Of a stretch of 64,000 nucleotides of DNA, positions 1 through 64,000 are shown one piece after another; the stretch's first letter is position 1; each line of letters starts with the position of its first letter. Origin of the DNA: Opitutaceae bacterium (lineage in GTDB: Bacteria; Verrucomicrobiota; Verrucomicrobiia; Opitutales; Opitutaceae); NCBI GenBank assembly GCA_028284235.1, contig JANQSC010000020.1, positions 62,001 to 126,000 on the forward strand, written 5' to 3'. Made by a program: the position numbers and the translations under genes. The notes beneath the pieces are model-generated. The model was not told the DNA's origin. It was given only the letters and a program-made list of their open reading frames with translations, and did not search any database.

Positions 1-2
1 GC

Positions 3-1109
3 AACTTCTCCAACTCGACCAACAGCACGATCAATCCGCGCTACAACGCCAGTACAACGCTCAGCATTCGTCAGCCATTGCTCAGCGGATACGGACCCGC
101 AGTCGCCCGAGCGCGACGGGAGCTCTCCAAACTCTCCCTGGAGCAAGCCAAGCTCGATTTTCAAGCCACCGTATTGCGGATCATAAACGACACCGAAATC
201 GCCTACCACTCCCTCGCCTTCGCGCAGGAGCAACGAGAAGTCCGCAGGGCCGCCCTCGAACTCGCCGAAACCCTACTCTCGGAGAATCAGGTGAAACAAG
301 AAAACGGCAGCGCCACCAGCCTCGACGTTCTCCAAGCCCAAGTAGGCGTGGCCAACGCCACCGACCAGCTTCTACGGGCGGACAAGTCGGTCTACGACGC
401 GCAGGACAATTTGGTCACTCTCATCGGCGACGATTCGCTCAGGGACACGGAACTCGTGGTGGAAGCGCCCGACGTCGCCGACGCTGAAGCCCCCAATGTC
501 GACTCGACCTACACGAAAGTCATCAACAACGCGCCCCGCTACCTGACGCTTCTCAATCAGAAGCAGCAGCGCGAAATCGAGTTGAGACGAGCCAAGCGCA
601 ATCGCCTCCCGTCTGTTAACCTCAACGGAGACTACTCGCTCACCGGTCTGGAAGGCTCCCTCGAAGGCGCCTACGACGATGTCACCGAAGCCAACAGTTT
701 CAACTGGCAGTGGTCGCTCTCGGTAGACGTCCCTTGGGGCTTGAACGAAAAGAAGGCCAACTACATGAAAGCCCAGATCCAATTGGACACCGAAGACGCC
801 CGCGCCTCGCGCGAGCAGCAGCGCCTCATGCGCGACACGCGTATCGCAATCCGCAACGTGACCACCGCGATCGACGGCATTGGTATCAAAGAACTGGCGA
901 CGCGTCTGAGCGCGGAGGAATTTGAAATGGAAAAGGCGAAATTCGACGCGGGCCTGAGCACCGGAAGACGTGTTTTGGAAGCCCAGCAACGGATGGACGA
1001 GTCCCAAGTCGACGAGCTGCAGGCCAAAATCGACCTGCTCGACGCCTACTCGAACTTACGGGAACTGGACGGGGCATCGCTGTCGCGCTACGGCATTGAA
1101 TTCGACTGA
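3..1109 (+). CDS. TolC-family outer membrane efflux protein (5' end outside window)
   Basis: The reading frame is open from the first bases, so this is the last 368 residues of a larger protein. It is rich in long amphipathic helices with regular Ala, Leu, Glu and Gln, and shows two similar halves, as expected for the alpha-helical barrel repeats of TolC-like channels that carry substrates from an inner-membrane pump across the outer membrane. Phrases such as 'RQPLLSGYG' near the visible start and 'DAGLSTGRRVLEAQQRMDES' near the C-terminus fit the outer membrane efflux protein family. The pump and adaptor genes should lie upstream, outside the window. Substrate unknown. The TTG at 78 is internal to the frame, not a start. 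Confidence 0.85.
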   Translation, partial: NFSNSTNSTINPRYNASTTLSIRQPLLSGYGPAVARARRELSKLSLEQAKLDFQATVLRIINDTEIAYHSLAFAQEQREVRRAALELAETLLSENQVKQENGSATSLDVLQAQVGVANATDQLLRADKSVYDAQDNLVTLIGDDSLRDTELVVEAPDVADAEAPNVDSTYTKVINNAPRYLTLLNQKQQREIELRRAKRNRLPSVNLNGDYSLTGLEGSLEGAYDDVTEANSFNWQWSLSVDVPWGLNEKKANYMKAQIQLDTEDARASREQQRLMRDTRIAIRNVTTAIDGIGIKELATRLSAEEFEMEKAKFDAGLSTGRRVLEAQQRMDESQVDELQAKIDLLDAYSNLRELDGASLSRYGIEFD

Positions 1110-1566
1110 TCCCGATTCGAATGCGGAGATCCGGATTGCCGTGATCTCCGATACGCACGACCGAGTGCCTACCGGCTTGCCCCGAGCGATCGCGAGCGCC
1201 AACGAAATTTGGCACCTCGGCGACGTCTGCCAGCCTGAAACGCTGGACGCGTTGGCGTCTTTGTCCCTACCCCTCTCCGTCGTACAGGGAAATATGGACC
1301 CGTATTTCAACTGGCCTGAGCGTCTCGTCCTGGAGCGCGGCGGATTCCAGTTCCAGCTGCAGCACCACCCTCCGCGAGAGATTAGCGACGGGCTCGACGC
1401 TGTTTTGTTCGGACATAAGCACTTCCCAATCAAGGAGCGCCATCCAGGGGGACTTGCCCTCAATCCGGGCGCCGTGACCGGTCCGCGAAATGGATCCACC
1501 CCGTCGTTCGCTTGGCTCAGAGTCGAACCGGGCAACACTTGGACCTGGGAGCTTGAAACGTTTTAG
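1096..1566 (+). CDS. YfcE-type metallophosphoesterase
   Basis: About 156 residues with all the metal-binding motifs of the calcineurin-like phosphodiesterase fold in order: DTHD (about 19-22), GD in 'HLGDVC', GNMD, GHKH, and 'NPGAVTGPR' near the end. YfcE-type enzymes hydrolyse phosphodiesters in the cytoplasm; the natural substrate is unknown. No in-frame ATG lies close before the first beta strand (IRIAVISDTHD). A TTG at 1096 inside the end of the TolC gene gives a 14-base overlap and is the best start, suggesting translational coupling; GTG at 1141 would cut into the first strand. The family call is firm, the start is not. Confidence 0.8.
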   Translation: MNSTDPDSNAEIRIAVISDTHDRVPTGLPRAIASANEIWHLGDVCQPETLDALASLSLPLSVVQGNMDPYFNWPERLVLERGGFQFQLQHHPPREISDGLDAVLFGHKHFPIKERHPGGLALNPGAVTGPRNGSTPSFAWLRVEPGNTWTWELETF

Positions 1567-1642
1567 GCAGAAATTATCCGCTGGGGCGATTTCGCCAAAT
1601 AATTCTTTTCCAAGCCCCGCATCGACCTATGCTCCCGCCCTG

Positions 1643-2458
1643 ATGCCGAGTGTATCCAAAAAAGAACTGAAACTTTCGATCATGAGCTTCAATATCGCGC
1701 ATGGCCGAGGGCTTTCCGTCTATCAAGGGTTTCACTCGTCAAACGGCATTCGCAAGAATCTGGAGCGGATCGCTTCAATCATAGTCGAGCACTCACCCGA
1801 TGTGGTCGCCCTGCAGGAGGTCGACCAGTCGTCGCACTGGAACAACCACATCGACCTGCTGAAATGTATCCAAGAAGAGACCGGGTATCCGTACTCCGAG
1901 CACGGCATCCACAATACGCGTTTCGGCCGCAAACCGCTCTGCTATGGAAACGCCTTCCTTTCCAAGCATCCCTTCACGCGCTGCGACGTGACACGCTTCG
2001 GATCGAAACGAATCGGCGAAAAAGGGTTTATGGACGTTCAGGTCGACATTGGTGGGCAGCCCGTCGACCTCATCAACCTGCACCTGGACTTTCGCTCGCG
2101 GCGCATTCGAATGGCTCAGATTGAGCCCATTCTGGATCGAATCAGACGTCACGCAGACGAAGACGAAGACACTCCCCCGCCTATCATATGCGGCGACTTC
2201 AACGCGGGCTCGAAGCGATTCAGCGACGCCGTGCGCCAGTTTCTCATTCGAGCCGCCACGCATGCGCGCTACAACTATCATCCTAGAAACTCCCGTACCT
2301 TTCCCGCCCACTTTCCTTCCCGCGGCCTGGACTTTATACTCGTTCCCGAACCCTACGTCGGCTCGCGCGCTCGGGCGATTCGTAGTTTCGCATCGGATCA
2401 CTTGCCCGTGATCGTCGAAACCCGCTTGCCCGCGAAGAACACTCAAACTCGCATCTGA
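1643..2458 (+). CDS. endonuclease/exonuclease/phosphatase (EEP) family protein
   Basis: A 271-residue EEP-fold protein. The first strand 'LKLSIMSFNIAHGRG' carries the metal-site Asn, followed by 'VVALQEVDQ' (metal-binding Glu), 'ICGDFNAGS' (catalytic Asp/Asn) and a C-terminal 'SDHLPVIVE' (catalytic His). Members include Mg-dependent phosphodiesterases such as exonuclease III, sphingomyelinases and inositol phosphatases; this sequence does not tell which substrate is used. No signal peptide is seen. ATG 1643 keeps the whole first strand; ATG 1682 would remove half of it. The upstream part of the open frame, back to 1490, overlaps the phosphoesterase gene and is unlikely to be translated. Confidence 0.75.
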   Translation: MPSVSKKELKLSIMSFNIAHGRGLSVYQGFHSSNGIRKNLERIASIIVEHSPDVVALQEVDQSSHWNNHIDLLKCIQEETGYPYSEHGIHNTRFGRKPLCYGNAFLSKHPFTRCDVTRFGSKRIGEKGFMDVQVDIGGQPVDLINLHLDFRSRRIRMAQIEPILDRIRRHADEDEDTPPPIICGDFNAGSKRFSDAVRQFLIRAATHARYNYHPRNSRTFPAHFPSRGLDFILVPEPYVGSRARAIRSFASDHLPVIVETRLPAKNTQTRI

Positions 2459-2481
2459 GCGTTGAGCCGAACCAGGTAGAC

Positions 2482-2512
2482 AAAAAAAGTCCAAGGTTCG
2501 CAAACCTTGGAC
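2482..2512 (-). terminator. intrinsic terminator of the SWIB gene
   Basis: A 10-bp perfect stem (2489-2498 with 2503-2512) and a CGCA loop, followed on the minus strand by seven U residues (2488-2482). It sits 25 bases past the SWIB stop codon. Confidence 0.85.
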
Positions 2513-2536
2513 TCTCAAAATGGATTGGGAAATCGC

Positions 2537-2812
2537 TTAACTAGCGACGTGATTCGAGACGAGCTTCGTCATCTCGAACATCGAGACCTTGTCCTTGCCG
2601 TCGAAAACCGCTTTCAACTTAGCGTCCGCGATGATTTCGCGTCGATTTGAGGGGTTTTGGAGATCGTTCGACTTGATGTAGTCCCAGAGCTTTTTCGTCA
2701 ATTCAGTACGAGGAAGTGGATCCGCTCCTACAACTGCCGCGAGAGCTGCATCTGGAGTAACGGGTTTCATGAATGCCGCGTTGGGCTTTTTATTTGATGA
2801 ACTCTTAGCCAT
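2537..2812 (-). CDS. SWIB/MDM2-domain protein
   Basis: A 91-residue protein made almost entirely of one SWIB domain (about 15-90), preceded by a short Lys/Ser-rich tail (MAKSSSNKKPN). Recognisable pieces are 'LPRTELTKKLWDYIKSNDLQ' and 'FDGKDKVSMFEMTKLVSNHV'. SWIB is the BAF60b domain of eukaryotic chromatin remodelling complexes; stand-alone bacterial forms are typical of Chlamydiae and other PVC bacteria, where a role in chromosome organisation has been proposed but not settled. The frame opens earlier (2884) but the ATG at 2812 begins the conserved part. It is a single gene with its own terminator. Confidence 0.85.
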   Translation of the reverse strand: MAKSSSNKKPNAAFMKPVTPDAALAAVVGADPLPRTELTKKLWDYIKSNDLQNPSNRREIIADAKLKAVFDGKDKVSMFEMTKLVSNHVAS

Positions 2813-3257
2813 AGACCTATTTTCGATAGCCTCATCTAGGGTCGAAGCAAACCTAAAGAGCGTACTTTCGACAAAAACCCGCATTTTCCGCCCTTAGAGG
2901 GTTCTATTCAGTAAATCGAATGCTAATGAAGCGTCTCCTCTAGACATTTTCAGTTTTTCACTAGCGCGATTTTGGATCGCTAGAGCTCATTCCAAAGCCC
3001 CTGGATATCACTGAGACCGGTCGCTAGGAGTATCCAAGAAATACCGTATCTCGACCTTCCAATCTACACCGTAGGTCTACCGCAGCTCGATTGATATCCA
3101 CCCAATGCTAGGTATCCTTGCGGACACGATTCCACTTGTTATGAATTCACCGGCCTTGTATTGAAAAAACACTCTTTCTTTTTAAAGCTAAACCTGTGAT
3201 CGCCAACCGCCTACACGAATCCCCACCCTTTAAATCCGTAAGGCAAAACCATCGTAT
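2813..3257. other. 445-bp non-coding stretch between divergent genes
   Basis: Separates the leftward SWIB gene from the rightward response regulator and must hold both promoters. I see no convincing gene. At 2961-2983 an inverted repeat (CTAG, CG bulge, CGAT paired with ATCGCTAG) is present. Before the regulator, TTGAAA at 3161 followed 16 bases later by TAAAGC is a weak promoter candidate. Confidence 0.5.
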
Positions 3258-3959
3258 ATGAGCAACAACAAACCAATGAGAATCGTAGTGATCGAAGACC
3301 AGATCATGCTGCGGGATCTAGTAACCACCATGGCCTCCGCCATACCCGGCATATCCGTTGTCGGCGAAGCGCTGGAGGGACGCGAAGGGCTCAGACTCTG
3401 CGAAAAAGAAAAGCCCGAGCTGGTGATATTCGATCTTTTCCTTCCCGGCCTCAACGGAATCGAGATTCTCAGACAGTTTGGAAAGAAAAACCCGAAGACG
3501 CGATTCATCGCCATATCCGCCAATTTCACCCCCGACTCGATTCGCGAGCTGCTCGAGCTCGGATGCCACGGAATCATCGCCAAGAGCTCCTCCGCTTCGA
3601 AGTTGAAAGAAGGCATGAAGGAGGTCTGCAACGGTAGCGGCTATCTTTGCCCGATGGCGGCGAGTCTACTGCGCGAGTCCCACCTCACGCGCACCGGCTC
3701 CGGCAGACGCAAAGGACGCCTCTCCAATCGCGAACGCGAAGTGCTCCAAGCAGTCGCCGAAGGATTCAGCACCAAGCAAATCGCCAAGAAACTGGACGTT
3801 TCGGTGAAGACGATTGAAGCCCATCGAGCCAATCTAATGAAGAAACTCGACGCTCGAAGCGCCGTCGAACTGACGCGTTGCGCCTACGAGATGGGCATAA
3901 TCGAACTCCCCGCTCGCTACGTCGTCTCCGACCCGGCCAACAAGCCGCGGGAAGTGTAG
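3258..3959 (+). CDS. LuxR/NarL-type response regulator
   Basis: A 233-residue two-domain regulator. The receiver has the acidic pair E13/D14, phospho-acceptor D59 in 'VIFDLFLPG', switch Ser87 and conserved Lys109. The LuxR-type DNA-binding domain spans about 154-213 ('LSNREREVLQAVAEGFSTKQ', recognition helix 'VSVKTIEAHR'). It should bind DNA as a phosphorylated dimer. No sensor kinase is encoded beside it, so its partner is unknown. It resembles the regulator at 44562, including the phrase S-A-x-F-T-P after the switch serine. A weak promoter-like pair lies about 70-95 bases upstream; no strong Shine-Dalgarno precedes the ATG. Confidence 0.88.
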   Translation: MSNNKPMRIVVIEDQIMLRDLVTTMASAIPGISVVGEALEGREGLRLCEKEKPELVIFDLFLPGLNGIEILRQFGKKNPKTRFIAISANFTPDSIRELLELGCHGIIAKSSSASKLKEGMKEVCNGSGYLCPMAASLLRESHLTRTGSGRRKGRLSNREREVLQAVAEGFSTKQIAKKLDVSVKTIEAHRANLMKKLDARSAVELTRCAYEMGIIELPARYVVSDPANKPREV

Positions 3960-4030
3960 CTCTGGCCCGGCCCAGCACACTGCCTCGGCCCACGCCGGCA
4001 ATGCTGCTACCCCGGCGAAACCCTTTTACA

Positions 4031-4058
4031 TTGACATGTACTACAGATGTAGTAATAA
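4031..4058 (+). promoter_or_regulatory. promoter with BlaI/CopY-like operator in its spacer, upstream of exbB
   Basis: TTGACA (4031-4036) is followed 16 bases later by a poor -10 candidate TAATAA (4053-4058). Between them lies a perfect dyad, TACTACA-GA-TGTAGTA (4039-4054), containing the TACANNTGTA core recognised by BlaI/MecI/CopY-family repressors. An operator filling the promoter spacer is the classical arrangement for that family. The repressor gene is not in this window. Confidence 0.6.
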
Positions 4059-4239
4059 CCTGTCTCGTCTCGAGTTTTTCGGTTCGCGAACTTGGGTTGA
4101 TAAAGCTGGGGATACGCTTGACTCGACCTGCGAAACGCTATTTCAAATTTCACTCCCAGGCATTGAGTCGTTCGGACCGTCGATCGGAACTTTACCATCC
4201 TAACGCCTCAATTCCGGCCCTTGCAATTTAGATACCTCA

Positions 4240-4848
4240 ATGAACGACAAACCTTATTTCGAACAAGCGATTGAAATCCTGTCTTCGGGCGGCTGGATAA
4301 TGATCCCGCTCTTTTGCCTCGGATTCATCGCTTTCTTCGTAGCAGCGCGCCTCTTTCTCTTTTTCCTGAGAGGCCATTTCAACAAGACTTCGATCGAAGA
4401 ATGCGAAGACTGGGTGAGAGATTCCTCTCACGCCGAAGGTCAAGTTGGAGAGATAATCCGCTATTCGCAGGACGGCGTCGAGTCGCTGAGCGACATACAG
4501 AACCGCTTTTCCGAGATTCGGACCGCCGAAATGCCACGGCTCAACCAGAACATCACCATGCTCACAATCCTGGTCAACGCCGCGCCGTTGATGGGCCTGC
4601 TCGGAACCGTTCTGGGAATGCTCACTACCTTTTACGGAATTTCGCTCGGCGGGTCTGAAAGCACGACCAACATCGTGGCCAGCGGCATTCACGAGGCGTT
4701 GATCACTACCCAAATGGGCCTTTGCCTCGCAATTCCCGGCTACTTCGTCATCTACTTCCTCCGTCAAAAAGTGATCGACTACGAGAGCTTCCTGGTCCGC
4801 CTCGAGAGCATTACTCTCCAGCAATTCAGCAATCGAGCATCGAGCTAA
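4240..4848 (+). CDS. exbB: MotA/TolQ/ExbB proton channel family protein
   Basis: A 202-residue inner-membrane protein with three predicted membrane segments (about 19-43, 106-129, 153-175). The conserved 'PLMGLLGTVLGM' and 'TTQMGLCLAIPGY' stretches are the hallmark of ExbB/TolQ, which form the proton-conducting pentamer energising TonB or TolA. Immediately downstream lies a TonB-like gene (22 bases away) and then a second one, so ExbB is the natural reading. The usual ExbD gene is absent from the cluster. The upstream region holds a strong -35 box and a BlaI/CopY-type dyad, suggesting the operon is repressed until a signal arrives. Confidence 0.85.
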   Translation: MNDKPYFEQAIEILSSGGWIMIPLFCLGFIAFFVAARLFLFFLRGHFNKTSIEECEDWVRDSSHAEGQVGEIIRYSQDGVESLSDIQNRFSEIRTAEMPRLNQNITMLTILVNAAPLMGLLGTVLGMLTTFYGISLGGSESTTNIVASGIHEALITTQMGLCLAIPGYFVIYFLRQKVIDYESFLVRLESITLQQFSNRASS

Positions 4849-4869
4849 CCCACTGCCCCAAAATTACGC

Positions 4870-5523
4870 ATGAGCACGAATTACAAATCTTCCAACCAGG
4901 ACGGCAACCTGTTCGCCAACGGAACCCTTGGCCTTTTGTTCACCGCAGCGATTTTCGTTGTGCTGCCGGCAATGCACATACTCGGCCAAATCACTTTGGA
5001 CGCACGCGAAGTAGTCGCTGTCGACGCCAATGACCAGCCGCCGCCGCCACCGCCAGAAGATCTCCCGCCACCGCCAGAAGAGAATGAAGAACTGGAAAAG
5101 CCTGAGGTTGAGGAACCCCCTCCACCTATGACGCTGAGTCAGCTCGAAATGGCTCTCAACCCCGGTTCCGGCAACGCCATGGGCGACTTTGGCTTCGGCG
5201 ACTTCAATACCGGAATCGACGCCCTCGGCGATATGGAGATTTTCGATCTGCGCGACGTGGACAAACTCCCCCGAGCCCTCTTTCAAGTCGAGCCCAACTA
5301 CCCGTACTCGCTCAAACAGGCGAAAATCAGCGGCTGGGTCCAACTGGAATGGGTCATCGACGCCAATGGAAAAGTCCTCAAGCCACGCGTCGTCAAGTCC
5401 TCGCATCGCGAGTTCAATCAGCCCGCCATCGAGTCGATCATGCGCTCCAAGTGGTCCCCAGCGCGAAAAGGCGGCAAACCCGTCGCGGTTCGCGTGACCC
5501 AGAGAATGGACTTCAATCCATAA
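4870..5523 (+). CDS. tonB: TonB-family energy transducer (first tandem copy)
   Basis: 217 residues laid out as TonB: short cytoplasmic N-terminus, one membrane anchor (about 18-38), an acidic and proline-rich periplasmic spacer (55-98, including a run of six prolines), and a C-terminal TonB domain (about 137-217) with 'FQVEPNYPYSLKQAKISGWV' and 'VVKSSHREFNQPAIES'. It would couple the ExbB proton channel to outer-membrane receptors. It follows exbB by 22 bases and is followed by a strong terminator, so exbB-tonB forms a two-gene unit. The protein at 5704 has the same architecture and the same C-terminal 'FNP' ending; the pair are tandem paralogues. Confidence 0.85.
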   Translation: MSTNYKSSNQDGNLFANGTLGLLFTAAIFVVLPAMHILGQITLDAREVVAVDANDQPPPPPPEDLPPPPEENEELEKPEVEEPPPPMTLSQLEMALNPGSGNAMGDFGFGDFNTGIDALGDMEIFDLRDVDKLPRALFQVEPNYPYSLKQAKISGWVQLEWVIDANGKVLKPRVVKSSHREFNQPAIESIMRSKWSPARKGGKPVAVRVTQRMDFNP

Positions 5524-5552
5524 GCGAGAAGTCGCTTAACTCCCGATTTTCC

Positions 5553-5585
5553 AAACGGACAGCCTCACGGCTGTCCGTTTTTTTT
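5553..5585 (+). terminator. intrinsic terminator after exbB-tonB
   Basis: A 12-bp perfect stem (5553-5564 with 5569-5580), TCAC tetraloop and an uninterrupted T tract running to 5585. Confidence 0.9.
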
Positions 5586-5604
5586 GCGTCAAAACAAGTC
5601 TTAA

Positions 5605-5663
5605 TCCTACAAGTGTAGGAAATAAAGCTTGCGGCAGGAAGACTATTCCCTACGATTGTAGGA
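5605..5663 (+). promoter_or_regulatory. two BlaI/CopY-like operators upstream of the second tonB
   Basis: Box 1 (5605-5620) is a perfect dyad TCCTACA-AG-TGTAGGA. Box 2 (5648-5663) is CCCTACG-AT-TGTAGGA, with two of seven arm positions broken. Each is followed by an AT-rich run (AAATAAAG, AAATAATT) at the place a -10 element would occupy. Both share the TACANNTGTA-type core with the box at 4039. Confidence 0.55.
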
Positions 5664-5703
5664 AATAATTCCTTCAACCGAAACCCTCGACCCCAATAAT
5701 CGC

Positions 5704-6351
5704 ATGAACTCAACTTACACGCAGTCGGACCTCTCTCAATCGCTATCGAGTCGCGCGCTCGTCGCCTTGCTCGTTACCGGGATCCTATTCGGCGTTCTCC
5801 CCTTCTTGCACATCGCCCCCAATCCGTTCGCTCCGCCTTCGGCCATAGCGCCAGATATCGTCCACGACACTCCTCCCGAGTTCATCGTCGAAGCCCCGCC
5901 TGAAGATCCTCCGGAAAAGAAGAAACCCGAGGTCGAAGACGTCCAGGAACCGGTTGATCCCATCGTCCTAGAGAAGATCTTAAACGGAGGCCTCAAGCCC
6001 GGAACTGGCTCGATAACCGTCGACTACGACTTCAGAAATGTAATCAATACAGACGGCATCGCAGACATCTTCGAACTACCCGATCTCGATCGCCAACCGC
6101 GCTCCATCTTTCAAGTAGAACCCAACTATCCATACACTGAGAAACAAGCGAAAATCGCCGGCTGGGTCGTCCTCGAGTGGATCATCACCGAACGCGGGGG
6201 CGTTACCAACGTCCGCGTGGTCAAATCCAGCCATCGCGCCTTCGAGCAGCCCGCCATCGACTCGATACTGAAGTCAAAATGGGAACCAGGCGAAGTCGCA
6301 AACAAGCCCGTCAACACGCGCGTGCGGCAGAAGATCACCTTTAATCCGTAG
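5704..6351 (+). CDS. TonB-family energy transducer (second tandem copy)
   Basis: 215 residues: membrane anchor about 18-36, acidic/proline-rich spacer (about 50-90, 'APPEDPPEKKKPEVED'), TonB C-terminal domain about 135-215 with 'FQVEPNYPYTEKQAKIAGWV' and 'VVKSSHRAFEQPAIDS'. It is a clear paralogue of the upstream TonB protein. A terminator separates the two and this gene has its own pair of BlaI/CopY-type operator candidates, so it is probably a separate transcription unit under the same regulator. Having two transducers beside one ExbB suggests alternative partners or different receptors. The membrane anchor lacks an obvious His of the classical E. coli SHLS type. Confidence 0.83.
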   Translation: MNSTYTQSDLSQSLSSRALVALLVTGILFGVLPFLHIAPNPFAPPSAIAPDIVHDTPPEFIVEAPPEDPPEKKKPEVEDVQEPVDPIVLEKILNGGLKPGTGSITVDYDFRNVINTDGIADIFELPDLDRQPRSIFQVEPNYPYTEKQAKIAGWVVLEWIITERGGVTNVRVVKSSHRAFEQPAIDSILKSKWEPGEVANKPVNTRVRQKITFNP

Positions 6352-6445
6352 CGAGCAAAGCGCTTTTCTACTCGCGCGGGATTGCGGCGCCGAAGTCGGC
6401 CATTCGGGGGAGGAGTCAACTCCCGATTAAAAAGCGTGGTCTCGG
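6352..6445. other. intergenic stretch with small hairpins
   Basis: Between the second tonB and the tRNA-Ser-linked repeat. It contains a 5-bp hairpin GCCGA-AG-TCGGC (6389-6400) and a GGGAG/CTCCC hairpin just after it. Neither is followed by a U tract on either strand. No gene is seen. Confidence 0.4.
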
Positions 6446-6570
6446 AATGCCCGTGCTTCGTTCTTCGAACTACGCAGGGCAGGCTTCCCCTTTCGTAGGT
6501 TTGGGGTTACCGCGCGAGTGGAATGTTCCTTAAGTGGGCGTGAGCCGCGCGTAGCCCAGAGGGCGAAGCG
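6446..6570. repeat. two-hairpin repeat abutting tRNA-Ser(CGA), copy A
   Basis: Two conserved hairpins flank a diverged spacer. The outer one (6448-6481) pairs TGCCC with GGGCA, TGC with GCA and GTTC with GAAC. The inner one (about 6549-6570) pairs CGC and GCCC with GGGC and GCG and ends directly at the encoded CCA of the tRNA. The same arrangement recurs at 37200-37324 beside the other tRNA-Ser. Confidence 0.7.
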
Positions 6571-6660
<90 letters not shown>

Positions 6661-6937
6661 GCCTGGGAATCGGCATCAAATCGACTCAACTACCCATTGC
6701 AAGAACTCAATCAAAGAAATTGCTCAATCTCCTCCCTCTCAATCCACTCCGCACCCTAGTCGCGTTCCAATTGCCTCCCGTTCAGGCAGTTGTCATTTTC
6801 AATCGGGCTCCTACTCATCCCCGCTCTAGTCCCCGCACCCTAGTCGCCTTCTCACTTCCATAGTGTATCCACGCAATTGGCAACTTTCTCGCCTCCAGAC
6901 GCTTAAGTGACCCTTCGTTTCACCGTAAGCTCAGGAT

Positions 6938-6953
6938 GCTAATCCCTATTAGC
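6938..6953 (+). promoter_or_regulatory. inverted repeat upstream of the secreted TonB-domain gene
   Basis: GCTAAT-CCCT-ATTAGC lies 25-40 bases before the ATG at 6978, next to AT-rich TAATAATAC. It may be an operator; it does not match the TACANNTGTA core of the other tonB genes. Confidence 0.3.
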
Positions 6954-6977
6954 GTCTAATAATACATAACAATCCTC

Positions 6978-7559
6978 ATGAAATACCAAGCAATCCGCAA
7001 CATTGCGCTCGTTCTGGTCGGCTTCGTAGCCGCGATGCAACTACACGCAGATACGTTCACCCTCTCTAATGGTTCTCAAATCGAAGGAGAGATCAAATCC
7101 GCCATTGGCGACCAAGTTAAAATCGCCATCGAAAACGGCTCGAGCACGACCGTCGACCTGGGCGATTTCAACCAGGAAAGCCAAGACGCGATCGCCGCGT
7201 GGAAGCAAGCGAACCCTGAAAAGGCGGACGTCTACACAAAGTGGGACGAGCAGCCTATCATCGTTTCCAACCCGCTTCCTCAGATTCCCGAGCAGTTTCT
7301 CGAAAAGAAGTTTCGCGGAAACGCCAGCGTTGAACTGGTCCTCGACGAGTCGGGACAAGTGATTCACGCCACTGTGAAACAATCCACGCACGCCGAGCTC
7401 GAAGGCCCCGCAATCGAAGCCACTCGCAATTGGAAATTCCAGCCTGCTCAGGTCGACGGCAAAGCAGTCAAGTCGAAGCTTCGCGTCCCCTTCAATTTCG
7501 AGCACACTCCGGAAGAGAAAACGTACCAAGAGTACCTGCTTCCTTGGACACAAATTTAG
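6978..7559 (+). CDS. secreted protein with C-terminal TonB domain
   Basis: 193 residues. The N-terminus is a signal peptide with predicted cleavage after 'MQLHA' (residue 24). Residues 26-60 ('TFTLSNGSQIEGEIKSAIGD') look like a small beta module often found in planctomycete and verrucomicrobial secreted proteins. A TonB C-terminal domain follows at about 105-178 ('NASVELVLDESGQVIHATVK'). Unlike true TonB it has no membrane anchor and no proline-rich spacer, so it should be a free periplasmic protein and cannot transmit proton motive force by itself. Function unknown. It is monocistronic, with its own terminator. It may sequester or decorate receptors, which is inference only. Confidence 0.75.
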   Translation: MKYQAIRNIALVLVGFVAAMQLHADTFTLSNGSQIEGEIKSAIGDQVKIAIENGSSTTVDLGDFNQESQDAIAAWKQANPEKADVYTKWDEQPIIVSNPLPQIPEQFLEKKFRGNASVELVLDESGQVIHATVKQSTHAELEGPAIEATRNWKFQPAQVDGKAVKSKLRVPFNFEHTPEEKTYQEYLLPWTQI

Positions 7560-7601
7560 ATCCTAGTTCAGATTGCGCGATCGTAGCGTGATTTCGAATA
7601 C

Positions 7602-7631
7602 AAGCCGATGGCGTTCGACCATCGGCTTTTT
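7602..7631 (+). terminator. intrinsic terminator after the secreted TonB-domain gene
   Basis: A 10-bp perfect stem AAGCCGATGG/CCATCGGCTT (7602-7611, 7619-7628) followed by a T tract to 7631. Confidence 0.88.
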
Positions 7632-7644
7632 CGTGTCTCGGAAA

Positions 7645-7682
7645 TCAACCAAACGACCCGATCGCTCGAGTCGCTTGGTTGA
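7645..7682 (-). other. imperfect hairpin downstream of tsf
   Basis: On the minus strand TCAACCAA plus GCGAC pairs with GTCG plus TTGGTTGA (8 bp, one-base bulge, then 4 bp). It lies 23 bases after the tsf stop. It lacks a clear U tract, so it is at best a weak terminator or an RNA end-protecting hairpin. Confidence 0.35.
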
Positions 7683-7704
7683 AGAAATTCTGCGGCCGTT
7701 CGAC

Positions 7705-8304
7705 CTAGTCTTCCGAGTCTTCCCCGATTTGAAAACGAGAGAAGCGGTTGATCTGCATATTCTCGCCCAGTTTGGCGATCTGCTCGTTGAGCACTTCTTG
7801 CACCGTCTTGTCGCTGTCCTTCACAAAAGGCTGATCCAGCATGCAAGCGGTCGCATAGTACTTGTTGAGCTTGCCCTCGATGATCTTCTGAACGGCAGCG
7901 GGGGGCTTTCCTTCCGCCTGCGAAGCAGCGATCTCCCGCTCTTTTCCAACGAGTTCCGCAGGAACGTCTTCTCGCGTGATGCAAATTGGATTAACGGCCG
8001 CAATGTGCAGGCACAGGTCCTTCACGAAGGATCGAAAATCGTCCGTCTTGGCGACAAAGTCGGTTTCGCAATTCACTTCGATCAGCACGCCCACCTTGCC
8101 TCCTAAATGAATGTAGGACTCCACGAGCCCTTCGGATGTGGCGCGGCCCGCTTTTTTAGACGCAGACGCCATCCCTTTCTTACGTAGAATAGTGATGGCC
8201 TGTTCCAAGTCGCCATCCGACTCGGTGAGGGCCTTCTTGCAGTCCATCAAACCCGCGCCCGTTTGCGAGCGAAGCTCTGCTACTTGTTTTGCTGTAATAC
8301 TCAT
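7705..8304 (-). CDS. tsf: translation elongation factor Ts
   Basis: 199 residues, the short EF-Ts form (Thermus-like length rather than the 283 residues of E. coli). The N-terminal UBA-like domain ('ITAKQVAELRSQTGAGLMDC', 2-21) is followed by the TDFVA motif (81-85) that contacts EF-Tu and catalyses GDP release. It lies 34 bases downstream of rpsB and is transcribed with it. GGAAAG sits about ten bases before the ATG as a Shine-Dalgarno. The second half of the core domain found in longer EF-Ts proteins is largely absent, which is normal for this size class. Confidence 0.97.
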   Translation of the reverse strand: MSITAKQVAELRSQTGAGLMDCKKALTESDGDLEQAITILRKKGMASASKKAGRATSEGLVESYIHLGGKVGVLIEVNCETDFVAKTDDFRSFVKDLCLHIAAVNPICITREDVPAELVGKEREIAASQAEGKPPAAVQKIIEGKLNKYYATACMLDQPFVKDSDKTVQEVLNEQIAKLGENMQINRFSRFQIGEDSED

Positions 8305-8338
8305 CTAAATTTATCTTTCCAAAAAGTTCCTTGCTACG

Positions 8339-9460
8339 CTAGTCGTCGCTCTTCTCCTCGTCAGCCGCAGGCTCGGGCGCTTCCTCGGCGGCGGCCACTT
8401 TCTTAGCTGCCTTCTTGGCCGCTTTCTTTGCAGCTTTTTTGGCCGCTTTTTTTGCAGCAGGCTTCTTCTTCGCCACAGGTTTTTTCTCTTCTTCCTCTGC
8501 TGGAGCGGGTTCTTCCTTGGCCTCAGGAGCCGCTTCTTCCGGAGCAGGAGCTTCCGCTTCGACTTGAGTTTCCTCGACAGCGGGAGCAGCTTCTTCTTCC
8601 TTCGCGGGCACTTCCGCTGGCGCAGGAGGAGCGGCGGGAGCAGATGGCGCTTCCGGAGCGGGAGCGGGAGCTGCCTCGGCCTCTGGGGCGGGAGCCGGCG
8701 CTGCGGGAGCCTCTTCAACGGCAGCTTCCTGCGCAACGGCCACTTGTTTTTGGGCGCCCGCTTTTTCCTGGCGAGCTTGACGTTGGGACAAGCCGGATTG
8801 AATTCCTTCCACGATCACCTCGAGAATAATTCGAATCGACTTAACCGCATCGTCGTTGCCCGGAATCGGGTAGTCCACGAGCGACGGATCCGAATTGGTA
8901 TCGACGAGGGCCGCCACAGGTATCTTGCAGCGCTTCGCTTCCGCAACAGCAATATCCTCGTATTTGACATCGATGACCACCATCGCCGCTGGCGGCTTGT
9001 CCATCTTGACGATGCCTTCAAAATTTCGATTCATCCGCTCCATTTCGCGGCGGATTGCCGACCCTTCCTTCTTGGGGAGCTTCGCCAGGCTCCCATCCGC
9101 TTCCATGGCCTGGTACTTCTTGTACTTGGCGATGCTCCTCGTGATCGTTTGCCAGTTGGTAAGCGTCCCCCCAAGCCAGCGACTCGCGCAGAATGGCATG
9201 CCGCAGTCCGCAGCCGCTTCCCGAATCACCTCTTGAGCTTGGCGCTTGGTTCCGACCAGGAGCACTTCGCCTCCTTTGGCGACCACGTCCTCCACGAAAT
9301 CGTGGGCCGCTTTCAAGCCATTGTAGCTTTTGGTGAGATCAATAATCGAGATCCCTTGACGGTGATCAAAAACGAAGCTCTTCGACTTCGGGTTCCAACG
9401 CTTTACTTGATGCCCGAAGTGTACGCCCGCTTCGAGAAGGTCAGTTAGTTCAACATTCAT
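8339..9460 (-). CDS. rpsB: 30S ribosomal protein S2 with long low-complexity tail
   Basis: 373 residues. Residues 1-230 are a normal S2 core, with '[18 protein letters not shown]', '[13 protein letters not shown]' and '[20 protein letters not shown]'. Ordinary S2 ends near there; this protein continues about 140 residues, first in an Ala/Pro/Glu-rich acidic stretch and then in a Lys/Ala block with the AAKK unit repeated five times, ending in an acidic tail. S2 assembles late on the back of the 30S subunit, near S1. The lysine block resembles histone H1-like tails. First gene of rpsB-tsf. ATG 9460 gives the canonical start [12 protein letters not shown]. Confidence 0.96.
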
Positions 9461-9670
9461 GATGTAGTGACGCGAGACGCTCGGTAGAACGCAGGCAAGT
9501 CAGTCGCCTTGCGCGTCGATTTAATGGTTAACGATTTAGGTTCAGATTTTAGAGAAGCGACAAACGTAGGGTCCTTGACCTGCTTGGCAAGCGGGAATTT
9601 GTTACAAAATCCGAATTTCCAGGAGGAATGGCGTTGACAAGACCATTTGATTTCGGCTTTTTCGCCACTC

Positions 9671-9700
9671 TTCCAACTACCAGAAAGAAGAACTTACTAT
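9671..9700 (+). promoter_or_regulatory. candidate promoter of the initiator tRNA
   Basis: TTCCAA (9671-9676), an 18-base spacer and TACTAT (9695-9700), placed so that transcription would begin a few bases before the tRNA 5' end at 9711. A TTGACA at 9634 lacks a -10 partner at the right distance. Confidence 0.35.
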
Positions 9701-9710
9701 TTTAACGCGA

Positions 9711-9787
<77 letters not shown>

Positions 9788-9788
9788 T

Positions 9789-9830
9789 CGAGGCCCATTA
9801 GCGACCTGCTAATGGGCCTCGTCCCTTTTT
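9789..9830 (+). terminator. intrinsic terminator of the initiator tRNA
   Basis: A 14-bp perfect stem (9789-9802 with 9808-9821), GACCT loop, then CCCTTTTT. Confidence 0.92.
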
Positions 9831-9888
9831 AAGCGGGCAGCGCCTACGGACGGACTCAAATTACAAGACCGAACCACACAACTAAATT

Positions 9889-11277
9889 ATGCCATTTTCG
9901 AATCTCGGGCTTCGCCCAGAACTCATCGAGGCCGTCGTTGCCAAAGGTTATAAAGAGCCCTCGCCCATCCAGGCGAAAGCGATTCCCGCTGTATTGAAAC
10001 GCCGCGATGTCCTTGGCGGCGCTCAAACCGGAACCGGCAAAACAGCGGCATTCGCACTACCGATTCTGCAAATTCTCGCCGAAGGGAATTTCAAAAACAA
10101 ACGCCCCAGAGCGCTCATACTCGCGCCCACACGCGAATTGGCGGCTCAAGTCCATCAAAGCGCTCTCGACTACGGGAAACGCCTGAACCTAAGATCAGCC
10201 GTGATCTTTGGAGGGGTTGGAATGAACCCGCAAGTCACCGCGCTTCGACGCGGGCTCGATATCGTCGTTGCAACCCCCGGACGGCTTCTTGATCTCTGCC
10301 AACGAAAAGAAGCCAATCTGTCCGCGATCGATATCCTCGTTCTAGACGAGGCGGACCGCATGTTGGACATGGGGTTCATTCACGACATAAAGAAAATCCT
10401 CAATCTCCTTCCTTCTAAACGGCAGAACCTGTTCTTCTCCGCTACGTACTCGCGGGAAGTGAAAAAACTAGCGGATTCGTTTCTCAACAATCCCGTGGAA
10501 GTAGAGGTCGCCCCGCGCAACGCGACGGCAGACCGCGTTTACCAGGAAGCTTACGAAGTAGGCCAGAAATCGAAACGCGCCACTTTGTCCAGATTTATCT
10601 CAGAGGGTGACTGGACCCAAGTCCTCGTTTTCACTCGCACAAAGCACGGAGCGAATCGGCTCGCCACTCAATTGGGCAAAGACGGCATCTCCGCCCTCGC
10701 TATTCACGGAAACAAAAGCCAATCAGCTCGGGAGCGGGCCCTCTCGCAATTCAAGGCAAACAAAGTCCGAGTACTCGTCGCGACCGACATCGCGGCTCGC
10801 GGTCTCGATATCGCTTCACTCCCCTATGTAGTGAATTATGAACTACCAAACATTCCCGAGGATTACGTACATAGGATTGGTCGCACGGGTCGGGCCGGCA
10901 AAGAGGGCAAAGCGATCTCGCTGGTCAGCGAAGCGGAGGCGAGCTATCTGTACGATATAGAGAAACTGCTCAAAAAGCAGATCCCGCTATATTCAATCAA
11001 CGCCAAGGGCAAACGAGTGGAAATCGACCGACCCAGCCAGTCGCCTCGGCCAGCAATCCGCAAAGGGAAACCCGGAAATCAATCTCGATCGAGACCTTCG
11101 AACCGTCGGCGCCCGAACCGGACGGGAAAGCGCCAACGCGGCGAACGCTCGTCCTCAGAATCGACCGGGCGCGGCGCCGCCTCGAAAAAGTCAAGCGTTC
11201 GAAAAAGCGACACTCCCTCGACCGATCCCGCTCCCTGGAAACCTCGCAGACCTCGACCCAGCAGTTTGAATCGCTAG
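9889..11277 (+). CDS. DEAD-box RNA helicase, RhlE-like
   Basis: 462 residues. All helicase motifs are present in order: Q motif region '[11 protein letters not shown]', motif I AQTGTGKT (45-52), PTRELA (80-85), DEAD (153-156), SAT (184-186), and motif [10 protein letters not shown] (328-335). A tail of about 90 residues (372-462) is rich in Arg, Lys and Ser and probably binds RNA non-specifically, as in RhlE and cold-shock helicases. Likely roles are ribosome assembly and mRNA remodelling at low temperature. It stands alone after the tRNA terminator, with a 58-base leader. The exact subfamily cannot be fixed from the motifs. Confidence 0.92.
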
Positions 11278-11441
11278 ACTCTATTGTGATCAATTTTCGA
11301 ATCACCCTACGCTCTTAGGTAGCCGAGCCACAGGGAGCGCGTATAATCGCGTTGAATATTCGGTGAAACCGTAGTTTCGACCACGTCGCTTTCCCATTCC
11401 GATTGCGCTTCCGTTTGATCTGTGGGATTTCCTCGGCTAAC

Positions 11442-12755
11442 ATGAGGACCCCAGCTTCAGATGGCAGTTTGACCTCGATCGTTTGCGCTTTTCTCGCATT
11501 CGCTCTCGCCACTCCCTTGGCTCAGGCCCAGGAAGCGCCATCGCTCAACCCGCCCCAGATCCCTTCGGAACCAATCCCGTCAACCGGGCAATCGCCGGGC
11601 ATTCGGGCGCTCGCGACCCCATCGATCGAATGGGAATTCCACAAAACCGAAGACGGGGCGCATCCAAGCGGCGAGGAGCAGGAAATGGTATGGTTGATGA
11701 ACCGGGCGCGACACAATCCAACTCAAGAAGGTATTTTTCTTTCGGATACGGGTTACTCGAACGTCGCGAACGCAGTCCGCTATTTCGGCGTTGACATCGA
11801 CGTTCTAATCGCGGAATTCGCCGCGCTCGCCCCAAAACCACCGGCAGCGTTTGACCGAAGGATCTACCAGGGTTCACTGGTTCACTCCCTCGACCTCATC
11901 GCCCGCGACGCGCAAGACCATACAAATCAATTTCAGCGCGTTCGCGACGCCGGGTTCGACTACAACGGCGGCAACGCGAGCGTCTTCAGCTACACGCGAA
12001 GTCCGCTCCATGGTCATGCGGGTTTCAACATCGACTGGGGTTCCGACGGTGGCGCGGGCGATGGGATGCAGCCAGGACGCGGCCACCGAAGAGGTCTGAT
12101 GAACTCGGGAAGTTCACTGCTCTCCAACGTAGGGATCGCCATGGTGCAGGAGACCGACTCTGGCACCAGTGTTGGCCCACTGGTCACGAGTATCGTCTAC
12201 GCTCGAGCGGATACGCGGACGAACAACCACTACAACGTGTTTATCGTGGGAACGGTTTGGGAGGACAGAAATGGCAATGATCGCTACGACGCCGGCGAGG
12301 GAATCGACGGAGTCTCTGTCACAGCCGATCGCGGTCTCTACTTTGCGGTTACCGGTATCGCCGGCGGCTATGCGATTCCCGCAACCGAAAACGGAACGTA
12401 CACGCTCACATTCTCCGGGGGAGATCTTGCCGGCGCCCAACAACGACCCGTCGATGTTTCCGGTCAAAGCGTTCTCGTTCCCTGGCTCCCGCAGGATATT
12501 TTTTCGGACGAAATCGATAGCGACCCTCCTACGATCCCCGCGTTGAACATCGAACGCGACCAATCGGGCGTTTCACTTTGGTGGATCGAAACCGGCGTTC
12601 CGACTGTCGCCCTTCAGTATTCAACAAACAACGTCAGTTGGTTCGAGACTCAAAGCGAACCCGCTGTCGATGGGTCCACTTATCGGGTGCACATTTCGAA
12701 CGACGAGCTATCCGCTCGAACGTTTTTCCGACTCGCCCCTCCCTCCGGCAGCTAA
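11442..12755 (+). CDS. secreted CAP/SCP-domain protein with SdrD-B-like module
   Basis: 437 residues from ATG 11442, which begins a good signal peptide cleaved near 'PLAQA' (residue 29). An upstream TTG at 11403 would put 13 polar residues before it. Residues about 75-265 look like a CAP (SCP/PR-1) domain: 'EEQEMVWLMNRARHNP' at its start, 'YQGSLVHSLDLIARDAQDHT' and 'GHRRGLMNSGSSLLSNVGIA'. Next comes an SdrD B-like beta module ('VGTVWEDRNGNDRYDAGEG', about 270-355), and a C-terminal beta domain ('ALQYSTNNVSWF', 'FFRLAPPSGS') that resembles the end of the LRR protein at 34720. Probably extracellular or periplasmic; the ligand is unknown. Confidence 0.72.
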   Translation: MRTPASDGSLTSIVCAFLAFALATPLAQAQEAPSLNPPQIPSEPIPSTGQSPGIRALATPSIEWEFHKTEDGAHPSGEEQEMVWLMNRARHNPTQEGIFLSDTGYSNVANAVRYFGVDIDVLIAEFAALAPKPPAAFDRRIYQGSLVHSLDLIARDAQDHTNQFQRVRDAGFDYNGGNASVFSYTRSPLHGHAGFNIDWGSDGGAGDGMQPGRGHRRGLMNSGSSLLSNVGIAMVQETDSGTSVGPLVTSIVYARADTRTNNHYNVFIVGTVWEDRNGNDRYDAGEGIDGVSVTADRGLYFAVTGIAGGYAIPATENGTYTLTFSGGDLAGAQQRPVDVSGQSVLVPWLPQDIFSDEIDSDPPTIPALNIERDQSGVSLWWIETGVPTVALQYSTNNVSWFETQSEPAVDGSTYRVHISNDELSARTFFRLAPPSGS

Positions 12756-12783
12756 GCGTGGATGCAACGCCTCGAATCGAACG

Positions 12784-13629
12784 CTACCGAAACAGCAATG
12801 TCGGCAATTGACAGCCACTGAGAATTTCCGTCGTCGAACTTCCAATAATCAACTGACGGATACGGTTGTGGCCATAGGCGCCCATCACCAGCAGGTCGAC
12901 CTGGTTTTCGACGGCATAGTCGATCACCGCCGGGGCCGCTTCCCCGTGGAGCATTTGGCAATTCGGCTCCAAGCCAGAATTCACGAGTTTCGTTTCGGCG
13001 TCCTTCAAGCCCTCCAGCCGCGCCTCCTCTTCCTCTTTCGGGCTGACCGTTATGAGGTGTATTTCGGTCTCATTAAACAGTCCCGACTCGCTCACAAAAT
13101 CCACTGCTTTCCTACAGCTGGTTCCGTGATCGTAGGAGATCAGGATCCGCCTAATCGGCTTGAACTCGCGGGAGGCCACCAGGCAGGGAATCGTTGCGGC
13201 GCGAACCACGCGCTCCATCGTGGACCCCAAGTGGTCCGTGGCGAAATTCGCGTTCTCGCCTCGTTTCCCCAGCAGGACCAAATCGGCGTTCGACTCGAGT
13301 TCTTTGAGGCAGTCCACGAGGAATCCCGTTTTATGCGTTTTCGCAAGAGACACGGGATTTCCCGATTCCTCGATCCGCTTGGCAGCCTGTGAGAGGGCGA
13401 CCTCCGCTTTTTTCTTCTCCAACTCCTGCAGTTGACCCATGACCGCTTGGAAGGGCTGAATTCCCAAACTCCCGCTCAAGTCCGCAACGAACGGCACCTC
13501 GAACTGCCGCAAATCCGTCACGTAGACGATCTCAATCTCAATTTCGATCCTACGGGAAATCCACGCCGCGAAATCGCAGCACGAGATCGCGTATTGAGAT
13601 CCGTCAATACATACAAGAAGGCGGTTCAT
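12784..13629 (-). CDS. tandem-domain universal stress protein
   Basis: 281 residues made of two UspA domains (about 1-155 and 158-281). Each keeps the ATP-binding pattern G-2x-G-9x-G-(S/T): GKRG...LGST at 121-137 and GAYG...IGSS at 250-265. Tandem Usp proteins bind ATP as internal dimers and are usually induced by energy or oxidative stress. The gene lies 10 bases downstream of glgC on the same strand and is surely co-transcribed, tying the stress protein to glycogen storage. Confidence 0.9.
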   Translation of the reverse strand: MNRLLVCIDGSQYAISCCDFAAWISRRIEIEIEIVYVTDLRQFEVPFVADLSGSLGIQPFQAVMGQLQELEKKKAEVALSQAAKRIEESGNPVSLAKTHKTGFLVDCLKELESNADLVLLGKRGENANFATDHLGSTMERVVRAATIPCLVASREFKPIRRILISYDHGTSCRKAVDFVSESGLFNETEIHLITVSPKEEEEARLEGLKDAETKLVNSGLEPNCQMLHGEAAPAVIDYAVENQVDLLVMGAYGHNRIRQLIIGSSTTEILSGCQLPTLLFR

Positions 13630-13639
13630 GCCCTAGAAG

Positions 13640-14929
13640 CTAAACAATGGTGTTGTCCGGTACAATCGTATTTTTGGTCACGCAGATTATTCCGTCCCGA
13701 ACGAAAATTCCGTCTTTCGAGTAGCCGTCCAGCTTGCCATCCGGATTGAGTTTCACGTTGTGGCCGATTCGAGCGCCTTTGTCGATAATCGCGTTTTTGA
13801 TCTCGCAATTCTCGCCCACTCCAATGTCGGGCCTGCCTTCTTTCGCGTTACGCTCCCGGTCCGCGTTGCTTTCAAAGGTGTCCGCGCCCATCATCACTAC
13901 GTTTTCAAGTCGGGCCCCTTCGCGCAGCATCGACCGAATGCCGATGACGCACCGACGCAGATACGAATCCGTGATAATGCAGCCATCCCCGATGATCACA
14001 TGGTTGATAGAGCAACGGTTTATTTTGCTGGCGGGCAAGTAGCGAGCCCGCGAGTAGATCGGGTTTCCTTGGGAGAAGAAGTTAAATTGGGGCACGGGAT
14101 CCGCCAACTGGAGGTTGGCCTCGAAAAAGGCTTTCACGGTACCGATATCCTCCCAATAGCCTTCGAAAATGTAGCTATTCATTTTTCGACTTCCCAGCAG
14201 GCCGGGAATGACTTCCTTGCCGAAGTCGGTGGCGTCGCTGTTTAACGCCTCAATCATCGTATTCCGGTTGAAGACGTAAATACCCATTGACGCCAAGCAT
14301 CGCTTCTCCCCGTTAGGCTCGGGTTTCAAGCCGGACTCGATCGAATCGGAAATAGCGAGCCCGTCGATCACGTCTGGATCGGTTGGTTTTTCCACGAATT
14401 CCGATATTTCCAAATTGTCGTCCACCCGCATCAAGCCGAGGCCTTCGACTTGCGAAACAGGGAACGGGATCGCCGCCACCGTCAGCTCCGCTTCCGACTC
14501 TATGTGCTGGGAGAGGATGTCTTGGAGATCCATCCTATATAATTGGTCTCCCGACAGAATGATCACGTAGTCGTAGTCGCCTCCAGCGAAGTGGTGGAGA
14601 TTCTGCCGCACCGCGTCCGCTGTGCCTTGATACCAGCTGTCTCCTTTTTCCGTTTGCTCGGCGGAAAGGATGTCCACCGCCCCCCCACCAAAGGGATCGA
14701 AACGGTAGGTGTCCTGAATATGGCGATGCAAAGAGGCCGTATTGAACTGCGTTAGCAGATAGATCCGGTTGATCTCGGAGTTGAGGCAATTACTAATGGG
14801 AATATCGACCAATCGGTATTTGCCCGCCAGCGGGACCGCCGGCTTGCAACGTTCTTTCGTGAGCGGATGAAGTCGAGAACCCCGGCCTCCTCCCATAATT
14901 ACGGCAATTACTTTTTTTTCCATAGACAT
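13640..14929 (-). CDS. glgC: glucose-1-phosphate adenylyltransferase (ADP-glucose pyrophosphorylase)
   Basis: 429 residues, the usual GlgC length. It makes ADP-glucose from glucose-1-phosphate and ATP, the committed step of glycogen synthesis. The N-terminal nucleotide-binding loop GGGRGSRLHPLT (13-24) is followed by 'KPAVPLAGKYRLVDIPISNC' and the sugar-phosphate site 'SEFVEKPTDPDV'. The C-terminal third has the left-handed beta-helix hexapeptide pattern ('GDGCIITDSYLRRCVIG', 'NAIIDKGARIGHNVKL'), where allosteric effectors bind. The downstream usp gene starts 10 bases after its stop. No other glg genes are nearby. Confidence 0.95.
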   Translation of the reverse strand: MSMEKKVIAVIMGGGRGSRLHPLTKERCKPAVPLAGKYRLVDIPISNCLNSEINRIYLLTQFNTASLHRHIQDTYRFDPFGGGAVDILSAEQTEKGDSWYQGTADAVRQNLHHFAGGDYDYVIILSGDQLYRMDLQDILSQHIESEAELTVAAIPFPVSQVEGLGLMRVDDNLEISEFVEKPTDPDVIDGLAISDSIESGLKPEPNGEKRCLASMGIYVFNRNTMIEALNSDATDFGKEVIPGLLGSRKMNSYIFEGYWEDIGTVKAFFEANLQLADPVPQFNFFSQGNPIYSRARYLPASKINRCSINHVIIGDGCIITDSYLRRCVIGIRSMLREGARLENVVMMGADTFESNADRERNAKEGRPDIGVGENCEIKNAIIDKGARIGHNVKLNPDGKLDGYSKDGIFVRDGIICVTKNTIVPDNTIV

Positions 14930-15091
14930 CGAGGCGCCCGGTAACGATTGGGCACCTCAATCGAACTCAAATCAACAACCCGGCACAACCCCAAAACAGA
15001 GCGCATCCAGGGTTTTCCGTTACGAAAATGGCAATTTCCCAAGCCACGCGCTCCGGTTCATTCGAAAACCCGGATTCCAACCTGGGGCGAT

Positions 15092-15442
15092 TCAATTGAT
15101 GTCCGCCGCGACAATCTTCTGGTGAACCAGCTTAGCCGCCTGCTTGACGCTTTCCTGCGTCGAGCGAACTTGCAGCCACTCCAACTGAGTGGTCAAAATC
15201 GCTTTCACATTCGGACGCAAGTCGGAGGGGCTCCCTCCCGTGCTCATTGGCTCCAAACCCGCAAGCTTGCGGATGCGGTCGATATTGGAAAGCTGGAAGA
15301 GCATGAAATCTCGGACGCTCAACTTCCCTTCTTCATCTTGCGGACAACCCGCGTCAATGGACAACTGAACCCAGCCGCGCGAGCACTTTAAACGCTTCGC
15401 CATCTCGTCAATCGAGATCGGGTTGTCTTCCGATGAGTCCAT
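15092..15442 (-). CDS. small helix-turn-helix protein of unknown role
   Basis: 116 residues from the ATG at 15442 (the frame stays open to 15514, but that part looks non-coding). Residues 10-35 ('ISIDEMAKRLKCSRGWVQLS') read as a winged or MerR/excisionase-like helix-turn-helix. The C-terminal half is helical ('KAILTTQLEWLQVRSTQESV') and could mediate dimerisation. I do not recognise a named family. It lies between glgC and cysN on the same strand but is separated from each by about 100-160 bases. Upstream, TTTACAAAG and TTTACAAAAGG form a short direct repeat before the start, which could be an autoregulatory site. Possibly a transcription regulator. Confidence 0.55.
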   Translation of the reverse strand: MDSSEDNPISIDEMAKRLKCSRGWVQLSIDAGCPQDEEGKLSVRDFMLFQLSNIDRIRKLAGLEPMSTGGSPSDLRPNVKAILTTQLEWLQVRSTQESVKQAAKLVHQKIVAADIN

Positions 15443-15546
15443 AACCCGTATGATCCCGATCTGAAGCCTTTTGTAAAGACTTTGTAAACAAGGATGTCCT
15501 CTAAGCCAATCCACTAGAGGTCCCGAGGAAACACGATTCGGAGAAG

Positions 15547-16833
15547 CTAAATAATCATCGCGGCGCCCATCGTCTCGTTCGTGAAGGCATCCACGAGAAT
15601 GAACGAGCCCGTCGACCGATTCACTTTGTAGGAGTCGTAGGACAAGGGAGCCGCGACGCGCAGAGAAATGCGGCCGATATCATTGAGACGGAGCTCGAGA
15701 TCGTCTTCGATTTTATGGAGCGTGTTGATGTCCACCTTGTACTTCACGTCGCGGATGATCGCTTTCGTCTCCTTTGTCGTGTGCCGCAGGACATATTTAC
15801 CCCGCCCATTGAGCGGTTTGTCGCTGAACCAGCAGATCATCGCTTCGATATCCTGCCCGACTAGGGCTGGGTTGTTTTCCTTGACGATCATGTCGCCTCT
15901 ACTGATGTCGATTTCCCGATCCAGCGTCATCGCCGTGCTCAAAGGCGCATACGCTTCCCCTAGCTCCCCATCCATAGTGTGAATCGCCTTTATCTTGGCG
16001 CTGAAGCCCGAAGGCTGGACTACGACTTCGTCGCCCGGCTTGAACACGCCTCCCGCGATCCGTCCGGCGTAGCCGCGAAAATCGTGGTGCTCGTCGCTGT
16101 GTGGCCGAATCACCCACTGCACGGGAAACCGGGCCGAAACATGATTCTCGTCGGAGCCGATGTACACCGTCTCGAGATGGTACAAGAGCGTCGGCCCCTG
16201 GTACCACGGCATGTTCTCCGACTTGTCGACGACATTGTCGCCTTTCAGCGCGCTAATCGGAATGAAGGTGACGTCCACGATATTGCCCAACCGGGACGCG
16301 AATTTCTTGAATTCGTCGATGATCTCGTTGAAGCGGGCTTCGTCCCAATCCACGAGATCCATCTTGTTCACCGCGATCACCACATGTTGGATACGGAGCA
16401 GGTTCGCGATGAAAGAGTGGCGGCACGTCTGTTCAATCACGCCTTTGCGAGCATCCACCAATACGATCGCGAGGTTCGCTGTAGACGCTCCGGTCACCAT
16501 GTTGCGCGTGTATTGAATGTGGCCGGGTGTATCCGCGATTATGAACTTTCTTCGCGGCGTGGCGAAATAGCGATACGCCACGTCGATGGTGATGCCCTGT
16601 TCGCGCTCGGCTCGCAAACCATCCGTCAGCAACGCCAGGTTCACGTTTTCATCGCCTCGTTGCTCGCTCGTCTTCTCGATCGCCTCGAGCTGATCCTCGA
16701 AAATCGCTTTCGAATCGTAAAGCAAACGGCCGATCAAAGTTGATTTGCCGTCGTCAACCGATCCAGCCGTCGTGAAACGCAGCAGGTCCATATCCAAATA
16801 CCCGCCTACAGCGGCTTTTTCGTCATCGCTCAT
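15547..16833 (-). CDS. cysN: sulfate adenylyltransferase subunit 1 (GTPase)
   Basis: 428 residues. EF-Tu-like GTPase motifs are all visible: P-loop GSVDDGKS (24-31), DTPG (101-104) and NKMD (156-159), followed by two beta-barrel domains. With CysD it forms ATP sulfurylase, which activates sulfate to adenosine 5'-phosphosulfate, with GTP hydrolysis driving the reaction. The length excludes a fused APS kinase (CysC) domain. It follows cysD by 17 bases. No APS/PAPS reductase or sulfite reductase genes are in the window, so the rest of the pathway is elsewhere. Confidence 0.95.
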   Translation of the reverse strand: MSDDEKAAVGGYLDMDLLRFTTAGSVDDGKSTLIGRLLYDSKAIFEDQLEAIEKTSEQRGDENVNLALLTDGLRAEREQGITIDVAYRYFATPRRKFIIADTPGHIQYTRNMVTGASTANLAIVLVDARKGVIEQTCRHSFIANLLRIQHVVIAVNKMDLVDWDEARFNEIIDEFKKFASRLGNIVDVTFIPISALKGDNVVDKSENMPWYQGPTLLYHLETVYIGSDENHVSARFPVQWVIRPHSDEHHDFRGYAGRIAGGVFKPGDEVVVQPSGFSAKIKAIHTMDGELGEAYAPLSTAMTLDREIDISRGDMIVKENNPALVGQDIEAMICWFSDKPLNGRGKYVLRHTTKETKAIIRDVKYKVDINTLHKIEDDLELRLNDIGRISLRVAAPLSYDSYKVNRSTGSFILVDAFTNETMGAAMII

Positions 16834-16850
16834 GTCTAAATTACCTCGCT

Positions 16851-17756
16851 CTAGAAGTAGCCTTGTTTCTTGCGGTCCTCCATGGCGCTCTCGCTCCGCT
16901 TGTCGTCCGCCCGGTTTCCACGCTCAGTTTCCCGAGCGGCCGCCACTTCCTCGATGATCTGGTCCATCGTCGACGCCTCGGATTCGACAGCGCCCGTTAT
17001 CGTCGCGTCCCCCATCGTGCGAAATCGAATTCGCTTCGTTTCGGCTGTCTCGCCGTCTCTCGGTTGCACAAACTCGGAAACCGCGAGAATCGTCCCATTT
17101 CTGACGACGACCTCCCGATCGTGGGCGTAGTACAAACTAGGGAGATCGATGTTCTCCCGTTTCATGTACTGCCAGACGTCCATCTCCGTCCAATTGCTCA
17201 GCGGGAACACGCGAAAGTGCTCCCCCGGGCTCATCCGACCATTGAAGATGTTCCAAAGCTCGGGGCGCTGATTCTTCGGGTCCCATTGCCCGAACTCGTC
17301 GCGATGGGAAAAAAAACGTTCCTTGGCCCGAGCTTTCTCTTCGTCGCGTCGCCCGCCCCCGAGAGCCGCGTCGTACTGGCCATCCTCGAGCGCGTCGAGC
17401 AAAGTTTGAATCTGCAACGAGTTGCGACTCGCATTGGCCCCTTTCTCCTCGACAACGCGACCTTCGTCGATCGCCTTCTGGACAGAACCCACAACGAGAT
17501 TGGCTCCCAGTTCCGCCACCAGATTGTCCCGATAGTCAATCGTCTCAGGGAAATTGTGCCCGGTATCCACATGGAGCAACGGAAACGGAATTCGGGCAGG
17601 CCAAAAGGCCTTTCGGGCCAAATAAGTCATCACAATCGAATCCTTCCCGCCCGAAAACAATAGGACCGGCCGCTCGAACTGGGCCGCTGTCTCGCGCAGG
17701 ACGAAAATGGCCTCGCTCTCGAGTTGATTCAGATGGGTTACGGTATAGTCCGGCAT
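16851..17756 (-). CDS. cysD: sulfate adenylyltransferase subunit 2
   Basis: 301 residues of the PP-loop ATP pyrophosphatase family, with SGGKDS at 35-40 and the CysD-specific stretches 'LLHVDTGHNFPETIDYRDNL', 'GGGRRDEEKARAKERFFSHR' and 'PLSNWTEMDVWQYMKRENID'. It carries the adenylyl-transfer site of ATP sulfurylase. First gene of a cysDN operon transcribed leftward. Length and motifs match the family throughout. Confidence 0.96.
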   Translation of the reverse strand: MPDYTVTHLNQLESEAIFVLRETAAQFERPVLLFSGGKDSIVMTYLARKAFWPARIPFPLLHVDTGHNFPETIDYRDNLVAELGANLVVGSVQKAIDEGRVVEEKGANASRNSLQIQTLLDALEDGQYDAALGGGRRDEEKARAKERFFSHRDEFGQWDPKNQRPELWNIFNGRMSPGEHFRVFPLSNWTEMDVWQYMKRENIDLPSLYYAHDREVVVRNGTILAVSEFVQPRDGETAETKRIRFRTMGDATITGAVESEASTMDQIIEEVAAARETERGNRADDKRSESAMEDRKKQGYF

Positions 17757-17810
17757 AGCAAAGGCGGCGTAGTACCGGGAGACCGACGCTTAATCAAGCG
17801 CAAATCCCCC

Positions 17811-19079
17811 TCAGCCGCGCGCCGGTTCCGTCATAGCCATCGCGGCAGCGACAAATCGCCTAGCCGCTTCCCGCAAGTCCTCCTCGCCTAAAACACCAAA
17901 ACTCAATCGAATCCGGTCGCAAATTCGACTGTCTGGATAACAAAGATCGCCGGGAACATAAAAGACTCCTTGTTTGATGCAGGCTTCATGAAACGGTGAG
18001 TTCGCATCCGTCCTCAATCCCGTAGGGGAGTTCAGCCATAGATAAAGTCCGCCCTCCGGGGCCTTCCAATTCCACCCCAAAGACTCCAAAGGACCGCTCA
18101 GAGCTTCGTGCAGCGTATTCATCTTTGCATGATAGATCGACCTCAGTGAATTCAAATGCCGGTCTAAGTAGCCTTTCTTCACGGCTCGTTCCACAATTGT
18201 CTGCGCGAAATTAGCCGTGCCAAAATCTTGCTGCCCTTTGACGTTCAACATCGCTGCCAGCCAGAGCGGTTCCGTGCAATAGGCGTAGCCGACCTTCAAA
18301 CCGGACGCGTAGGGCTTCGTCAAGGTACTCGTATAGAAAACTGGCGCCCCTTGATACGGCTCGAGAGCCAAACAGCTCTTCGCCGAAAAGGGTTTCTCGT
18401 AGTAAATTTCCCGGTACGCGGCATCCTCGATGATAGCCACGGTCGAACTGAGCCCGCCAAGAATCTTGCCGATTCCCTCCTTCGTCGCCTCGGAAACGCT
18501 GCTACCACTCGGATTCGCGAAATAGGAGACCAGATACAACGCCTTTATTCGCTCCAATTCCCCCGTTCGCTCCGCCTCGACCAGCAAACTCTCCAGTCCC
18601 GCCAAGTCTATTTCGCTCTCGGACGTCGTAGGTATGCCAATCGGACGCGCGCCCAACCCTTGCAATATTTCCAGGAAAACAAAATAAGTCGGTTGCTCTA
18701 CCAATATTATATCACCCGGATCGCAGAGCGTCTGCACTGCGAGATACAACGCCTGCTGCGAACCATTGCTTATATACAGCTGTTCGCGATTCAGCGTTCC
18801 TCGCTTAGTCGTATCTGAGTCTTCAATACGATTCGCTACAAGCTCACGCAGTCCTTCGCGACCAATATTGGATCCATACTGCAACGCGCTTCGACCTGCC
18901 AACCCCTCTTGAGCGATTTCGTCTACAACCGAGCTCACGTCTTCAAGAGGAAGCGACTCGTTGTCAGTGAACCCCGCAGCCAAGCTGAGGATGTCAGGAC
19001 GCTCCAAGGCGACCGCCATCAAACGGGTGATTTCGGAAGGCGACTGGCGTTCTCCGAGACTGGAAAGTGAAAACGGCAT
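17811..19079 (-). CDS. PLP-dependent aminotransferase class I/II, LysN/MocR-like
   Basis: 422 residues with fold type I features: 'YISNGSQQALYLAVQTL' cofactor phosphate loop, 'YFANPSGSSVSE', 'IEDAAYREIYY' (Asp219, Tyr222), the Schiff-base lysine in 'STLTKPYASGLKVGY' (Lys255), and a C-terminal Arg-containing 'RIRLSFGVLGEEDL'. The N-terminal 'SPSEITRLMAVALERPDILS' and the overall pattern resemble 2-aminoadipate/multi-substrate aminotransferases related to the MocR catalytic domain. Exact amino-acid specificity cannot be read. It stands alone downstream of the ftsH terminator and must have its own promoter. Confidence 0.82.
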   Translation of the reverse strand: MPFSLSSLGERQSPSEITRLMAVALERPDILSLAAGFTDNESLPLEDVSSVVDEIAQEGLAGRSALQYGSNIGREGLRELVANRIEDSDTTKRGTLNREQLYISNGSQQALYLAVQTLCDPGDIILVEQPTYFVFLEILQGLGARPIGIPTTSESEIDLAGLESLLVEAERTGELERIKALYLVSYFANPSGSSVSEATKEGIGKILGGLSSTVAIIEDAAYREIYYEKPFSAKSCLALEPYQGAPVFYTSTLTKPYASGLKVGYAYCTEPLWLAAMLNVKGQQDFGTANFAQTIVERAVKKGYLDRHLNSLRSIYHAKMNTLHEALSGPLESLGWNWKAPEGGLYLWLNSPTGLRTDANSPFHEACIKQGVFYVPGDLCYPDSRICDRIRLSFGVLGEEDLREAARRFVAAAMAMTEPARG

Positions 19080-19123
19080 TAAGGCATACTACACCCGACG
19101 CCCGCTTCCGCAAGTTAGGGAAC

Positions 19124-19147
19124 AAAAAAGAGCCTCCGAGGAGACTC
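19124..19147 (-). terminator. intrinsic terminator of ftsH
   Basis: On the minus strand GAGTCTC-CTCG-GAGGCTC (7 bp including one G-U) is followed by six U residues. It lies 26 bases beyond the ftsH stop. Confidence 0.82.
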
Positions 19148-19173
19148 TCGCGTCACGCAGAACTGCATGCGCC

Positions 19174-21204
<2,031 letters not shown>

Positions 21205-21234
21205 GGAGTGATGTAAAATGAGCAACGTGCATCG

Positions 21235-22656
21235 TCATTTCTCGTAAGTCAATTGCAAGGCACGCGTTGAACAGTCGGTTAACAGGTATTTTCGGTTCGG
21301 AGGCAGTTCAGGGACCCAAAGTACTTCGTCCGCCCTCAATGTGACGACCGGATAGGCCGCGCGCCGCTCTCGAGCGACTTTTCGGTCGATGAAAAGCTCT
21401 TTCAATTTCACCGAGGACTCTCGGCCCGCTGGCGGGTAAGCGTCTCCCGGCTGCCTTTGTCTGACCTGAATCCCGTCTAATTGTTTCTCTTCCATCGCTA
21501 AGTACACCCTATTTTCGTGCGAAATCGCCCCTCCGAGGATCTCCGACAAGCGCTCGGGCTCCAACGAAACCGCCTCCACTTCGAGCGCTCCCCCGTCTGG
21601 AAAGTAGATCCTCGTCCCCAGAGGAACGCTCGTCGGTGTCCACGGAATGCGCAATTCCGGTCCCTCGATTCGAATCCGACCCTCCGGAAACCCCGCGATC
21701 CAGGCATTCGGATCGAGGTTGACCTTGAACGCGCCGCCAACCCGGAGCGCCTCTAAAACGCCCTCCATCGCGGCGCTCGCTAAAACCGGCTTCCCCGCCT
21801 CCGTCGCGATCCGATTCAATGCACGCCGCTGCAAACCTCTCGGCAATGCGCGCGTACCCTCCCAGTCGAGTTCCTCTCCCCCCAGCGAAATCTCGCTCCA
21901 CGCCGACTCGAAACAGTCCTCCAACGCGCGCCAGTCTTCTTCGAGCAGACTCCGAGAAGCGATCGCCCCCTCGTGAATCGGCCGATCCGATGCCGCTTCC
22001 CACGCCGGAACGACCTCGGACCGAAGACGATTCCGGTAGTAACAATCCGACTGGTTGCTCGCGTCCTCCCGCCAAGCCACGCCGGCTTCCACTAGCCAAT
22101 CCACCAGTCGCGATTTTCGCAACGAGAGCAACGGACGGACGAAACGCATTCCCTCAGCCCCAACCGAAGTTGCCCGCGGAGCGGTCAACCCTTGTAGTCC
22201 ACTTCCTCGTGAAATCCGCATCAGCATCGTCTCAGCGACATCGTCCGCATGGTGGCCGGTTAGAATAATCGCTCCCTCGACATTCGGCCCCACCGCTCGT
22301 CCGAAAAACGCCATCCGAGCGGTTCGAGCAGCCTCTTCCGAAATCCGCTTTGAATCACCTGGCGGAACCCATTTATCGGTCGCGTAATTCAGACCCAAGC
22401 CAGCCGCTAAGGAACTCGCAAAACGCGCGTCCGCATCCGACTCTTCTCCTCTCAAACCATGGTTGAAGTGCAGAACCGTCAATCGGTTCCGCAGCGCATC
22501 GTCCGCGAAGTAGAGAGCGAGAAAAACCGAGTCCGCTCCGCCGGAACACGCGATGAAAACCCGAGCCGCCGAATCAATCGTCTCGCGCAGCGAGGGAAGC
22601 AGCCAGTCGTCGCCGGCGAGACTCCTCAGCTTTTCTCCTGCCGCGATCCAGTCCAC
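21235..22656 (-). CDS. tilS: tRNA(Ile)-lysidine synthase
   Basis: 473 residues. The N-terminal PP-loop domain has SGGADS (38-43), 'LHFNHGLRGEESDADARFA' and 'TGHHADDVAETMLMRISRGS', all typical of TilS. The C-terminal third includes 'RQRQPGDAYPPAGRESSVKL', the substrate-binding domain. The enzyme converts C34 of the CAU-anticodon tRNA-Ile to lysidine so that it reads AUA. It sits between serS and ftsH in a leftward run, 30 bases from each neighbour, and is probably co-transcribed with ftsH. Confidence 0.93.
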   Translation of the reverse strand: MDWIAAGEKLRSLAGDDWLLPSLRETIDSAARVFIACSGGADSVFLALYFADDALRNRLTVLHFNHGLRGEESDADARFASSLAAGLGLNYATDKWVPPGDSKRISEEAARTARMAFFGRAVGPNVEGAIILTGHHADDVAETMLMRISRGSGLQGLTAPRATSVGAEGMRFVRPLLSLRKSRLVDWLVEAGVAWREDASNQSDCYYRNRLRSEVVPAWEAASDRPIHEGAIASRSLLEEDWRALEDCFESAWSEISLGGEELDWEGTRALPRGLQRRALNRIATEAGKPVLASAAMEGVLEALRVGGAFKVNLDPNAWIAGFPEGRIRIEGPELRIPWTPTSVPLGTRIYFPDGGALEVEAVSLEPERLSEILGGAISHENRVYLAMEEKQLDGIQVRQRQPGDAYPPAGRESSVKLKELFIDRKVARERRAAYPVVTLRADEVLWVPELPPNRKYLLTDCSTRALQLTYEK

Positions 22657-22686
22657 CGACTATCGATCTCTCCGATTTGCGAACGC

Positions 22687-23961
22687 CTACACAGGCGCGA
22701 TCGAGTTCTTGCCCATGTACGGAACCAGCGCCTCGGGAAGCCTCACGCTTCCGTCCGCCTGCAGTCCATTTTCGAGAATCGCCACGAACACGCGCGGCAC
22801 CGCCAAGCCCGATCCATTAAGCGTGTGTACGAACTCGTTCTTTCCTGTGCTCGAATCGCGATAGCGAATGCGAGCGCGGCGTGACTGGAACGACTCGAAG
22901 TTGCTGCAGCTCGACACCTCCAGCCAGCGCTGTTGGCCGACCGCCCAAACCTCCAAGTCGTACTGCTTGGTTTGAGAAAAACCCATGTCGCCGCCGCACA
23001 TCAAAAGCGCCCGGTACGGCAAACCCAGCTTCTGGAGCAAGCTCTCCGCGTATTCGCGCAAGGTCTCGAGCTCGGCGTTGCTCGCATCGGGTTTCACCCA
23101 TTTGAGAATCTCGACCTTGTCGAATTGATGCACGCGATTCAATCCGCGCACGTCCTTGCCATAGCTACCCGCTTCGCGACGAAAACACGCGGAGTGACCG
23201 CAGCGATAAACCGGCAGGTCCGATTCGTCCAAAATCTCGTCCCGCAAGAAATTCGTCAAAGGCACCTCGGCAGTCGGGATCGCGTACAAGCCGTCCTCAA
23301 CCGTCTGATACATCAGACCCTCCTTGTCAGGCAACTGCCCAGTAGCCGTCGCGCTGTCCGCGTTCACGAAAAACGGGACGCCCATTTCCTGAATCCCCGC
23401 TTCGTGAGCCTGGTCGAGGAAAAACGAAACCAAGCTGCGGGCCAAACGCGCTCCATCGCCCACATAGAACGGGAAACCCGCTCCGGTGACTTTCGTCCCG
23501 CGCTTGAAGTCGAGAATCTGGTCCAGCCAGTCGAAGTCGTAGTGCGGCAAGTGGTGCGCTTCCTTTTCCGGGATTTCTCCCCAGTTTTTGAATACCACAT
23601 TGTCGGCTTCGCTCGTTCCCTCCGGAACCGATTCGTCGGGCAGGTTCGGAACACTGAGGTAGAGGTTATTCCACGTCGCGTCCAGCTCCTTCAACGCAGC
23701 ATCGCTTTCCTTGATGCGACCCGACAGTGTTTTCATTTCCGAGACTTTCTCGAGGAACGCGGGGCTGCCCTTCTGCATCTGAGCCATTTCCGCGTTGGCC
23801 GACTTCTGCTCCGCTCGCAGCGCCTCCACCTCGACGATCAGTTTTCGGCGATCCTCGTCCGCCTTCAGAACCGCATCGAGATCGCAATCGACTCCCTTTT
23901 TCAAAATTCCGGCCCGAGCGCGATCGGGATTTTCGCGTAAGATCTTCAGATCAATCATCAA
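22687..23961 (-). CDS. serS: seryl-tRNA synthetase
   Basis: 424 residues. The N-terminal coiled-coil arm (about 30-105), which grips the long variable arm of tRNA-Ser, is evident from its heptad-like Glu/Lys/Ala pattern. The class II core follows with motif 2 around 'FRREAGSYGKDVRGLNRVHQ' and 'SSCSNFESFQSRRARIRYRD', and motif 3 'LNGSGLAVPRVFVAILENG'. Start MMIDLKILRENPD; either Met is possible. Its tRNA substrates with CGA and GCU anticodons are also encoded in this window. Confidence 0.97.
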   Translation of the reverse strand: MMIDLKILRENPDRARAGILKKGVDCDLDAVLKADEDRRKLIVEVEALRAEQKSANAEMAQMQKGSPAFLEKVSEMKTLSGRIKESDAALKELDATWNNLYLSVPNLPDESVPEGTSEADNVVFKNWGEIPEKEAHHLPHYDFDWLDQILDFKRGTKVTGAGFPFYVGDGARLARSLVSFFLDQAHEAGIQEMGVPFFVNADSATATGQLPDKEGLMYQTVEDGLYAIPTAEVPLTNFLRDEILDESDLPVYRCGHSACFRREAGSYGKDVRGLNRVHQFDKVEILKWVKPDASNAELETLREYAESLLQKLGLPYRALLMCGGDMGFSQTKQYDLEVWAVGQQRWLEVSSCSNFESFQSRRARIRYRDSSTGKNEFVHTLNGSGLAVPRVFVAILENGLQADGSVRLPEALVPYMGKNSIAPV

Positions 23962-24019
23962 TAATGTGCGTTAAAACGTTATCCTCAACGCAGCCCATAA
24001 GGCCGCCCCTCTCGCAAAG

Positions 24020-24994
24020 TCAAGGCCGCTCGCAGCGCATTCGAAGCTCCACCTCCTCAAGAACACGCTCCAAAGTCAATCTTGCGAGATCGCCTCTCGG
24101 GGCGTTAATGGCGCAGTTGCGTCGCTCCGAAAGCGGATACGGCCCGAGTCGATTCCCGTCCGTCGGGCCAAACAAGGCCACCGTCGGCGTTCCCATTGCG
24201 GCAGCCATGTGCGTCGCGTCGCTGTCGTTGGCGACCAGCAAATCCGAATCCTGCAAACACCGCGCCCACCGCAATGGGTCGCCCGTCACGCAAATCGACA
24301 CGCGATCTCCATGAAACCGATCCAGCTCCTCCATCCACTCCAGCGTGCGCTTCACCAAGACGCAAACACGCGCTGAAGATTGACGTTCCAACAACGCCGT
24401 CGCCAACGACGCAAAACCGCCCCACTCCCGGTCCGGGCTCCTTCCTTCCGGGCACAGGACCACGTTCGTTCCCGAATGATCTCGAGCCCATGCGTCTCGG
24501 TCCGACTCCGGCATCGCAAATCGCGGGAATCCTTTGAGCCGCGTTTCGAAGCCGAAGACGCGGCAGAATTCCAACAGAATATCCACCGGATGCGTCACGT
24601 CCGCCGCCTTCGGAAGGGGAACCAGTTCCTTATAGAACAAAGTAGCTCCTTCGCGCGCATCTGTTCGCCCCACTTTCCGCGGAGCGTTGCTGAAAAACGT
24701 CATCAGACCGCTTCTGGCCAGGCCCTGTAAATCGAGAACAACGTCGAATTGGCGCTTCCGCAAATGGCTTCGCAGTTCCAGGAATGCGGAGACCCCACCG
24801 GTTCGATAGAATGGAATCACGTCGTCCACCGCCGAACACGCCCGAGCCAAGGGGACAAATCGGGACCGAGCCACCCAAGTGATCTCGATCCCCGGGTCGG
24901 CCTCCTTGAGCGTCTGGGCCAACTGCAAACCATGCATGATGTCCCCGAGCGAAGACGTCTTGATAATCAGAACCTTTTGAGTGACGAGGGCCAT
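24020..24994 (-). CDS. family 9 glycosyltransferase (heptosyltransferase I-like)
   Basis: 324 residues of GT-B fold. The start 'KVLIIKTSSLGDIMHGLQLA' matches WaaC-type heptosyltransferases, where the glycine loop and Asp follow the first strand; 'GRSPDREWGGFASLATALL' and 'LLVANDSDATHMAAAMGTPTVALFGPTD' form the nucleotide-sugar half. These enzymes add heptose to Kdo in the lipopolysaccharide inner core at the cytoplasmic membrane face. It is not in an LPS cluster here, so the acceptor is uncertain. Leftward, between trmL and serS. Confidence 0.82.
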   Translation of the reverse strand: MALVTQKVLIIKTSSLGDIMHGLQLAQTLKEADPGIEITWVARSRFVPLARACSAVDDVIPFYRTGGVSAFLELRSHLRKRQFDVVLDLQGLARSGLMTFFSNAPRKVGRTDAREGATLFYKELVPLPKAADVTHPVDILLEFCRVFGFETRLKGFPRFAMPESDRDAWARDHSGTNVVLCPEGRSPDREWGGFASLATALLERQSSARVCVLVKRTLEWMEELDRFHGDRVSICVTGDPLRWARCLQDSDLLVANDSDATHMAAAMGTPTVALFGPTDGNRLGPYPLSERRNCAINAPRGDLARLTLERVLEEVELRMRCERP

Positions 24995-25021
24995 AGCGAC
25001 TCCGAGCCCGGCGCAAGCCCT

Positions 25022-25486
25022 CTACAGACTGCCCTTCAACTGACGCATCGCCTCGTAAACCGCGATCCCCGCGCTCGTGGCGAGATTCAATGAGCGCAGC
25101 GTGTTATTATACAGAGGAATCTGAATTCGATTCGCCTCTCCAACTTCCTCGTGCATCCAGTCGGGCGCCCCGGATCCTTCCCGACCGAAAAGCAAACCGT
25201 CGCCATCCTCGTAGGACACATCCCAATACGACCGGGCCCCGTGAGTCGTCATTAAAAAAAGACGCTTCGGGCCGTCGTCGGACTTCCGGAACGCCTCCCA
25301 GTTTTCATGGTGCCGAATGTCGAGGTTGTGCCAGTAGTCCATGCCGCTTCGACGCAAATGCTTGTCGCGAATCGTAAAGCCCAGCGGATAAATCAAATGC
25401 AAGCGCGACTCCGTAATCGCGCAGGTCCGCCCAATGTTTCCGGTATTCTGAGGAATCTCCGGCTGGAATAAAACGACGTGTAGCAT
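25022..25486 (-). CDS. trmL: tRNA (cytidine(34)-2'-O)-methyltransferase
   Basis: 154 residues from ATG 25486, close to the 157 of E. coli TrmL. The SpoU/TrmD knotted fold is marked by 'LFQPEIPQNTGNIGRTCA', 'GREGSGAPDWM' and the C-terminal 'IPLYNNTLRSLNLATSAGIA' that forms the knot and binds S-adenosylmethionine. It methylates the wobble ribose of tRNA-Leu species. The frame is open 25 codons upstream, but those residues do not belong to the fold. It lies 47 bases after thrH in the same direction. Confidence 0.92.
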   Translation of the reverse strand: MLHVVLFQPEIPQNTGNIGRTCAITESRLHLIYPLGFTIRDKHLRRSGMDYWHNLDIRHHENWEAFRKSDDGPKRLFLMTTHGARSYWDVSYEDGDGLLFGREGSGAPDWMHEEVGEANRIQIPLYNNTLRSLNLATSAGIAVYEAMRQLKGSL

Positions 25487-25533
25487 GCGTGACGGCGAAA
25501 AACGAAGTCGCTCGGATTCGAGAGACCGGTCGA

Positions 25534-26160
25534 CTACGGCCGAAACCCGTGCGCCTCGCATAGATGGCGCTGTAGGGATTCGTAGTCTTCCATGACCGGA
25601 TAGTCCGGATACTCCTCGGTTATCTTTTTGGTCGGTTTGAAGAAGATCCCCGAATGAGCCTCCTCGAGCATACTCAGGTCGTTGTACGAGTCGCCCATCG
25701 AAATCACGCGAAAGTTCAGGCTTTTCAACGCGATTACCGCCTTCCGCTTCTGGTCCGCCTGACGCAACACGTAGTCTTTAATCCGATACGTTTCGTAATC
25801 GACCGACAAGGAATGGCAGAACATGGTGGGATGGCCCAGTTTAGCGATCAAAGGCATGGCGAACTCGCGAAACGTATCCGAAAGGATAATCACTTCCGCT
25901 TGCGGCTGTAGCCAATCGAGAAACTCCTTGGCCCCGTCAAGCGGATCCATGGTGGCCACGACTTCCTGAAAATCCTTCAGCGTCAGCCCATTCGCGTCCA
26001 GGATCTCGAGACGCTTCGTCATCAGCTCGTCGTAGTCGGCAATGTCCCGAGTGGTCAGTCGAAGATCGTCGATCCCCGTCTTCTCGGCGAGATTGATCCA
26101 AATCTCGGGAATCAATACGCCTTCCAAATCCAGGCACGCGATTGTCATTTGATCGTTCAT
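25534..26160 (-). CDS. thrH: bifunctional phosphoserine phosphatase/homoserine phosphotransferase ThrH
   Basis: 208 residues of the HAD superfamily. Motif I is DLEGV (11-15), where Asp11 is the nucleophile and Glu replaces the usual second Asp, a signature of ThrH and phosphoserine phosphatases; motif II is 'LSDTFREF', and motif III 'SMGDSYNDLSMLEEA'. 'CLDLEGVLIPEIWINLAEKT' is very close to Pseudomonas ThrH. The enzyme removes phosphate from phosphoserine and can transfer it to homoserine, linking serine and threonine synthesis. Located between smpB and trmL. Confidence 0.9.
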   Translation of the reverse strand: MNDQMTIACLDLEGVLIPEIWINLAEKTGIDDLRLTTRDIADYDELMTKRLEILDANGLTLKDFQEVVATMDPLDGAKEFLDWLQPQAEVIILSDTFREFAMPLIAKLGHPTMFCHSLSVDYETYRIKDYVLRQADQKRKAVIALKSLNFRVISMGDSYNDLSMLEEAHSGIFFKPTKKITEEYPDYPVMEDYESLQRHLCEAHGFRP

Positions 26161-26192
26161 ACAGAAAAACCCGCGCGGGGAAGCGACTCGAA

Positions 26193-26669
26193 TCAGCGTC
26201 GACCTTTGAAAGAGCGGTCGATCTCCCGCATGATCGCTTTCTTCTTAAGATCATCCCGTTTGTCAAAAAGCTTTTTGCCGACGCAAACGGCGATCTCCAC
26301 TTTCACCAGCGCCTCCTTAAAATAGAGCCGCAACGGGATGATCGTCTTCCCTCCCGACTCCACCTGTTTTTTTAGCTTCCGAAGTTCGTGCCTGTGCAAA
26401 AGCAATTTGCGCTCGCGCCGCGGGATATGGTTGTTCATCGAACCCCACGCGTACTCGTCGATGTGGAGCCCGTAGATGAACAAGTCCGACTTCACGAACC
26501 GGCAGAACCCCTCGTTGACCGACGCCTTGGCCGCCCGCAGAGACTTCACCTCGGTTCCGGTGAGCACGATCCCCGCCTCGAACGTGTCCTCCACGAAATA
26601 GTCGCGGCGGGCCTTGGCGTTGCGGATTTCCTTCGGGGCATTCGACTGTTTCTGCTTCTTTCCAGCCAT
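26193..26669 (-). CDS. smpB: SsrA-binding protein
   Basis: 158 residues from the ATG at 26669. Typical SmpB landmarks: 'EAGIVLTGTEVKSLRAAKAS', 'HIDEYAWGSMNNHIPRRERK', 'LHRHELRKLKKQVESGGKTI' and the basic C-terminal tail 'REIDRSFKGRR', which mimics an mRNA in the decoding site. It brings tmRNA to stalled ribosomes. The frame opens 5 codons earlier (MIEPI), less likely. Follows rpoZ, after a possible terminator. The tmRNA gene itself is not in the window. Confidence 0.96.
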   Translation of the reverse strand: MAGKKQKQSNAPKEIRNAKARRDYFVEDTFEAGIVLTGTEVKSLRAAKASVNEGFCRFVKSDLFIYGLHIDEYAWGSMNNHIPRRERKLLLHRHELRKLKKQVESGGKTIIPLRLYFKEALVKVEIAVCVGKKLFDKRDDLKKKAIMREIDRSFKGRR

Positions 26670-26713
26670 AATCGGCTCAATCAATCTGTCCGGAGCGCTC
26701 GAACGCTCTCCAA

Positions 26714-26740
26714 TAAAAAACGCGACAGTTTCCCGCCGCG
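26714..26740 (-). terminator. probable intrinsic terminator of rpoZ
   Basis: On the minus strand GCGCGGC and GTCGCGT pair (7 bp with two G-U pairs) around an 8-base loop, then U tract (26719-26714). It would separate rpoZ from smpB. Confidence 0.6.
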
Positions 26741-26771
26741 CAGTTCATAAAATCGGCGACCGCCGATTCGC

Positions 26772-26975
26772 TCAAGTCTCGCCGCCGAGCTCGAAGCTGA
26801 TCTTCCCTTCGATAATCTCGCGCAAGGCGATATCTTCCGGGTTCAACTTCTCCAGCGACTCCACGAGCGGCCGATTGCCGTGGCGCAGCTGCTTGACGCG
26901 GCGCGACACGACATTGATCAAAATGTTCGGGTCGGTGATGACCTTGCGGGCTTCTTTAATGTAATCGTCTCTCAA
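26772..26975 (-). CDS. rpoZ: RNA polymerase subunit omega
   Basis: 67 residues. The segment 'ILINVVSRRVKQLRHGNRPL' followed by 'PEDIALREIIEGKIS' matches the conserved omega core, in which the helix with paired Arg/Lys residues and the 'ALREI-EG-I' motif embrace the beta' C-terminus and help polymerase assembly. The short length is normal. Its promoter must lie between this gene and cutA, in or beside the 161-bp foldback element that ends about 70 bases before the ATG. Confidence 0.88.
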   Translation of the reverse strand: MRDDYIKEARKVITDPNILINVVSRRVKQLRHGNRPLVESLEKLNPEDIALREIIEGKISFELGGET

Positions 26976-27046
26976 AGCGAACTCTCCTTTTGCTAAGTGG
27001 AATCCTGCCTTTTACCTTGAAGCCCTAATGGGTCAAGCGATTATTA

Positions 27047-27207
27047 GGCCGCTTGGACGAATTCCGGAACGAGTCGAATCGAGGACATTTTGAGACGAAA
27101 GTGCGGGTTTCGACCTGAGCAATATTGAAATATTGCGAGGGGAGAAAACGCGATTTCGACCAAAATGAACCGATCTCGACGACATGAGTGAATTCGCCCA
27201 TGCGGCC
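27047..27207. mobile_element. 161-bp foldback (MITE-like) element
   Basis: Ends are GGCCGCTTGGACGAATTC and, inverted, GGCCGCATGGGCGAATTC (16 of 18 identical). The palindrome continues inward with CATTTTG and CGAAA blocks and meets in GCAATATT-GAAATATTGC, centred at 27127, exactly midway between the ends. It carries no coding capacity. A relic of one end is at 40222. Likely a non-autonomous transposon or REP-like hairpin element. Confidence 0.7.
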
Positions 27208-27222
27208 ACAACCAATCGATCT

Positions 27223-27603
27223 ATGACCGATCCGCAACACTCTCAACCGGCCTCCGACGCGACCCTTTACACCTGCTGGACAACGGTCCCCACCGAATCG
27301 GACGCCCAGCGGATCGCCCAGGCGCTCGTCGACGAGCAGATCGCCGCCTGCGTGCAAATCGACAGTCCCATCCAATCCGTCTACCTCTGGGAAGGCGAGC
27401 GACAGAGCTCCGAGGAGTACCGCCTTTGGATCAAGACCCTGGCCCCTCTGAAAACCGCCGCCCGGGAACGCGTGCGCGCCCTCCACCCCTACGACACGCC
27501 GCAGTGGATAGAAATCCGGTCCGCGGAAGTCGACGAAAAGTACTTGAAATGGGCGAAAGAAGCGTCCAACTTACGCGGCTTTCCAAATTCGGAACCCATT
27601 TAA
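27223..27603 (+). CDS. cutA: divalent-cation tolerance protein CutA
   Basis: 126 residues from ATG 27223. The CutA trimer fold is recognised by 'YTCWTTVPTESDAQRIAQAL', 'QIAACVQIDSPIQSVYLWEG' and 'LHPYDTPQWIEI'. CutA proteins are linked to copper tolerance and to a PII-like structural role; the precise function is not settled. An in-frame ATG at 27184 adds 13 residues, but that codon lies inside the right end of the foldback element, so I prefer 27223. Neither has an obvious Shine-Dalgarno. The small basic protein gene follows 6 bases after the stop. Confidence 0.88.
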   Translation: MTDPQHSQPASDATLYTCWTTVPTESDAQRIAQALVDEQIAACVQIDSPIQSVYLWEGERQSSEEYRLWIKTLAPLKTAARERVRALHPYDTPQWIEIRSAEVDEKYLKWAKEASNLRGFPNSEPI

Positions 27604-27609
27604 ACAGCC

Positions 27610-27765
27610 ATGTCACAGCATCCTAGCTACAAATCTTCCAGCAGCTCCGCGGTAAAACGCAATGTACTGAAGCGATTCGAACGCGTCGAATTGCTCAAAA
27701 AACGCGGCGAGTGGAAAGACGGCGACCGCGTAACCGGGCTGAAAAAGACCAAACCCGCCGAATAG
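27610..27765 (+). CDS. small basic protein of the Chlamydia/Verrucomicrobia type
   Basis: A 51-residue open frame reading MSQHPSYKSSSSSAVKRNVL and then KRFERVELLKKRGEWKDGDR, ending VTGLKKTKPAE. It is strongly basic, has no Cys and no hydrophobic segment. I recognise it as the short basic protein family (TIGR04137, as I recall it) shared by Chlamydiae and Verrucomicrobia, of unknown function but highly conserved. A ribosome or nucleic-acid role is plausible from its charge. It is 6 bases after cutA and has a terminator, so it is probably expressed from the cutA promoter. Confidence 0.85.
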   Translation: MSQHPSYKSSSSSAVKRNVLKRFERVELLKKRGEWKDGDRVTGLKKTKPAE

Positions 27766-27790
27766 TCAGGTCCACACACAAGAGACGATC

Positions 27791-27817
27791 AACGTCGCCC
27801 ACCAAGCGGCGTTTTTT
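27791..27817 (+). terminator. intrinsic terminator after cutA and the small basic protein
   Basis: AACGTCGC pairs with GCGGCGTT (8 bp, one G-U), loop of seven, followed by six T residues. Confidence 0.82.
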
Positions 27818-27853
27818 GTTGCCGCTTCAATCGGTCTGACGCCCGAATCCGGC

Positions 27854-28861
27854 TTACTTTACAAAAAGCCGCTCCAAGGTCGCGTTCAAACGCGGACTCG
27901 GAACGCCCCCGCGAGACAGCTCGATGCACGGCTGCGCTCGGCTGGCCCTCGAGTCTGCAACCCTAACCGTCGTCCCGCCCGATCCGCTACGCTGGGACGC
28001 AGAAAGCGCCTCAAAACGAATCGGAACGCCACTCGCCGCGAAATCGATCCGCCATCCCGCGTGATCCGTCGGAAGCAGCGCGTTGACCATGAGTTCCGGA
28101 TTCACCTGGAGTAGGTCCGGGATCCCGTTGTCCCAAACTGTCGCCGAAACCGCCACCGGCAACGTCGCCACGTATTCCATCACCGTCCGAACCTCGCCAC
28201 TCCGCAAGGCTTTTAAAAGCTCCCAAACGTCCAAACCAACAATGTTCATTCCATTGTACACACCATGGTCGTTCGGCGTTTTGAACCGCTGGATGTCATA
28301 CCAACGTTGAAAGCGAGGCCCCAGCCACAGACCCACCTCGAAATGCAAATGGGCGCGTTCCCGCGGGATCGAGTAGCTTGCCGAACGACCCATTTGACCA
28401 ATCACCTCCCCGCCATCGACCTGTAAACCCGGTTTCACGTGGCTCGGAATCGCGCTCAAATGCGCATACAAGCTCACCATGCCCGGCATCCATTGGCCGT
28501 GCTCCACCACGATGTAACGCCCATAGCTGCTCGCGTCCGCATCCCGATTCACATACTGCACCACGCCCGCGTCGAACGCGTAAATCGAATCCAAGGCCTC
28601 GCCTCGACTATCCCGGCGGATGGGCTTCAAATCAAGCCCCTCGTGAAAACGCGCCCCGCCATTGCGCACGCACCCCCACAACGCCGAGGTCAAGTTACCA
28701 GACTGCGTCGGCTGGACGAAATGCGACAACGGCTTGCCCTGCAAGAACGCCTGATTGGGCGTCAGCCAATAGTGGGCGCCAATCCGGCTCGACGCCGACA
28801 GAGCGAGCGACGACAGCAGCGCGGCCGCCACGCTAACCGTGAAGCTTCTTTTGAATCTCAA
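27854..28861 (-). CDS. M23-family (LytM) peptidoglycan endopeptidase
   Basis: 335 residues with a signal peptide (about 1-25). The LytM zinc site is complete: H73 and D77 in 'FHEGLDLK', H134 in 'YAHLS', H171 and H173 in 'HLHFE'. A beta domain follows to the C-terminus (about 230-335). Active M23 enzymes cleave peptide crosslinks of murein; the full set of metal ligands argues that this one is catalytic rather than an EnvC-type activator. Its start overlaps the lipoprotein gene upstream by 29 bases, so the two are translated together. Confidence 0.88.
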   Translation of the reverse strand: MRFKRSFTVSVAAALLSSLALSASSRIGAHYWLTPNQAFLQGKPLSHFVQPTQSGNLTSALWGCVRNGGARFHEGLDLKPIRRDSRGEALDSIYAFDAGVVQYVNRDADASSYGRYIVVEHGQWMPGMVSLYAHLSAIPSHVKPGLQVDGGEVIGQMGRSASYSIPRERAHLHFEVGLWLGPRFQRWYDIQRFKTPNDHGVYNGMNIVGLDVWELLKALRSGEVRTVMEYVATLPVAVSATVWDNGIPDLLQVNPELMVNALLPTDHAGWRIDFAASGVPIRFEALSASQRSGSGGTTVRVADSRASRAQPCIELSRGGVPSPRLNATLERLFVK

Positions 28862-29366
28862 TGCTCGTCCCTCTTAAATTCTGCGCCAATTCCGGCAACT
28901 CCTCGTCCGGAATTTCTACAAACATATTGAACACCCCGTCCGCGATCGGACGGTCAATCCGTCGCACCCCAATCGGAGCCCCGTTGATCACCATCACCAT
29001 TCGACGCCCTTGGTTCGAGGCGCTTTCCTGATAGAGAATTCGCGACGCCTGATGCGTCAGCGTAAACTGGAGACACGCTCCAAGGTCCGCCTCCGCCACC
29101 GACACATTTACAATGTCGAACTCCGTGATAACCGCCTTCGCGTTCACCTGTATCCGAACATCGCTTACAGGTAAAGTAACGACCGACCCTCCTTGGTCCG
29201 TTTCAAAAACAAACCGGGCAACGGCTCGCTCGTAGTCGAAACCAACGTCCGTCGTCCGACAAGAAATCACGAGCAGCGCCCACCCAGCAAGACCGGCTAC
29301 GCAAAACGCAAACCCGAGCGATGATCGCCCGAATCCACGGGCGCCGTTCTCCAAAACTCTCAACAT
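28833..29366 (-). CDS. putative lipoprotein, function unknown
   Basis: 177 residues. The hydrophobic N-terminus ends in LLVISC, a good lipobox, so the mature protein probably begins at Cys36. The rest is a small mixed alpha/beta protein with phrases like 'RFVFETDQGGSVVTLPVSDV' and 'ADGVFNMFVEIPDEELPELA' that recall the periplasmic head regions of SecD-like proteins, but I cannot assign a family. It overlaps the M23 peptidase gene by 29 bases and probably works with it at the envelope. Confidence 0.6.
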   Translation of the reverse strand: MLRVLENGARGFGRSSLGFAFCVAGLAGWALLVISCRTTDVGFDYERAVARFVFETDQGGSVVTLPVSDVRIQVNAKAVITEFDIVNVSVAEADLGACLQFTLTHQASRILYQESASNQGRRMVMVINGAPIGVRRIDRPIADGVFNMFVEIPDEELPELAQNLRGTSIEIQKKLHG

Positions 29367-29432
29367 GTAGCAGTTACCTTAAGAAGGAGCGCATCCCCCA
29401 AAGCAAGACAGAACCCATCCAATCAAACTCCT

Positions 29433-30635
29433 TCAACCCAAGCCCATCAGCTCTGAACCAATCGCGTCGACCACCAAACGGCCCGCATTGGTGACCCGTA
29501 TCGACGCGCCGTCTCTAACCAGTTTCCCCTCGTTCTCCAAACGCCGCAAAACGCTCTCCTGCTCTTCCGAAAGCGAGATCCCGAACCGCTCCCGCAAACG
29601 CTCGACGCTCACCCCCTCGTTCATCCGCAGTCCGAATATCAATGCGTCCTCCCGCAGCAACTCCCGCGTCGTTTCCGAGCAGTCAACCCGTTCCGGACGC
29701 TCGCGCTCCAACCCTGCCAGCCACCGATCCAAATCGGGAACGTTGGAAAAACGCCGTCCACCAAATTGACTCGCGGCGGAGGGCCCGAGCCCGATCCACT
29801 GATCCATCTTCCAAGTATTGAGGTTGTGGGCGCAGCGCATTCCGGGACGCGCGTAGTTCGAAACCTCGTACTGAGCGTAGCCCAGCTCTGCCAAGGTCTC
29901 CCAACACGATTCGTAGAGCTTCGCCTCCAGATCGGAATCCCGCTTCACTTTCCCCTTGGACAAACGCGCGTACAAGGCCGTATCCTCCTCGAACGTCAGG
30001 CAGTACGTGGAGAGATGGTCCGGCTCCAGCGAGGCCGCTTCCCGAATGTCCGCCTCCGACTGGGCCGCGTCCTGTCCCGGCAGCGCGAACATCAAGTCGA
30101 GATTCACCGATTCGAATTCGGCCGCCTGGATCAAATCGTACGCTTTGAAAATCTGCTTCCGACTGTGCTGGCGCCCCAGTTTGTCGAGCAAAGTGTCGTC
30201 GAAACTCTGCACCCCCATCGAAATCCGAGTCACGCCCCGCTCCTTGAGCGCTGCGAGCTTGTCCGCCTTGACCGTCGACGGCGCCATCTCAACCGTCCAT
30301 TCCGCAGGAGCCACCCCGAACGTCGCGGTCACCGTCTCGCACAATTGAGCCAAATCGCCGGCCATCAGCAGCCCCGGCGTCCCGCCGCCGAAAAAGCAGG
30401 TATCGAGCCGTCGGCCTGCGGCCAGGCGCTCCACCTCCCGTTTAACACCCCTTAAATACGCTTTAATTCCGGCCCGATCACCCGTTACTTGATAGAAAGC
30501 GCAAAAATCGCACGCCGTCGCGCAAAACGGAACATGAACGTACAATCCGAGGGTTTCACCCCACCATTTTGGCTGGAGTTCTGAACTTCTTTCGTCTTTT
30601 TTCGCCTCCACGGTTGCCTTTAAGTCGCCTTGCAT
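29433..30635 (-). CDS. hemW: radical SAM heme chaperone HemW
   Basis: 400 residues. The 'LYVHVPFCATACDFCAFYQV' motif (31-50) gives the 4Fe-4S cysteines C38, C42 and C45 of the CxxxCxxC type used by HemN/HemW. Further landmarks are 'FFGGGTPGLL', 'ISMGVQSFDDTLL' and the C-terminal HemN domain. The length and the lack of the longer HemN N-terminal region point to HemW, which binds heme and delivers it to respiratory enzymes rather than oxidising coproporphyrinogen. Older annotations call it coproporphyrinogen III oxidase. Divergent from the TIG lipoprotein gene. Confidence 0.88.
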   Translation of the reverse strand: MQGDLKATVEAKKDERSSELQPKWWGETLGLYVHVPFCATACDFCAFYQVTGDRAGIKAYLRGVKREVERLAAGRRLDTCFFGGGTPGLLMAGDLAQLCETVTATFGVAPAEWTVEMAPSTVKADKLAALKERGVTRISMGVQSFDDTLLDKLGRQHSRKQIFKAYDLIQAAEFESVNLDLMFALPGQDAAQSEADIREAASLEPDHLSTYCLTFEEDTALYARLSKGKVKRDSDLEAKLYESCWETLAELGYAQYEVSNYARPGMRCAHNLNTWKMDQWIGLGPSAASQFGGRRFSNVPDLDRWLAGLERERPERVDCSETTRELLREDALIFGLRMNEGVSVERLRERFGISLSEEQESVLRRLENEGKLVRDGASIRVTNAGRLVVDAIGSELMGLG

Positions 30636-30708
30636 GAACTATTTCCTTCACTGACAGTCCTAATTTTATTGTAATTCAAGGCCTAATTTAGTCTACCGAC
30701 TCAATATC

Positions 30709-31626
30709 ATGGATACCACCGCGTCCAAGTCCACCCTCCGAAAAAACTGGCTCCTCTGCCTCCTCGCGCCACTCGCGCTGGCCTTCACCGGTTGCAACGT
30801 AAACGTCATCGACCTGACGCCTTCCACCATGAAGGCCAATCCTTCGAACGTCTACACTCTCACCGCCCAGATTCGCGTGAAGAACTCCGCGGTAGTCGCA
30901 GCGACCCTCCGCCCTCAAGTCGTCATCGACGGCAGAGCCCACCCCATGAGCCTCGCCCCCGGAAGCAGCACGCTCTACGAATACGACTTTAAAATGCCCG
31001 CCGGACGCAGCGAAGCCGCCTACTACATGATCGTCCAGTTCGATCGCAAAACCGAGAAAGGCGCCGCGCCCAAGGAAATCGTCACCGAACTCAGCCGCTT
31101 CGCCATCGAAAACCGCTACTCCGTCGAACTCGAGACCAACCGAGCCCCCGTCGGCACGCGCGTCGCCGTGCTCGGACGAGGATTCACCCGCGACGACAAA
31201 ATCATGATCGGGGACACCCCGGCCGCCACGCGTTTCGACAGCTCGACCTCGCTCTCTTTCTACGTGCCCTCGCTCCCCGAAGGCCGTGGCTACGCCGTCA
31301 AAGTCGTCGGCATCAGCGGCGAAATCGACGCCGGCACCCTGCGCATCGACTCGTCGCGCGTAAACGTCACCCTCCGCCCATCGTCCCTTTCCCAAGGCCA
31401 GGTCAGCACGCTCTTCTTTCAAATTCCGGAAGAAGCCCCGCCGGGCGGCCTGCAAATCGACGTTCACACCGACATTCCCGACAGCGTCATCATGGACTAC
31501 GTCCGCATCGAAGCCGGACAGCGAACGACCAGCATCCCCGTCCAAGCCGGATCCCCCGGGCAAGGCAGCTTGTTCATCACGATCCCCGGCTACTCGGAAG
31601 TCGTCGTTCCGATCACTGTCAACTAA
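30709..31626 (+). CDS. lipoprotein with IPT/TIG-like domain
   Basis: 305 residues. Signal peptide ends in LAFTGC with lipidated Cys29. Residues 145-215 ('APVGTRVAVLGRGFTRDDKI', 'TSLSFYVPSLPEGRGYAV') look like an IPT/TIG immunoglobulin-like fold. The rest consists of two other beta domains. No enzyme motif is seen. Such proteins serve as adhesion, binding or assembly modules on the outer membrane. It is alone, followed by a strong terminator, then the thiC riboswitch. Exact role unknown. Confidence 0.68.
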   Translation: MDTTASKSTLRKNWLLCLLAPLALAFTGCNVNVIDLTPSTMKANPSNVYTLTAQIRVKNSAVVAATLRPQVVIDGRAHPMSLAPGSSTLYEYDFKMPAGRSEAAYYMIVQFDRKTEKGAAPKEIVTELSRFAIENRYSVELETNRAPVGTRVAVLGRGFTRDDKIMIGDTPAATRFDSSTSLSFYVPSLPEGRGYAVKVVGISGEIDAGTLRIDSSRVNVTLRPSSLSQGQVSTLFFQIPEEAPPGGLQIDVHTDIPDSVIMDYVRIEAGQRTTSIPVQAGSPGQGSLFITIPGYSEVVVPITVN

Positions 31627-31658
31627 GCGGGAGTCCAACAAGTCAGCGACTCTTCAAC

Positions 31659-31687
31659 GCGCGATCGAATCCGATCGCGCTTTTTTT
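31659..31687 (+). terminator. intrinsic terminator after the TIG lipoprotein
   Basis: GCGCGATCG and CGATCGCGC form a 9-bp perfect stem with an AATC loop (31659-31680), followed by seven T residues. Confidence 0.92.
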
Positions 31688-31705
31688 CGCCTTTTCGGTT
31701 TGTAA

Positions 31706-33793
<2,088 letters not shown>

Positions 33794-33816
33794 GCCTGGG
33801 CAAGCTACAGTTTAGC

Positions 33817-33856
33817 GATAGGACCTAGAAGACTTATAAGTCCTATAGGTCCTATC
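33817..33856. repeat. 40-bp intergenic palindrome
   Basis: GATAGGACCTA (33817-33827) and TAGGTCCTATC (33846-33856) are perfect inverted arms enclosing a second palindrome GACTTATAAGTC. No U tract follows on either strand. It lies between convergent thiC and the MBL gene and could end both transcripts, or be a dispersed repeat. Confidence 0.6.
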
Positions 33857-33873
33857 CGAAAACCAGCAGCTTC

Positions 33874-34653
33874 CTAAAACTCCACTACCAAATTGTCGTA
33901 CGACAAACGCACGCCCGGCGGCAACGTGATGTCCGTCGTCGCGTGCATCACGTCATGAGTCATGTGGATCAAATAGGTCTTCTTCGCCCCGATCGCCCGA
34001 GCCGCGTCCACGGCTTGGTCAATATTCATGTGAGACCGGTGCGGCCTAAACCGCAACGCGTCCAGCACGGCTAAGTCCGCCCCGCGGGCTCGGTCAACGG
34101 CGTCTGGCTTGACCGAATCGCAATCCGTGAAGTAAGCGAACTTCTTCCCGGTGCGCCGTTCGACAAAGACGAGACCCAAGGTCTCGAAGTCCCCATGGCT
34201 TTGATCGAACGAATAAATCACGCCTTCCGATGTATGCAAAACCGGCGGCATCCTTCGAGGTGAAAACGCTGGATATCCGGGCACCTTGGCTTTATCGCGA
34301 ATTGCGTATCCAAAGATTGAACGCATGCGCTCCTCCCCTTCCTTGTTCGTATAGACCGGCAGCGCCTCCCCATCCCGTTGGTCGCAGTAGCGCCGCAAAT
34401 CATCCATGCCCAGAATATGGTCCGAGTGGCCATGGGTGAGAATTACCAAGTCCACTTTCGGGATCTTGTGCTTGAGCGCCTGTATCCGAAATTCCTGCGC
34501 CGCGTCCACTTGAATATTGAAGTTGCCCATTTGCACATGGACGTGCGTCCGGTAGCGCGTATCGCGCGGATCCGCAGAAACGCAAGTCGGGCAATCACAG
34601 CCAATCACCGGCACGCCCTGCGACGTGCCCGTACCCAAAAAATAAACTTTCAT
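33874..34653 (-). CDS. MBL-fold metallo-hydrolase, PhnP-like
   Basis: 259 residues. It has the metallo-beta-lactamase signature THGHSDH (73-79), a second metal site in the 'FETLGLVFVERRTG' to 'YFTDCDSVKPDAV' region, and the C-terminal 'LIHMTHDVMH'. The early 'GTGTSQGVPVIGCDCPTCVS' with its CDCPTC cluster resembles PhnP-type cyclic phosphodiesterases, where these cysteines bind a structural zinc. No phosphonate genes are near, so the substrate remains open. Convergent with thiC. Confidence 0.82.
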   Translation of the reverse strand: MKVYFLGTGTSQGVPVIGCDCPTCVSADPRDTRYRTHVHVQMGNFNIQVDAAQEFRIQALKHKIPKVDLVILTHGHSDHILGMDDLRRYCDQRDGEALPVYTNKEGEERMRSIFGYAIRDKAKVPGYPAFSPRRMPPVLHTSEGVIYSFDQSHGDFETLGLVFVERRTGKKFAYFTDCDSVKPDAVDRARGADLAVLDALRFRPHRSHMNIDQAVDAARAIGAKKTYLIHMTHDVMHATTDITLPPGVRLSYDNLVVEF

Positions 34654-34719
34654 TCGAACGCGACCATAGACGAGAAGCCCTCAAGGGAAACACATAATTT
34701 CTGTTTCACTTCAAATGCG

Positions 34720-36450
34720 CTATTCTCTCGGTCGGACTCTCCAAAAATGAGGACCTTCCGGCAACGGCAACAACCGAGCTTGCGATCGATTCAGCTGATA
34801 GATCTTGGATCGATCATAAAAGGAATGCGTCACCCAAGTCTCCATATCCGACGAATACTGCAAATCCCACTCGTCTATCCAGATAAACAAACGCTGTCCC
34901 GTTGCGTCTAATGTCTTCCAATGCAACTTCCCCAATTCGTAACAATCGCCTCCAGAGACAACTTCGGCTCCCACCGCCTCCTCAACAAATCCAATATGTC
35001 GTACATTCTTGTTGTCCTCTGCGAAATAGATTGGATTGCACGTAACATCGAGATAGTTCAGATTCGGAAAGATCATAAAACTCGCCGTATTAAACAGAAG
35101 ATTATGACTTAAATCGATATACTCGATTGTATTTTCCCACTTGGGAAATGAACCGAATCCGTCTAACTGGTTGTAACTTAAATCTAGATACACTAGATTA
35201 GGGAGACTCGAAAGCTCGTTAACGACAAATAAGTGATTGTGGCTTAAATCGATACGGGTTAGATTGAACGCATGTTCAAGTCCGCTCAAATCCGAAATCT
35301 CAGCTCCAACCACCTCGAGCTCAATCAAGGATTCTAGATCGAGAATCGTAATCGGACCTTCGGGTTGGTCGATAGCAGATCTAACCGCAGCTTCCAAATT
35401 CTCGTCTCCAAAGACAACTTCATCTCCCTTTTGCGGCAAGAACCTAGGGTGAATCGGGCCGAATTTTCCACCTGTTGGTTCTGACATATGGTCTAGAATA
35501 GACTTTTGCAGCCCACCCTCCTCCAAGTTCAATAGATTGTAGGTTACGTCGAGTCCACCTCCTACAATCCACTTGCGGAAACCAATCGGCGAAAGGTCCG
35601 ATATAGAATTCTTTGATAAAGAAAGCGTCGAAGGAATGTATCCCGATTCCTCCAACGGAGCTAAATCGCTAATCAGGTTGTCGTCCAAAATGAGTGAGTC
35701 GATGCGCATTTCCGCAGCCACATCTATTTCAGTAATTCTATTTGATCGAACCGATAGAAAATTAATCTCAGCGAGATTTGATATCGGTTCTAAATCTTCG
35801 ATCTGGTTGTGATCGACTTCGAGTCGTTCTAAATTCGACACGCTAGACAAGCCAACGAGGCTTTGAATCTCGTTATTGTTCAAATCAAGGTAGGTTAGAC
35901 TTTGCAGACTTCCTAGGGGCTCTAAATCGCTAATCTTGCTATTTCTCAGTATTAGCTCTTTCAACGCGCTTAAGCCCGAAAGCGGAGAGAGATCGCTTAC
36001 ATTCGAATCGCTAATAACCAGAGTCTCAAGCGCTGCTAGATTCGAAAGCGGACCTAGAAGTGAAATACTCTTACCTTGGAGATTCAGGTAGTTGAGCGTG
36101 CTTAAGCCCCTTAAAGGTTCGAGATCGGACAACTCTTTATCACACGTTACAACTAAATCTTCCAGATTTGCCAGACCACTCAGCGGACTTAAATCGCTAA
36201 CCATCGACTCAAATATGTCGATACTCGTAGCATTCACAGCGTACTCAAGACCCGTCAAATCGCGAACCCCCCATGCGCTGACAAATTTGAGCGTTTCCAT
36301 TTCACTGGAGTCAATCACTCCTTCAGGTTTTCCCAGTTGCGAGCGAATCCGCTCCTCCAATGCGGGATCTGGAATCGCGACCGGGTCCGCTGAGCTGACC
36401 GGGATTCCCATTCCCAATGCGATCGCAATACTGAGAATTATACACCTCAT
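34720..36450 (-). CDS. secreted leucine-rich-repeat protein (internalin-like)
   Basis: 576 residues from ATG 36450, which starts a signal peptide ending near 'GMGIPVSSA'. Two blocks of roughly 22-residue repeats of the form L-x-x-L-x-x-L-x-L-x-x-N-x-I (for example 'LQSLTYLDLNNNEIQSLVGL') span about 60-310 and 400-510. Each block is preceded by a cap with 'ALEERIRSQLGKPEGVID' or 'NLEAAVRSAIDQPEGPITI'. The C-terminus ('LQYSSDMETWVTHSFYD...FWRV') resembles the C-terminal module of the CAP protein at 11442. Codon use is visibly more AT-rich than in the neighbours, which hints at transfer. Probably an extracellular protein-binding protein. Confidence 0.8.
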   Translation of the reverse strand: MRCIILSIAIALGMGIPVSSADPVAIPDPALEERIRSQLGKPEGVIDSSEMETLKFVSAWGVRDLTGLEYAVNATSIDIFESMVSDLSPLSGLANLEDLVVTCDKELSDLEPLRGLSTLNYLNLQGKSISLLGPLSNLAALETLVISDSNVSDLSPLSGLSALKELILRNSKISDLEPLGSLQSLTYLDLNNNEIQSLVGLSSVSNLERLEVDHNQIEDLEPISNLAEINFLSVRSNRITEIDVAAEMRIDSLILDDNLISDLAPLEESGYIPSTLSLSKNSISDLSPIGFRKWIVGGGLDVTYNLLNLEEGGLQKSILDHMSEPTGGKFGPIHPRFLPQKGDEVVFGDENLEAAVRSAIDQPEGPITILDLESLIELEVVGAEISDLSGLEHAFNLTRIDLSHNHLFVVNELSSLPNLVYLDLSYNQLDGFGSFPKWENTIEYIDLSHNLLFNTASFMIFPNLNYLDVTCNPIYFAEDNKNVRHIGFVEEAVGAEVVSGGDCYELGKLHWKTLDATGQRLFIWIDEWDLQYSSDMETWVTHSFYDRSKIYQLNRSQARLLPLPEGPHFWRVRPRE

Positions 36451-36540
36451 TTCCCTATCTACGGATAAAAGCCGTCTTACGTCGAGCGAGGCAATAGAAA
36501 GACAGATGACGGGTCGGATCAAGAGCGTATTTTCATAAAT

Positions 36541-36568
36541 AAAAAGAGCCCCAGACAAACTGGGGCTC
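36541..36568 (-). terminator. intrinsic terminator after the sigma fragment
   Basis: On the minus strand a 9-bp perfect stem GAGCCCCAG/CTGGGGCTC with a five-base loop is followed by UUUUU. It lies 39 bases beyond the stop at 36607. Confidence 0.9.
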
Positions 36569-36606
36569 AACCATACATAGCTACCAGCGATCTATGCGAC
36601 TACATA

Positions 36607-37074
36607 CTAGAACTTAAAGGTATTGGTGGTCGACCACGAAGTCAGTCCGGGCAGCATATACTGCGAATTGTTGCCGAGCGCGTCGATCGTCACGGGCAGC
36701 GATTGGATTGCTAAGGTCATTATCTCAAGTTCCTCTTTTCGGGAAACGGAGCGCGTTACATTGGCGTCACAATCGATGACGGATGAGTCCTCGATTTCCC
36801 CTAAAGAATCCGTTCGGGAATTTCTAAAACTGCGCGCGTAGTCCAAGGCCAGATTCCGCGCCGTCGTGTAAAGAAGCGCTTTGGGAGAGCGAATCGGGCC
36901 CCGCTCCCGCGCCTTCAAAACTCTCAGAAAGGACTCTTGAACAATGTCTTCGATCTCGGAACTCGAGCTGAAACGCCCCCGCAACCAGCTTTCCAGCGAA
37001 GACTTGTGCGGCAGCAAGTTCTCCTCGAACCAGCGCGCTTGTTCCGAATCATCAAGAGGCATCCTGAATTTCAC
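36607..37074 (-). pseudogene. ECF-type sigma factor with region 4 replaced by an unrelated tail
   Basis: 155 residues. Residues 20-82 are a good sigma region 2 ('EIEDIVQESFLRVLKARERG', 'SPKALLYTTARNLALDYARS'). The linker continues normally to 'KEELEIMTLAIQSLP' (113-127), where region 4 should follow. Instead come 28 residues, 'VTIDALGNNSQYMLPGLTSW' and 'STTNTFKF', then a stop. No helix-turn-helix remains, so the protein cannot recognise a -35 element. The tail ends in an alternating aromatic strand like the last strand of an outer-membrane barrel. A deletion fusion is the likely cause. It could still be expressed. Confidence 0.7.
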
Positions 37075-37199
37075 ATGTCACAAGCAACGACGTAGCACAA
37101 ATTCTTTTTGCAACGTCGACGGTTCGAGCATTTCTCAATGCTCGCTTCGATTTAATCGGCAGGATCTCCCATGCCCTTTTACAAGGCGCTGATTCCGGA

Positions 37200-37324
37200 T
37201 ATGCCCGTGCTTCGTTCTACGAACTACGCAGGGCACGCTTCGCCTTTTGTTGGTCCAAGATCACCATGCGGGCAAAATTTCCCTTGAGTAGGCGTCAGCC
37301 GCGCGTAGCCCAAGGGGCGAAGCG
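37200..37324. repeat. two-hairpin repeat abutting tRNA-Ser(GCT), copy B
   Basis: Same organisation as copy A at 6446-6570: outer hairpin TGCCC...GGGCA (37202-37235) with inner GTTC/GAAC stem, a diverged middle, and a terminal hairpin CGC-GTA-GCCC / GGGC-GAA-GCG running into the encoded CCA of the tRNA. Both ends are nearly identical between the copies while the centre differs. Confidence 0.7.
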
Positions 37325-37416
37325 TGGCGGAGAGAGCGGGATTCGAACCCGCGGTACGGTGTGACCCGTACGACGATTTAGCAAACCGTTGCTTTCGACC
37401 ACTCAGCCATCTCTCC
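37325..37416 (-). tRNA. tRNA-Ser, anticodon GCU (reads AGC/AGU)
   Basis: A 92-nt class II tRNA on the minus strand: acceptor GGAGAGA/TCTCTCC, anticodon stem ACGGT/ATCGT with loop TTGCTAA, long variable arm GTACGGGT/ACCGTAC, T arm GCGGG-TTCGAAT-CCCGC, discriminator G and encoded CCA (plus-strand TGG at 37325-37327). Confidence 0.93.
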
Positions 37417-37572
37417 TGCACGGTGAGAGGGAACTCTGGTTATCTCGATTCTGAGATCAAGAAATAAAATTGAATAATCCGCCCGACACAAAATTGGCGC
37501 TTTCGGGTCTTTACCCAGCGAGCCAAATTCTGTAAGAGAGAGGCAAACTCTCCCTCCCGGACCAAAATTGCT

Positions 37573-38259
37573 ATGGATAGTAAAAAACCTCTTATCATCG
37601 TTTTAATTCTCGCGCTCGCGCTGGCAGGCTTCTTCGCCTACAAGTCGAACGACGCCAGCAAAAGCAAAGAAGCGGAACTCGCCCGCATCGCCGAACTCGA
37701 AGCGAGCCTACAGGAAAAAGAGCAACTCGCCGCCGAAGAAGCCCGCAAAACCGCGCTCGCCGAAGAGGCCCGCCGACTCGCCGAAGCGAAAGCCGCTCAG
37801 GAAGCGGCAGCCCAGCAAGCGCGGCTCGACGAGATCGCCGCCTTGAAAGCCCGCGAAAACGCCGCCAAAGCCGAAGCCGAACGACTCAAGCTCGAAGCCG
37901 AGAAAGAAACCGCCCGCCTCCAGGCCGAACAACGCAAAATCCAAATGGAAGCGACTCGCGAACAGGCGCTGCTGAAAAAAGCCGCCGCCGATGCCGCCGC
38001 CAAGCTGAAAGCCGCCCAATCCGCCCTCGAGGAAGCGAAATCCAAAGGCCAAAAAGATATCGCAGCCGCCCGCGAAGAAGCGCGATTGGCCGCCATTCAG
38101 GAAATGGAAGCCCGCGCCGCGAGTCGCGGCCAGATGGCCATGACCGAAGTGGTCACCGAAACCCGCGCCGCAAGCCCGTCGACTTCTTCCTACGCGCCGA
38201 TGTATTCCCCAAAAACCGACCGCAACCGGCTGCAACCCTCCTACTTGCTCAACCGGTAG
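37573..38259 (+). CDS. single-pass membrane protein with long coiled coil
   Basis: 228 residues. An N-terminal membrane segment (about 6-23, 'LIIVLILALALAGFFAY') is followed by an uninterrupted Ala/Glu/Lys/Arg-rich coiled coil (about 28-185) and a short Ser/Pro-rich tail. The layout, anchor plus long helical rod projecting from the inner membrane, is similar to the stalk of TolA-like proteins, but no TonB/TolA C-terminal domain is present. I do not recognise a family. It is a single gene between tRNA-Ser and a strong terminator. Confidence 0.65.
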   Translation: MDSKKPLIIVLILALALAGFFAYKSNDASKSKEAELARIAELEASLQEKEQLAAEEARKTALAEEARRLAEAKAAQEAAAQQARLDEIAALKARENAAKAEAERLKLEAEKETARLQAEQRKIQMEATREQALLKKAAADAAAKLKAAQSALEEAKSKGQKDIAAAREEARLAAIQEMEARAASRGQMAMTEVVTETRAASPSTSSYAPMYSPKTDRNRLQPSYLLNR

Positions 38260-38292
38260 CCACTCCGAAATCAAACGATTCCAATTTCCTAG

Positions 38293-38323
38293 AAAGCCGG
38301 CGCCTCAACGCGCCGGCTTTTTT
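38293..38323 (+). terminator. intrinsic terminator after the coiled-coil protein
   Basis: An 11-bp perfect stem AAAGCCGGCGC/GCGCCGGCTTT (38293-38303, 38310-38320) and a T tract to 38323. The AAA on the other side gives the leftward transcript only a short U tract, so termination in that direction is weaker. Confidence 0.9.
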
Positions 38324-39057
38324 GCCACCCAAAAACGGCAGTCCTCGGAGAAATCGACTACAGTTCGACCTTCGATCGCTATCTCGCTTCGCATTCGGGT
38401 CAAAACGACCGTCCATCCCGCCGCTTCCAAATCCGCCTCCACTTCTTCTCTGAACGGCACGTGCATGAAGGTCGTCCCGTGGGCCGTCTGAAAATGCCGG
38501 TCGCCCTCCTCGAGAAGATTCGGATTTTGAGTCGGATCGTGTTCCGGATTCCCCACGTCGCCAAACATCGACCGATACAAACGGTCGTCCCGATCCAATG
38601 TCGTGAAAATCAACACGCCACCAGGCGCAAGCACACGGGCGATCTCGCGTAGCGCCCGTCGCCTCTGCGCTCTCCCCGGAATTTGCATGAGCCCGTTAAA
38701 CCCGAAAACGATCGCCTCGAACCGCTTCGCTTCGAATTCGAGTTCCGTCGCGTCCTGACGGGAAAACGAAATATCCCGCTGTAAGCACTCAGCGATGCTT
38801 CGGGATTCCTCCACCATTCGTCCCGACAGATCGGCTCCTTCGATCGCGCGATACCCCAAGTCCCAAAGCCCGAACGCGATGCGACCCGCCCCGCATCCTA
38901 AATCCAGAATTCGAGCGCCCTTTCCAATCCAATCGCGAAACACCCGCTCCTCCGAATCCCAAAGTCCCACATTCGCTACCGCTCGAGCGTAATGGTCGAC
39001 TGTTTTCGGGTCGTCGAAATAGCCACGAATGCGTTCGATATCCACAGGGCGGTTCAT
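38305..39057 (-). CDS. class I SAM-dependent methyltransferase
   Basis: 250 residues. The SAM-binding motif I 'RILDLGCGAGRIAFG' (49-63) is followed by 'GADLSGRMVEESRSIA', 'FSRQDATELEFEAKRFEAIV' and 'ALREIARVLAPGGVLIFTTL', all in Rossmann order. It belongs to the methyltransferase 11/25 type group. Substrate unknown. It ends inside the hairpin that terminates the convergent coiled-coil gene. Divergent from rplU with about 80 bases between. Confidence 0.85.
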   Translation of the reverse strand: MNRPVDIERIRGYFDDPKTVDHYARAVANVGLWDSEERVFRDWIGKGARILDLGCGAGRIAFGLWDLGYRAIEGADLSGRMVEESRSIAECLQRDISFSRQDATELEFEAKRFEAIVFGFNGLMQIPGRAQRRRALREIARVLAPGGVLIFTTLDRDDRLYRSMFGDVGNPEHDPTQNPNLLEEGDRHFQTAHGTTFMHVPFREEVEADLEAAGWTVVLTRMRSEIAIEGRTVVDFSEDCRFWVAKKPAR

Positions 39058-39140
39058 CGCAGGTCCAATTGACAGAAAATTTTCAGAAAAAAGATTGATT
39101 CAGAGAGGAGAACTGCCCTTATTACGCGGTTTTATTTCAA

Positions 39141-39455
39141 ATGAAAGCAACCATCCAAACCCAGGGCAAGCAGTACACCGTGCAAGAAGGCGACGTTCTC
39201 GTCCTCAATCGCTATCCCGAAACCGAAGCCGGCGCCAAGCTCGAGATCAGCGAAGTACTCACTATCGGTGAAGGAGATGGGTTTCAGCTCGGAGCCCCGT
39301 TCGTCAAAGGCGCCAAAGTCACCGCGACCATTCTCGAAAACCGCCGCGGCAAAAAGGTGGTCATCTATAAGAAGAAGAAGCGCAAAGGCTACAACCGCCG
39401 CCGCGGACACCGCCAAGAGCTTTCCGTAATCAAAATCGACTCCATCGAGTCCTAA
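39141..39455 (+). CDS. rplU: 50S ribosomal protein L21
   Basis: 104 residues, the normal L21 length. '[20 protein letters not shown]' at the N-terminus and '[20 protein letters not shown]' near the C-terminus are the family signature; the latter contacts 23S rRNA. It is followed 28 bases later by rpmA, the universal rplU-rpmA pair. The usual third partner, obgE, is not next in line. Confidence 0.97.
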
Positions 39456-39483
39456 TCCCCCTCAACCGAGAGAATTTCCAGAC

Positions 39484-39726
39484 ATGGCCCATAAAAAAGG
39501 ACAAGGAACCAGTAAGAACGGACGCGACAGCGCGTCGCAACGCCTCGGAATCAAGAAATTCGGCGGCCAGCAAGTAATCGCCGGCAACATCATTGTTCGC
39601 CAACGCGGCACCCGCTTCCACCCTGGCCAAAACGTGGGTATGGGACGCGACCACACGCTGTTCGCCCTCGCTGACGGAGTCGTCAAATTCGACAAGGCCC
39701 ACCGCAAAGTCGCGGTCGAAGCCTAG
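39484..39726 (+). CDS. rpmA: 50S ribosomal protein L27
   Basis: 80 residues. The N-terminus [20 protein letters not shown] is the mature form that reaches the peptidyl-transferase centre; there is no Firmicutes-type cleaved leader. '[20 protein letters not shown]' and '[20 protein letters not shown]' complete the signature. Last gene of rplU-rpmA, followed by a strong terminator. Confidence 0.98.
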
Positions 39727-39755
39727 TTTCCGACTTCCGCGAAACCCTTTTCGAC

Positions 39756-39790
39756 GCCCTCCTCCCGCCAGACGGGACGAGGGCTTTTTT
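39756..39790 (+). terminator. intrinsic terminator of rplU-rpmA
   Basis: GCCCTC (39756-39761) pairs with GAGGGC (39779-39784), with an inner CCCG/CGGG stem and CCAGA loop, followed by six T residues. Confidence 0.9.
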
Positions 39791-39850
39791 GCGTCCGCCA
39801 CTTAAGACGGCCCGCCCTCCGAGCGATATAAAGTCTTGTCACCCGGAACG

Positions 39851-40222
39851 ATGGACCAAAAACGACTCGACCAGCTCCTCCATCAGCGCGCCCTCATCCA
39901 AGAGCACCTGATTTGGCTAGACGCCGAAATCGACGCCCTGCAGGCGAAAGGGTCGTCGTTCCCGAGCGCCATCCCTCCCAATCGACTCGAGGAACTCGAT
40001 ACCGCCGCGGAAACGTCCGCCAAACCGAAGCTGCTTCCCGAGCCCGCGCCCGCTCCCGATCCGGATCCGAACCCCGCCCACGCGATCACCGACATCTACG
40101 ACGAACTCGGGCCCAACACCGAGGACTCCGTACAGGACACGCGCAAAGGCTGTTTTCTCATTTTCGGCGCCGCTTGCCTCGCCCTCGCGGCGTTGGTCGC
40201 CTGGATCTGGTTCGCCTACTAG
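39851..40222 (+). CDS. tail-anchored membrane protein of unknown function
   Basis: 123 residues from ATG 39851. The N-terminal helix ('QKRLDQLLHQRALIQEHLIW') is amphipathic, the middle is rich in Pro, Glu and Asp (about 50-85), and the C-terminus is a single membrane segment ending the protein ('GCFLIFGAACLALAALVAWI'). This arrangement leaves the body in the cytoplasm. No family recognised. The stop codon TAG at 40220 merges with a remnant of the foldback element found at 27047. A TTG at 39836 is an alternative start. Confidence 0.6.
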   Translation: MDQKRLDQLLHQRALIQEHLIWLDAEIDALQAKGSSFPSAIPPNRLEELDTAAETSAKPKLLPEPAPAPDPDPNPAHAITDIYDELGPNTEDSVQDTRKGCFLIFGAACLALAALVAWIWFAY

Positions 40223-40252
40223 GCCGCGTGGACAAATTCTGGAACGAGCCGC
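40222..40252. repeat. relic end of the 161-bp foldback element
   Basis: GGCCGCGTGGACAAATTC followed by TGGAACGAGCCG matches the left end of the element at 27047 at about 27 of 31 positions. The similarity ends at the stop codon of the oxidoreductase gene at 40253. The other end and the central palindrome are missing. Confidence 0.55.
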
Positions 40253-41656
40253 TTATCGCAACGCGTGCGTGTTGGCCATGGCGATCCCGCTCAGCATGCT
40301 TCCGACGATTCCCAAAAAACCCTGGTCCGTACCGCAAACGAAGAGATTGGAAATAGGCGTAGAACCGTCCTTGGTTTTGGTGGGCGCGCCATAAATCGCC
40401 CCTCGCCGCTTCCAGGTGTAACGCTCCACCGTCGTGGGCGTGAACATGTCGAACGCTTTGCAATCGCGTGAATAATCGAGCGTCGTATCGGGCATAAACG
40501 CTCGAGCGGCGTCCCAAATCCGCCCCCGCCAGCGCTCCTTGTTCGCCGCATACTCATCTTCCGAATACGATTTCCACTGATCGTAGTCGGCCAGACAGGT
40601 CACCCGTACGACACCCTCCGGAAGTCCTTCCTCTCCGTAGTCGAAATTGTTGGGAATGCAAATCACCCCGCTCGTCAAATCCACGGCGCCTTCCGCCGCC
40701 CGATACGCGAATCGGTCGCGGCTGTTGAAAAACACAATCGTATCCTCTCCCCAGCCAAACGACGACGGATCGTTTTCAAAAATCGAAATCGTCTCCGTGA
40801 ACGACAATCGCCCCACTGAACACTCCGTCGAAGACTCAACCGTGTCCGAGCACATCCCGAGCGTCTCCGGATAGCCCGCCGAAGAAAGCACAATGTCCGC
40901 CTCCACCTCTTCCCCGCTGTCCAATACGAGCCGTTCGACACGATTTCCGGAAAGTCGAATTTCGGCGACACCTGTATTCATTCTTCGTATACCGCCCGCT
41001 TCTTTATAGCGCTTGAGCAGCAATTTTATGATGTTGCGAATTCCCTCCCGCGGACGGGCGAACCCCTCCAGGAAAATCGACTTGAACATCACCACGAACT
41101 GGCCGAAATCCATGTCGTCCTCGGTCGAGCTCCCATAGTACATGAGCGGGCAGAAAATCATGTCCTCCAACACTGGATCGCCAATCCGCGACTGGACGAC
41201 CGAGCGAGCCGACTGGTAAGGCGTGTTGAATTCCGTGTCGTCGAACGCGTTCACGTCCTCGACCAGTTTCCGAAATCCGTCGATCTCGCCAGGAAAGGCA
41301 GCCGCCACTTCCGACTCGAGCAAGGCGAAGTCGTTGCTAAAGCGCAAGTCACGCCCCGGAAAGGCGATTCGAGACCCCAGCTGCTCGCTCAAGTTCAAAT
41401 CCTCGCGACTGATCCGGAGCTGCCGCAAGATGCGATTGAGCGGGGCCCGCTTCACGCCCGGCTTGACGAAATTGGTCATGGCGTGGAGACCGACATCGTA
41501 CTTTCGGCCGTCTTTCGCGTAGAAGCTGTTCAGACCTCCCGGGGCGTAGTGACGCTCAAACACGCACACGCGCTTGCCGAAATGGGCCAAGCGAATCCCC
41601 GCAGCGATTCCAGACATCCCCGCCCCGATAATCGCTACGTCGTATTTCTCCATCAA
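40253..41656 (-). CDS. FAD-dependent oxidoreductase, phytoene desaturase (CrtI)-like
   Basis: 467 residues. The N-terminus has the FAD dinucleotide site GAGMSG (11-16) followed by 'VCVFERHYAPGGLNSFYAKD', and the C-terminus 'NLFVCGTDQGFLGIVGSMLS' closes the FAD site as in CrtI/phytoene desaturases and related polyene oxidoreductases. No carotenoid genes are nearby; instead an acyl carrier protein and a ketosynthase lie just upstream on the same strand, so the substrate is more likely an ACP-bound or derived lipid chain. A terminator-like hairpin separates it from the ACP gene, which may reduce its expression relative to them. Confidence 0.8.
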   Translation of the reverse strand: MMEKYDVAIIGAGMSGIAAGIRLAHFGKRVCVFERHYAPGGLNSFYAKDGRKYDVGLHAMTNFVKPGVKRAPLNRILRQLRISREDLNLSEQLGSRIAFPGRDLRFSNDFALLESEVAAAFPGEIDGFRKLVEDVNAFDDTEFNTPYQSARSVVQSRIGDPVLEDMIFCPLMYYGSSTEDDMDFGQFVVMFKSIFLEGFARPREGIRNIIKLLLKRYKEAGGIRRMNTGVAEIRLSGNRVERLVLDSGEEVEADIVLSSAGYPETLGMCSDTVESSTECSVGRLSFTETISIFENDPSSFGWGEDTIVFFNSRDRFAYRAAEGAVDLTSGVICIPNNFDYGEEGLPEGVVRVTCLADYDQWKSYSEDEYAANKERWRGRIWDAARAFMPDTTLDYSRDCKAFDMFTPTTVERYTWKRRGAIYGAPTKTKDGSTPISNLFVCGTDQGFLGIVGSMLSGIAMANTHALR

Positions 41657-41676
41657 CCGTATCTATGTAAAGGATA

Positions 41677-41705
41677 CAAAAATGGCCCGACGCTGCCGCC
41701 GGGCC
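41677..41705 (-). terminator. terminator or attenuator between acp and the oxidoreductase
   Basis: On the minus strand GGCCCG and CGGGCC (6 bp, ten-base loop) are followed by AUUUUUG. It lies 24 bases after the ACP stop and 20 bases before the next start. Confidence 0.65.
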
Positions 41706-41728
41706 GAAAATTTCGATTCCCCTCGTAA

Positions 41729-41983
41729 CTAGACCAACGCGTTGAACTTGGGGGTCAAATACTCCGCGCAGCTTTCCAGTGAAACCAGCTGGCCGTACTC
41801 GGACTCGGGCACTTCGATGCCGTGCTTCTTGCGAAGCTCCATGACGATATCGAGGAAATCCATCGAATCGAGATCTAGCTGCTCCCGCAAAGCCACCTCG
41901 GGCTTTACATCGCTTAGCTCCTCGTCCGGAGCGATCTCAGCGATGATGTCGAGAACCACTTGTTTGCATTCGTCTTTGCTCAT
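41729..41983 (-). CDS. acyl carrier protein
   Basis: 84 residues from ATG 41983. The four-helix carrier fold is apparent, with the phosphopantetheine attachment Ser40 in 'EQLDLDSMDFLDIVMEL'. The usual DSL triad is DSM. It lies 16 bases downstream of a ketosynthase gene and upstream of a desaturase-like oxidoreductase, not in a fab cluster, so it is probably a dedicated carrier for a secondary lipid or polyene rather than the housekeeping AcpP. Confidence 0.88.
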   Translation of the reverse strand: MSKDECKQVVLDIIAEIAPDEELSDVKPEVALREQLDLDSMDFLDIVMELRKKHGIEVPESEYGQLVSLESCAEYLTPKFNALV

Positions 41984-41999
41984 AAAAAAAGTCCGTTTT

Positions 42000-43235
42000 C
42001 TAGTCTGAAAAGCGCCTGACAATCAGCGCCGAATTTATACCCAGCATACCAAAGGAGTTATTCAGAATGGCGTCAACCCGTTTTGCCTGGATGGACTGTT
42101 TGAGAACAAGGTTCGGCAGCGCGCACTTCGGATCCAGCTCGTCCACGTTGATCGACGGGTGGACGACTCGGTCTTCGAACGCCGGCAGATTTCCCGCCAG
42201 CTCGAGAGCTCCCGCCGCGCCCATCGCGTGGCCGATAAACCCTTTCGTGTTATTGACATACGTCTCCGGGCAGTCCGCGAACACGGCCCCGACCGCCTCG
42301 CATTCCTGTATGTCCCCCATCGGGGTGGCGGTCGCGTGGGTATTGACGATGTGGATGTCGCTCGCGTTCATTTTCGCCTTCTTCAACGCCGCGCGCATGC
42401 ATTCGGTCTGCCGCTCGGGATTGGGCAAAACGTAGTCGGTCGCGTCGGAATTCACATGGTAGCCCGCAATCTCGCCGTAGATCTTCGCGCCACGCGCCTG
42501 AGCGTCCTCCAAACGCTCCAGCGTGTACAAAGCGCCCCCTTCGCTGACGACGATTCCGTTGCGATCCACGTCGAACGGACGCGACGCCCGGTTCGGATCC
42601 TCATGTTCTGCCAACGCGCCCTGACTCTTGAATCCAGCGAAGATGCCAAAGGTGTGGATGCTCTCCGAAACCCCGCCCGCGATCGCGAAATCGACTTCGC
42701 CCAGTTGCAGCATTTGCAGCGCGTGAACGACTCCCAGATTTCCCGCGGCGCACGCCGCCCCGATCGTGTAGCACGGCCCCGTCACCCCCAGATTCAGCGA
42801 CGCCTCGCCCGCCGGATTGTTCGCGACTGTGCGGGGATTGTGGTGGTGGGTCCAAAACTTAGTGTCGTAGTCGAACTGGGAAATGTTGTGGATCTCGTTC
42901 TCCGTCTCGACATTCCCGTGCTCGGTGATTCCCACGTAAATTCCCACGCGGTCTTTGTCCATCGCTTCGAAATCCACGCCGCTATCCTGCACCGCTTCCC
43001 GCGAGCAGTAGATCGAAATGCTCCCCGCTCGAGTTCCCACCCGGACCTCCTTGCGTTTCTGGTAGCGCAACGGGTCGAAGTCGCAAATCCCCGCCAGCAC
43101 CTCGCCCATGTACCGAATCTCCGTCCGGCTAATCCCGGCAATCCCGTTCAACAGGTTCGACCGGAACTCCGAGAGGCTGTTGCCATTGGGGGCAGTCAAG
43201 CCCACTCCGGTTATGACGATACGACTAAGATCCAT
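42000..43235 (-). CDS. beta-ketoacyl-ACP synthase (KAS II/FabF-like)
   Basis: 411 residues of thiolase fold. The catalytic triad is complete: Cys162 in 'TIGAACAAGNLGVV', His300 in 'NTHATATPMGD', His336 in 'KGFIGHAMGAAG', with Lys331. It condenses malonyl-ACP with an acyl chain. The region 'QFDYDTKFWTHHHNPRTVAN' is unlike ordinary FabF at this position and suggests a specialised substrate. First gene of a leftward cassette with acp and a CrtI-like oxidoreductase; no ketoreductase, dehydratase or thioesterase is next to it. Divergent from galE. Confidence 0.87.
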   Translation of the reverse strand: MDLSRIVITGVGLTAPNGNSLSEFRSNLLNGIAGISRTEIRYMGEVLAGICDFDPLRYQKRKEVRVGTRAGSISIYCSREAVQDSGVDFEAMDKDRVGIYVGITEHGNVETENEIHNISQFDYDTKFWTHHHNPRTVANNPAGEASLNLGVTGPCYTIGAACAAGNLGVVHALQMLQLGEVDFAIAGGVSESIHTFGIFAGFKSQGALAEHEDPNRASRPFDVDRNGIVVSEGGALYTLERLEDAQARGAKIYGEIAGYHVNSDATDYVLPNPERQTECMRAALKKAKMNASDIHIVNTHATATPMGDIQECEAVGAVFADCPETYVNNTKGFIGHAMGAAGALELAGNLPAFEDRVVHPSINVDELDPKCALPNLVLKQSIQAKRVDAILNNSFGMLGINSALIVRRFSD

Positions 43236-43321
43236 TTAGAGCGAAAAATTCTTTTGCTATCCGATTGAGAACGCTCTTTCCGTAGCTAAAACCGAGTCCT
43301 TATCAATACTAAAGCAGCATT

Positions 43322-44311
43322 ATGAAGATACTAGTCGTCGGCGGGGCCGGATACATCGGAAGCCACTGCGTGCGCCAGATCCAATCGGCGGGGCACGAAC
43401 CCGTCATCCTCGACAACTTCGTCTACGGACACCGGGACTCCGTTCCCGATGGCGTGACGCTGTATGAGGGCGACATGGGCGACATCGCGTTCACCCAGCC
43501 CATTCTCGAGAACGAGAAGATCGACATCGTCATGCACTTCGCCGCGTTCGCCTACGTCGGCGAATCCACCTCGGATCCACTAAAATACTACGATAACAAC
43601 GTCGCGAAAACCGTACAGCTGCTGCAAGCGATGCGAAACGCAGGCGTCCGCAAGTTCATCTTTAGTTCGTCGTGCACCGTCTTCGGCGAAGCGACCGAGA
43701 TGCCCCTGCACGAGGATCTCCCCTTCAACTCTTTCAGCCCGTACGGTCAAACCAAGCAAGACGTCGAAATCCTCCTCGGCTACTGCGCCAAAGCCTACGG
43801 ACTTTCCTACGCGATCTTCCGCTACTTCAACGCTTCAGGCGCCGATACCGACGGCCAGATCGGCGAAGATCATGACCCCGAAACCCACCTGATCCCACTC
43901 GCAATCCAGGCAGCCCGTGGCCAGCGCGACAAATTGACCGTGTTCGGCACCGACTATCCGACGCCCGACGGCACCTGTTTGCGCGACTACGTTCACGTCA
44001 ACGATTTGAGCCGTGCCCACATCGCCGCCTTCGAAAAGCTGGCCGCTCCCGGAACCGAGTTGAACTACAATCTCGGAACCGGCAAACCCGCCAGCGTACT
44101 CGAAGTCATCAAGGTCGTGGAAGCCGTTTCCGGACTGCCCGTTCCCCACGACTTCGGCCCGAGGCGCGACGGAGACGTGCCCGCCGCATACGCGAATCCC
44201 AAAAAGGCGATCCAAGAACTCGACTGGAAAATCGAGTTCCCAGACATCCACTCGATCATCGAGTCCGCCTGGAAATGGCATGAATCCCATCCAAACGGGT
44301 TCAATCAGTGA
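43322..44311 (+). CDS. galE: UDP-glucose 4-epimerase
   Basis: 329 residues. An extended SDR with the NAD site GGAGYIGSH (7-15), catalytic Ser in 'FSSSCTVFG' (114-122), and Tyr141/Lys145 in 'SPYGQTKQD'. It interconverts UDP-glucose and UDP-galactose, supplying surface polysaccharide and LPS sugars. 'RDYVHVNDLSRAHIAAFEKL' and 'LGTGKPASVLEVI' are typical of GalE. Monocistronic; the promoter is shared in an 86-base gap with the divergent ketosynthase gene. Confidence 0.93.
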   Translation: MKILVVGGAGYIGSHCVRQIQSAGHEPVILDNFVYGHRDSVPDGVTLYEGDMGDIAFTQPILENEKIDIVMHFAAFAYVGESTSDPLKYYDNNVAKTVQLLQAMRNAGVRKFIFSSSCTVFGEATEMPLHEDLPFNSFSPYGQTKQDVEILLGYCAKAYGLSYAIFRYFNASGADTDGQIGEDHDPETHLIPLAIQAARGQRDKLTVFGTDYPTPDGTCLRDYVHVNDLSRAHIAAFEKLAAPGTELNYNLGTGKPASVLEVIKVVEAVSGLPVPHDFGPRRDGDVPAAYANPKKAIQELDWKIEFPDIHSIIESAWKWHESHPNGFNQ

Positions 44312-44561
44312 ACCACCCCGAGTCCTAAAAAACAGGATACTGCAATCTACTGCAACGCACTCGACTAGAGACCTGTTCCGCCTCAAGTCTTTAGAGAACC
44401 ATAATAAGGGTATGGACTAGGTGAGAACTTTTACGTACAGAGAGATATTTTACTGGACGCCGCTTGGATAAGATTTCAATCTCGACGCCAATAGTCAAAA
44501 AAACGAAAAAGACTGAAATTCCCCACAGCCAAATCCAACTCAACTCACCTTACTCAATCGA
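44312..44561. other. 250-bp non-coding region before the second response regulator
   Basis: AT-richer than its surroundings and should hold the regulator's promoter. A CTGCAATCTACTGCAACG direct repeat (CTGCAA twice) is seen near 44340. No ORF, terminator or clear sigma-70 boxes stand out. Confidence 0.35.
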
Positions 44562-45197
44562 ATGAACGTAATTGTAATTGAAGATCAAATTCTCTTTCGC
44601 GAACTAATCGTATCCGTCCTGCAAAACGATTTTAAACTCAACGTGCTCGGCGAATACGAAGACGGAGAATCCGGAATGCAAGCCTGCCTCGAGCAGCGAC
44701 CCGATCTACTGGTACTGGACATCAAGATCAAAAAACTCGGCGGCCTCACCGTTTTCAATCGCCTCAAAGACCGCGTGCCCGACATGAAGATCATCCTGGT
44801 CTCGGCCCACTTCACGCCGGAAATCGTCAAAAGCACGGTCGAGCGCGGCGTCAACGGACTCGTGACCAAAAATAGCACCATCGAGAGTTTGAAAGACGCC
44901 GTCGGCCAGATCCTCAAGGGCGCCGTCTACTATTCTCCCGAAGCGTACAACTTGCTTCGCCAACCCGTCACCAGCAAGGACTACAATGACAGCCTCCGCA
45001 TGCTCACGCCGCGCGAGACCGACGTCCTGCAAATGGTCGGCGAAGGCTACAGCTCGAAAGAAATCGCCCAGTCGTTCGGCCTCAGCGTGCGCACCATCGA
45101 CGCCCACCGAAGCAATATCATGCGGAAGCTCAAGCTGCGCGGAGCGACGGACATGACCCGCCTCGCCGTGAAGCTTAAGCTCGTCAGCCAGGACTAG
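44562..45197 (+). CDS. LuxR/NarL-type response regulator, second copy
   Basis: 211 residues. Receiver: acidic pair E7/D8, phospho-acceptor D53 in 'LVLDIKIKKLGG', switch Ser81, Lys103. DNA-binding domain about 148-205 ('LTPRETDVLQMVGEGYSSKE', 'LSVRTIDAHRSNIMRKLKLR'). It resembles the regulator at 3258 across its whole length, with S-A-H-F-T-P against S-A-N-F-T-P. A phosphotransfer (Hpt) protein gene lies just downstream in the opposite direction, hinting at a phosphorelay, but no kinase is present in the window. Confidence 0.88.
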   Translation: MNVIVIEDQILFRELIVSVLQNDFKLNVLGEYEDGESGMQACLEQRPDLLVLDIKIKKLGGLTVFNRLKDRVPDMKIILVSAHFTPEIVKSTVERGVNGLVTKNSTIESLKDAVGQILKGAVYYSPEAYNLLRQPVTSKDYNDSLRMLTPRETDVLQMVGEGYSSKEIAQSFGLSVRTIDAHRSNIMRKLKLRGATDMTRLAVKLKLVSQD

Positions 45198-45239
45198 CCG
45201 AGTCCACCGAGTCGCCTACACGCTGAGAAAGTCGAGCCA

Positions 45240-45608
45240 CTAGAGGAGCGACTTGCCTTCCTCCGCATAGCGCTCGTATTCCGCCTCCAGCAAATCCGGA
45301 ATGGAGGCGAGCTCCGCGAGGTCGCCTTTGGCGCGGCAAATTTCCACCGCCGCCGCGGACAACGCGTGGAGGCGCTTGGCCCCCATCGCCGCAGCCGATC
45401 CTTTGACTTTGTGGATCACCTCGTGAATGCGATCATGGTCCCCTTCCGGCACCAGCGTTCTCAAACTCGCCACGAGTTCCGGGCCTTCGTCGACAAAAAT
45501 CGAGTACAGGCGATTGAAGAGGGAGCTGTCGTTCGCGACCTGCTCGCGCAGTTCCCGGACATGGTCAACGTCTATCGTTTCAATAGCGTCCAAGTTGGGT
45601 AGAATCAT
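45240..45608 (-). CDS. Hpt-domain phosphotransfer protein
   Basis: 122 residues forming a single four-helix Hpt domain. The phosphorylated histidine is His66 in 'HKVKGSAAAMGAKRLHALSA', the standard H-x-x-K-G-S motif. Hpt proteins pass phosphate between a hybrid kinase and a response regulator. It ends 42 bases from the convergent LuxR-type regulator and starts 12 bases after recR, so it may be co-transcribed with recR. Confidence 0.9.
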   Translation of the reverse strand: MILPNLDAIETIDVDHVRELREQVANDSSLFNRLYSIFVDEGPELVASLRTLVPEGDHDRIHEVIHKVKGSAAAMGAKRLHALSAAAVEICRAKGDLAELASIPDLLEAEYERYAEEGKSLL

Positions 45609-45620
45609 AATTAGATGATC

Positions 45621-46220
45621 CTAAAATGACTGCCGCGCGTCGAGCGCGCTTTTCAAAGTGACCGCATCCGCGTACAAAACCGATCCTCCCGACGGCAGCC
45701 CAAAACCGATCCGCGTCACCTTTACCCCATGCGGCTCGAGCAAGTCGATCAGGTAATGGCAGGTCGCCTCGCCTTCGATATCGTTGGGCAAGGCGAGAAT
45801 CAGCTCCGAAATGCTCCCGGCCGCCACCCGCCGCATTAACGCGTCGATATTCAGTTCGTCCGGACCAATTCCATTGATGGGTGACAACTTTCCGTGGAGC
45901 ACGTGATACGAGCCGCCATACGCTCCAGACTTTTCCAGCGACAACAGATCACTCACATGCTCGACCACGCACACCTGGCCCGAAGCCGTTCGTCGTTCGT
46001 CCGCGCAAATCTCGCATTCCCCCGCCTCGCAAATCGTGCCGCAAACTTCGCAACTCGTCACATTTTCACGCGCCCGCGAAAGCGCCTCGATCAAAGCCTT
46101 CGAACTTTCCGGTTTCTCCAAAAGCAATCGAATTGCCATTCGCTCCGCCGAGCGATAGCCCACTCCCGGCAGCTGTTTAAGCTGCGATTGCAAGGCTTCG
46201 AAAGAGGGGGTCATTGTCAA
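45621..46220 (-). CDS. recR: recombination protein RecR
   Basis: 199 residues. The N-terminal helix-hairpin-helix ('LKQLPGVGYRSAERMAIRLL'), zinc finger cysteines C57, C60, C69 and C72, and the Toprim segment ('VCVVEHVSDLLSLEKSGAYG') follow in the usual order. With RecF/RecO it loads RecA at single-strand gaps. Start MTMT; either Met is possible. It follows ybaB, the classic ybaB-recR pair, 12 bases apart; the usual dnaX is not adjacent. Confidence 0.96.
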   Translation of the reverse strand: MTMTPSFEALQSQLKQLPGVGYRSAERMAIRLLLEKPESSKALIEALSRARENVTSCEVCGTICEAGECEICADERRTASGQVCVVEHVSDLLSLEKSGAYGGSYHVLHGKLSPINGIGPDELNIDALMRRVAAGSISELILALPNDIEGEATCHYLIDLLEPHGVKVTRIGFGLPSGGSVLYADAVTLKSALDARQSF

Positions 46221-46232
46221 CTCGCCGATCGG

Positions 46233-46541
46233 CTACATTAAGCCCGGGAACGACAAGCCCTCCGTCGCCTTTCCCATTTCCGCTTCGTGCAGTTCCTTCG
46301 CCTGGGAACTCGCCTCTTTCACCGCTTGCAAGACCGATTCCTCGATTAAGGACGCTTCCTCTTTCAGCAACTCGGGATCCAAAGCGATGCTGCGAAACTC
46401 GCCCGCAGCGGTAATCTTAATGACCACCGCTCCGCCGCCGCTCGAAATCTCAAGCTCCTTCTCCGCCAACTCCGTTTGCAGAGACTCGATCTTCTTTTGC
46501 ATCTTCTGCGCTTGTTTGAGCAATTTTCCGACGCCCGCCAT
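46233..46541 (-). CDS. ybaB: YbaB/EbfC nucleoid-associated protein
   Basis: 102 residues from ATG 46541. 'MAGVGKLLKQAQKMQKKIES' and 'GGGAVVIKITAAGEFRSIAL' match the YbaB/EbfC fold, a tweezer-like dimer that binds DNA. The Gly-rich stretch before the beta sheet (54-57) and the C-terminal helix are intact. Its adjacency to recR is a strong contextual mark. The frame is open 9 codons upstream but lacks similarity there. Confidence 0.93.
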   Translation of the reverse strand: MAGVGKLLKQAQKMQKKIESLQTELAEKELEISSGGGAVVIKITAAGEFRSIALDPELLKEEASLIEESVLQAVKEASSQAKELHEAEMGKATEGLSFPGLM

Positions 46542-46630
46542 AATTCGTGTCCGTATTTGAAATTCCAATAAAGCGAGAACCCCTCGGCCCCGCGCGAGAA
46601 ACTGTCAGCTTTCCCAAGCCCGCCCAGGCG

Positions 46631-47512
46631 TCAACTCGAAATCAAATCCGCCATGCCCGCAAGGCCGCTCGCGAAGTGCGGCTCCCAGCCAAACCGCTCT
46701 TTCAATCGCCGATTGGAGATCCTCCGATTCGCCGGGCGCTGCCCGTCCAAGCGCCGCGAGCCGCGGGCCGACTTCAAATTCGGATCGAATCGCGGCGGCT
46801 CCATTCCCAGCGTTTCCGCAAGCCCTGCCACCAAGTCCGCCTTCAGCATCGGCGCGTCATCCACGACGTTGAAGACACCTCCGTCCATGCAGCCACCTGC
46901 GAGTATCGCTTCCAGCGCAGTCACAATGTCCTCCAAACGAATCAAATTCAAAAAATAGTCGCCGTACCCCGGCAAAGCGCCCGACGACGCCTGAATTCGA
47001 TCCGCCAGAAACGACCGGCCCGGTCCATAAATCCCGCCCAAACGAGCGACTGACTTCGCCGCCGGACAATCCGCCTCCAAAAACGCACGCTCCCCCTCCA
47101 GCAAAATCTCCGCCCGTTCGGAATGCGCTTCCGCCTTCGCCTCGTCCAACCAGCGCCCTTCGCTGTCCGCGTAAACGGAAACGCTTCCCGTGAACAAAGC
47201 GCTTCCTTCGAACCGACTCGCTTCCATCCATCGGGCAAACGAACGGTTTCCTTCCCCATACGACAACCGATAACCCTCCAAGTCCGGGCTCGCCGCGCTC
47301 ACGCAATTCAGCGCCCAATTCACGTCGCGAGCAAACGCGTGCCAACCACTCTCATGTACGTTTCCTTCGAATACAGAGACGCCCTCGTCGCGAAGCCGGG
47401 CGCCCATATCGGAATTGCGAGTCACTGCCAGCACCCGATTGCCCAGCGCTCGCTCCCGCTGCGCGAACGCGCGGCCCACGTAGCCACAACCCAATATCAA
47501 CGTCGTCCTCAA
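46631..47512 (-). CDS. NAD(P)-binding epimerase-like protein (YeeZ-like)
   Basis: 293 residues. The N-terminus 'TTLILGCGYVGRAFAQRERA' is the Rossmann nucleotide-binding motif, and 'LFTGSVSVYADSEGRWLDEA' and 'ARLGGIYGPGRSFLADRIQA' are typical of the atypical SDR group related to YeeZ and NAD-dependent epimerases. The classical Y-x-x-x-K pair is not clearly conserved, so enzymatic activity is uncertain. Leftward, about 90 bases from ybaB; divergent from the DJ-1 gene. Confidence 0.78.
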   Translation of the reverse strand: MRTTLILGCGYVGRAFAQRERALGNRVLAVTRNSDMGARLRDEGVSVFEGNVHESGWHAFARDVNWALNCVSAASPDLEGYRLSYGEGNRSFARWMEASRFEGSALFTGSVSVYADSEGRWLDEAKAEAHSERAEILLEGERAFLEADCPAAKSVARLGGIYGPGRSFLADRIQASSGALPGYGDYFLNLIRLEDIVTALEAILAGGCMDGGVFNVVDDAPMLKADLVAGLAETLGMEPPRFDPNLKSARGSRRLDGQRPANRRISNRRLKERFGWEPHFASGLAGMADLISS

Positions 47513-47600
47513 AACGCGACCTCGTTCTCAAAAGATTGCTTGCTCATCGCCACTGCCAGATTGAAATTCAAACGCCCAAATCCGGCGCCTCGATCAATCC

Positions 47601-48185
47601 ATGAAAACCAGTCTCGACGAAAATCCGCAACCAAAACGAGTTCTCACACTCGTATTTGACGGAATCGAAGAAGTAGAAGCGCTTGCCCCCGTCGATATTC
47701 TGAGGCGAGCAGGCGTCCAAACCACCATGGCCAGCGCCCAAGCGAACCTCGAAATCGAAGGACGAAACGGCATCCGCTTTCTCGCCGACCAGACGCTGGA
47801 AGCTACTCAAACCGACTCATTCGACCTCCTCTTTATCCCTGGAGGCCCCGGCGTACTGCCGCTCGCGGAAAACCCGAGTATCGTCGAACTGGTCCAAAGC
47901 TTCGAGCGCGACCAGAAATACCTAGCCGCCATTTGCGCCGCCCCCAAAGTCCTCGCCAACGCCGGGATCCTCGACGACCGCCCCGCCACCAGCCACCAGT
48001 CCGTACGAGACGCTTTGCCCATTCCCAGCGACGAGACCACTCTTCTCTCAAAACGCGTGCTCACCTCCCAAGGCGCCGGTACCGCCATCGAATGCGGCAT
48101 CCAAATGGCCGCCCTGCTCGTTGGTGAATCAATCGCCCAAACGATCGCGGACTCCATTCACGCGCCGAAAACCCGATTTCTATGA
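47601..48185 (+). CDS. DJ-1/PfpI-family protein
   Basis: 194 residues. The nucleophile-elbow Cys112 in 'AAICAAPKVLANAG' and a Glu in 'FDGIEEVEALAPVD' (23 or 24) match DJ-1/ThiJ proteins, and 'FIPGGPG' is conserved. Members act in thiol oxidative-stress protection or as glyoxalase III or deglycase-like enzymes; older annotations link them to thiazole synthesis. The stop overlaps the next start in ATGA, so the two are translationally coupled. First gene of a three-gene operon. Confidence 0.88.
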   Translation: MKTSLDENPQPKRVLTLVFDGIEEVEALAPVDILRRAGVQTTMASAQANLEIEGRNGIRFLADQTLEATQTDSFDLLFIPGGPGVLPLAENPSIVELVQSFERDQKYLAAICAAPKVLANAGILDDRPATSHQSVRDALPIPSDETTLLSKRVLTSQGAGTAIECGIQMAALLVGESIAQTIADSIHAPKTRFL

Positions 48186-49579
48186 CAAACGAACACGACT
48201 TTATCGCCATCGGCGGCGGAAGCGGCGGATTCAACGCCGCCCGCGTCGCCCGGCAATATTCCGACAACGTCGCCATCGTCGACGGCGCCAGCGAACTCGG
48301 CGGCCTCTGCATCCTTCGCGGCTGCATGCCCTCCAAAACGCTCATCTACTCCGCGGAAGTCCTCCACCTCGCCCAGCGCGGAAGCGCGTTCGGACTCTCT
48401 ATCCCCGAGGCCAAGGTCGACATGGAAGCGCTCCACCAGCGTAAGCTCGACACTATCAAAGAATTCACCGACTACCGAGTCGAAGCGATGCAAAGCGGAA
48501 AGTACCACCTCTACCGCGCCTTCGCCAAGTTCGTCGCCAGCGACACCATCGAACTCGACGACGGCACTCGACTGAAAGGCAAACACTTCATCATCGCCAC
48601 CGGATCTACGGTATCCGCCCCGCCAATACCCGGGATCGATCATCCCGAAATCTGGACCAGCGACGACGTACTCGAACTCAGCGCGCTGCCCGAATCCGTC
48701 ATCGTTCTCGGAGGCGGCGTAGTCGCTTGCGAACTCACTCAATTTCTCAATCGAGTCGGGGCCAGAACCACCCAAATCCAGCGCAGCAAGCACATCCTCA
48801 AGGACCAAGCGCCCGACGTCTCCCAAGTCGTCGAATCCGCCCTCCGCGAGGAAGGCGTCGAACTCTATACCGACACCGCTCTCAGTCGTATTGAAAGAAC
48901 GGATAACGGCTTTAAAGTCGTTTTTAAACGCAACAACGCTGAAGTTGTCTGCGAAGCGCGCCATCTCGTCAACGCCCTCGGGCGCAGCCCCGCTACCGCC
49001 TCGCTCGGACTCGAAGCCGCTGGCATCGAACTCAAGTCCAACGGCCAAATCAAAACCGACGCTTTTCAGCGCACGACCAATCCCATCGTCTACGCCGCGG
49101 GCGACTGCGCCGGGCCATTCGAGATTGTCCACACCGCCGTTCTTCAAGGGGAACTCGCCGCCTACCACGCTTCTGGGATCGACAAGAAACCGCTCAACTA
49201 CGACCATATGCTCGACGTCGTTTTCACCGATCCACAAGTCGCTCGGGTCGGTCTGACCGAATCCGCGCTCAAGGAGCGCCAAATCGACTACATTGTTGCC
49301 GACTACCCCTTCGACGATCATGGGAAGTCGATACTCATGGAGGCGAAACACGGCTTCGTTCGCGTCTTCGCTGAAAAGCCAACCGGCAAGCTCCTCGGCG
49401 CCGAAATCGTGTCCAAGGACGCGGGCGAATTGATTCATGCCCTCTCCGTCGCCGTCTCCCACGGGCTCACAGCCGAGTCGCTCCTGCAAACCCATTGGTA
49501 CCACCCAACGCTCGCCGAGATCATCAGCTATCCGCTCGAAGACATCGTCGACGAACTCGCCGAAGCCGCCGCGTCCTAG
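48182..49579 (+). CDS. class I pyridine nucleotide-disulfide oxidoreductase
   Basis: 465 residues. FAD site GGGSGG (11-16), redox disulfide C43/C48 in 'GGLCILRGCMPSK', NAD site 'VIVLGGGVVACELTQFL', and the C-terminal His441-Glu446 pair in 'HPTLAE'. It has the domain order of dihydrolipoyl dehydrogenase and mercuric reductase. The active-site loop differs from the E3 consensus (GGTCLNVGCIPSK) and no 2-oxoacid dehydrogenase genes are adjacent, so it may reduce another disulfide. Coupled by ATGA to the DJ-1 gene, which suggests thiol homeostasis. Confidence 0.87.
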   Translation: MTNEHDFIAIGGGSGGFNAARVARQYSDNVAIVDGASELGGLCILRGCMPSKTLIYSAEVLHLAQRGSAFGLSIPEAKVDMEALHQRKLDTIKEFTDYRVEAMQSGKYHLYRAFAKFVASDTIELDDGTRLKGKHFIIATGSTVSAPPIPGIDHPEIWTSDDVLELSALPESVIVLGGGVVACELTQFLNRVGARTTQIQRSKHILKDQAPDVSQVVESALREEGVELYTDTALSRIERTDNGFKVVFKRNNAEVVCEARHLVNALGRSPATASLGLEAAGIELKSNGQIKTDAFQRTTNPIVYAAGDCAGPFEIVHTAVLQGELAAYHASGIDKKPLNYDHMLDVVFTDPQVARVGLTESALKERQIDYIVADYPFDDHGKSILMEAKHGFVRVFAEKPTGKLLGAEIVSKDAGELIHALSVAVSHGLTAESLLQTHWYHPTLAEIISYPLEDIVDELAEAAAS

Positions 49580-49614
49580 TTTCACTCCGTTTCCCTACCA
49601 ACCGATCCCGCCCT

Positions 49615-50679
49615 ATGAGCTATACGCCCCCCGAATTCCTCGTCGACCTTCTCAAAGCTAAAAGCCCCTCCGGAGCCGAAGGCCAAGCCCAAAGCGTCTT
49701 CGACAAGCACGTCGAATCCGAAGCCGACTCTTACGAACGCGACACGCTCGGAAATCGGATCGCCACGCTCGAAGGCGACGGCGGCCCGTCTGTCATGTAT
49801 TCAGGACACTTGGACGAGCTTGGGTTTATCGTCACCTACATAAACGACGACGGGTTTCTCTACTTCGCCACCATCGGCGGACACGACCGCATCATCATCC
49901 CCGGCCGTCGCATTCTCATCCAAACGGAAAACGGCATCGTCAAAGGCGTGACCGGAAAACGAGCGGTCCACCTCATGAACGCCAAGGACCGCGAAAAAGT
50001 CCCGCAAGTGAACGAGATGTGGATCGATATCGCCGCGAAGGACAAAGAAGACGCGGAGTCGCGCGTGCAAGTCGGCGACGTCGCCACCTACGATCACGAG
50101 TTTGAGTTGATACACGGATCCGTCGGGGCCGCCCGAGCCTTCGACAACAAATGCGGGGCCTACATCGTAGGCGAAACCTTGCGACGTCTTGCCAAAGACA
50201 AAAAATCGTTCAAAGCGAAAGTCATTTCCGTCGGAACCTCCCAAGAAGAAATCGGCGTTCGCGGCGCCACCACGTCGAGCTACGGCGTCAATCCCGACTT
50301 CGCCGTCGCCGTGGACGTCGGGCACAGCACCGACCATCCCGATTGCGACAAACGGAAATTTGGGGCGACTAAACTCGGGGCTGGCCCCATCATCACCCGC
50401 GGTCCGAATATCAATCCAATTGTATTCGAAAAACTGATCGCCGCCGCCAAAAAACGCGACATTCCGTATCAACTGGAAGGTGACCCCAGACCGACCGGCA
50501 CCGACGCCCGGGCTATCCAAATGGCCCGCGCAGGAGTCGCTACCGGTCTCATTTCTGTTCCACTCCGGTACATGCACACGCCGAGCGAAATGGTCGACCT
50601 AGAAGACGTCGAACACTGCGTCCGCCTCCTCGTCGGATTCTCCCAAGACCTCGAACCCGGCGAAACCGGCAACTGGTAG
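49615..50679 (+). CDS. M42-family aminopeptidase
   Basis: 354 residues from ATG 49615. Metal-binding stations of the M42 family are visible: 'YSGHLDELGFIV' (His and Asp), 'FDNKCGAYIVGETL' (bridging Asp), 'GTSQEEIGVRGA' (catalytic Glu pair), 'AVDVGHSTDHP' (Asp) and the C-terminal 'YMHTPSEMVDLEDV' (His). Such enzymes form dodecameric tetrahedral peptidases. The frame is open 40 codons upstream but those overlap the oxidoreductase gene. Third gene of the DJ-1 operon, 35 bases after the oxidoreductase. Confidence 0.9.
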   Translation: MSYTPPEFLVDLLKAKSPSGAEGQAQSVFDKHVESEADSYERDTLGNRIATLEGDGGPSVMYSGHLDELGFIVTYINDDGFLYFATIGGHDRIIIPGRRILIQTENGIVKGVTGKRAVHLMNAKDREKVPQVNEMWIDIAAKDKEDAESRVQVGDVATYDHEFELIHGSVGAARAFDNKCGAYIVGETLRRLAKDKKSFKAKVISVGTSQEEIGVRGATTSSYGVNPDFAVAVDVGHSTDHPDCDKRKFGATKLGAGPIITRGPNINPIVFEKLIAAAKKRDIPYQLEGDPRPTGTDARAIQMARAGVATGLISVPLRYMHTPSEMVDLEDVEHCVRLLVGFSQDLEPGETGNW

Positions 50680-51111
50680 GTCCGAGCGACACAGGATGAT
50701 AAATTGTATTTAGTTAACAGGATGCGCTCGCTCCACTCGCTCACTTGATGGTCCCGCCGAGCGGGCCCAACTTGATGGGTCCAATTTGATGATCATCAAG
50801 TTTCCGCGAACGCGGAATCAAACGAGCGAGTGGAGCGAGCACATCCTGTTAAACAAATATTCCTCCAATCATGTTTAGTGAAACAGTCGCCTTGCGGCGA
50901 AATGTCGCTTCGCGACAACAAGATGGCTCTGGCGAGCCAACAGGATTCCTCAATTTGATCGGAGTATAATTTGGCTTTGTAACCTGCTCCCGTCTAAGGC
51001 GCCGACTGAGGCGGTGTCTTTGACGGGATCCTGCTCTCGTCCCGCCTTGCGGGATGAGATCTGATCTCGAAGAGATCACTGTTAAACATAGTGCCCAACA
51101 GAATACACTGT
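50680..51111. repeat. intergenic array of hairpins with a 29-bp foldback
   Basis: A foldback has arms 50714-50742 and 50824-50852 (28 of 29 complementary), enclosing ACTTGATGG repeats, CCCGC...GCGGG and TTCCGCG...CGCGGAA hairpins. Next follow 5-6 bp hairpins with 3-4 base loops at 50887-50900, 50903-50917 and 50924-50939, then others near 51040 and 51065. No coding sequence and no T tract are seen. It fills the whole gap between convergent genes. Confidence 0.7.
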
Positions 51112-52284
51112 TCAATAGTAGTGGAACGAGAACGTGATTTCCTCGTCGTCGCCAAACACGTCCACCATTTCCTGCGTCCACGGCCCGTAGGGAGCACCGT
51201 CCTTAATCGCCGTCTGGCACATATAAATGCCTATCGCCTTGGCCGTCGAACCGTCCATTAGCTCGGTTTCCTCCACATAGCCGTCCTTGGTTAAAACAAA
51301 TCGGATAACCACTTTGCTCCGCTTCTCATAGACGGCTCCGTTGTCTGCCAAAGAGTTCCACCGAACGCTGACCGTCTCGATCAGCCGCTCCATATACTCG
51401 CCGAATTCGCTGAATTTCGCGTCCACCGAAATCGTTCCCGTCCTTGAAACGCCCGGCGCTCGATTTTGCCGCGGTCCGGGAGCCACTCTCGGCAAGCGGG
51501 GACGCGGCCGCGGCGTCGGCTCCGAAAGGTCTGTAGTTACTTGAGCGTTCTGCGGCTGAACCAATGGCTGTAAAGACGACGCAACTTGCTCCGTGTCCTC
51601 GCCTTCCTCCGCTTCGCCCTGAATATACTCGTTCACGTTTGTCGGCGCGTCCGTCTCGTCATGGTCGACTTCCGCCAATCCCGTTTCGTCCGGATCTTTC
51701 TCCTCCTGCTCGCCCGCGATCGGAATCTGCTTCACGAGCGGCTGCGATTGCACTTGCGGAGCCAACAACGGCTGACTCTCGCTCTGCTCCGTCTGCTCCT
51801 GCTCCGGCGTCTGCTGGGCGGGCGGCGGCGTGAGTTCCGGCGGATTCAAATCGCCCGTCAAAAACTGATTCGTCTCGATCTCGTCTTCGCTCTCGACCGA
51901 CGGCCGATTCAACTCGTCGATCTCGTCCGGCAATTCTTCCTGGGCCGCCTGTTGGCTCCGAGCAGCGAAATTCTGCGTGTTGTCCGGCTCGTTCTCGGGG
52001 GCGTCCGGATTCGTCTGCGTGTAGACCTGCTCAGGCTCCTCCTCGGCTGGCATCAGCTCTACGTCGAATTCGCGAAAACGATCGGCGACCTCCGTTCGCT
52101 CGGTCGTGAAAATGTCCGAGGGCATGCCGAAAAAGCCGATCAAATGGAAGAGAATCGTCCCGATCACTCCGGCTATCAACGACTTACGCGAAACCGAGCG
52201 ACGGTCGAGCAGCGACCTGGCCAGGAGGTTCCCCGGCTCGTCGTCCACCGTTTTCGGCTCTGCCCCTATCGTCTTTCCACTCAT
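51112..52284 (-). CDS. TolA/TonB-like envelope energy transducer
   Basis: 390 residues: short cytoplasmic N-terminus, one membrane segment (about 35-53), a long acidic, Gln/Pro/Glu-rich low-complexity spacer (about 65-280), and a C-terminal TolA/TonB-type domain (about 295-390) with 'YMERLIETVSVRWNSLADNG' and 'KVVIRFVLTKDGYVEETELM'. Function would be to transmit energy or force from an ExbB/TolQ motor across the periplasm. No motor genes are adjacent. It is downstream of maf with 7 bases between, so it is co-transcribed. Confidence 0.75.
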   Translation of the reverse strand: MSGKTIGAEPKTVDDEPGNLLARSLLDRRSVSRKSLIAGVIGTILFHLIGFFGMPSDIFTTERTEVADRFREFDVELMPAEEEPEQVYTQTNPDAPENEPDNTQNFAARSQQAAQEELPDEIDELNRPSVESEDEIETNQFLTGDLNPPELTPPPAQQTPEQEQTEQSESQPLLAPQVQSQPLVKQIPIAGEQEEKDPDETGLAEVDHDETDAPTNVNEYIQGEAEEGEDTEQVASSLQPLVQPQNAQVTTDLSEPTPRPRPRLPRVAPGPRQNRAPGVSRTGTISVDAKFSEFGEYMERLIETVSVRWNSLADNGAVYEKRSKVVIRFVLTKDGYVEETELMDGSTAKAIGIYMCQTAIKDGAPYGPWTQEMVDVFGDDEEITFSFHYY

Positions 52285-52291
52285 CCGCGCG

Positions 52292-52882
52292 TCAAATCAA
52301 CCTATGACGCTCAAGCATCGCCTTTGTTTCATCCAATGGCAATCCCATGATGTTGGAGTGGGAGCCCTCGAATTGCTCGATAATCAAATCCGTTCCCTCC
52401 TGAATCCCGTACGCGCCCGCCTTGTCCAGCGGGTTGACAATCTCGAAATACCGGCCGATCACCGCCTCGTCGAGCGGCTTGAACGTGACCTCGCTCCGAA
52501 CGCCGATCACCTCCGAAACACCCGCCTCCCTGCAAACCAACGCCACTCCCGTATACACGACGTGGGTACGCCCGCCCAGGCGGAGCAACATTCGAGTGGC
52601 CGCCTCCATATCCGTCGGCTTGGCGAATACCTTCCCGTCCAAATGAACTGTCGTATCAGATCCTAGAATAAATCGTTGCGGATGCCGGTCCGCCACCCAA
52701 TTCGCCTTCAACGCTGCGTTTCCCCGTACCATCGCCTCCGGATCCGCATCCCCCTCTTCGTCCTCTTCTACATCCGCAGGCAGGATCTCGAACGACGCCC
52801 CGATGCGGTCGAGCAGTTCCTTTCTCCGAGGCGACGCCGAAGCGAGAATGAAATTCGGCAAACTATTGTGACTCACAGACAT
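52292..52882 (-). CDS. maf: Maf-family nucleotide pyrophosphatase
   Basis: 196 residues from ATG 52882. '[20 protein letters not shown]', '[20 protein letters not shown]' and '[20 protein letters not shown]' are the Maf signatures. Maf proteins hydrolyse non-canonical or pyrimidine nucleoside triphosphates, such as dTTP, UTP or modified forms, and house-clean the nucleotide pool. First gene of a leftward pair with the TolA-like gene. Divergent from nadE. The frame is open ten codons upstream (52912), without family similarity. Confidence 0.93.
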
Positions 52883-52974
52883 CACCAACTCATTCACAAC
52901 CAAAGGACGCAAACAGAATATCGGCGAAAGCCTTGCCCTTTAGAGGACCAATTGTTCTCTTCAGAGTCTTTCGA

Positions 52975-54612
52975 ATGAAAATCGGCATCGCCCAGATCAA
53001 CACCACTGTCGGAGACTTGCGCGGCAACGAATCTCGCGTAGTCGATGCCTACCAGTCCCTCGTCGCGCAGGGCGCCGCATGCGTCGTCTTCCCCGAGCTC
53101 GTTGTCACCGGCTACCCGCCCCGCGACCTGCTTTTCAAACAGGCCTTTGTTCCAGACAATTTGGACGCCCTCAAGCGGATCGCTGCCCAAACTGGGCCCG
53201 TCCCGGCCATCGTCGGCTATGTCGAGTCCAACCCGAAAGCGACCGGCCGACGGTTTTTCAACGCCGCCGCTGTTTGCGCCAATGGACGCGTCCAGCAGAC
53301 CGCCCGAAAACGACTCCTGCCGACCTACGATGTATTCGACGAAGACCGGTACTTCGAGCCCGGCGACGCGCCGCTCACGTTCGAACTCAATAGCAAAACC
53401 GTCGCTCTCACCATTTGCGAAGACATCTGGACCACGCCCGCCGTTTCCGATCGACGCCTCTACGCCGACGCTCCTCTTGACGCTCTCAAAGAGCGCGCGC
53501 TCGATCTCCACATCAACGTCTCCGCCAGTCCCTGGCACACCGAGAAGACTGAGCTCCGGCAATCGCTCATTTCCGAGACATCGAAGACTCTCAACTGCCC
53601 GACCGTCTACGTGAACGCGATCGGCGGAAACGACGAACTGATCTTCGACGGACGCAGCCTCGTCGCCAATTCCAACGGTGAACTCGTCGCCACACTCGCG
53701 CGTTTCAAAGAAGAACTTCGCATCGTCGATCTCGACAACCTTCCTGCCAACCCCGTCAAAACGGACGTCTGCGAACTCCAAGACATTGAGGATGGGCTCA
53801 CCCTCGGCCTGCGCGACTACGTCCACAAATGCGGATTCCGCAAAGCCCTCGTCGGGCTCAGCGGTGGTATCGACTCCGCGGTTACAGCGGCCCTCGCCGT
53901 CAATGCCCTCGGAGCTGAAAATGTAACCGGCATCGCCCTTCCCTCCGCCATCTCCTCGGACCATAGCAAGAGCGACGCCGAATCCCTCGCGAAAAACCTC
54001 GGCGTCGAATTCCACATGGTCCCCATCGCCGACATCGTGGACGCGTCAGAAAACGCGCTGTCGAACCTTTTTGCTGGACACGGCAAAGATGTCACCGAAG
54101 AGAACATACAAGCCCGCGCCCGAGGACTCCTCCTCATGGCCTTGTCGAACAAGTTGGGAGCGCTTCTTCTCACCACCGGGAACAAAAGCGAACTCTCCGT
54201 CGGATACTGCACGCTCTACGGCGACATGTGCGGTGGCCTGGCCGTGATTTCCGATCTCCCCAAGGTAAAAGTATTCGAATTAGCCCGACACATGAATCGA
54301 GACCGGGTCGTCATTCCTGTCAACACCATCGAAAAACCGCCATCCGCCGAGCTGCGTCCGGACCAGAAAGACGAAGACAGCCTCCCCCCCTACGACATAC
54401 TCGACGGCATACTCAAAGCATACGTCGAAGAAGGCCGATCCACCAAAGACATCATCGCCCTTGGATACGATTCCGACGTAGTTAAAGATATCATACGCAA
54501 AGTAGACCTCAACGAATACAAACGCAAACAAGCCGCCCCCGGCCTCAAACTGACCCCGCTCGCATTCGGCGTCGGACGCAGAATCCCCATCGTGCAAAAA
54601 TACGTATCATAG
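52975..54612 (+). CDS. nadE: glutamine-dependent NAD+ synthetase
   Basis: 545 residues in two domains. The N-terminal nitrilase-type glutaminase has Glu41 in '[11 protein letters not shown]', Lys112 in 'RKRLLPTY' and Cys148 in 'LTICEDIW'; the C-terminal PP-loop synthetase has SGGIDS (296-301). It makes NAD from deamido-NAD, ATP and glutamine. ATG 52975 ([17 protein letters not shown]) begins the first strand; the open frame upstream is not conserved. Monocistronic. Confidence 0.95.
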
Positions 54613-54756
54613 GCGCGGCTGCGCCGCGCCAGGTGTTTAGGTTGTAGGGGTTTAGGTGTTTAGGTGTTGAGAATGCAGCTGTCACAAGTCTAAGCCCAGA
54701 ACCTAACACCTATCCCACCCTTTCCCTAAACACCTATCGCCTAAAAACCTAAACTC
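54613..54756. repeat. intergenic foldback of TTTAGGTGTT-type words
   Basis: After a GC-rich hairpin GGCGCGGC-TGC-GCCGCGCC at its left edge, the words GTTTAGGTTGTAG, GTTTAGGTGTTTAG and GGTGTT run rightward, and their complements AACCTAACACC, CCTAAACACC and CCTAAAAACCTAAAC occupy the right half. The whole gap between nadE and hemL can fold on itself. No gene and no usual promoter boxes were recognised. Confidence 0.55.
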
Positions 54757-54762
54757 CTTCCC

Positions 54763-56037
54763 ATGAACTCGACCGATCTCTTCGCCCGCGCCCAGCAACT
54801 CATTCCCGGTGGCGTCAACTCGCCCGTCCGCGCCTTCCGATCCGTTGGCGGCGCTCCGTTTTTCACCAAAAAGGCGGAGGGCGCCACGCTCACCACTGTG
54901 GATGATAAGACGCTCGTCGACTTCGTTTGCACCTGGGGACCCGCGATCCACGGCCACAACCACGAAACAATTCGAGAGGCCATCGCCATCGCCCTCGAAA
55001 ACGGCACCAGCTTCGGCACGCCCAACCCTTACGAGGTTGAAATGGCCGAACTCATCATCGAACTCGTCCCCTCCATCGAAAAGGTTCGCATGGTCAATAG
55101 CGGCACCGAAGCCACCATGACCGCTATCCGGCTCGCCCGCGGCTACACGAGACGCAACAAGATAATAAAATTCGAAGGCTGCTACCACGGCCACGCCGAT
55201 TCCTTGCTCATTAAAGCGGGCTCCGGCGCACTCACCCTCGGCAATCCCGACAGCGCCGGCGTGCCCGAAAGCTTCGCCGCCGAGACGATCGTCCTCCCCT
55301 TCAACGATCTGTCCGCAGTTTCCCAGGCATTCGAAACCTATGGCGACGATATTGCAGGGGTAATCCTCGAGCCTTACCCTGCCAATGTCGGCCTCATCTT
55401 TCCCAAACCCGGCTACCTGCAAGGACTCCGCGACCTCTGTTCGAAATACGAATCCATTCTTATTTTCGACGAAGTCATGACCGGTTTCCGTGTATCAACG
55501 GGAGGCGTACAAGAAAAAGAAGGCGTCTTGCCTGATCTCACCACGCTCGGAAAGATCATCGGAGGCGGACTCCCTGTCGGAGCCTTGGGCGGAAAACCAG
55601 AGATCATGGATCACCTCGCCCCCCTAGGCCCCGTTTATCAAGCCGGGACCCTGAGTGGAAATCCACTCGCAATGGCCGCCGGCATCGCCGCGCTCAAATT
55701 GCTCAAGGAAGGCGATGCCTACTCGCGCCTCGAACGACTCGGGACGCAGGTGAGAGAAGCGCTCGCTTCAGTCATCGCCGAAACCGGCATCCCTGCCCAG
55801 ATTCCCCAAGTCGGTTCCATGTTCTGCCTCTATTTCACGGATAAAACCGTCGAGAACCTGGACGACGCCACCGCGACCGACACAGACCGTTTCAATCGCC
55901 ACTTCCACACCTGCCTCGAAAACGGAGTCTACATCCCGCCGTCCAAATACGAAGGCAATTTCATTTCCACCGCCCACGAACAAGGGGCCATCGACCAAGC
56001 TTGCGACGTATTCGCAAACGCGCTACGATCGCTTTAA
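54763..56037 (+). CDS. hemL: glutamate-1-semialdehyde 2,1-aminomutase
   Basis: 424 residues, full length. '[20 protein letters not shown]' at the N-terminus, '[20 protein letters not shown]', '[20 protein letters not shown]' and the PLP-lysine Lys264 in '[18 protein letters not shown]' identify HemL. It makes 5-aminolevulinate, the first heme/tetrapyrrole precursor of the C5 pathway. No other hem biosynthetic genes are near, though hemW is in this window. Confidence 0.97.
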
Positions 56038-56346
56038 GTTCAATCAGACGTAGGGCTGGCGCTTGCGCCACGCCGCGAAAGCCGAGTCCAACATTCGTCA
56101 CCGCCCCGATTTTATCGGGGCTAGGAGTCCCCGTCTCAGACCCCGACTGTGTCGGTGACTTCACGGGGCCAATAAGGATCCCTTTCGCAGAGCGAAAGAG
56201 AAGTAAAGCCATTCAACAGATCTAGACCTTATTTGCCGACCTCCGGGAGGCATCCTAATTCCGTCACAGACCTCGACAGAGTTGAGGTCTACGACGGATC
56301 CTAGCGAGCAGCGCGAGCGATGACAAAAACTACTGGTATGAAACCA
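56038..56346. repeat. 309-bp intergenic hairpin array
   Basis: Contains a chain of short inverted repeats: TGGCG-CTTG-CGCCA near 56057, CCCCGAT-TTT-ATCGGGG near 56104, CCGAC-TGT-GTCGG near 56142 inside CCCCGT/ACGGGG, CTTTCGC-AGA-GCGAAAG near 56182, CCTC-CGG-GAGG near 56240, and AGACCTC...GAGGTCT (about 56268-56290) inside CCGTC/GACGG. GGATCC words recur between them. No gene is seen. The style resembles the array at 50.7 kb. Confidence 0.65.
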
Positions 56347-57180
56347 TCAATACTCGTCCAGTCGCTCGGCCTTCTTGTCCTGCTTCTTCTTCAAGAAGAC
56401 CGACACGATAATCGCGACCTCGTAAAGCAACCAAAGCGGGCCGGCCAACGCTAGCTGAGTCACTGGTTCAGGGGGCGTGAGAATCGCTGCCAGTACGACG
56501 ATCGACAAAACAATATAGCGACGGTAGTCGCGCAATTGCTGCGGCGTCACCACGCCGATCGAAACAAGCACCACGATCGCAAGCGGCATTTGAAAGGCAA
56601 TCCCAAGACCCAAGATCGTAAACGTCAGGAAGCCAAAGTAGTTGCTCGTCGTCCACAACAGTTGGAATCCCAGCAGCTGATTAAACCAAATCACAGCGGT
56701 GATCGTGCGCGGCAAAAGGATGTAGTAGCCAAAACAGCACCCGGTTATAAAAAGCGCCAACACCGCAAACGAGCCGGGTATGAGGATCTTTTTCTCGCGC
56801 ACGGTGAGCGCGGGAGCCAGAAAGCGGCCCATATAGTATACAATAAATGGGGACGCCACCATCAAACCGATTATGATGCCGATCAACAGCATGGCCATAA
56901 ACACCCCGGTAACATTGTAAGTGGTCAGCCCCGGAAACACCACCTTCAGTTCCTCCTCCGTCAAATGGGAGTAGTTCGCGTAGAGAGGCGCCAGCAGAAT
57001 GTCTTTAACGTCCACGATGAAAATCATCGACGCGACAAAGGCCAACAGGAAGATTACTAGCGGCCTGAGAATCGACCACCGCAACTCTTCCAGGTGGTCC
57101 AGGAATCCCATGTGCTTCGGATCGCCGGCCCAGTCAGGTCCATCGTCCTCTTCGTCGTCATATGGCTCAATATCGCTCAT
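56347..57180 (-). CDS. tatC: Sec-independent protein translocase TatC
   Basis: 277 residues with six hydrophobic segments. '[20 protein letters not shown]' is the conserved TatC N-terminus whose HLEELR motif includes the Glu that binds the twin-arginine signal. It is the receptor and core of the Tat export pathway in the inner membrane. No tatA/tatB gene is adjacent. A Tat-type signal occurs in the PhoX-like protein at 61728. The N-terminal extension is highly acidic (DDEEDDGPD). Divergent from ppdK. Confidence 0.94.
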
Positions 57181-57328
57181 TCCGGTCTAAAACCAGTTAC
57201 ATGGACAAGGGAATCGCTTCGGGCAATCTCAATTTGCGAACCTCCGTTGCCAAATCGTAACCCGACTTGCGAACCCCATATCCGCGCAGTCGCGGGCCCG
57301 ACTCGCTACCCGCGAGGTATCAATCCCA

Positions 57329-57356
57329 TTGACAGACGGGCATCCGTCCTTATGAG
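57329..57356 (+). promoter_or_regulatory. candidate ppdK promoter with dyad in the spacer
   Basis: TTGACA (57329-57334), 16-base spacer, TATGAG (57351-57356). The spacer carries GACGG-GCAT-CCGTC. It would give a leader of about 70 bases before the ATG at 57433. Confidence 0.35.
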
Positions 57357-57432
57357 GGAGCCTTTTCCTAGGGGAACCCGTTCTATTTTCGGTCCCCAAA
57401 CAACATCGCAAATCCAAATTATCACAATCAGG

Positions 57433-60192
57433 ATGCCATCCAAAACCACTGCGAAAAAAGCAAAGAAGGTCGCCCGCAAGCGCGCCCCGAAGGCCCCTAA
57501 ATACGTTTACTCGTTCGGCAAGAAAACCGACGGTAACGCCAAAATGAAGAATCTGCTCGGCGGCAAAGGCGCCAATCTCGCGGAAATGGCGGCTATCGGC
57601 CTGCCCGTTCCCGGCGGATTCACCATCACGACCGACGTGTGCACGGAGTACTACAAGAACGGTCGCAAGTACCCTGCCGCTCTGAAGGGCCAAATCGAGG
57701 CGGCAATCAAGCTCGCTGAAAAGGAAAGCGGCAAGAAGTTCGGCGACAAGAAGAACCCGCTCCTTTTCTCGGTACGCTCCGGCGCCCGCGAGTCCATGCC
57801 GGGCATGATGGACACCATTCTCAATCTCGGCCTCAACGACGAGACCGTCGAAGCCCTCAAGGCCAAGTCCGACAACGGCCGCTTCGCCTACGATTGCTAC
57901 CGCCGCTTTGTGCAAATGTACGGCGACGTCGTCATGGGCGTCCAGTCCCGCAACGACCTCGAGCCCGAGCCCTTCGAGCACGTGCTCGAGCAGGTGAAGA
58001 AGGAAGTCGGCGTTGAAATCGACTCCGACCTCACCGAGGAAAACAACAAGGAAGTCATCAAGCGCTTCCAGAAACTCATCAAGGACCGCACCGGCGGCGC
58101 CTTCCCGCAGGACGTTCACGAGCAGCTCTACGGCTCCGTCGGCGCCGTGTTCAATTCTTGGCAAAACGAGCGCGCGATTCTCTACCGCCAAAAGTACGGC
58201 ATCCCGGCAGAATGGGGAACCGCGGTCAACGTCCAGCTCATGGTCTTCGGCAATCTCGGCGACACCTCGGGAACTGGAGTCGCCTTCACCCGCGACCCCG
58301 CCAACGGTGAAAACGTATTCTACGGCGAATACCTCATCAACGCGCAAGGCGAGGACGTCGTAGCCGGCGTTCGCACGCCCTTCCCGATCGCCCAGCTCGC
58401 CAACGACATGCCCAAGTCCCACAAGGAACTGAGCGTCGTTCGCAAGAAGCTCGAAAAGCACTTCGGCGACGTCCAGGACTTCGAGTTCACCATCGAGGAT
58501 GGCACGCTCTACATGCTGCAGACCCGCAACGGCAAGCGCACCGGCCTCGCGGCCGTCCGCATCGCGGTCGAAATGACGAAGCAGAAGCTCATGACACAAG
58601 CGACCGCGGTCACCAAGATCCCGGCCGACCAAATCTCCTCGCTTCTCGTGCCGATCTTCGACGCAGCCGCTATTAAGAAAGCGAAACTCATGGCCACCGG
58701 CCTGCCCGCGGGCCCCGGAGCCGCTTCCGGCAAGATCGTTTTCAACGCGGCCGACGCAGAGAAGGAAGTCGCCAAGGGCAACGCAGTCGTCCTTTGCCGC
58801 GAAGAAACTTCCCCCGAAGACCTGCGCGGAATGATCGCCTCCGACGGCATTCTTACCTCGCGCGGCGGCGTTTCCTCGCACGCGGCACTCGTCGCCCGCC
58901 AGATGGGCAAGGTGTGCATCTGCGGCGCGTCCGACATCCATATCGACTACGCCACCCGCACGATTTCGTCGGGCAAGATCCGCCTCAAAGAAGGCGAGTT
59001 TATCTCCATCGACGGCACCACCGGCCAGATATTCGCAGGACACGTCGACACCGCTCCTTCCGAAGTGTCTCAAGTCCTCTCCGGCAAGATGAAGGCCGCA
59101 AAGAGCTACACCTACCAGCTCTTCGCCCAAGTCATGAAGTGGGCCGACAAGTACCGCAAGCTGGGCGTTCGCACCAACGCCGACTCCCCCGCCCAATCCA
59201 AGGCGGCAGTCGCTCTCGGAGCCGAAGGCATCGGCCTCTGCCGCACGGAGCACATGTTCTTCGAAGGCGACCGCATCACCTACATGCGCGAAATGATTCT
59301 CGCCCCGGACGAACAGTCCCGCAAGAAGGCCCTCAAGAAACTCCTCCCGTTCCAACGCAAGGACTTCAACGGCCTCTTCAAAGCGATGGAAGGCCGTCCG
59401 GTCACCGTCCGCCTGCTCGATCCGCCTTTGCACGAGTTCCTGCCGCACGACGACGATGCCCGCCGCTCGCTCGCCGAGCACTTGGGCGTAAAGCCGTCGG
59501 TGATCAGCGAACGCGTCCACGCGTTGCATGAAGAGAACCCGATGCTCGGCCACCGCGGTTGCCGCCTCGGAATCTCCTATCCGGAAATCACCGAAATGCA
59601 GGCCCGCGCTATCTTCGAAGCCGCCGCCCAAGTGCTGAAGCTCAAGAAGAAGATCAAGGTGAAGCCCGAAATCATGATCCCGCTGGTCGGTTTCCAAGAC
59701 GAGCTCGACAACCAAGTGGCCATCGTCCACCGCGTCGCGGAGGAAGTTCAGAAGGCCAAGGGCGTCAAGATCGACTACCTCGTCGGAACCATGATCGAGG
59801 TGCCACGCGCCGCAGTAACTTCGAGCGAAATCGCCAAGACCGCCGAGTTCTTCAGTTTCGGCACCAACGACCTCACCCAAACGACTTTGGGAATGAGCCG
59901 TGACGATGCAGGCAGCTTCCTCGGCAAGTACAAGGATCTCGACATCCTTCCGCAGAACCCGTTTGCGACGATCGACCAGTCCGGCGTTGGCGCCTTGGTC
60001 AAACTCGGCGTAGATGGCGGCAAATCGACCAACCCGAATATCAAACTCGGTATTTGCGGCGAGCACGGGGGCGACCCCGAGTCGGTCAAGTTCTGCCACC
60101 GCGTGGGACTGACCTACGTCAGCTGTTCGCCCAACCGCGTCCCAGTCGCCCGTCTCGCAGCCGCTCAAGCGGCCATCGCCGACAGCGCGTAG
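57433..60192 (+). CDS. ppdK: pyruvate, phosphate dikinase
   Basis: 919 residues. The three domains are in order: ATP-grasp nucleotide domain ('[20 protein letters not shown]', '[20 protein letters not shown]'), the phosphohistidine swivelling domain ('[20 protein letters not shown]' with the catalytic His), and the PEP/pyruvate barrel ('[20 protein letters not shown]' with the catalytic Cys). It interconverts pyruvate, ATP and Pi with PEP, AMP and PPi, allowing PPi-dependent glycolysis or gluconeogenesis. The Lys-rich N-terminus ([17 protein letters not shown]) is about 20 residues longer than usual. The frame opens earlier (57094) but overlaps tatC. Confidence 0.97.
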
Positions 60193-60227
60193 CCTGTGTC
60201 GATTCAACCGAGACAGTAACCTTTCGG

Positions 60228-60259
60228 CCCTGCCCTTTACAACGGGGCAGGGTCTTTTC
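60228..60259 (+). terminator. probable terminator of ppdK
   Basis: CCCTGCCC and GGGCAGGG (8-bp perfect stem, 9-base loop), followed by TCTTTTCT, a broken T tract. Confidence 0.7.
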
Positions 60260-60294
60260 TTTACCCAACTCGACAATTCAACCACCCTATCCCC

Positions 60295-61575
60295 TTGTTC
60301 GACCTCGAGGAAAATCGAAAGAAAGTTCAGCGCGCCTTGCTCATCGGGATTCAACACCCGCGGATGACGCGCCAGGAATCTGAATACCTGCTCGAGGAGC
60401 TCGAAGAGCTTACGCTCAACTTGGACATCCCGATCGTCGATCGAATGATCGTCAAACTCCGCCAGACCAATCCCGCCTTCCTGGTGGGCACTGGGAAACT
60501 CCAAGAGATCATATCCATCATCCAATCGCAAAAGATCGACGTCATTATCTTCGACGAAGAACTCTCCCCCGCCCAGCAACGCAACTGGGAAGCCGAGTCG
60601 AAAATCTGCGTGATCGACCGTCAGGAAGTCATCATAGATATTTTCTCCGAGCGGGCTCAAACAAAGGAAGCCGTCCTCCAAGTCTCCCTTGCCCGTATGG
60701 AGTATTCGCTCCCTCGACTGACCCGAGCCTGGACCCACCTAAGCCGTCAACGCGGAGGCGGCACCGGAGCGCGCGGACAAGGAGAAACGCAACTCGAGGC
60801 CGACCGCAGGATGATCAACGACCGGATCGCAACCGTGAAACGGGAGCTAAAGGAAGTCATCAAACACCGTTACGTCCAGCGGGCCAAGCGACTACGCAAA
60901 CCCGTTCCCACTGTATCCATAGTCGGATACACGAACGCCGGAAAGTCGTCGCTCCTCAACACGCTCACAGATTCCGACGCCCTCGCCGCCGACAAACTCT
61001 TCGCTACGCTCGACCCAACCACGCGCAGACTTGACCTCGACAAGAGCCAACACGTCTTGTTAACCGATACCGTCGGATTCGTCCGCAAGCTTCCCCACCG
61101 ACTCGTCGAAGCCTTCAAAGCCACCCTCGAGGAAGCCGTCGTCGCCGACCTGCTCATACACCTCATCGACGTCTCCAATCCCGAGTTCGAAAGCCACCTC
61201 GAAACGACCGATTCCGTACTCTCCGAAATCGGCGCGGACAAAAACCCGAAACTCGTCGTCTTCAATAAAGTCGACCTCGTCGAGGACGACGAAAAACTCT
61301 CCCGCCTAAAAGTCCTCTACCCAGACGCCTTGTTCATCAGCGCCGTCACCGGAGTGGGACTGGAAACACTCAAATCCAGCATATCCCAGGAGCTCAACGC
61401 CCGCCTCACGCCAACACGCCTCGTCATCCCCCACGACCGCTACGACATCGTGTCACGCCTCCATAGCAGCGGCGGTATACGAGCCCAATCTACCGAGGAT
61501 GACGGCGTTCATATCGAAGGACGTTTTTCAGAAAGTCTCCAGGGCCTGATTGCCCCGTTCATCGTCGCCAATTGA
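60295..61575 (+). CDS. hflX: GTPase HflX
   Basis: 426 residues. The N-terminal HflX domain ('FLVGTGKLQEIISIIQSQKI', 'IDRQEVIIDIFSERAQTKEA', 'GGGTGARGQGETQLEADRRM') precedes a TRAFAC GTPase with P-loop GYTNAGKSS (211-219), DTVGF and NKVD. HflX splits stalled 70S ribosomes, notably under heat or antibiotic stress. Translation probably starts at TTG 60295, because 'FDLEENRKKVQRALLIGIQH' is the typical N-terminus and no ATG is suitable. Located after the ppdK terminator. Confidence 0.93.
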   Translation: MFDLEENRKKVQRALLIGIQHPRMTRQESEYLLEELEELTLNLDIPIVDRMIVKLRQTNPAFLVGTGKLQEIISIIQSQKIDVIIFDEELSPAQQRNWEAESKICVIDRQEVIIDIFSERAQTKEAVLQVSLARMEYSLPRLTRAWTHLSRQRGGGTGARGQGETQLEADRRMINDRIATVKRELKEVIKHRYVQRAKRLRKPVPTVSIVGYTNAGKSSLLNTLTDSDALAADKLFATLDPTTRRLDLDKSQHVLLTDTVGFVRKLPHRLVEAFKATLEEAVVADLLIHLIDVSNPEFESHLETTDSVLSEIGADKNPKLVVFNKVDLVEDDEKLSRLKVLYPDALFISAVTGVGLETLKSSISQELNARLTPTRLVIPHDRYDIVSRLHSSGGIRAQSTEDDGVHIEGRFSESLQGLIAPFIVAN

Positions 61576-61727
61576 ACTTGCGCCGTTGCGAATCCCGACG
61601 CCTTGTGCAACAGTTACGCGATAATTAGCCAGTCGCCGCATTTTTGCATTGTTGAATCGCAAGAAGGTTTTAGCACAGGAAGTCGCCGCTCACGTCTAAA
61701 ATTCAACCCACATTCGGAACTAACTTT

Positions 61728-63140
61728 ATGAACCAATCCAATCGCCGCGAATTCGTCAAAAACTCCCTCTTCTCCGCCGGTTTCCTCGGTCTGAGCGCCT
61801 GCTCCAGAAACTACTCCACGCCAAACGCTTCCGGTGGCCCTATCGGCACAGACAACACCGCTGAAGGATACGGGCCACTCCTTCCCGATCCCGGCGGGAA
61901 AATGCGTCTCCCGAAAGGATTCTCCTACAAGGTTCTCTCCCAAACTGGAGAACTCATGGACGACGGATTCAGAGTGCCGGGCGCCCACGACGGGATGGCT
62001 GCATTTCCCGGGCCCAACGGGCTGACCCTCCTCGTACGCAACCACGAGATGAGCCCAGCGAGCGAGGGCGACAAGGAATTCTTCGACTCCGAGGCGTGGA
62101 GAAATCTCGACACTTCCCGCGTATACGACGCGGGAGCTAAAGACGCCCGATGCCAAGGCGGCACCACTACGCTTGTATTCGATACGCGGACACAACAACT
62201 GAAACGTCACTACCTTTCCCTTACCGGCACCATCCGCAATTGCTCCGGCGGGATCACTCCTTGGGGTTCCTGGATTACTTGCGAGGAAAACATGTCGAGA
62301 GCGGACGGAAAACTGCAGAAAGACCACGGCTACAACTTCGAAGTCCCGGCCAACTACGAAGTGGGGCTAGCCGACCCCGTCCCCCTTACCGAGATGGGTC
62401 GTTTCAATCACGAAGCCGTCGCAGTCGATCCCGCCAGCGGAATCGTCTACCAGACGGAAGACCGCCCCGACGGGCTCATCTACCGCTACATCCCAAATGT
62501 CCGTGGACAGCTCGCAAAAGGCGGCCGACTGCAAGTCTTGGCCATCGAAGGCGCTCCTTCGACAGATACGCGCAACTGGAAAGAAACCAATCAACCGACT
62601 TTCCCGCAAAAGCAACCCACTCGAGTGACCTGGATCGACATAGACGAGCCCACCTCGCCCAAAGACGATCTCCGCTATCGAGGATTCAATGCAGGCGCTG
62701 CGCGCTTCGCCCGCGGCGAAGGCATGGTCTACGGCAACGGCGAAATCTACTTCGCCTGCACCAATGGCGGCGCCAAGCAATTCGGCCAGATCTTCCGCTA
62801 CAAACCGAGCGAATTCGAAGGGCTCGATCAGGAACCCCAAGCGCCCGGCACTCTCGAACTCTTTATTGAAAGCGATCAACTCGAACTCTTGAAAGCCTGC
62901 GACAATTTGTCGGTAGCGCCCTGGGGCGATATCGTAATCTGCGAGGACGACAACGAAAGCAGCGCCATCGTCGGGGTCACCCCGGAAGGAAAAATGTACA
63001 CGATCGCGCACGTCGACATGAAGAGCGAAGTCGCGGGAGGCTGCTTCTCCCCCGACGGAACCACTTTTTTCGTCAACATCCAACGAAACCCTGGACAGAC
63101 CCTGGCCATCACCGGACCCTGGCGCAGCCGGGTCGGCTAG
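61728..63140 (+). CDS. PhoX-family (DUF839) Tat-exported lipoprotein
   Basis: 470 residues. The N-terminus has a twin-arginine motif (NRREFVK) and a lipobox ending GLSAC, so it is likely exported folded by Tat and lipidated. The body contains 'YSLTGTIRNCSGG'-like and 'TPWGSWITCEENMS', 'GRFNHEAVAVDPASGIVYQT' and 'VAPWGDIVICEDDNES', characteristic of PhoX-type alkaline phosphatases, which use calcium and iron. Shorter than classical PhoX, so the phosphatase activity is inferred rather than certain. Upstream tatC is about 5 kb away. SDR gene follows after 6 bases. Confidence 0.82.
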   Translation: MNQSNRREFVKNSLFSAGFLGLSACSRNYSTPNASGGPIGTDNTAEGYGPLLPDPGGKMRLPKGFSYKVLSQTGELMDDGFRVPGAHDGMAAFPGPNGLTLLVRNHEMSPASEGDKEFFDSEAWRNLDTSRVYDAGAKDARCQGGTTTLVFDTRTQQLKRHYLSLTGTIRNCSGGITPWGSWITCEENMSRADGKLQKDHGYNFEVPANYEVGLADPVPLTEMGRFNHEAVAVDPASGIVYQTEDRPDGLIYRYIPNVRGQLAKGGRLQVLAIEGAPSTDTRNWKETNQPTFPQKQPTRVTWIDIDEPTSPKDDLRYRGFNAGAARFARGEGMVYGNGEIYFACTNGGAKQFGQIFRYKPSEFEGLDQEPQAPGTLELFIESDQLELLKACDNLSVAPWGDIVICEDDNESSAIVGVTPEGKMYTIAHVDMKSEVAGGCFSPDGTTFFVNIQRNPGQTLAITGPWRSRVG

Positions 63141-63146
63141 CTCCGC

Positions 63147-63890
63147 ATGGAGAGTATTCAAAATCAAGTGGCAATCGTCACCGGCGGTTGTTCCGGTATC
63201 GGCTTCGCTGTCGCGACCGCCTTCGCCGACGAAGGTGCGCAGGTCGCCATACTCGACCACGACGCCAAGGGGATTGAACAGGCTCGATCCGAATTAGGCG
63301 ACCAAGCGACCTTCCACCAAACCGACATTGCTTCCGAGTCCAGCGTACAGGAAGCCGTTGCAGCCGTAATTTCCAAGCACGGGCAAATCGACATCGTCGT
63401 CAATGCCGCGGGCATCACAGGAAAGACTGGAGCCCCAATTGTCGACATCGAGCTCGCCGACTTCCGCAAGGTCTACGAGGTCAATTTGCAGGGCTCTTTC
63501 CTCATCGCCAAAACTGTCCTCCCCTACATGGTCGAGCGAAACTACGGCCGCGTCCTTCTCGTCGCCTCGATCGCGGGAAAAGAAGGGAATGCCGGCATGG
63601 CCTCCTACTCCGCTACGAAAGCCGGGGTCATCGGCCTCGCCAAATCCATCGGCAAAGAATACGCCGAAACAGGTGTCACCATCAACTCACTCGCCCCAGC
63701 CGTAGTCAAAACGCCGATACACGACACAATTCCCGAGGAGCAAATCGACTACATGACGAGCAAAATCCCGATGCAGCGCTGCGGCACACTCCCGGAAATC
63801 GTCGCCGCGATCCGATTCATCGTCTCGCCCGAAAACAGCTTTACTACTGGATTCTGCTACGACCTGTCCGGCGGACGCGCCACCTACTAG
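63147..63890 (+). CDS. short-chain dehydrogenase/reductase
   Basis: 247 residues. Classical SDR: NAD(P) site 'TGGCSGIGFAVATAF', 'NAAGITG', catalytic Ser in 'LLVASIAGKEGN', Tyr-x-x-x-Lys in 'YSATKAGVIGLAKS'. The C-terminus 'FTTGFCYDLSGGRATY' is typical of FabG-like enzymes. Substrate unknown; 'GHLEI'-type quinate or sugar alcohol specificity cannot be judged. It begins 6 bases after the PhoX-like gene and is likely co-transcribed. Confidence 0.88.
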   Translation: MESIQNQVAIVTGGCSGIGFAVATAFADEGAQVAILDHDAKGIEQARSELGDQATFHQTDIASESSVQEAVAAVISKHGQIDIVVNAAGITGKTGAPIVDIELADFRKVYEVNLQGSFLIAKTVLPYMVERNYGRVLLVASIAGKEGNAGMASYSATKAGVIGLAKSIGKEYAETGVTINSLAPAVVKTPIHDTIPEEQIDYMTSKIPMQRCGTLPEIVAAIRFIVSPENSFTTGFCYDLSGGRATY

Positions 63891-63902
63891 CCCCAGGCGA
63901 CG

Positions 63903-64000
63903 CTACCAGCGAATCACATTCACCGTTCCCGCGAGCATGTCGGGGAGCAACAATCGACGTTTGTCCGCTTCGAGATAAAAATCCGCCGCCGACTTGAAAC
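63903..64000 (-). CDS. C-terminal end of an unidentified protein (start beyond window)
   Basis: The last 32 codons on the minus strand read FKSAADFYLEADKRRLLLPD and then MLAGTVNVIRW, ending in TAG (63903-63905). The pattern, a strand with 'LLLPDMLAGTVNVI' at the end, looks like the last blade of a beta-propeller such as an SMP-30/gluconolactonase-like protein, but this is a guess. The start lies outside the window. Confidence 0.45.
   Translation of the reverse strand, partial: FKSAADFYLEADKRRLLLPDMLAGTVNVIRW

Follow-up and report, generated by a model that had tools for sequence, protein, structure and literature searches.

What is the 161-bp foldback that lies between rpoZ and cutA in this Opitutaceae genome, a signal belonging to the two genes or an element that has come from elsewhere? 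The window (the whole stretch of DNA that was analysed, 64,000 nucleotides) contains it in the spacer of the two divergent genes (Table 1). The cutA–rpoZ locus is ordinary; the element family is not.

Table 1. Coordinates of the element, its parts and neighbouring features in the window, and of the fused-tip palindromes at other loci of the own genome
Feature	Position	Strand	Remarks
MITE, 161-bp non-autonomous foldback	27047..27207	+	+ is the best-folding strand across the family
Left tip (terminal repeat)	27047..27064	+	GGCCRCGTGGACAAATT type with substitutions
Right tip (terminal repeat)	27190..27207	-	
Left-flank TA, half of a target duplication	27045..27046	.	right flank (27208-27209) is AC
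Two facing tandem G-A motifs, 5′ sides	27112..27119	+	element G66A67 and G71A72G73; near-invariant in the superfamily
Two facing tandem G-A motifs, 3′ sides	27137..27143	+	element G91A92 and G96A97
rpoZ, omega subunit (Pfam RNA_pol_Rpb6)	26772..26975	-	
cutA (Pfam CutA1)	27223..27603	+	presumed start ATG at 27223, 15 bp past the element end
rpoZ promoter-like block (TTGACC, 16 nt, TAAAAG)	27009..27036	-	promoter role suggested by conservation
Fused-tip palindrome	L131 1459-1476		
Fused-tip palindrome	L132 1469-1486		
Fused-tip palindrome	L133 1487-1504		
Fused-tip palindrome	L134 1499-1516		

The two tips, GGCCGCTTGGACGAATTC and GGCCGCATGGGCGAATTC, agree in 16 of 18 positions, and the midpoint of the element falls at 27127. 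The preliminary description had called the foldback perfectly centred. The centre holds, but not the perfection: 82 of the 161 positions are self-complementary in an ungapped comparison, and the stem is interrupted by internal loops. The + strand is predicted to form a single hairpin of 58 pairs at -73.8 kcal/mol. In 200 dinucleotide shuffles the mean is -41.4 kcal/mol (sd 3.5), which gives z = -9.14, and none of the 200 folds as well. The foldback is thus real, and the long hairpin that had been proposed for a transcript is retained as a prediction. The aligned other copies start and end with the same bases as the window copy, small indels aside. Because both end bases are shared, 27047 and 27207 are confirmed independently as the edges of the element.

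No transposase gene is present within the 161 bp. The open reading frames that overlap the element are cutA itself and two frames on the antisense strand, 153 and 60 aa long, neither with a Pfam match, so that the element is non-autonomous, as had been suggested. The covariance models of Rfam 15 give no match at the window copy at the gathering score, nor on the elements of 13 loci with E up to 1.

The element had also been thought to occupy the place of the rpoZ promoter, and this is not so. An AATAAT-CNCTTGAC-...-TAAAAG block upstream of rpoZ is found in the 10 other genomes of the same genus, and it is undamaged in the window (27009-27045), directly beside the element; from its conservation, the block is presumably the rpoZ promoter. 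A consensus scan of 26900-27330 returned no sigma-70-type promoter, and a consensus scan close to the window copy no intrinsic terminator. On the strand opposite the rpoZ block, a weak TTGAAG-16-GATTAT pair (27017-27044), read by eye and not among the scan results, may be the cutA promoter. With that pair in use, transcription would begin roughly at the element's left edge and the cutA mRNA would have the hairpin as its leader; the window copy might in this way affect cutA. An in-frame ATG occurs at 27184, inside the window copy, and could lengthen CutA by 13 residues.

The element is not restricted to this locus. In the own genome (G000, 6.13 Mb in 81 contigs, 97% complete), a DNA search finds 8 places, the window copy counted, with 77-100% identity (5 on the + strand and 3 on the - strand), and additionally one 31-bp element end. 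Model R2 gives 24 matches there, with at least 17 distinct places among the matches listed (150 of 1332 candidates were scored, and an opposite-strand match may count separately). The DNA of the window copy matches 5 of 57 genomes, all of the same genus, the own genome included. In the 10 other same-genus genomes (G001-G010), there is no element beside rpoZ, and CutA adjoins rpoZ in all ten (with only residues 80-126 in G004 and 12-84 in G009). Further copies and empty orthologous sites, the two things that the preliminary description proposed to look for, are therefore both present. The window element is a MITE. Its insertion in the spacer of cutA and rpoZ would most simply have occurred after the split from the sequenced relatives.

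Various other forms accompany the full-length copies. In the window, positions 40222..40248 (+) hold a solo half of a related element, consisting of the tip and about 10 bases of body; it starts at a TAG (40220-40222) that is apparently the stop codon of a gene. A second solo half-element (a tip and little body) is found at L048 6641-6671, and no partner end was found near either of the two. The own genome has four 18-bp palindromes, CTAGGCCRCGTGGCCTA(G/A), that correspond to the two outer tips joined through their common CCRCGTGG (Table 1). At least some of them are located at gene stop codons (by eye), and the four look like deletion scars of the element. Two own-genome copies with different tip types, L007 and L312, carry extra sequence of about 30 and 43 bp close to the apex of the hairpin, and these inserts share TGTCTCGCCGTA...GAAGGCGGA. 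In Pelagicoccus, one copy (L097 4902-6762) is apparently interrupted by an IS110-type element (Pfam DEDD_Tnp_IS110). The same element with the same flanks occurs in a MAG labelled Crocinitomicaceae (MED692, L082) and in an Opitutales MAG (L099); the former contig is probably mis-binned. In another family of the order, foldbacks of about 50 bp with the same GGCC tip are present (L018 1501-1552 and L030 from 1501, both in G038).

Most own-genome copies are flanked by CTA...TAG, and a common setting among the copies is a CTAG-like site with TA on both sides. Over 105 copies, with a rough classing of tips, TA, TTA, TAA or TTAA is found on both sides in 71 and none of the four in 34. The duplication varies with the tip class. 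With GGCC-type tips, TA is duplicated in 14 of 21 copies. With GAG-type tips, TTA or TAA is found in 14 of 26 copies, TA in 1, and none in 11. With GGGCGC-type tips, TTAA is found in 2 of 3 copies, the third having AAAA. The other 55 copies, mostly with GG tips and with the window copy among them, have TA in 39 cases and TTA in 1. Target duplications, another feature named in advance as worth a check, thus exist at the copies; the window copy itself is without an intact one (Table 1).

The insertion sites show a marked relation to gene ends. In 43 of 104 copies, an open frame of 100 codons or more has its stop codon completed by the first base of the element. Such completion occurs at offset 0 on 47 of 208 sides (46 TAG and 1 TAA) and, at any other offset within 30 bases, on at most 6. 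The tetramer CTAG is rare in the window (65 observed vs. about 236 expected), and 24 of these 65 serve as such stops, compared with 13 of 177 for ATAG, 14 of 142 for TTAG, and 31 of 353 for GTAG. Since CTAG is scarce and frequently belongs to a TAG stop codon, the target alone could account for the preference. The element would be put into CTAG-like sites with duplication of TA, the TA and the first G of the element would restore the stop, and many copies would come to lie exactly at gene stops. In the 43 stop-codon copies, the better-folding strand is sense in 19 and antisense in 20, with stops on both sides in 4. This near equality does not argue for a fixed cis role in mRNA, and a fixed cis role in 3′ UTRs was dropped for that reason.

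The tips point to the enzymes. The exact tip TAGGCCRCGTGGACAAATT occurs in 66 contig stretches, chiefly from Pelagicoccus/Opitutales and from Sphingomonadaceae, and several tip pairs flank an IS5-type transposase. The last residues of the transposase (...KFVHAA) are encoded by the tip itself in Sphingobium and others. In Pelagicoccus sp. SDUM812002, two IS-like copies of 874 and 879 bp (L052 and L074) have these tips and interrupted transposase frames. The L074 piece matches DUF4096 and DDE_Tnp_1 (Pfam) as well as NF033580 (NCBIfam), and the Sphingobium piece matches DUF4096 and NF033580 with no DDE_Tnp_1. For these NF033580-type elements of the IS5 family we take IS427-like to be the subgroup label. 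In the own genome, at its 97% completeness, there are 0 matches to the L074 transposase piece (E up to 1e-8) and 0 to NF033580 (E up to 0.001), which weighs against mobilization by a resident enzyme there.

Among 29 IS5-type loci, 11 have a match of at least 0.89 to one of 13 tips and 18 fall below it (L273, L277, L283, and L288 are examples), scores of about 0.75-0.78 being the estimated chance level. It follows that a matching MITE is not present for every IS5 element. In L195 (G005, same genus as the window), GAGAGTGTCCAATAAGTC is found at both ends, with 18 and 17 of 18 positions. In L287 and L298 (G480), GAGGGCGTCTAAAAAGTC matches at 18 of 18 and is the tip of the element copies of G480 itself. 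These three are the IS5-type loci with GAG tips. The GGCC tip, as in L074 and the Sphingobium ISs, is found in L274 (G408). The tip of L281 (G480) is that of a G489 copy, and L284 (G497) shares its tip with the G497 copies, 17 and 15 of 19 positions matching at its two ends. At L329 431-591 (L298), a G480 copy is situated between two fragments of one IS5-type transposase, the end of which bears the same tip.

With NF033580-type ISs of the IS5 family, the element shares the terminal repeats and the CTAG-like target with TA or TNA-like ends. Unlike them, it is without a transposase gene, and its body has, by eye, no resemblance to the interiors of the IS elements read. Descent as a deletion derivative of the tip-sharing ISs was dropped, since the similarity stops at the tips (by eye). 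An IS630/Tc1-mariner parentage, suggested by the TA in CTAG, was dropped as well, because the tip-sharing ISs carry IS5-family transposases. We infer transposition in trans by IS5-type enzymes: NF033580-type transposases, supplied in trans, would recognize the tips of about 18 bp and insert the element.

The body extends well beyond the genus. Model R1, based on 20 copies that a DNA search or an exact tip match had yielded, matches 18 of 273 genomes of the order, the own genome included, in families f1, f8, f20, f21, f22, and f89 (10 candidates scored per genome). The distant copies come from a structure-aware model, which favors well-paired copies. With 150 candidates scored per genome, R2 matches number 64 in G214, 45 in G480, 24 in G000, 18 in G418, 9 in G257, 8 each in G374, G055, and G489, 5 each in G007 and G481, and 3 each in G497 and G427. 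In the phylum, where 7 candidates per genome were scored, 11 of 387 genomes have a match with an E value no higher than 1e-4; of these, 3 are outside the order and weak (E 5e-6 to 6e-5), and 2 of those 3 have almost no strand difference. Most full-length matches measure 156-165 bp; longer ones have inserts and some matches are partial. One copy, L212 (G490), was left out of the superfamily counts (pairs, strand, duplication, tip, stop codon, and parsimony); it is a good member all the same, with 162 bp, TA on both flanks, -67.1 vs. -47.1 kcal/mol, and the same strand given by a sequence-only HMM.

In this superfamily, the body is recognizable throughout and the tips vary. In the own genome, the 17 places read have three tip types: GGCC (8), GGGCGCTTTGAAAAATTC (2), and GAGACTGTCCAATAAGTC-like (7). 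Several other copies have identical 18-base tips at both ends. Two G481 copies, L210 and L258, are 97% identical in the body and 44% in the tip; neither has TA on both flanks, and L210 has the same flanks as a third copy, L244. This is the best case of a recent tip change. Body identity reaches 0.70 or more in 316 copy pairs, of which 14 have a tip identity of at most 0.60, and the reverse case, tips of at least 0.75 on bodies of at most 0.55, is found in 164 pairs. In G214, a near-uniform set of 9 copies has 15 variable sites, and positions 3, 4, and 9 of the tip are among them at either end. The body between the tips, about 125 bp long, is common to families of the order, with tips that differ and match other IS5-type elements. 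From the same body under differing IS5-type tips, it follows that the body would outlive any single transposase.

The covariation was evaluated on a MAFFT alignment (A3) of 79 copies, from which L007 and L255 (inserts), L220 (partial), and the G480 copies L248, L251, L252, and L257 were left out. Cells with two-sided changes number 834 vs. 250 (sd 17.5) in shuffles, and the covariation score is 0.644 vs. 0.222. Paired cells amount to 89.3%, vs. 65.1% in shuffles and 36-49% in slid controls. A two-sided change is present in 45 of 45 pairs, a count that says little by itself as shuffles give 39.7. In the 20 copies found without the structure-aware model, two-sided changes occur in 21 of 42 pairs. 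Within the helices, G66 A67 faces G96 A97 and G71 A72 faces G91 A92; these tandems are near-invariant and the neighboring pairs variable. Over 101 copies, the conservation is 95 for G66, 98 for A67, 100 for G71, 90 for A72, 101 for G91, 98 for A92, 94 for G96, and 97 for A97.

The two strands are not equivalent. The better-folding strand is the same in 84 of 85 copies. An orientation by the sequence-only HMM agrees in 103 of 103 copies, the 20 copies of the HMM being among those tested, with no hit in 1 further copy; 102 of the 103 sequence-oriented copies fold better on the same strand. Parsimony on a FastTree phylogeny of 101 copies gives 131 WC-to-GU vs. 58 WC-to-AC events, and the same parsimony on the predicted structure of the reverse strand gives 51 vs. 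105. As a small control, five Sphingobium elements of one family (GGCC tip, mutually oriented by blastn) were folded; 2 of the 5 are lower on the reference strand, with strand differences of about 7 kcal/mol or less. Covariation beyond shuffles and strand specificity, which together characterize a structured RNA, are both found, and single-stranded DNA would fit them too. One defined strand of the body would form a hairpin in which the helices covary and the tandem G-A motifs face each other. The body seems to have been under selection in this folded, single-stranded form, more likely as RNA than as single-stranded DNA.

With the copies, empty sites, duplications, tip matches, covariation, and strand asymmetry all observed directly, the element is very probably a MITE moved in trans by IS5-type enzymes, with a body of about 125 bp that has a strand-specific fold and with varying tips. 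A more specific proposal is put forward tentatively, at rather less than even chances. The element could be a mobile structured RNA, about 125-160 nt long and with its tandem G-A motifs paired, kept across the order, and perhaps the phylum, by tip changes while riding successive IS5-type transposases. The tips would then serve as an expendable vehicle for a conserved passenger, the RNA, which would work on behalf of the element (for example, through binding of a host protein) and not for a neighbor gene.

Somewhat less probable than RNA, at about one chance in four, is that the selected form is single-stranded DNA, such as a lagging-strand hairpin that attracts a protein or makes transposition easier. 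In DNA, too, tandem G-A pairs and G-T wobbles are stable, and the outcome of the consensus scan at the window copy, with neither promoter nor terminator, is in line with this form, as is the unbiased orientation of the copies relative to genes. IS5-family transposition is not known to involve single-stranded DNA, which counts against it.

A shade less likely still is an ordinary MITE and nothing more, with a hairpin due to the inverted-repeat ends and to arm-to-arm gene conversion in DNA, and a single strand without a role. Conversion between the arms alone can yield two-sided changes, and a conversion-like patch is visible in the G214 copy L245, with 7 changes over positions 67-75 relative to 8 near-identical copies. 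The unbiased orientation with respect to neighboring genes fits here also. Two insertions common to G006 and G010 (L219/L331 and L338/L340), with similar flanks, point to no extra constraint after insertion, the element identities being 0.93 and 0.89 vs. 0.85-0.97 for the flanks. Conversion at the DNA level explains the complementarity, yet not the strand asymmetry: The folding of nearly all sequence-oriented copies on the same strand is left unexplained, and so are the excess of GU over AC events, reversed for the structure of the other strand, and the near-invariant G-A facing G-A within variable helices. The Sphingobium elements with the GGCC tip, moreover, show no consistent strand sign.

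That the foldback is a regulatory RNA of the host, or a cis element belonging to the cutA–rpoZ spacer, is highly improbable. The better-folding orientation would indeed place the hairpin in the cutA leader. However, a single copy conserved in place, which the preliminary description would have taken for such an element, is not what is found: The same place is empty in the ten same-genus genomes, and the many copies elsewhere have other neighbors. Of the label "MITE or REP-like" given earlier, the first half stands on the copy number, the empty sites, the target duplications, and the IS5-type tips. A REP/BIME or REPIN moved by a RAYT transposase is the least probable reading of all, for although the element is palindromic and intergenic, and GTAG-tagged REPs are highly enriched in O. 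terrae according to PMC3733652, it measures about 160 bp rather than 20-40, has target duplications, and shares its tips with IS5-family elements.

The hairpin transcripts of MITEs are already well known, as passages of PMC2229807 and PMC10969869 attest for the bacterial MITEs ERIC/IRU, Correia/NEMIS, RUP, and YPAL. As presented in those passages, these families resemble the present element in their size of about 100-200 bp, the absence of a transposase gene, the terminal repeats, the TA termini (in several families), the long stem-loop if transcribed, and the mobilization in trans by an IS. Unlike what those passages describe, one body extends here over several bacterial families with tips that differ and match various IS5-type elements, and the body has strand-specific covariation and tandem G-A motifs. 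The TIMEs, Tn3-derived inverted-repeat miniature elements (PMC4133298), are likewise, to go by the title, non-autonomous miniature elements that form part of mosaic transposons; by the same title they are Tn3-derived, whereas the element here is of IS5 type. Among the papers found on miniature inverted-repeats and Verrucomicrobia, no title concerns such elements in this order, and the relevant portions of PMC3733652, PMC10969869, and PMC2229807 do not mention a body that persists in several families while its tips differ.

Bacterial MITEs are usually viewed as what remains of a single IS. Here, several families share a gene-less body of near-constant length. The rare CTAG target offers a simple account of precise stop-codon insertion as a by-product. 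If the fold is functional, the element would be a selfish structured nucleic acid whose transposition ends can be exchanged, and it would become testable why MITEs with long hairpins turn up repeatedly in bacteria.
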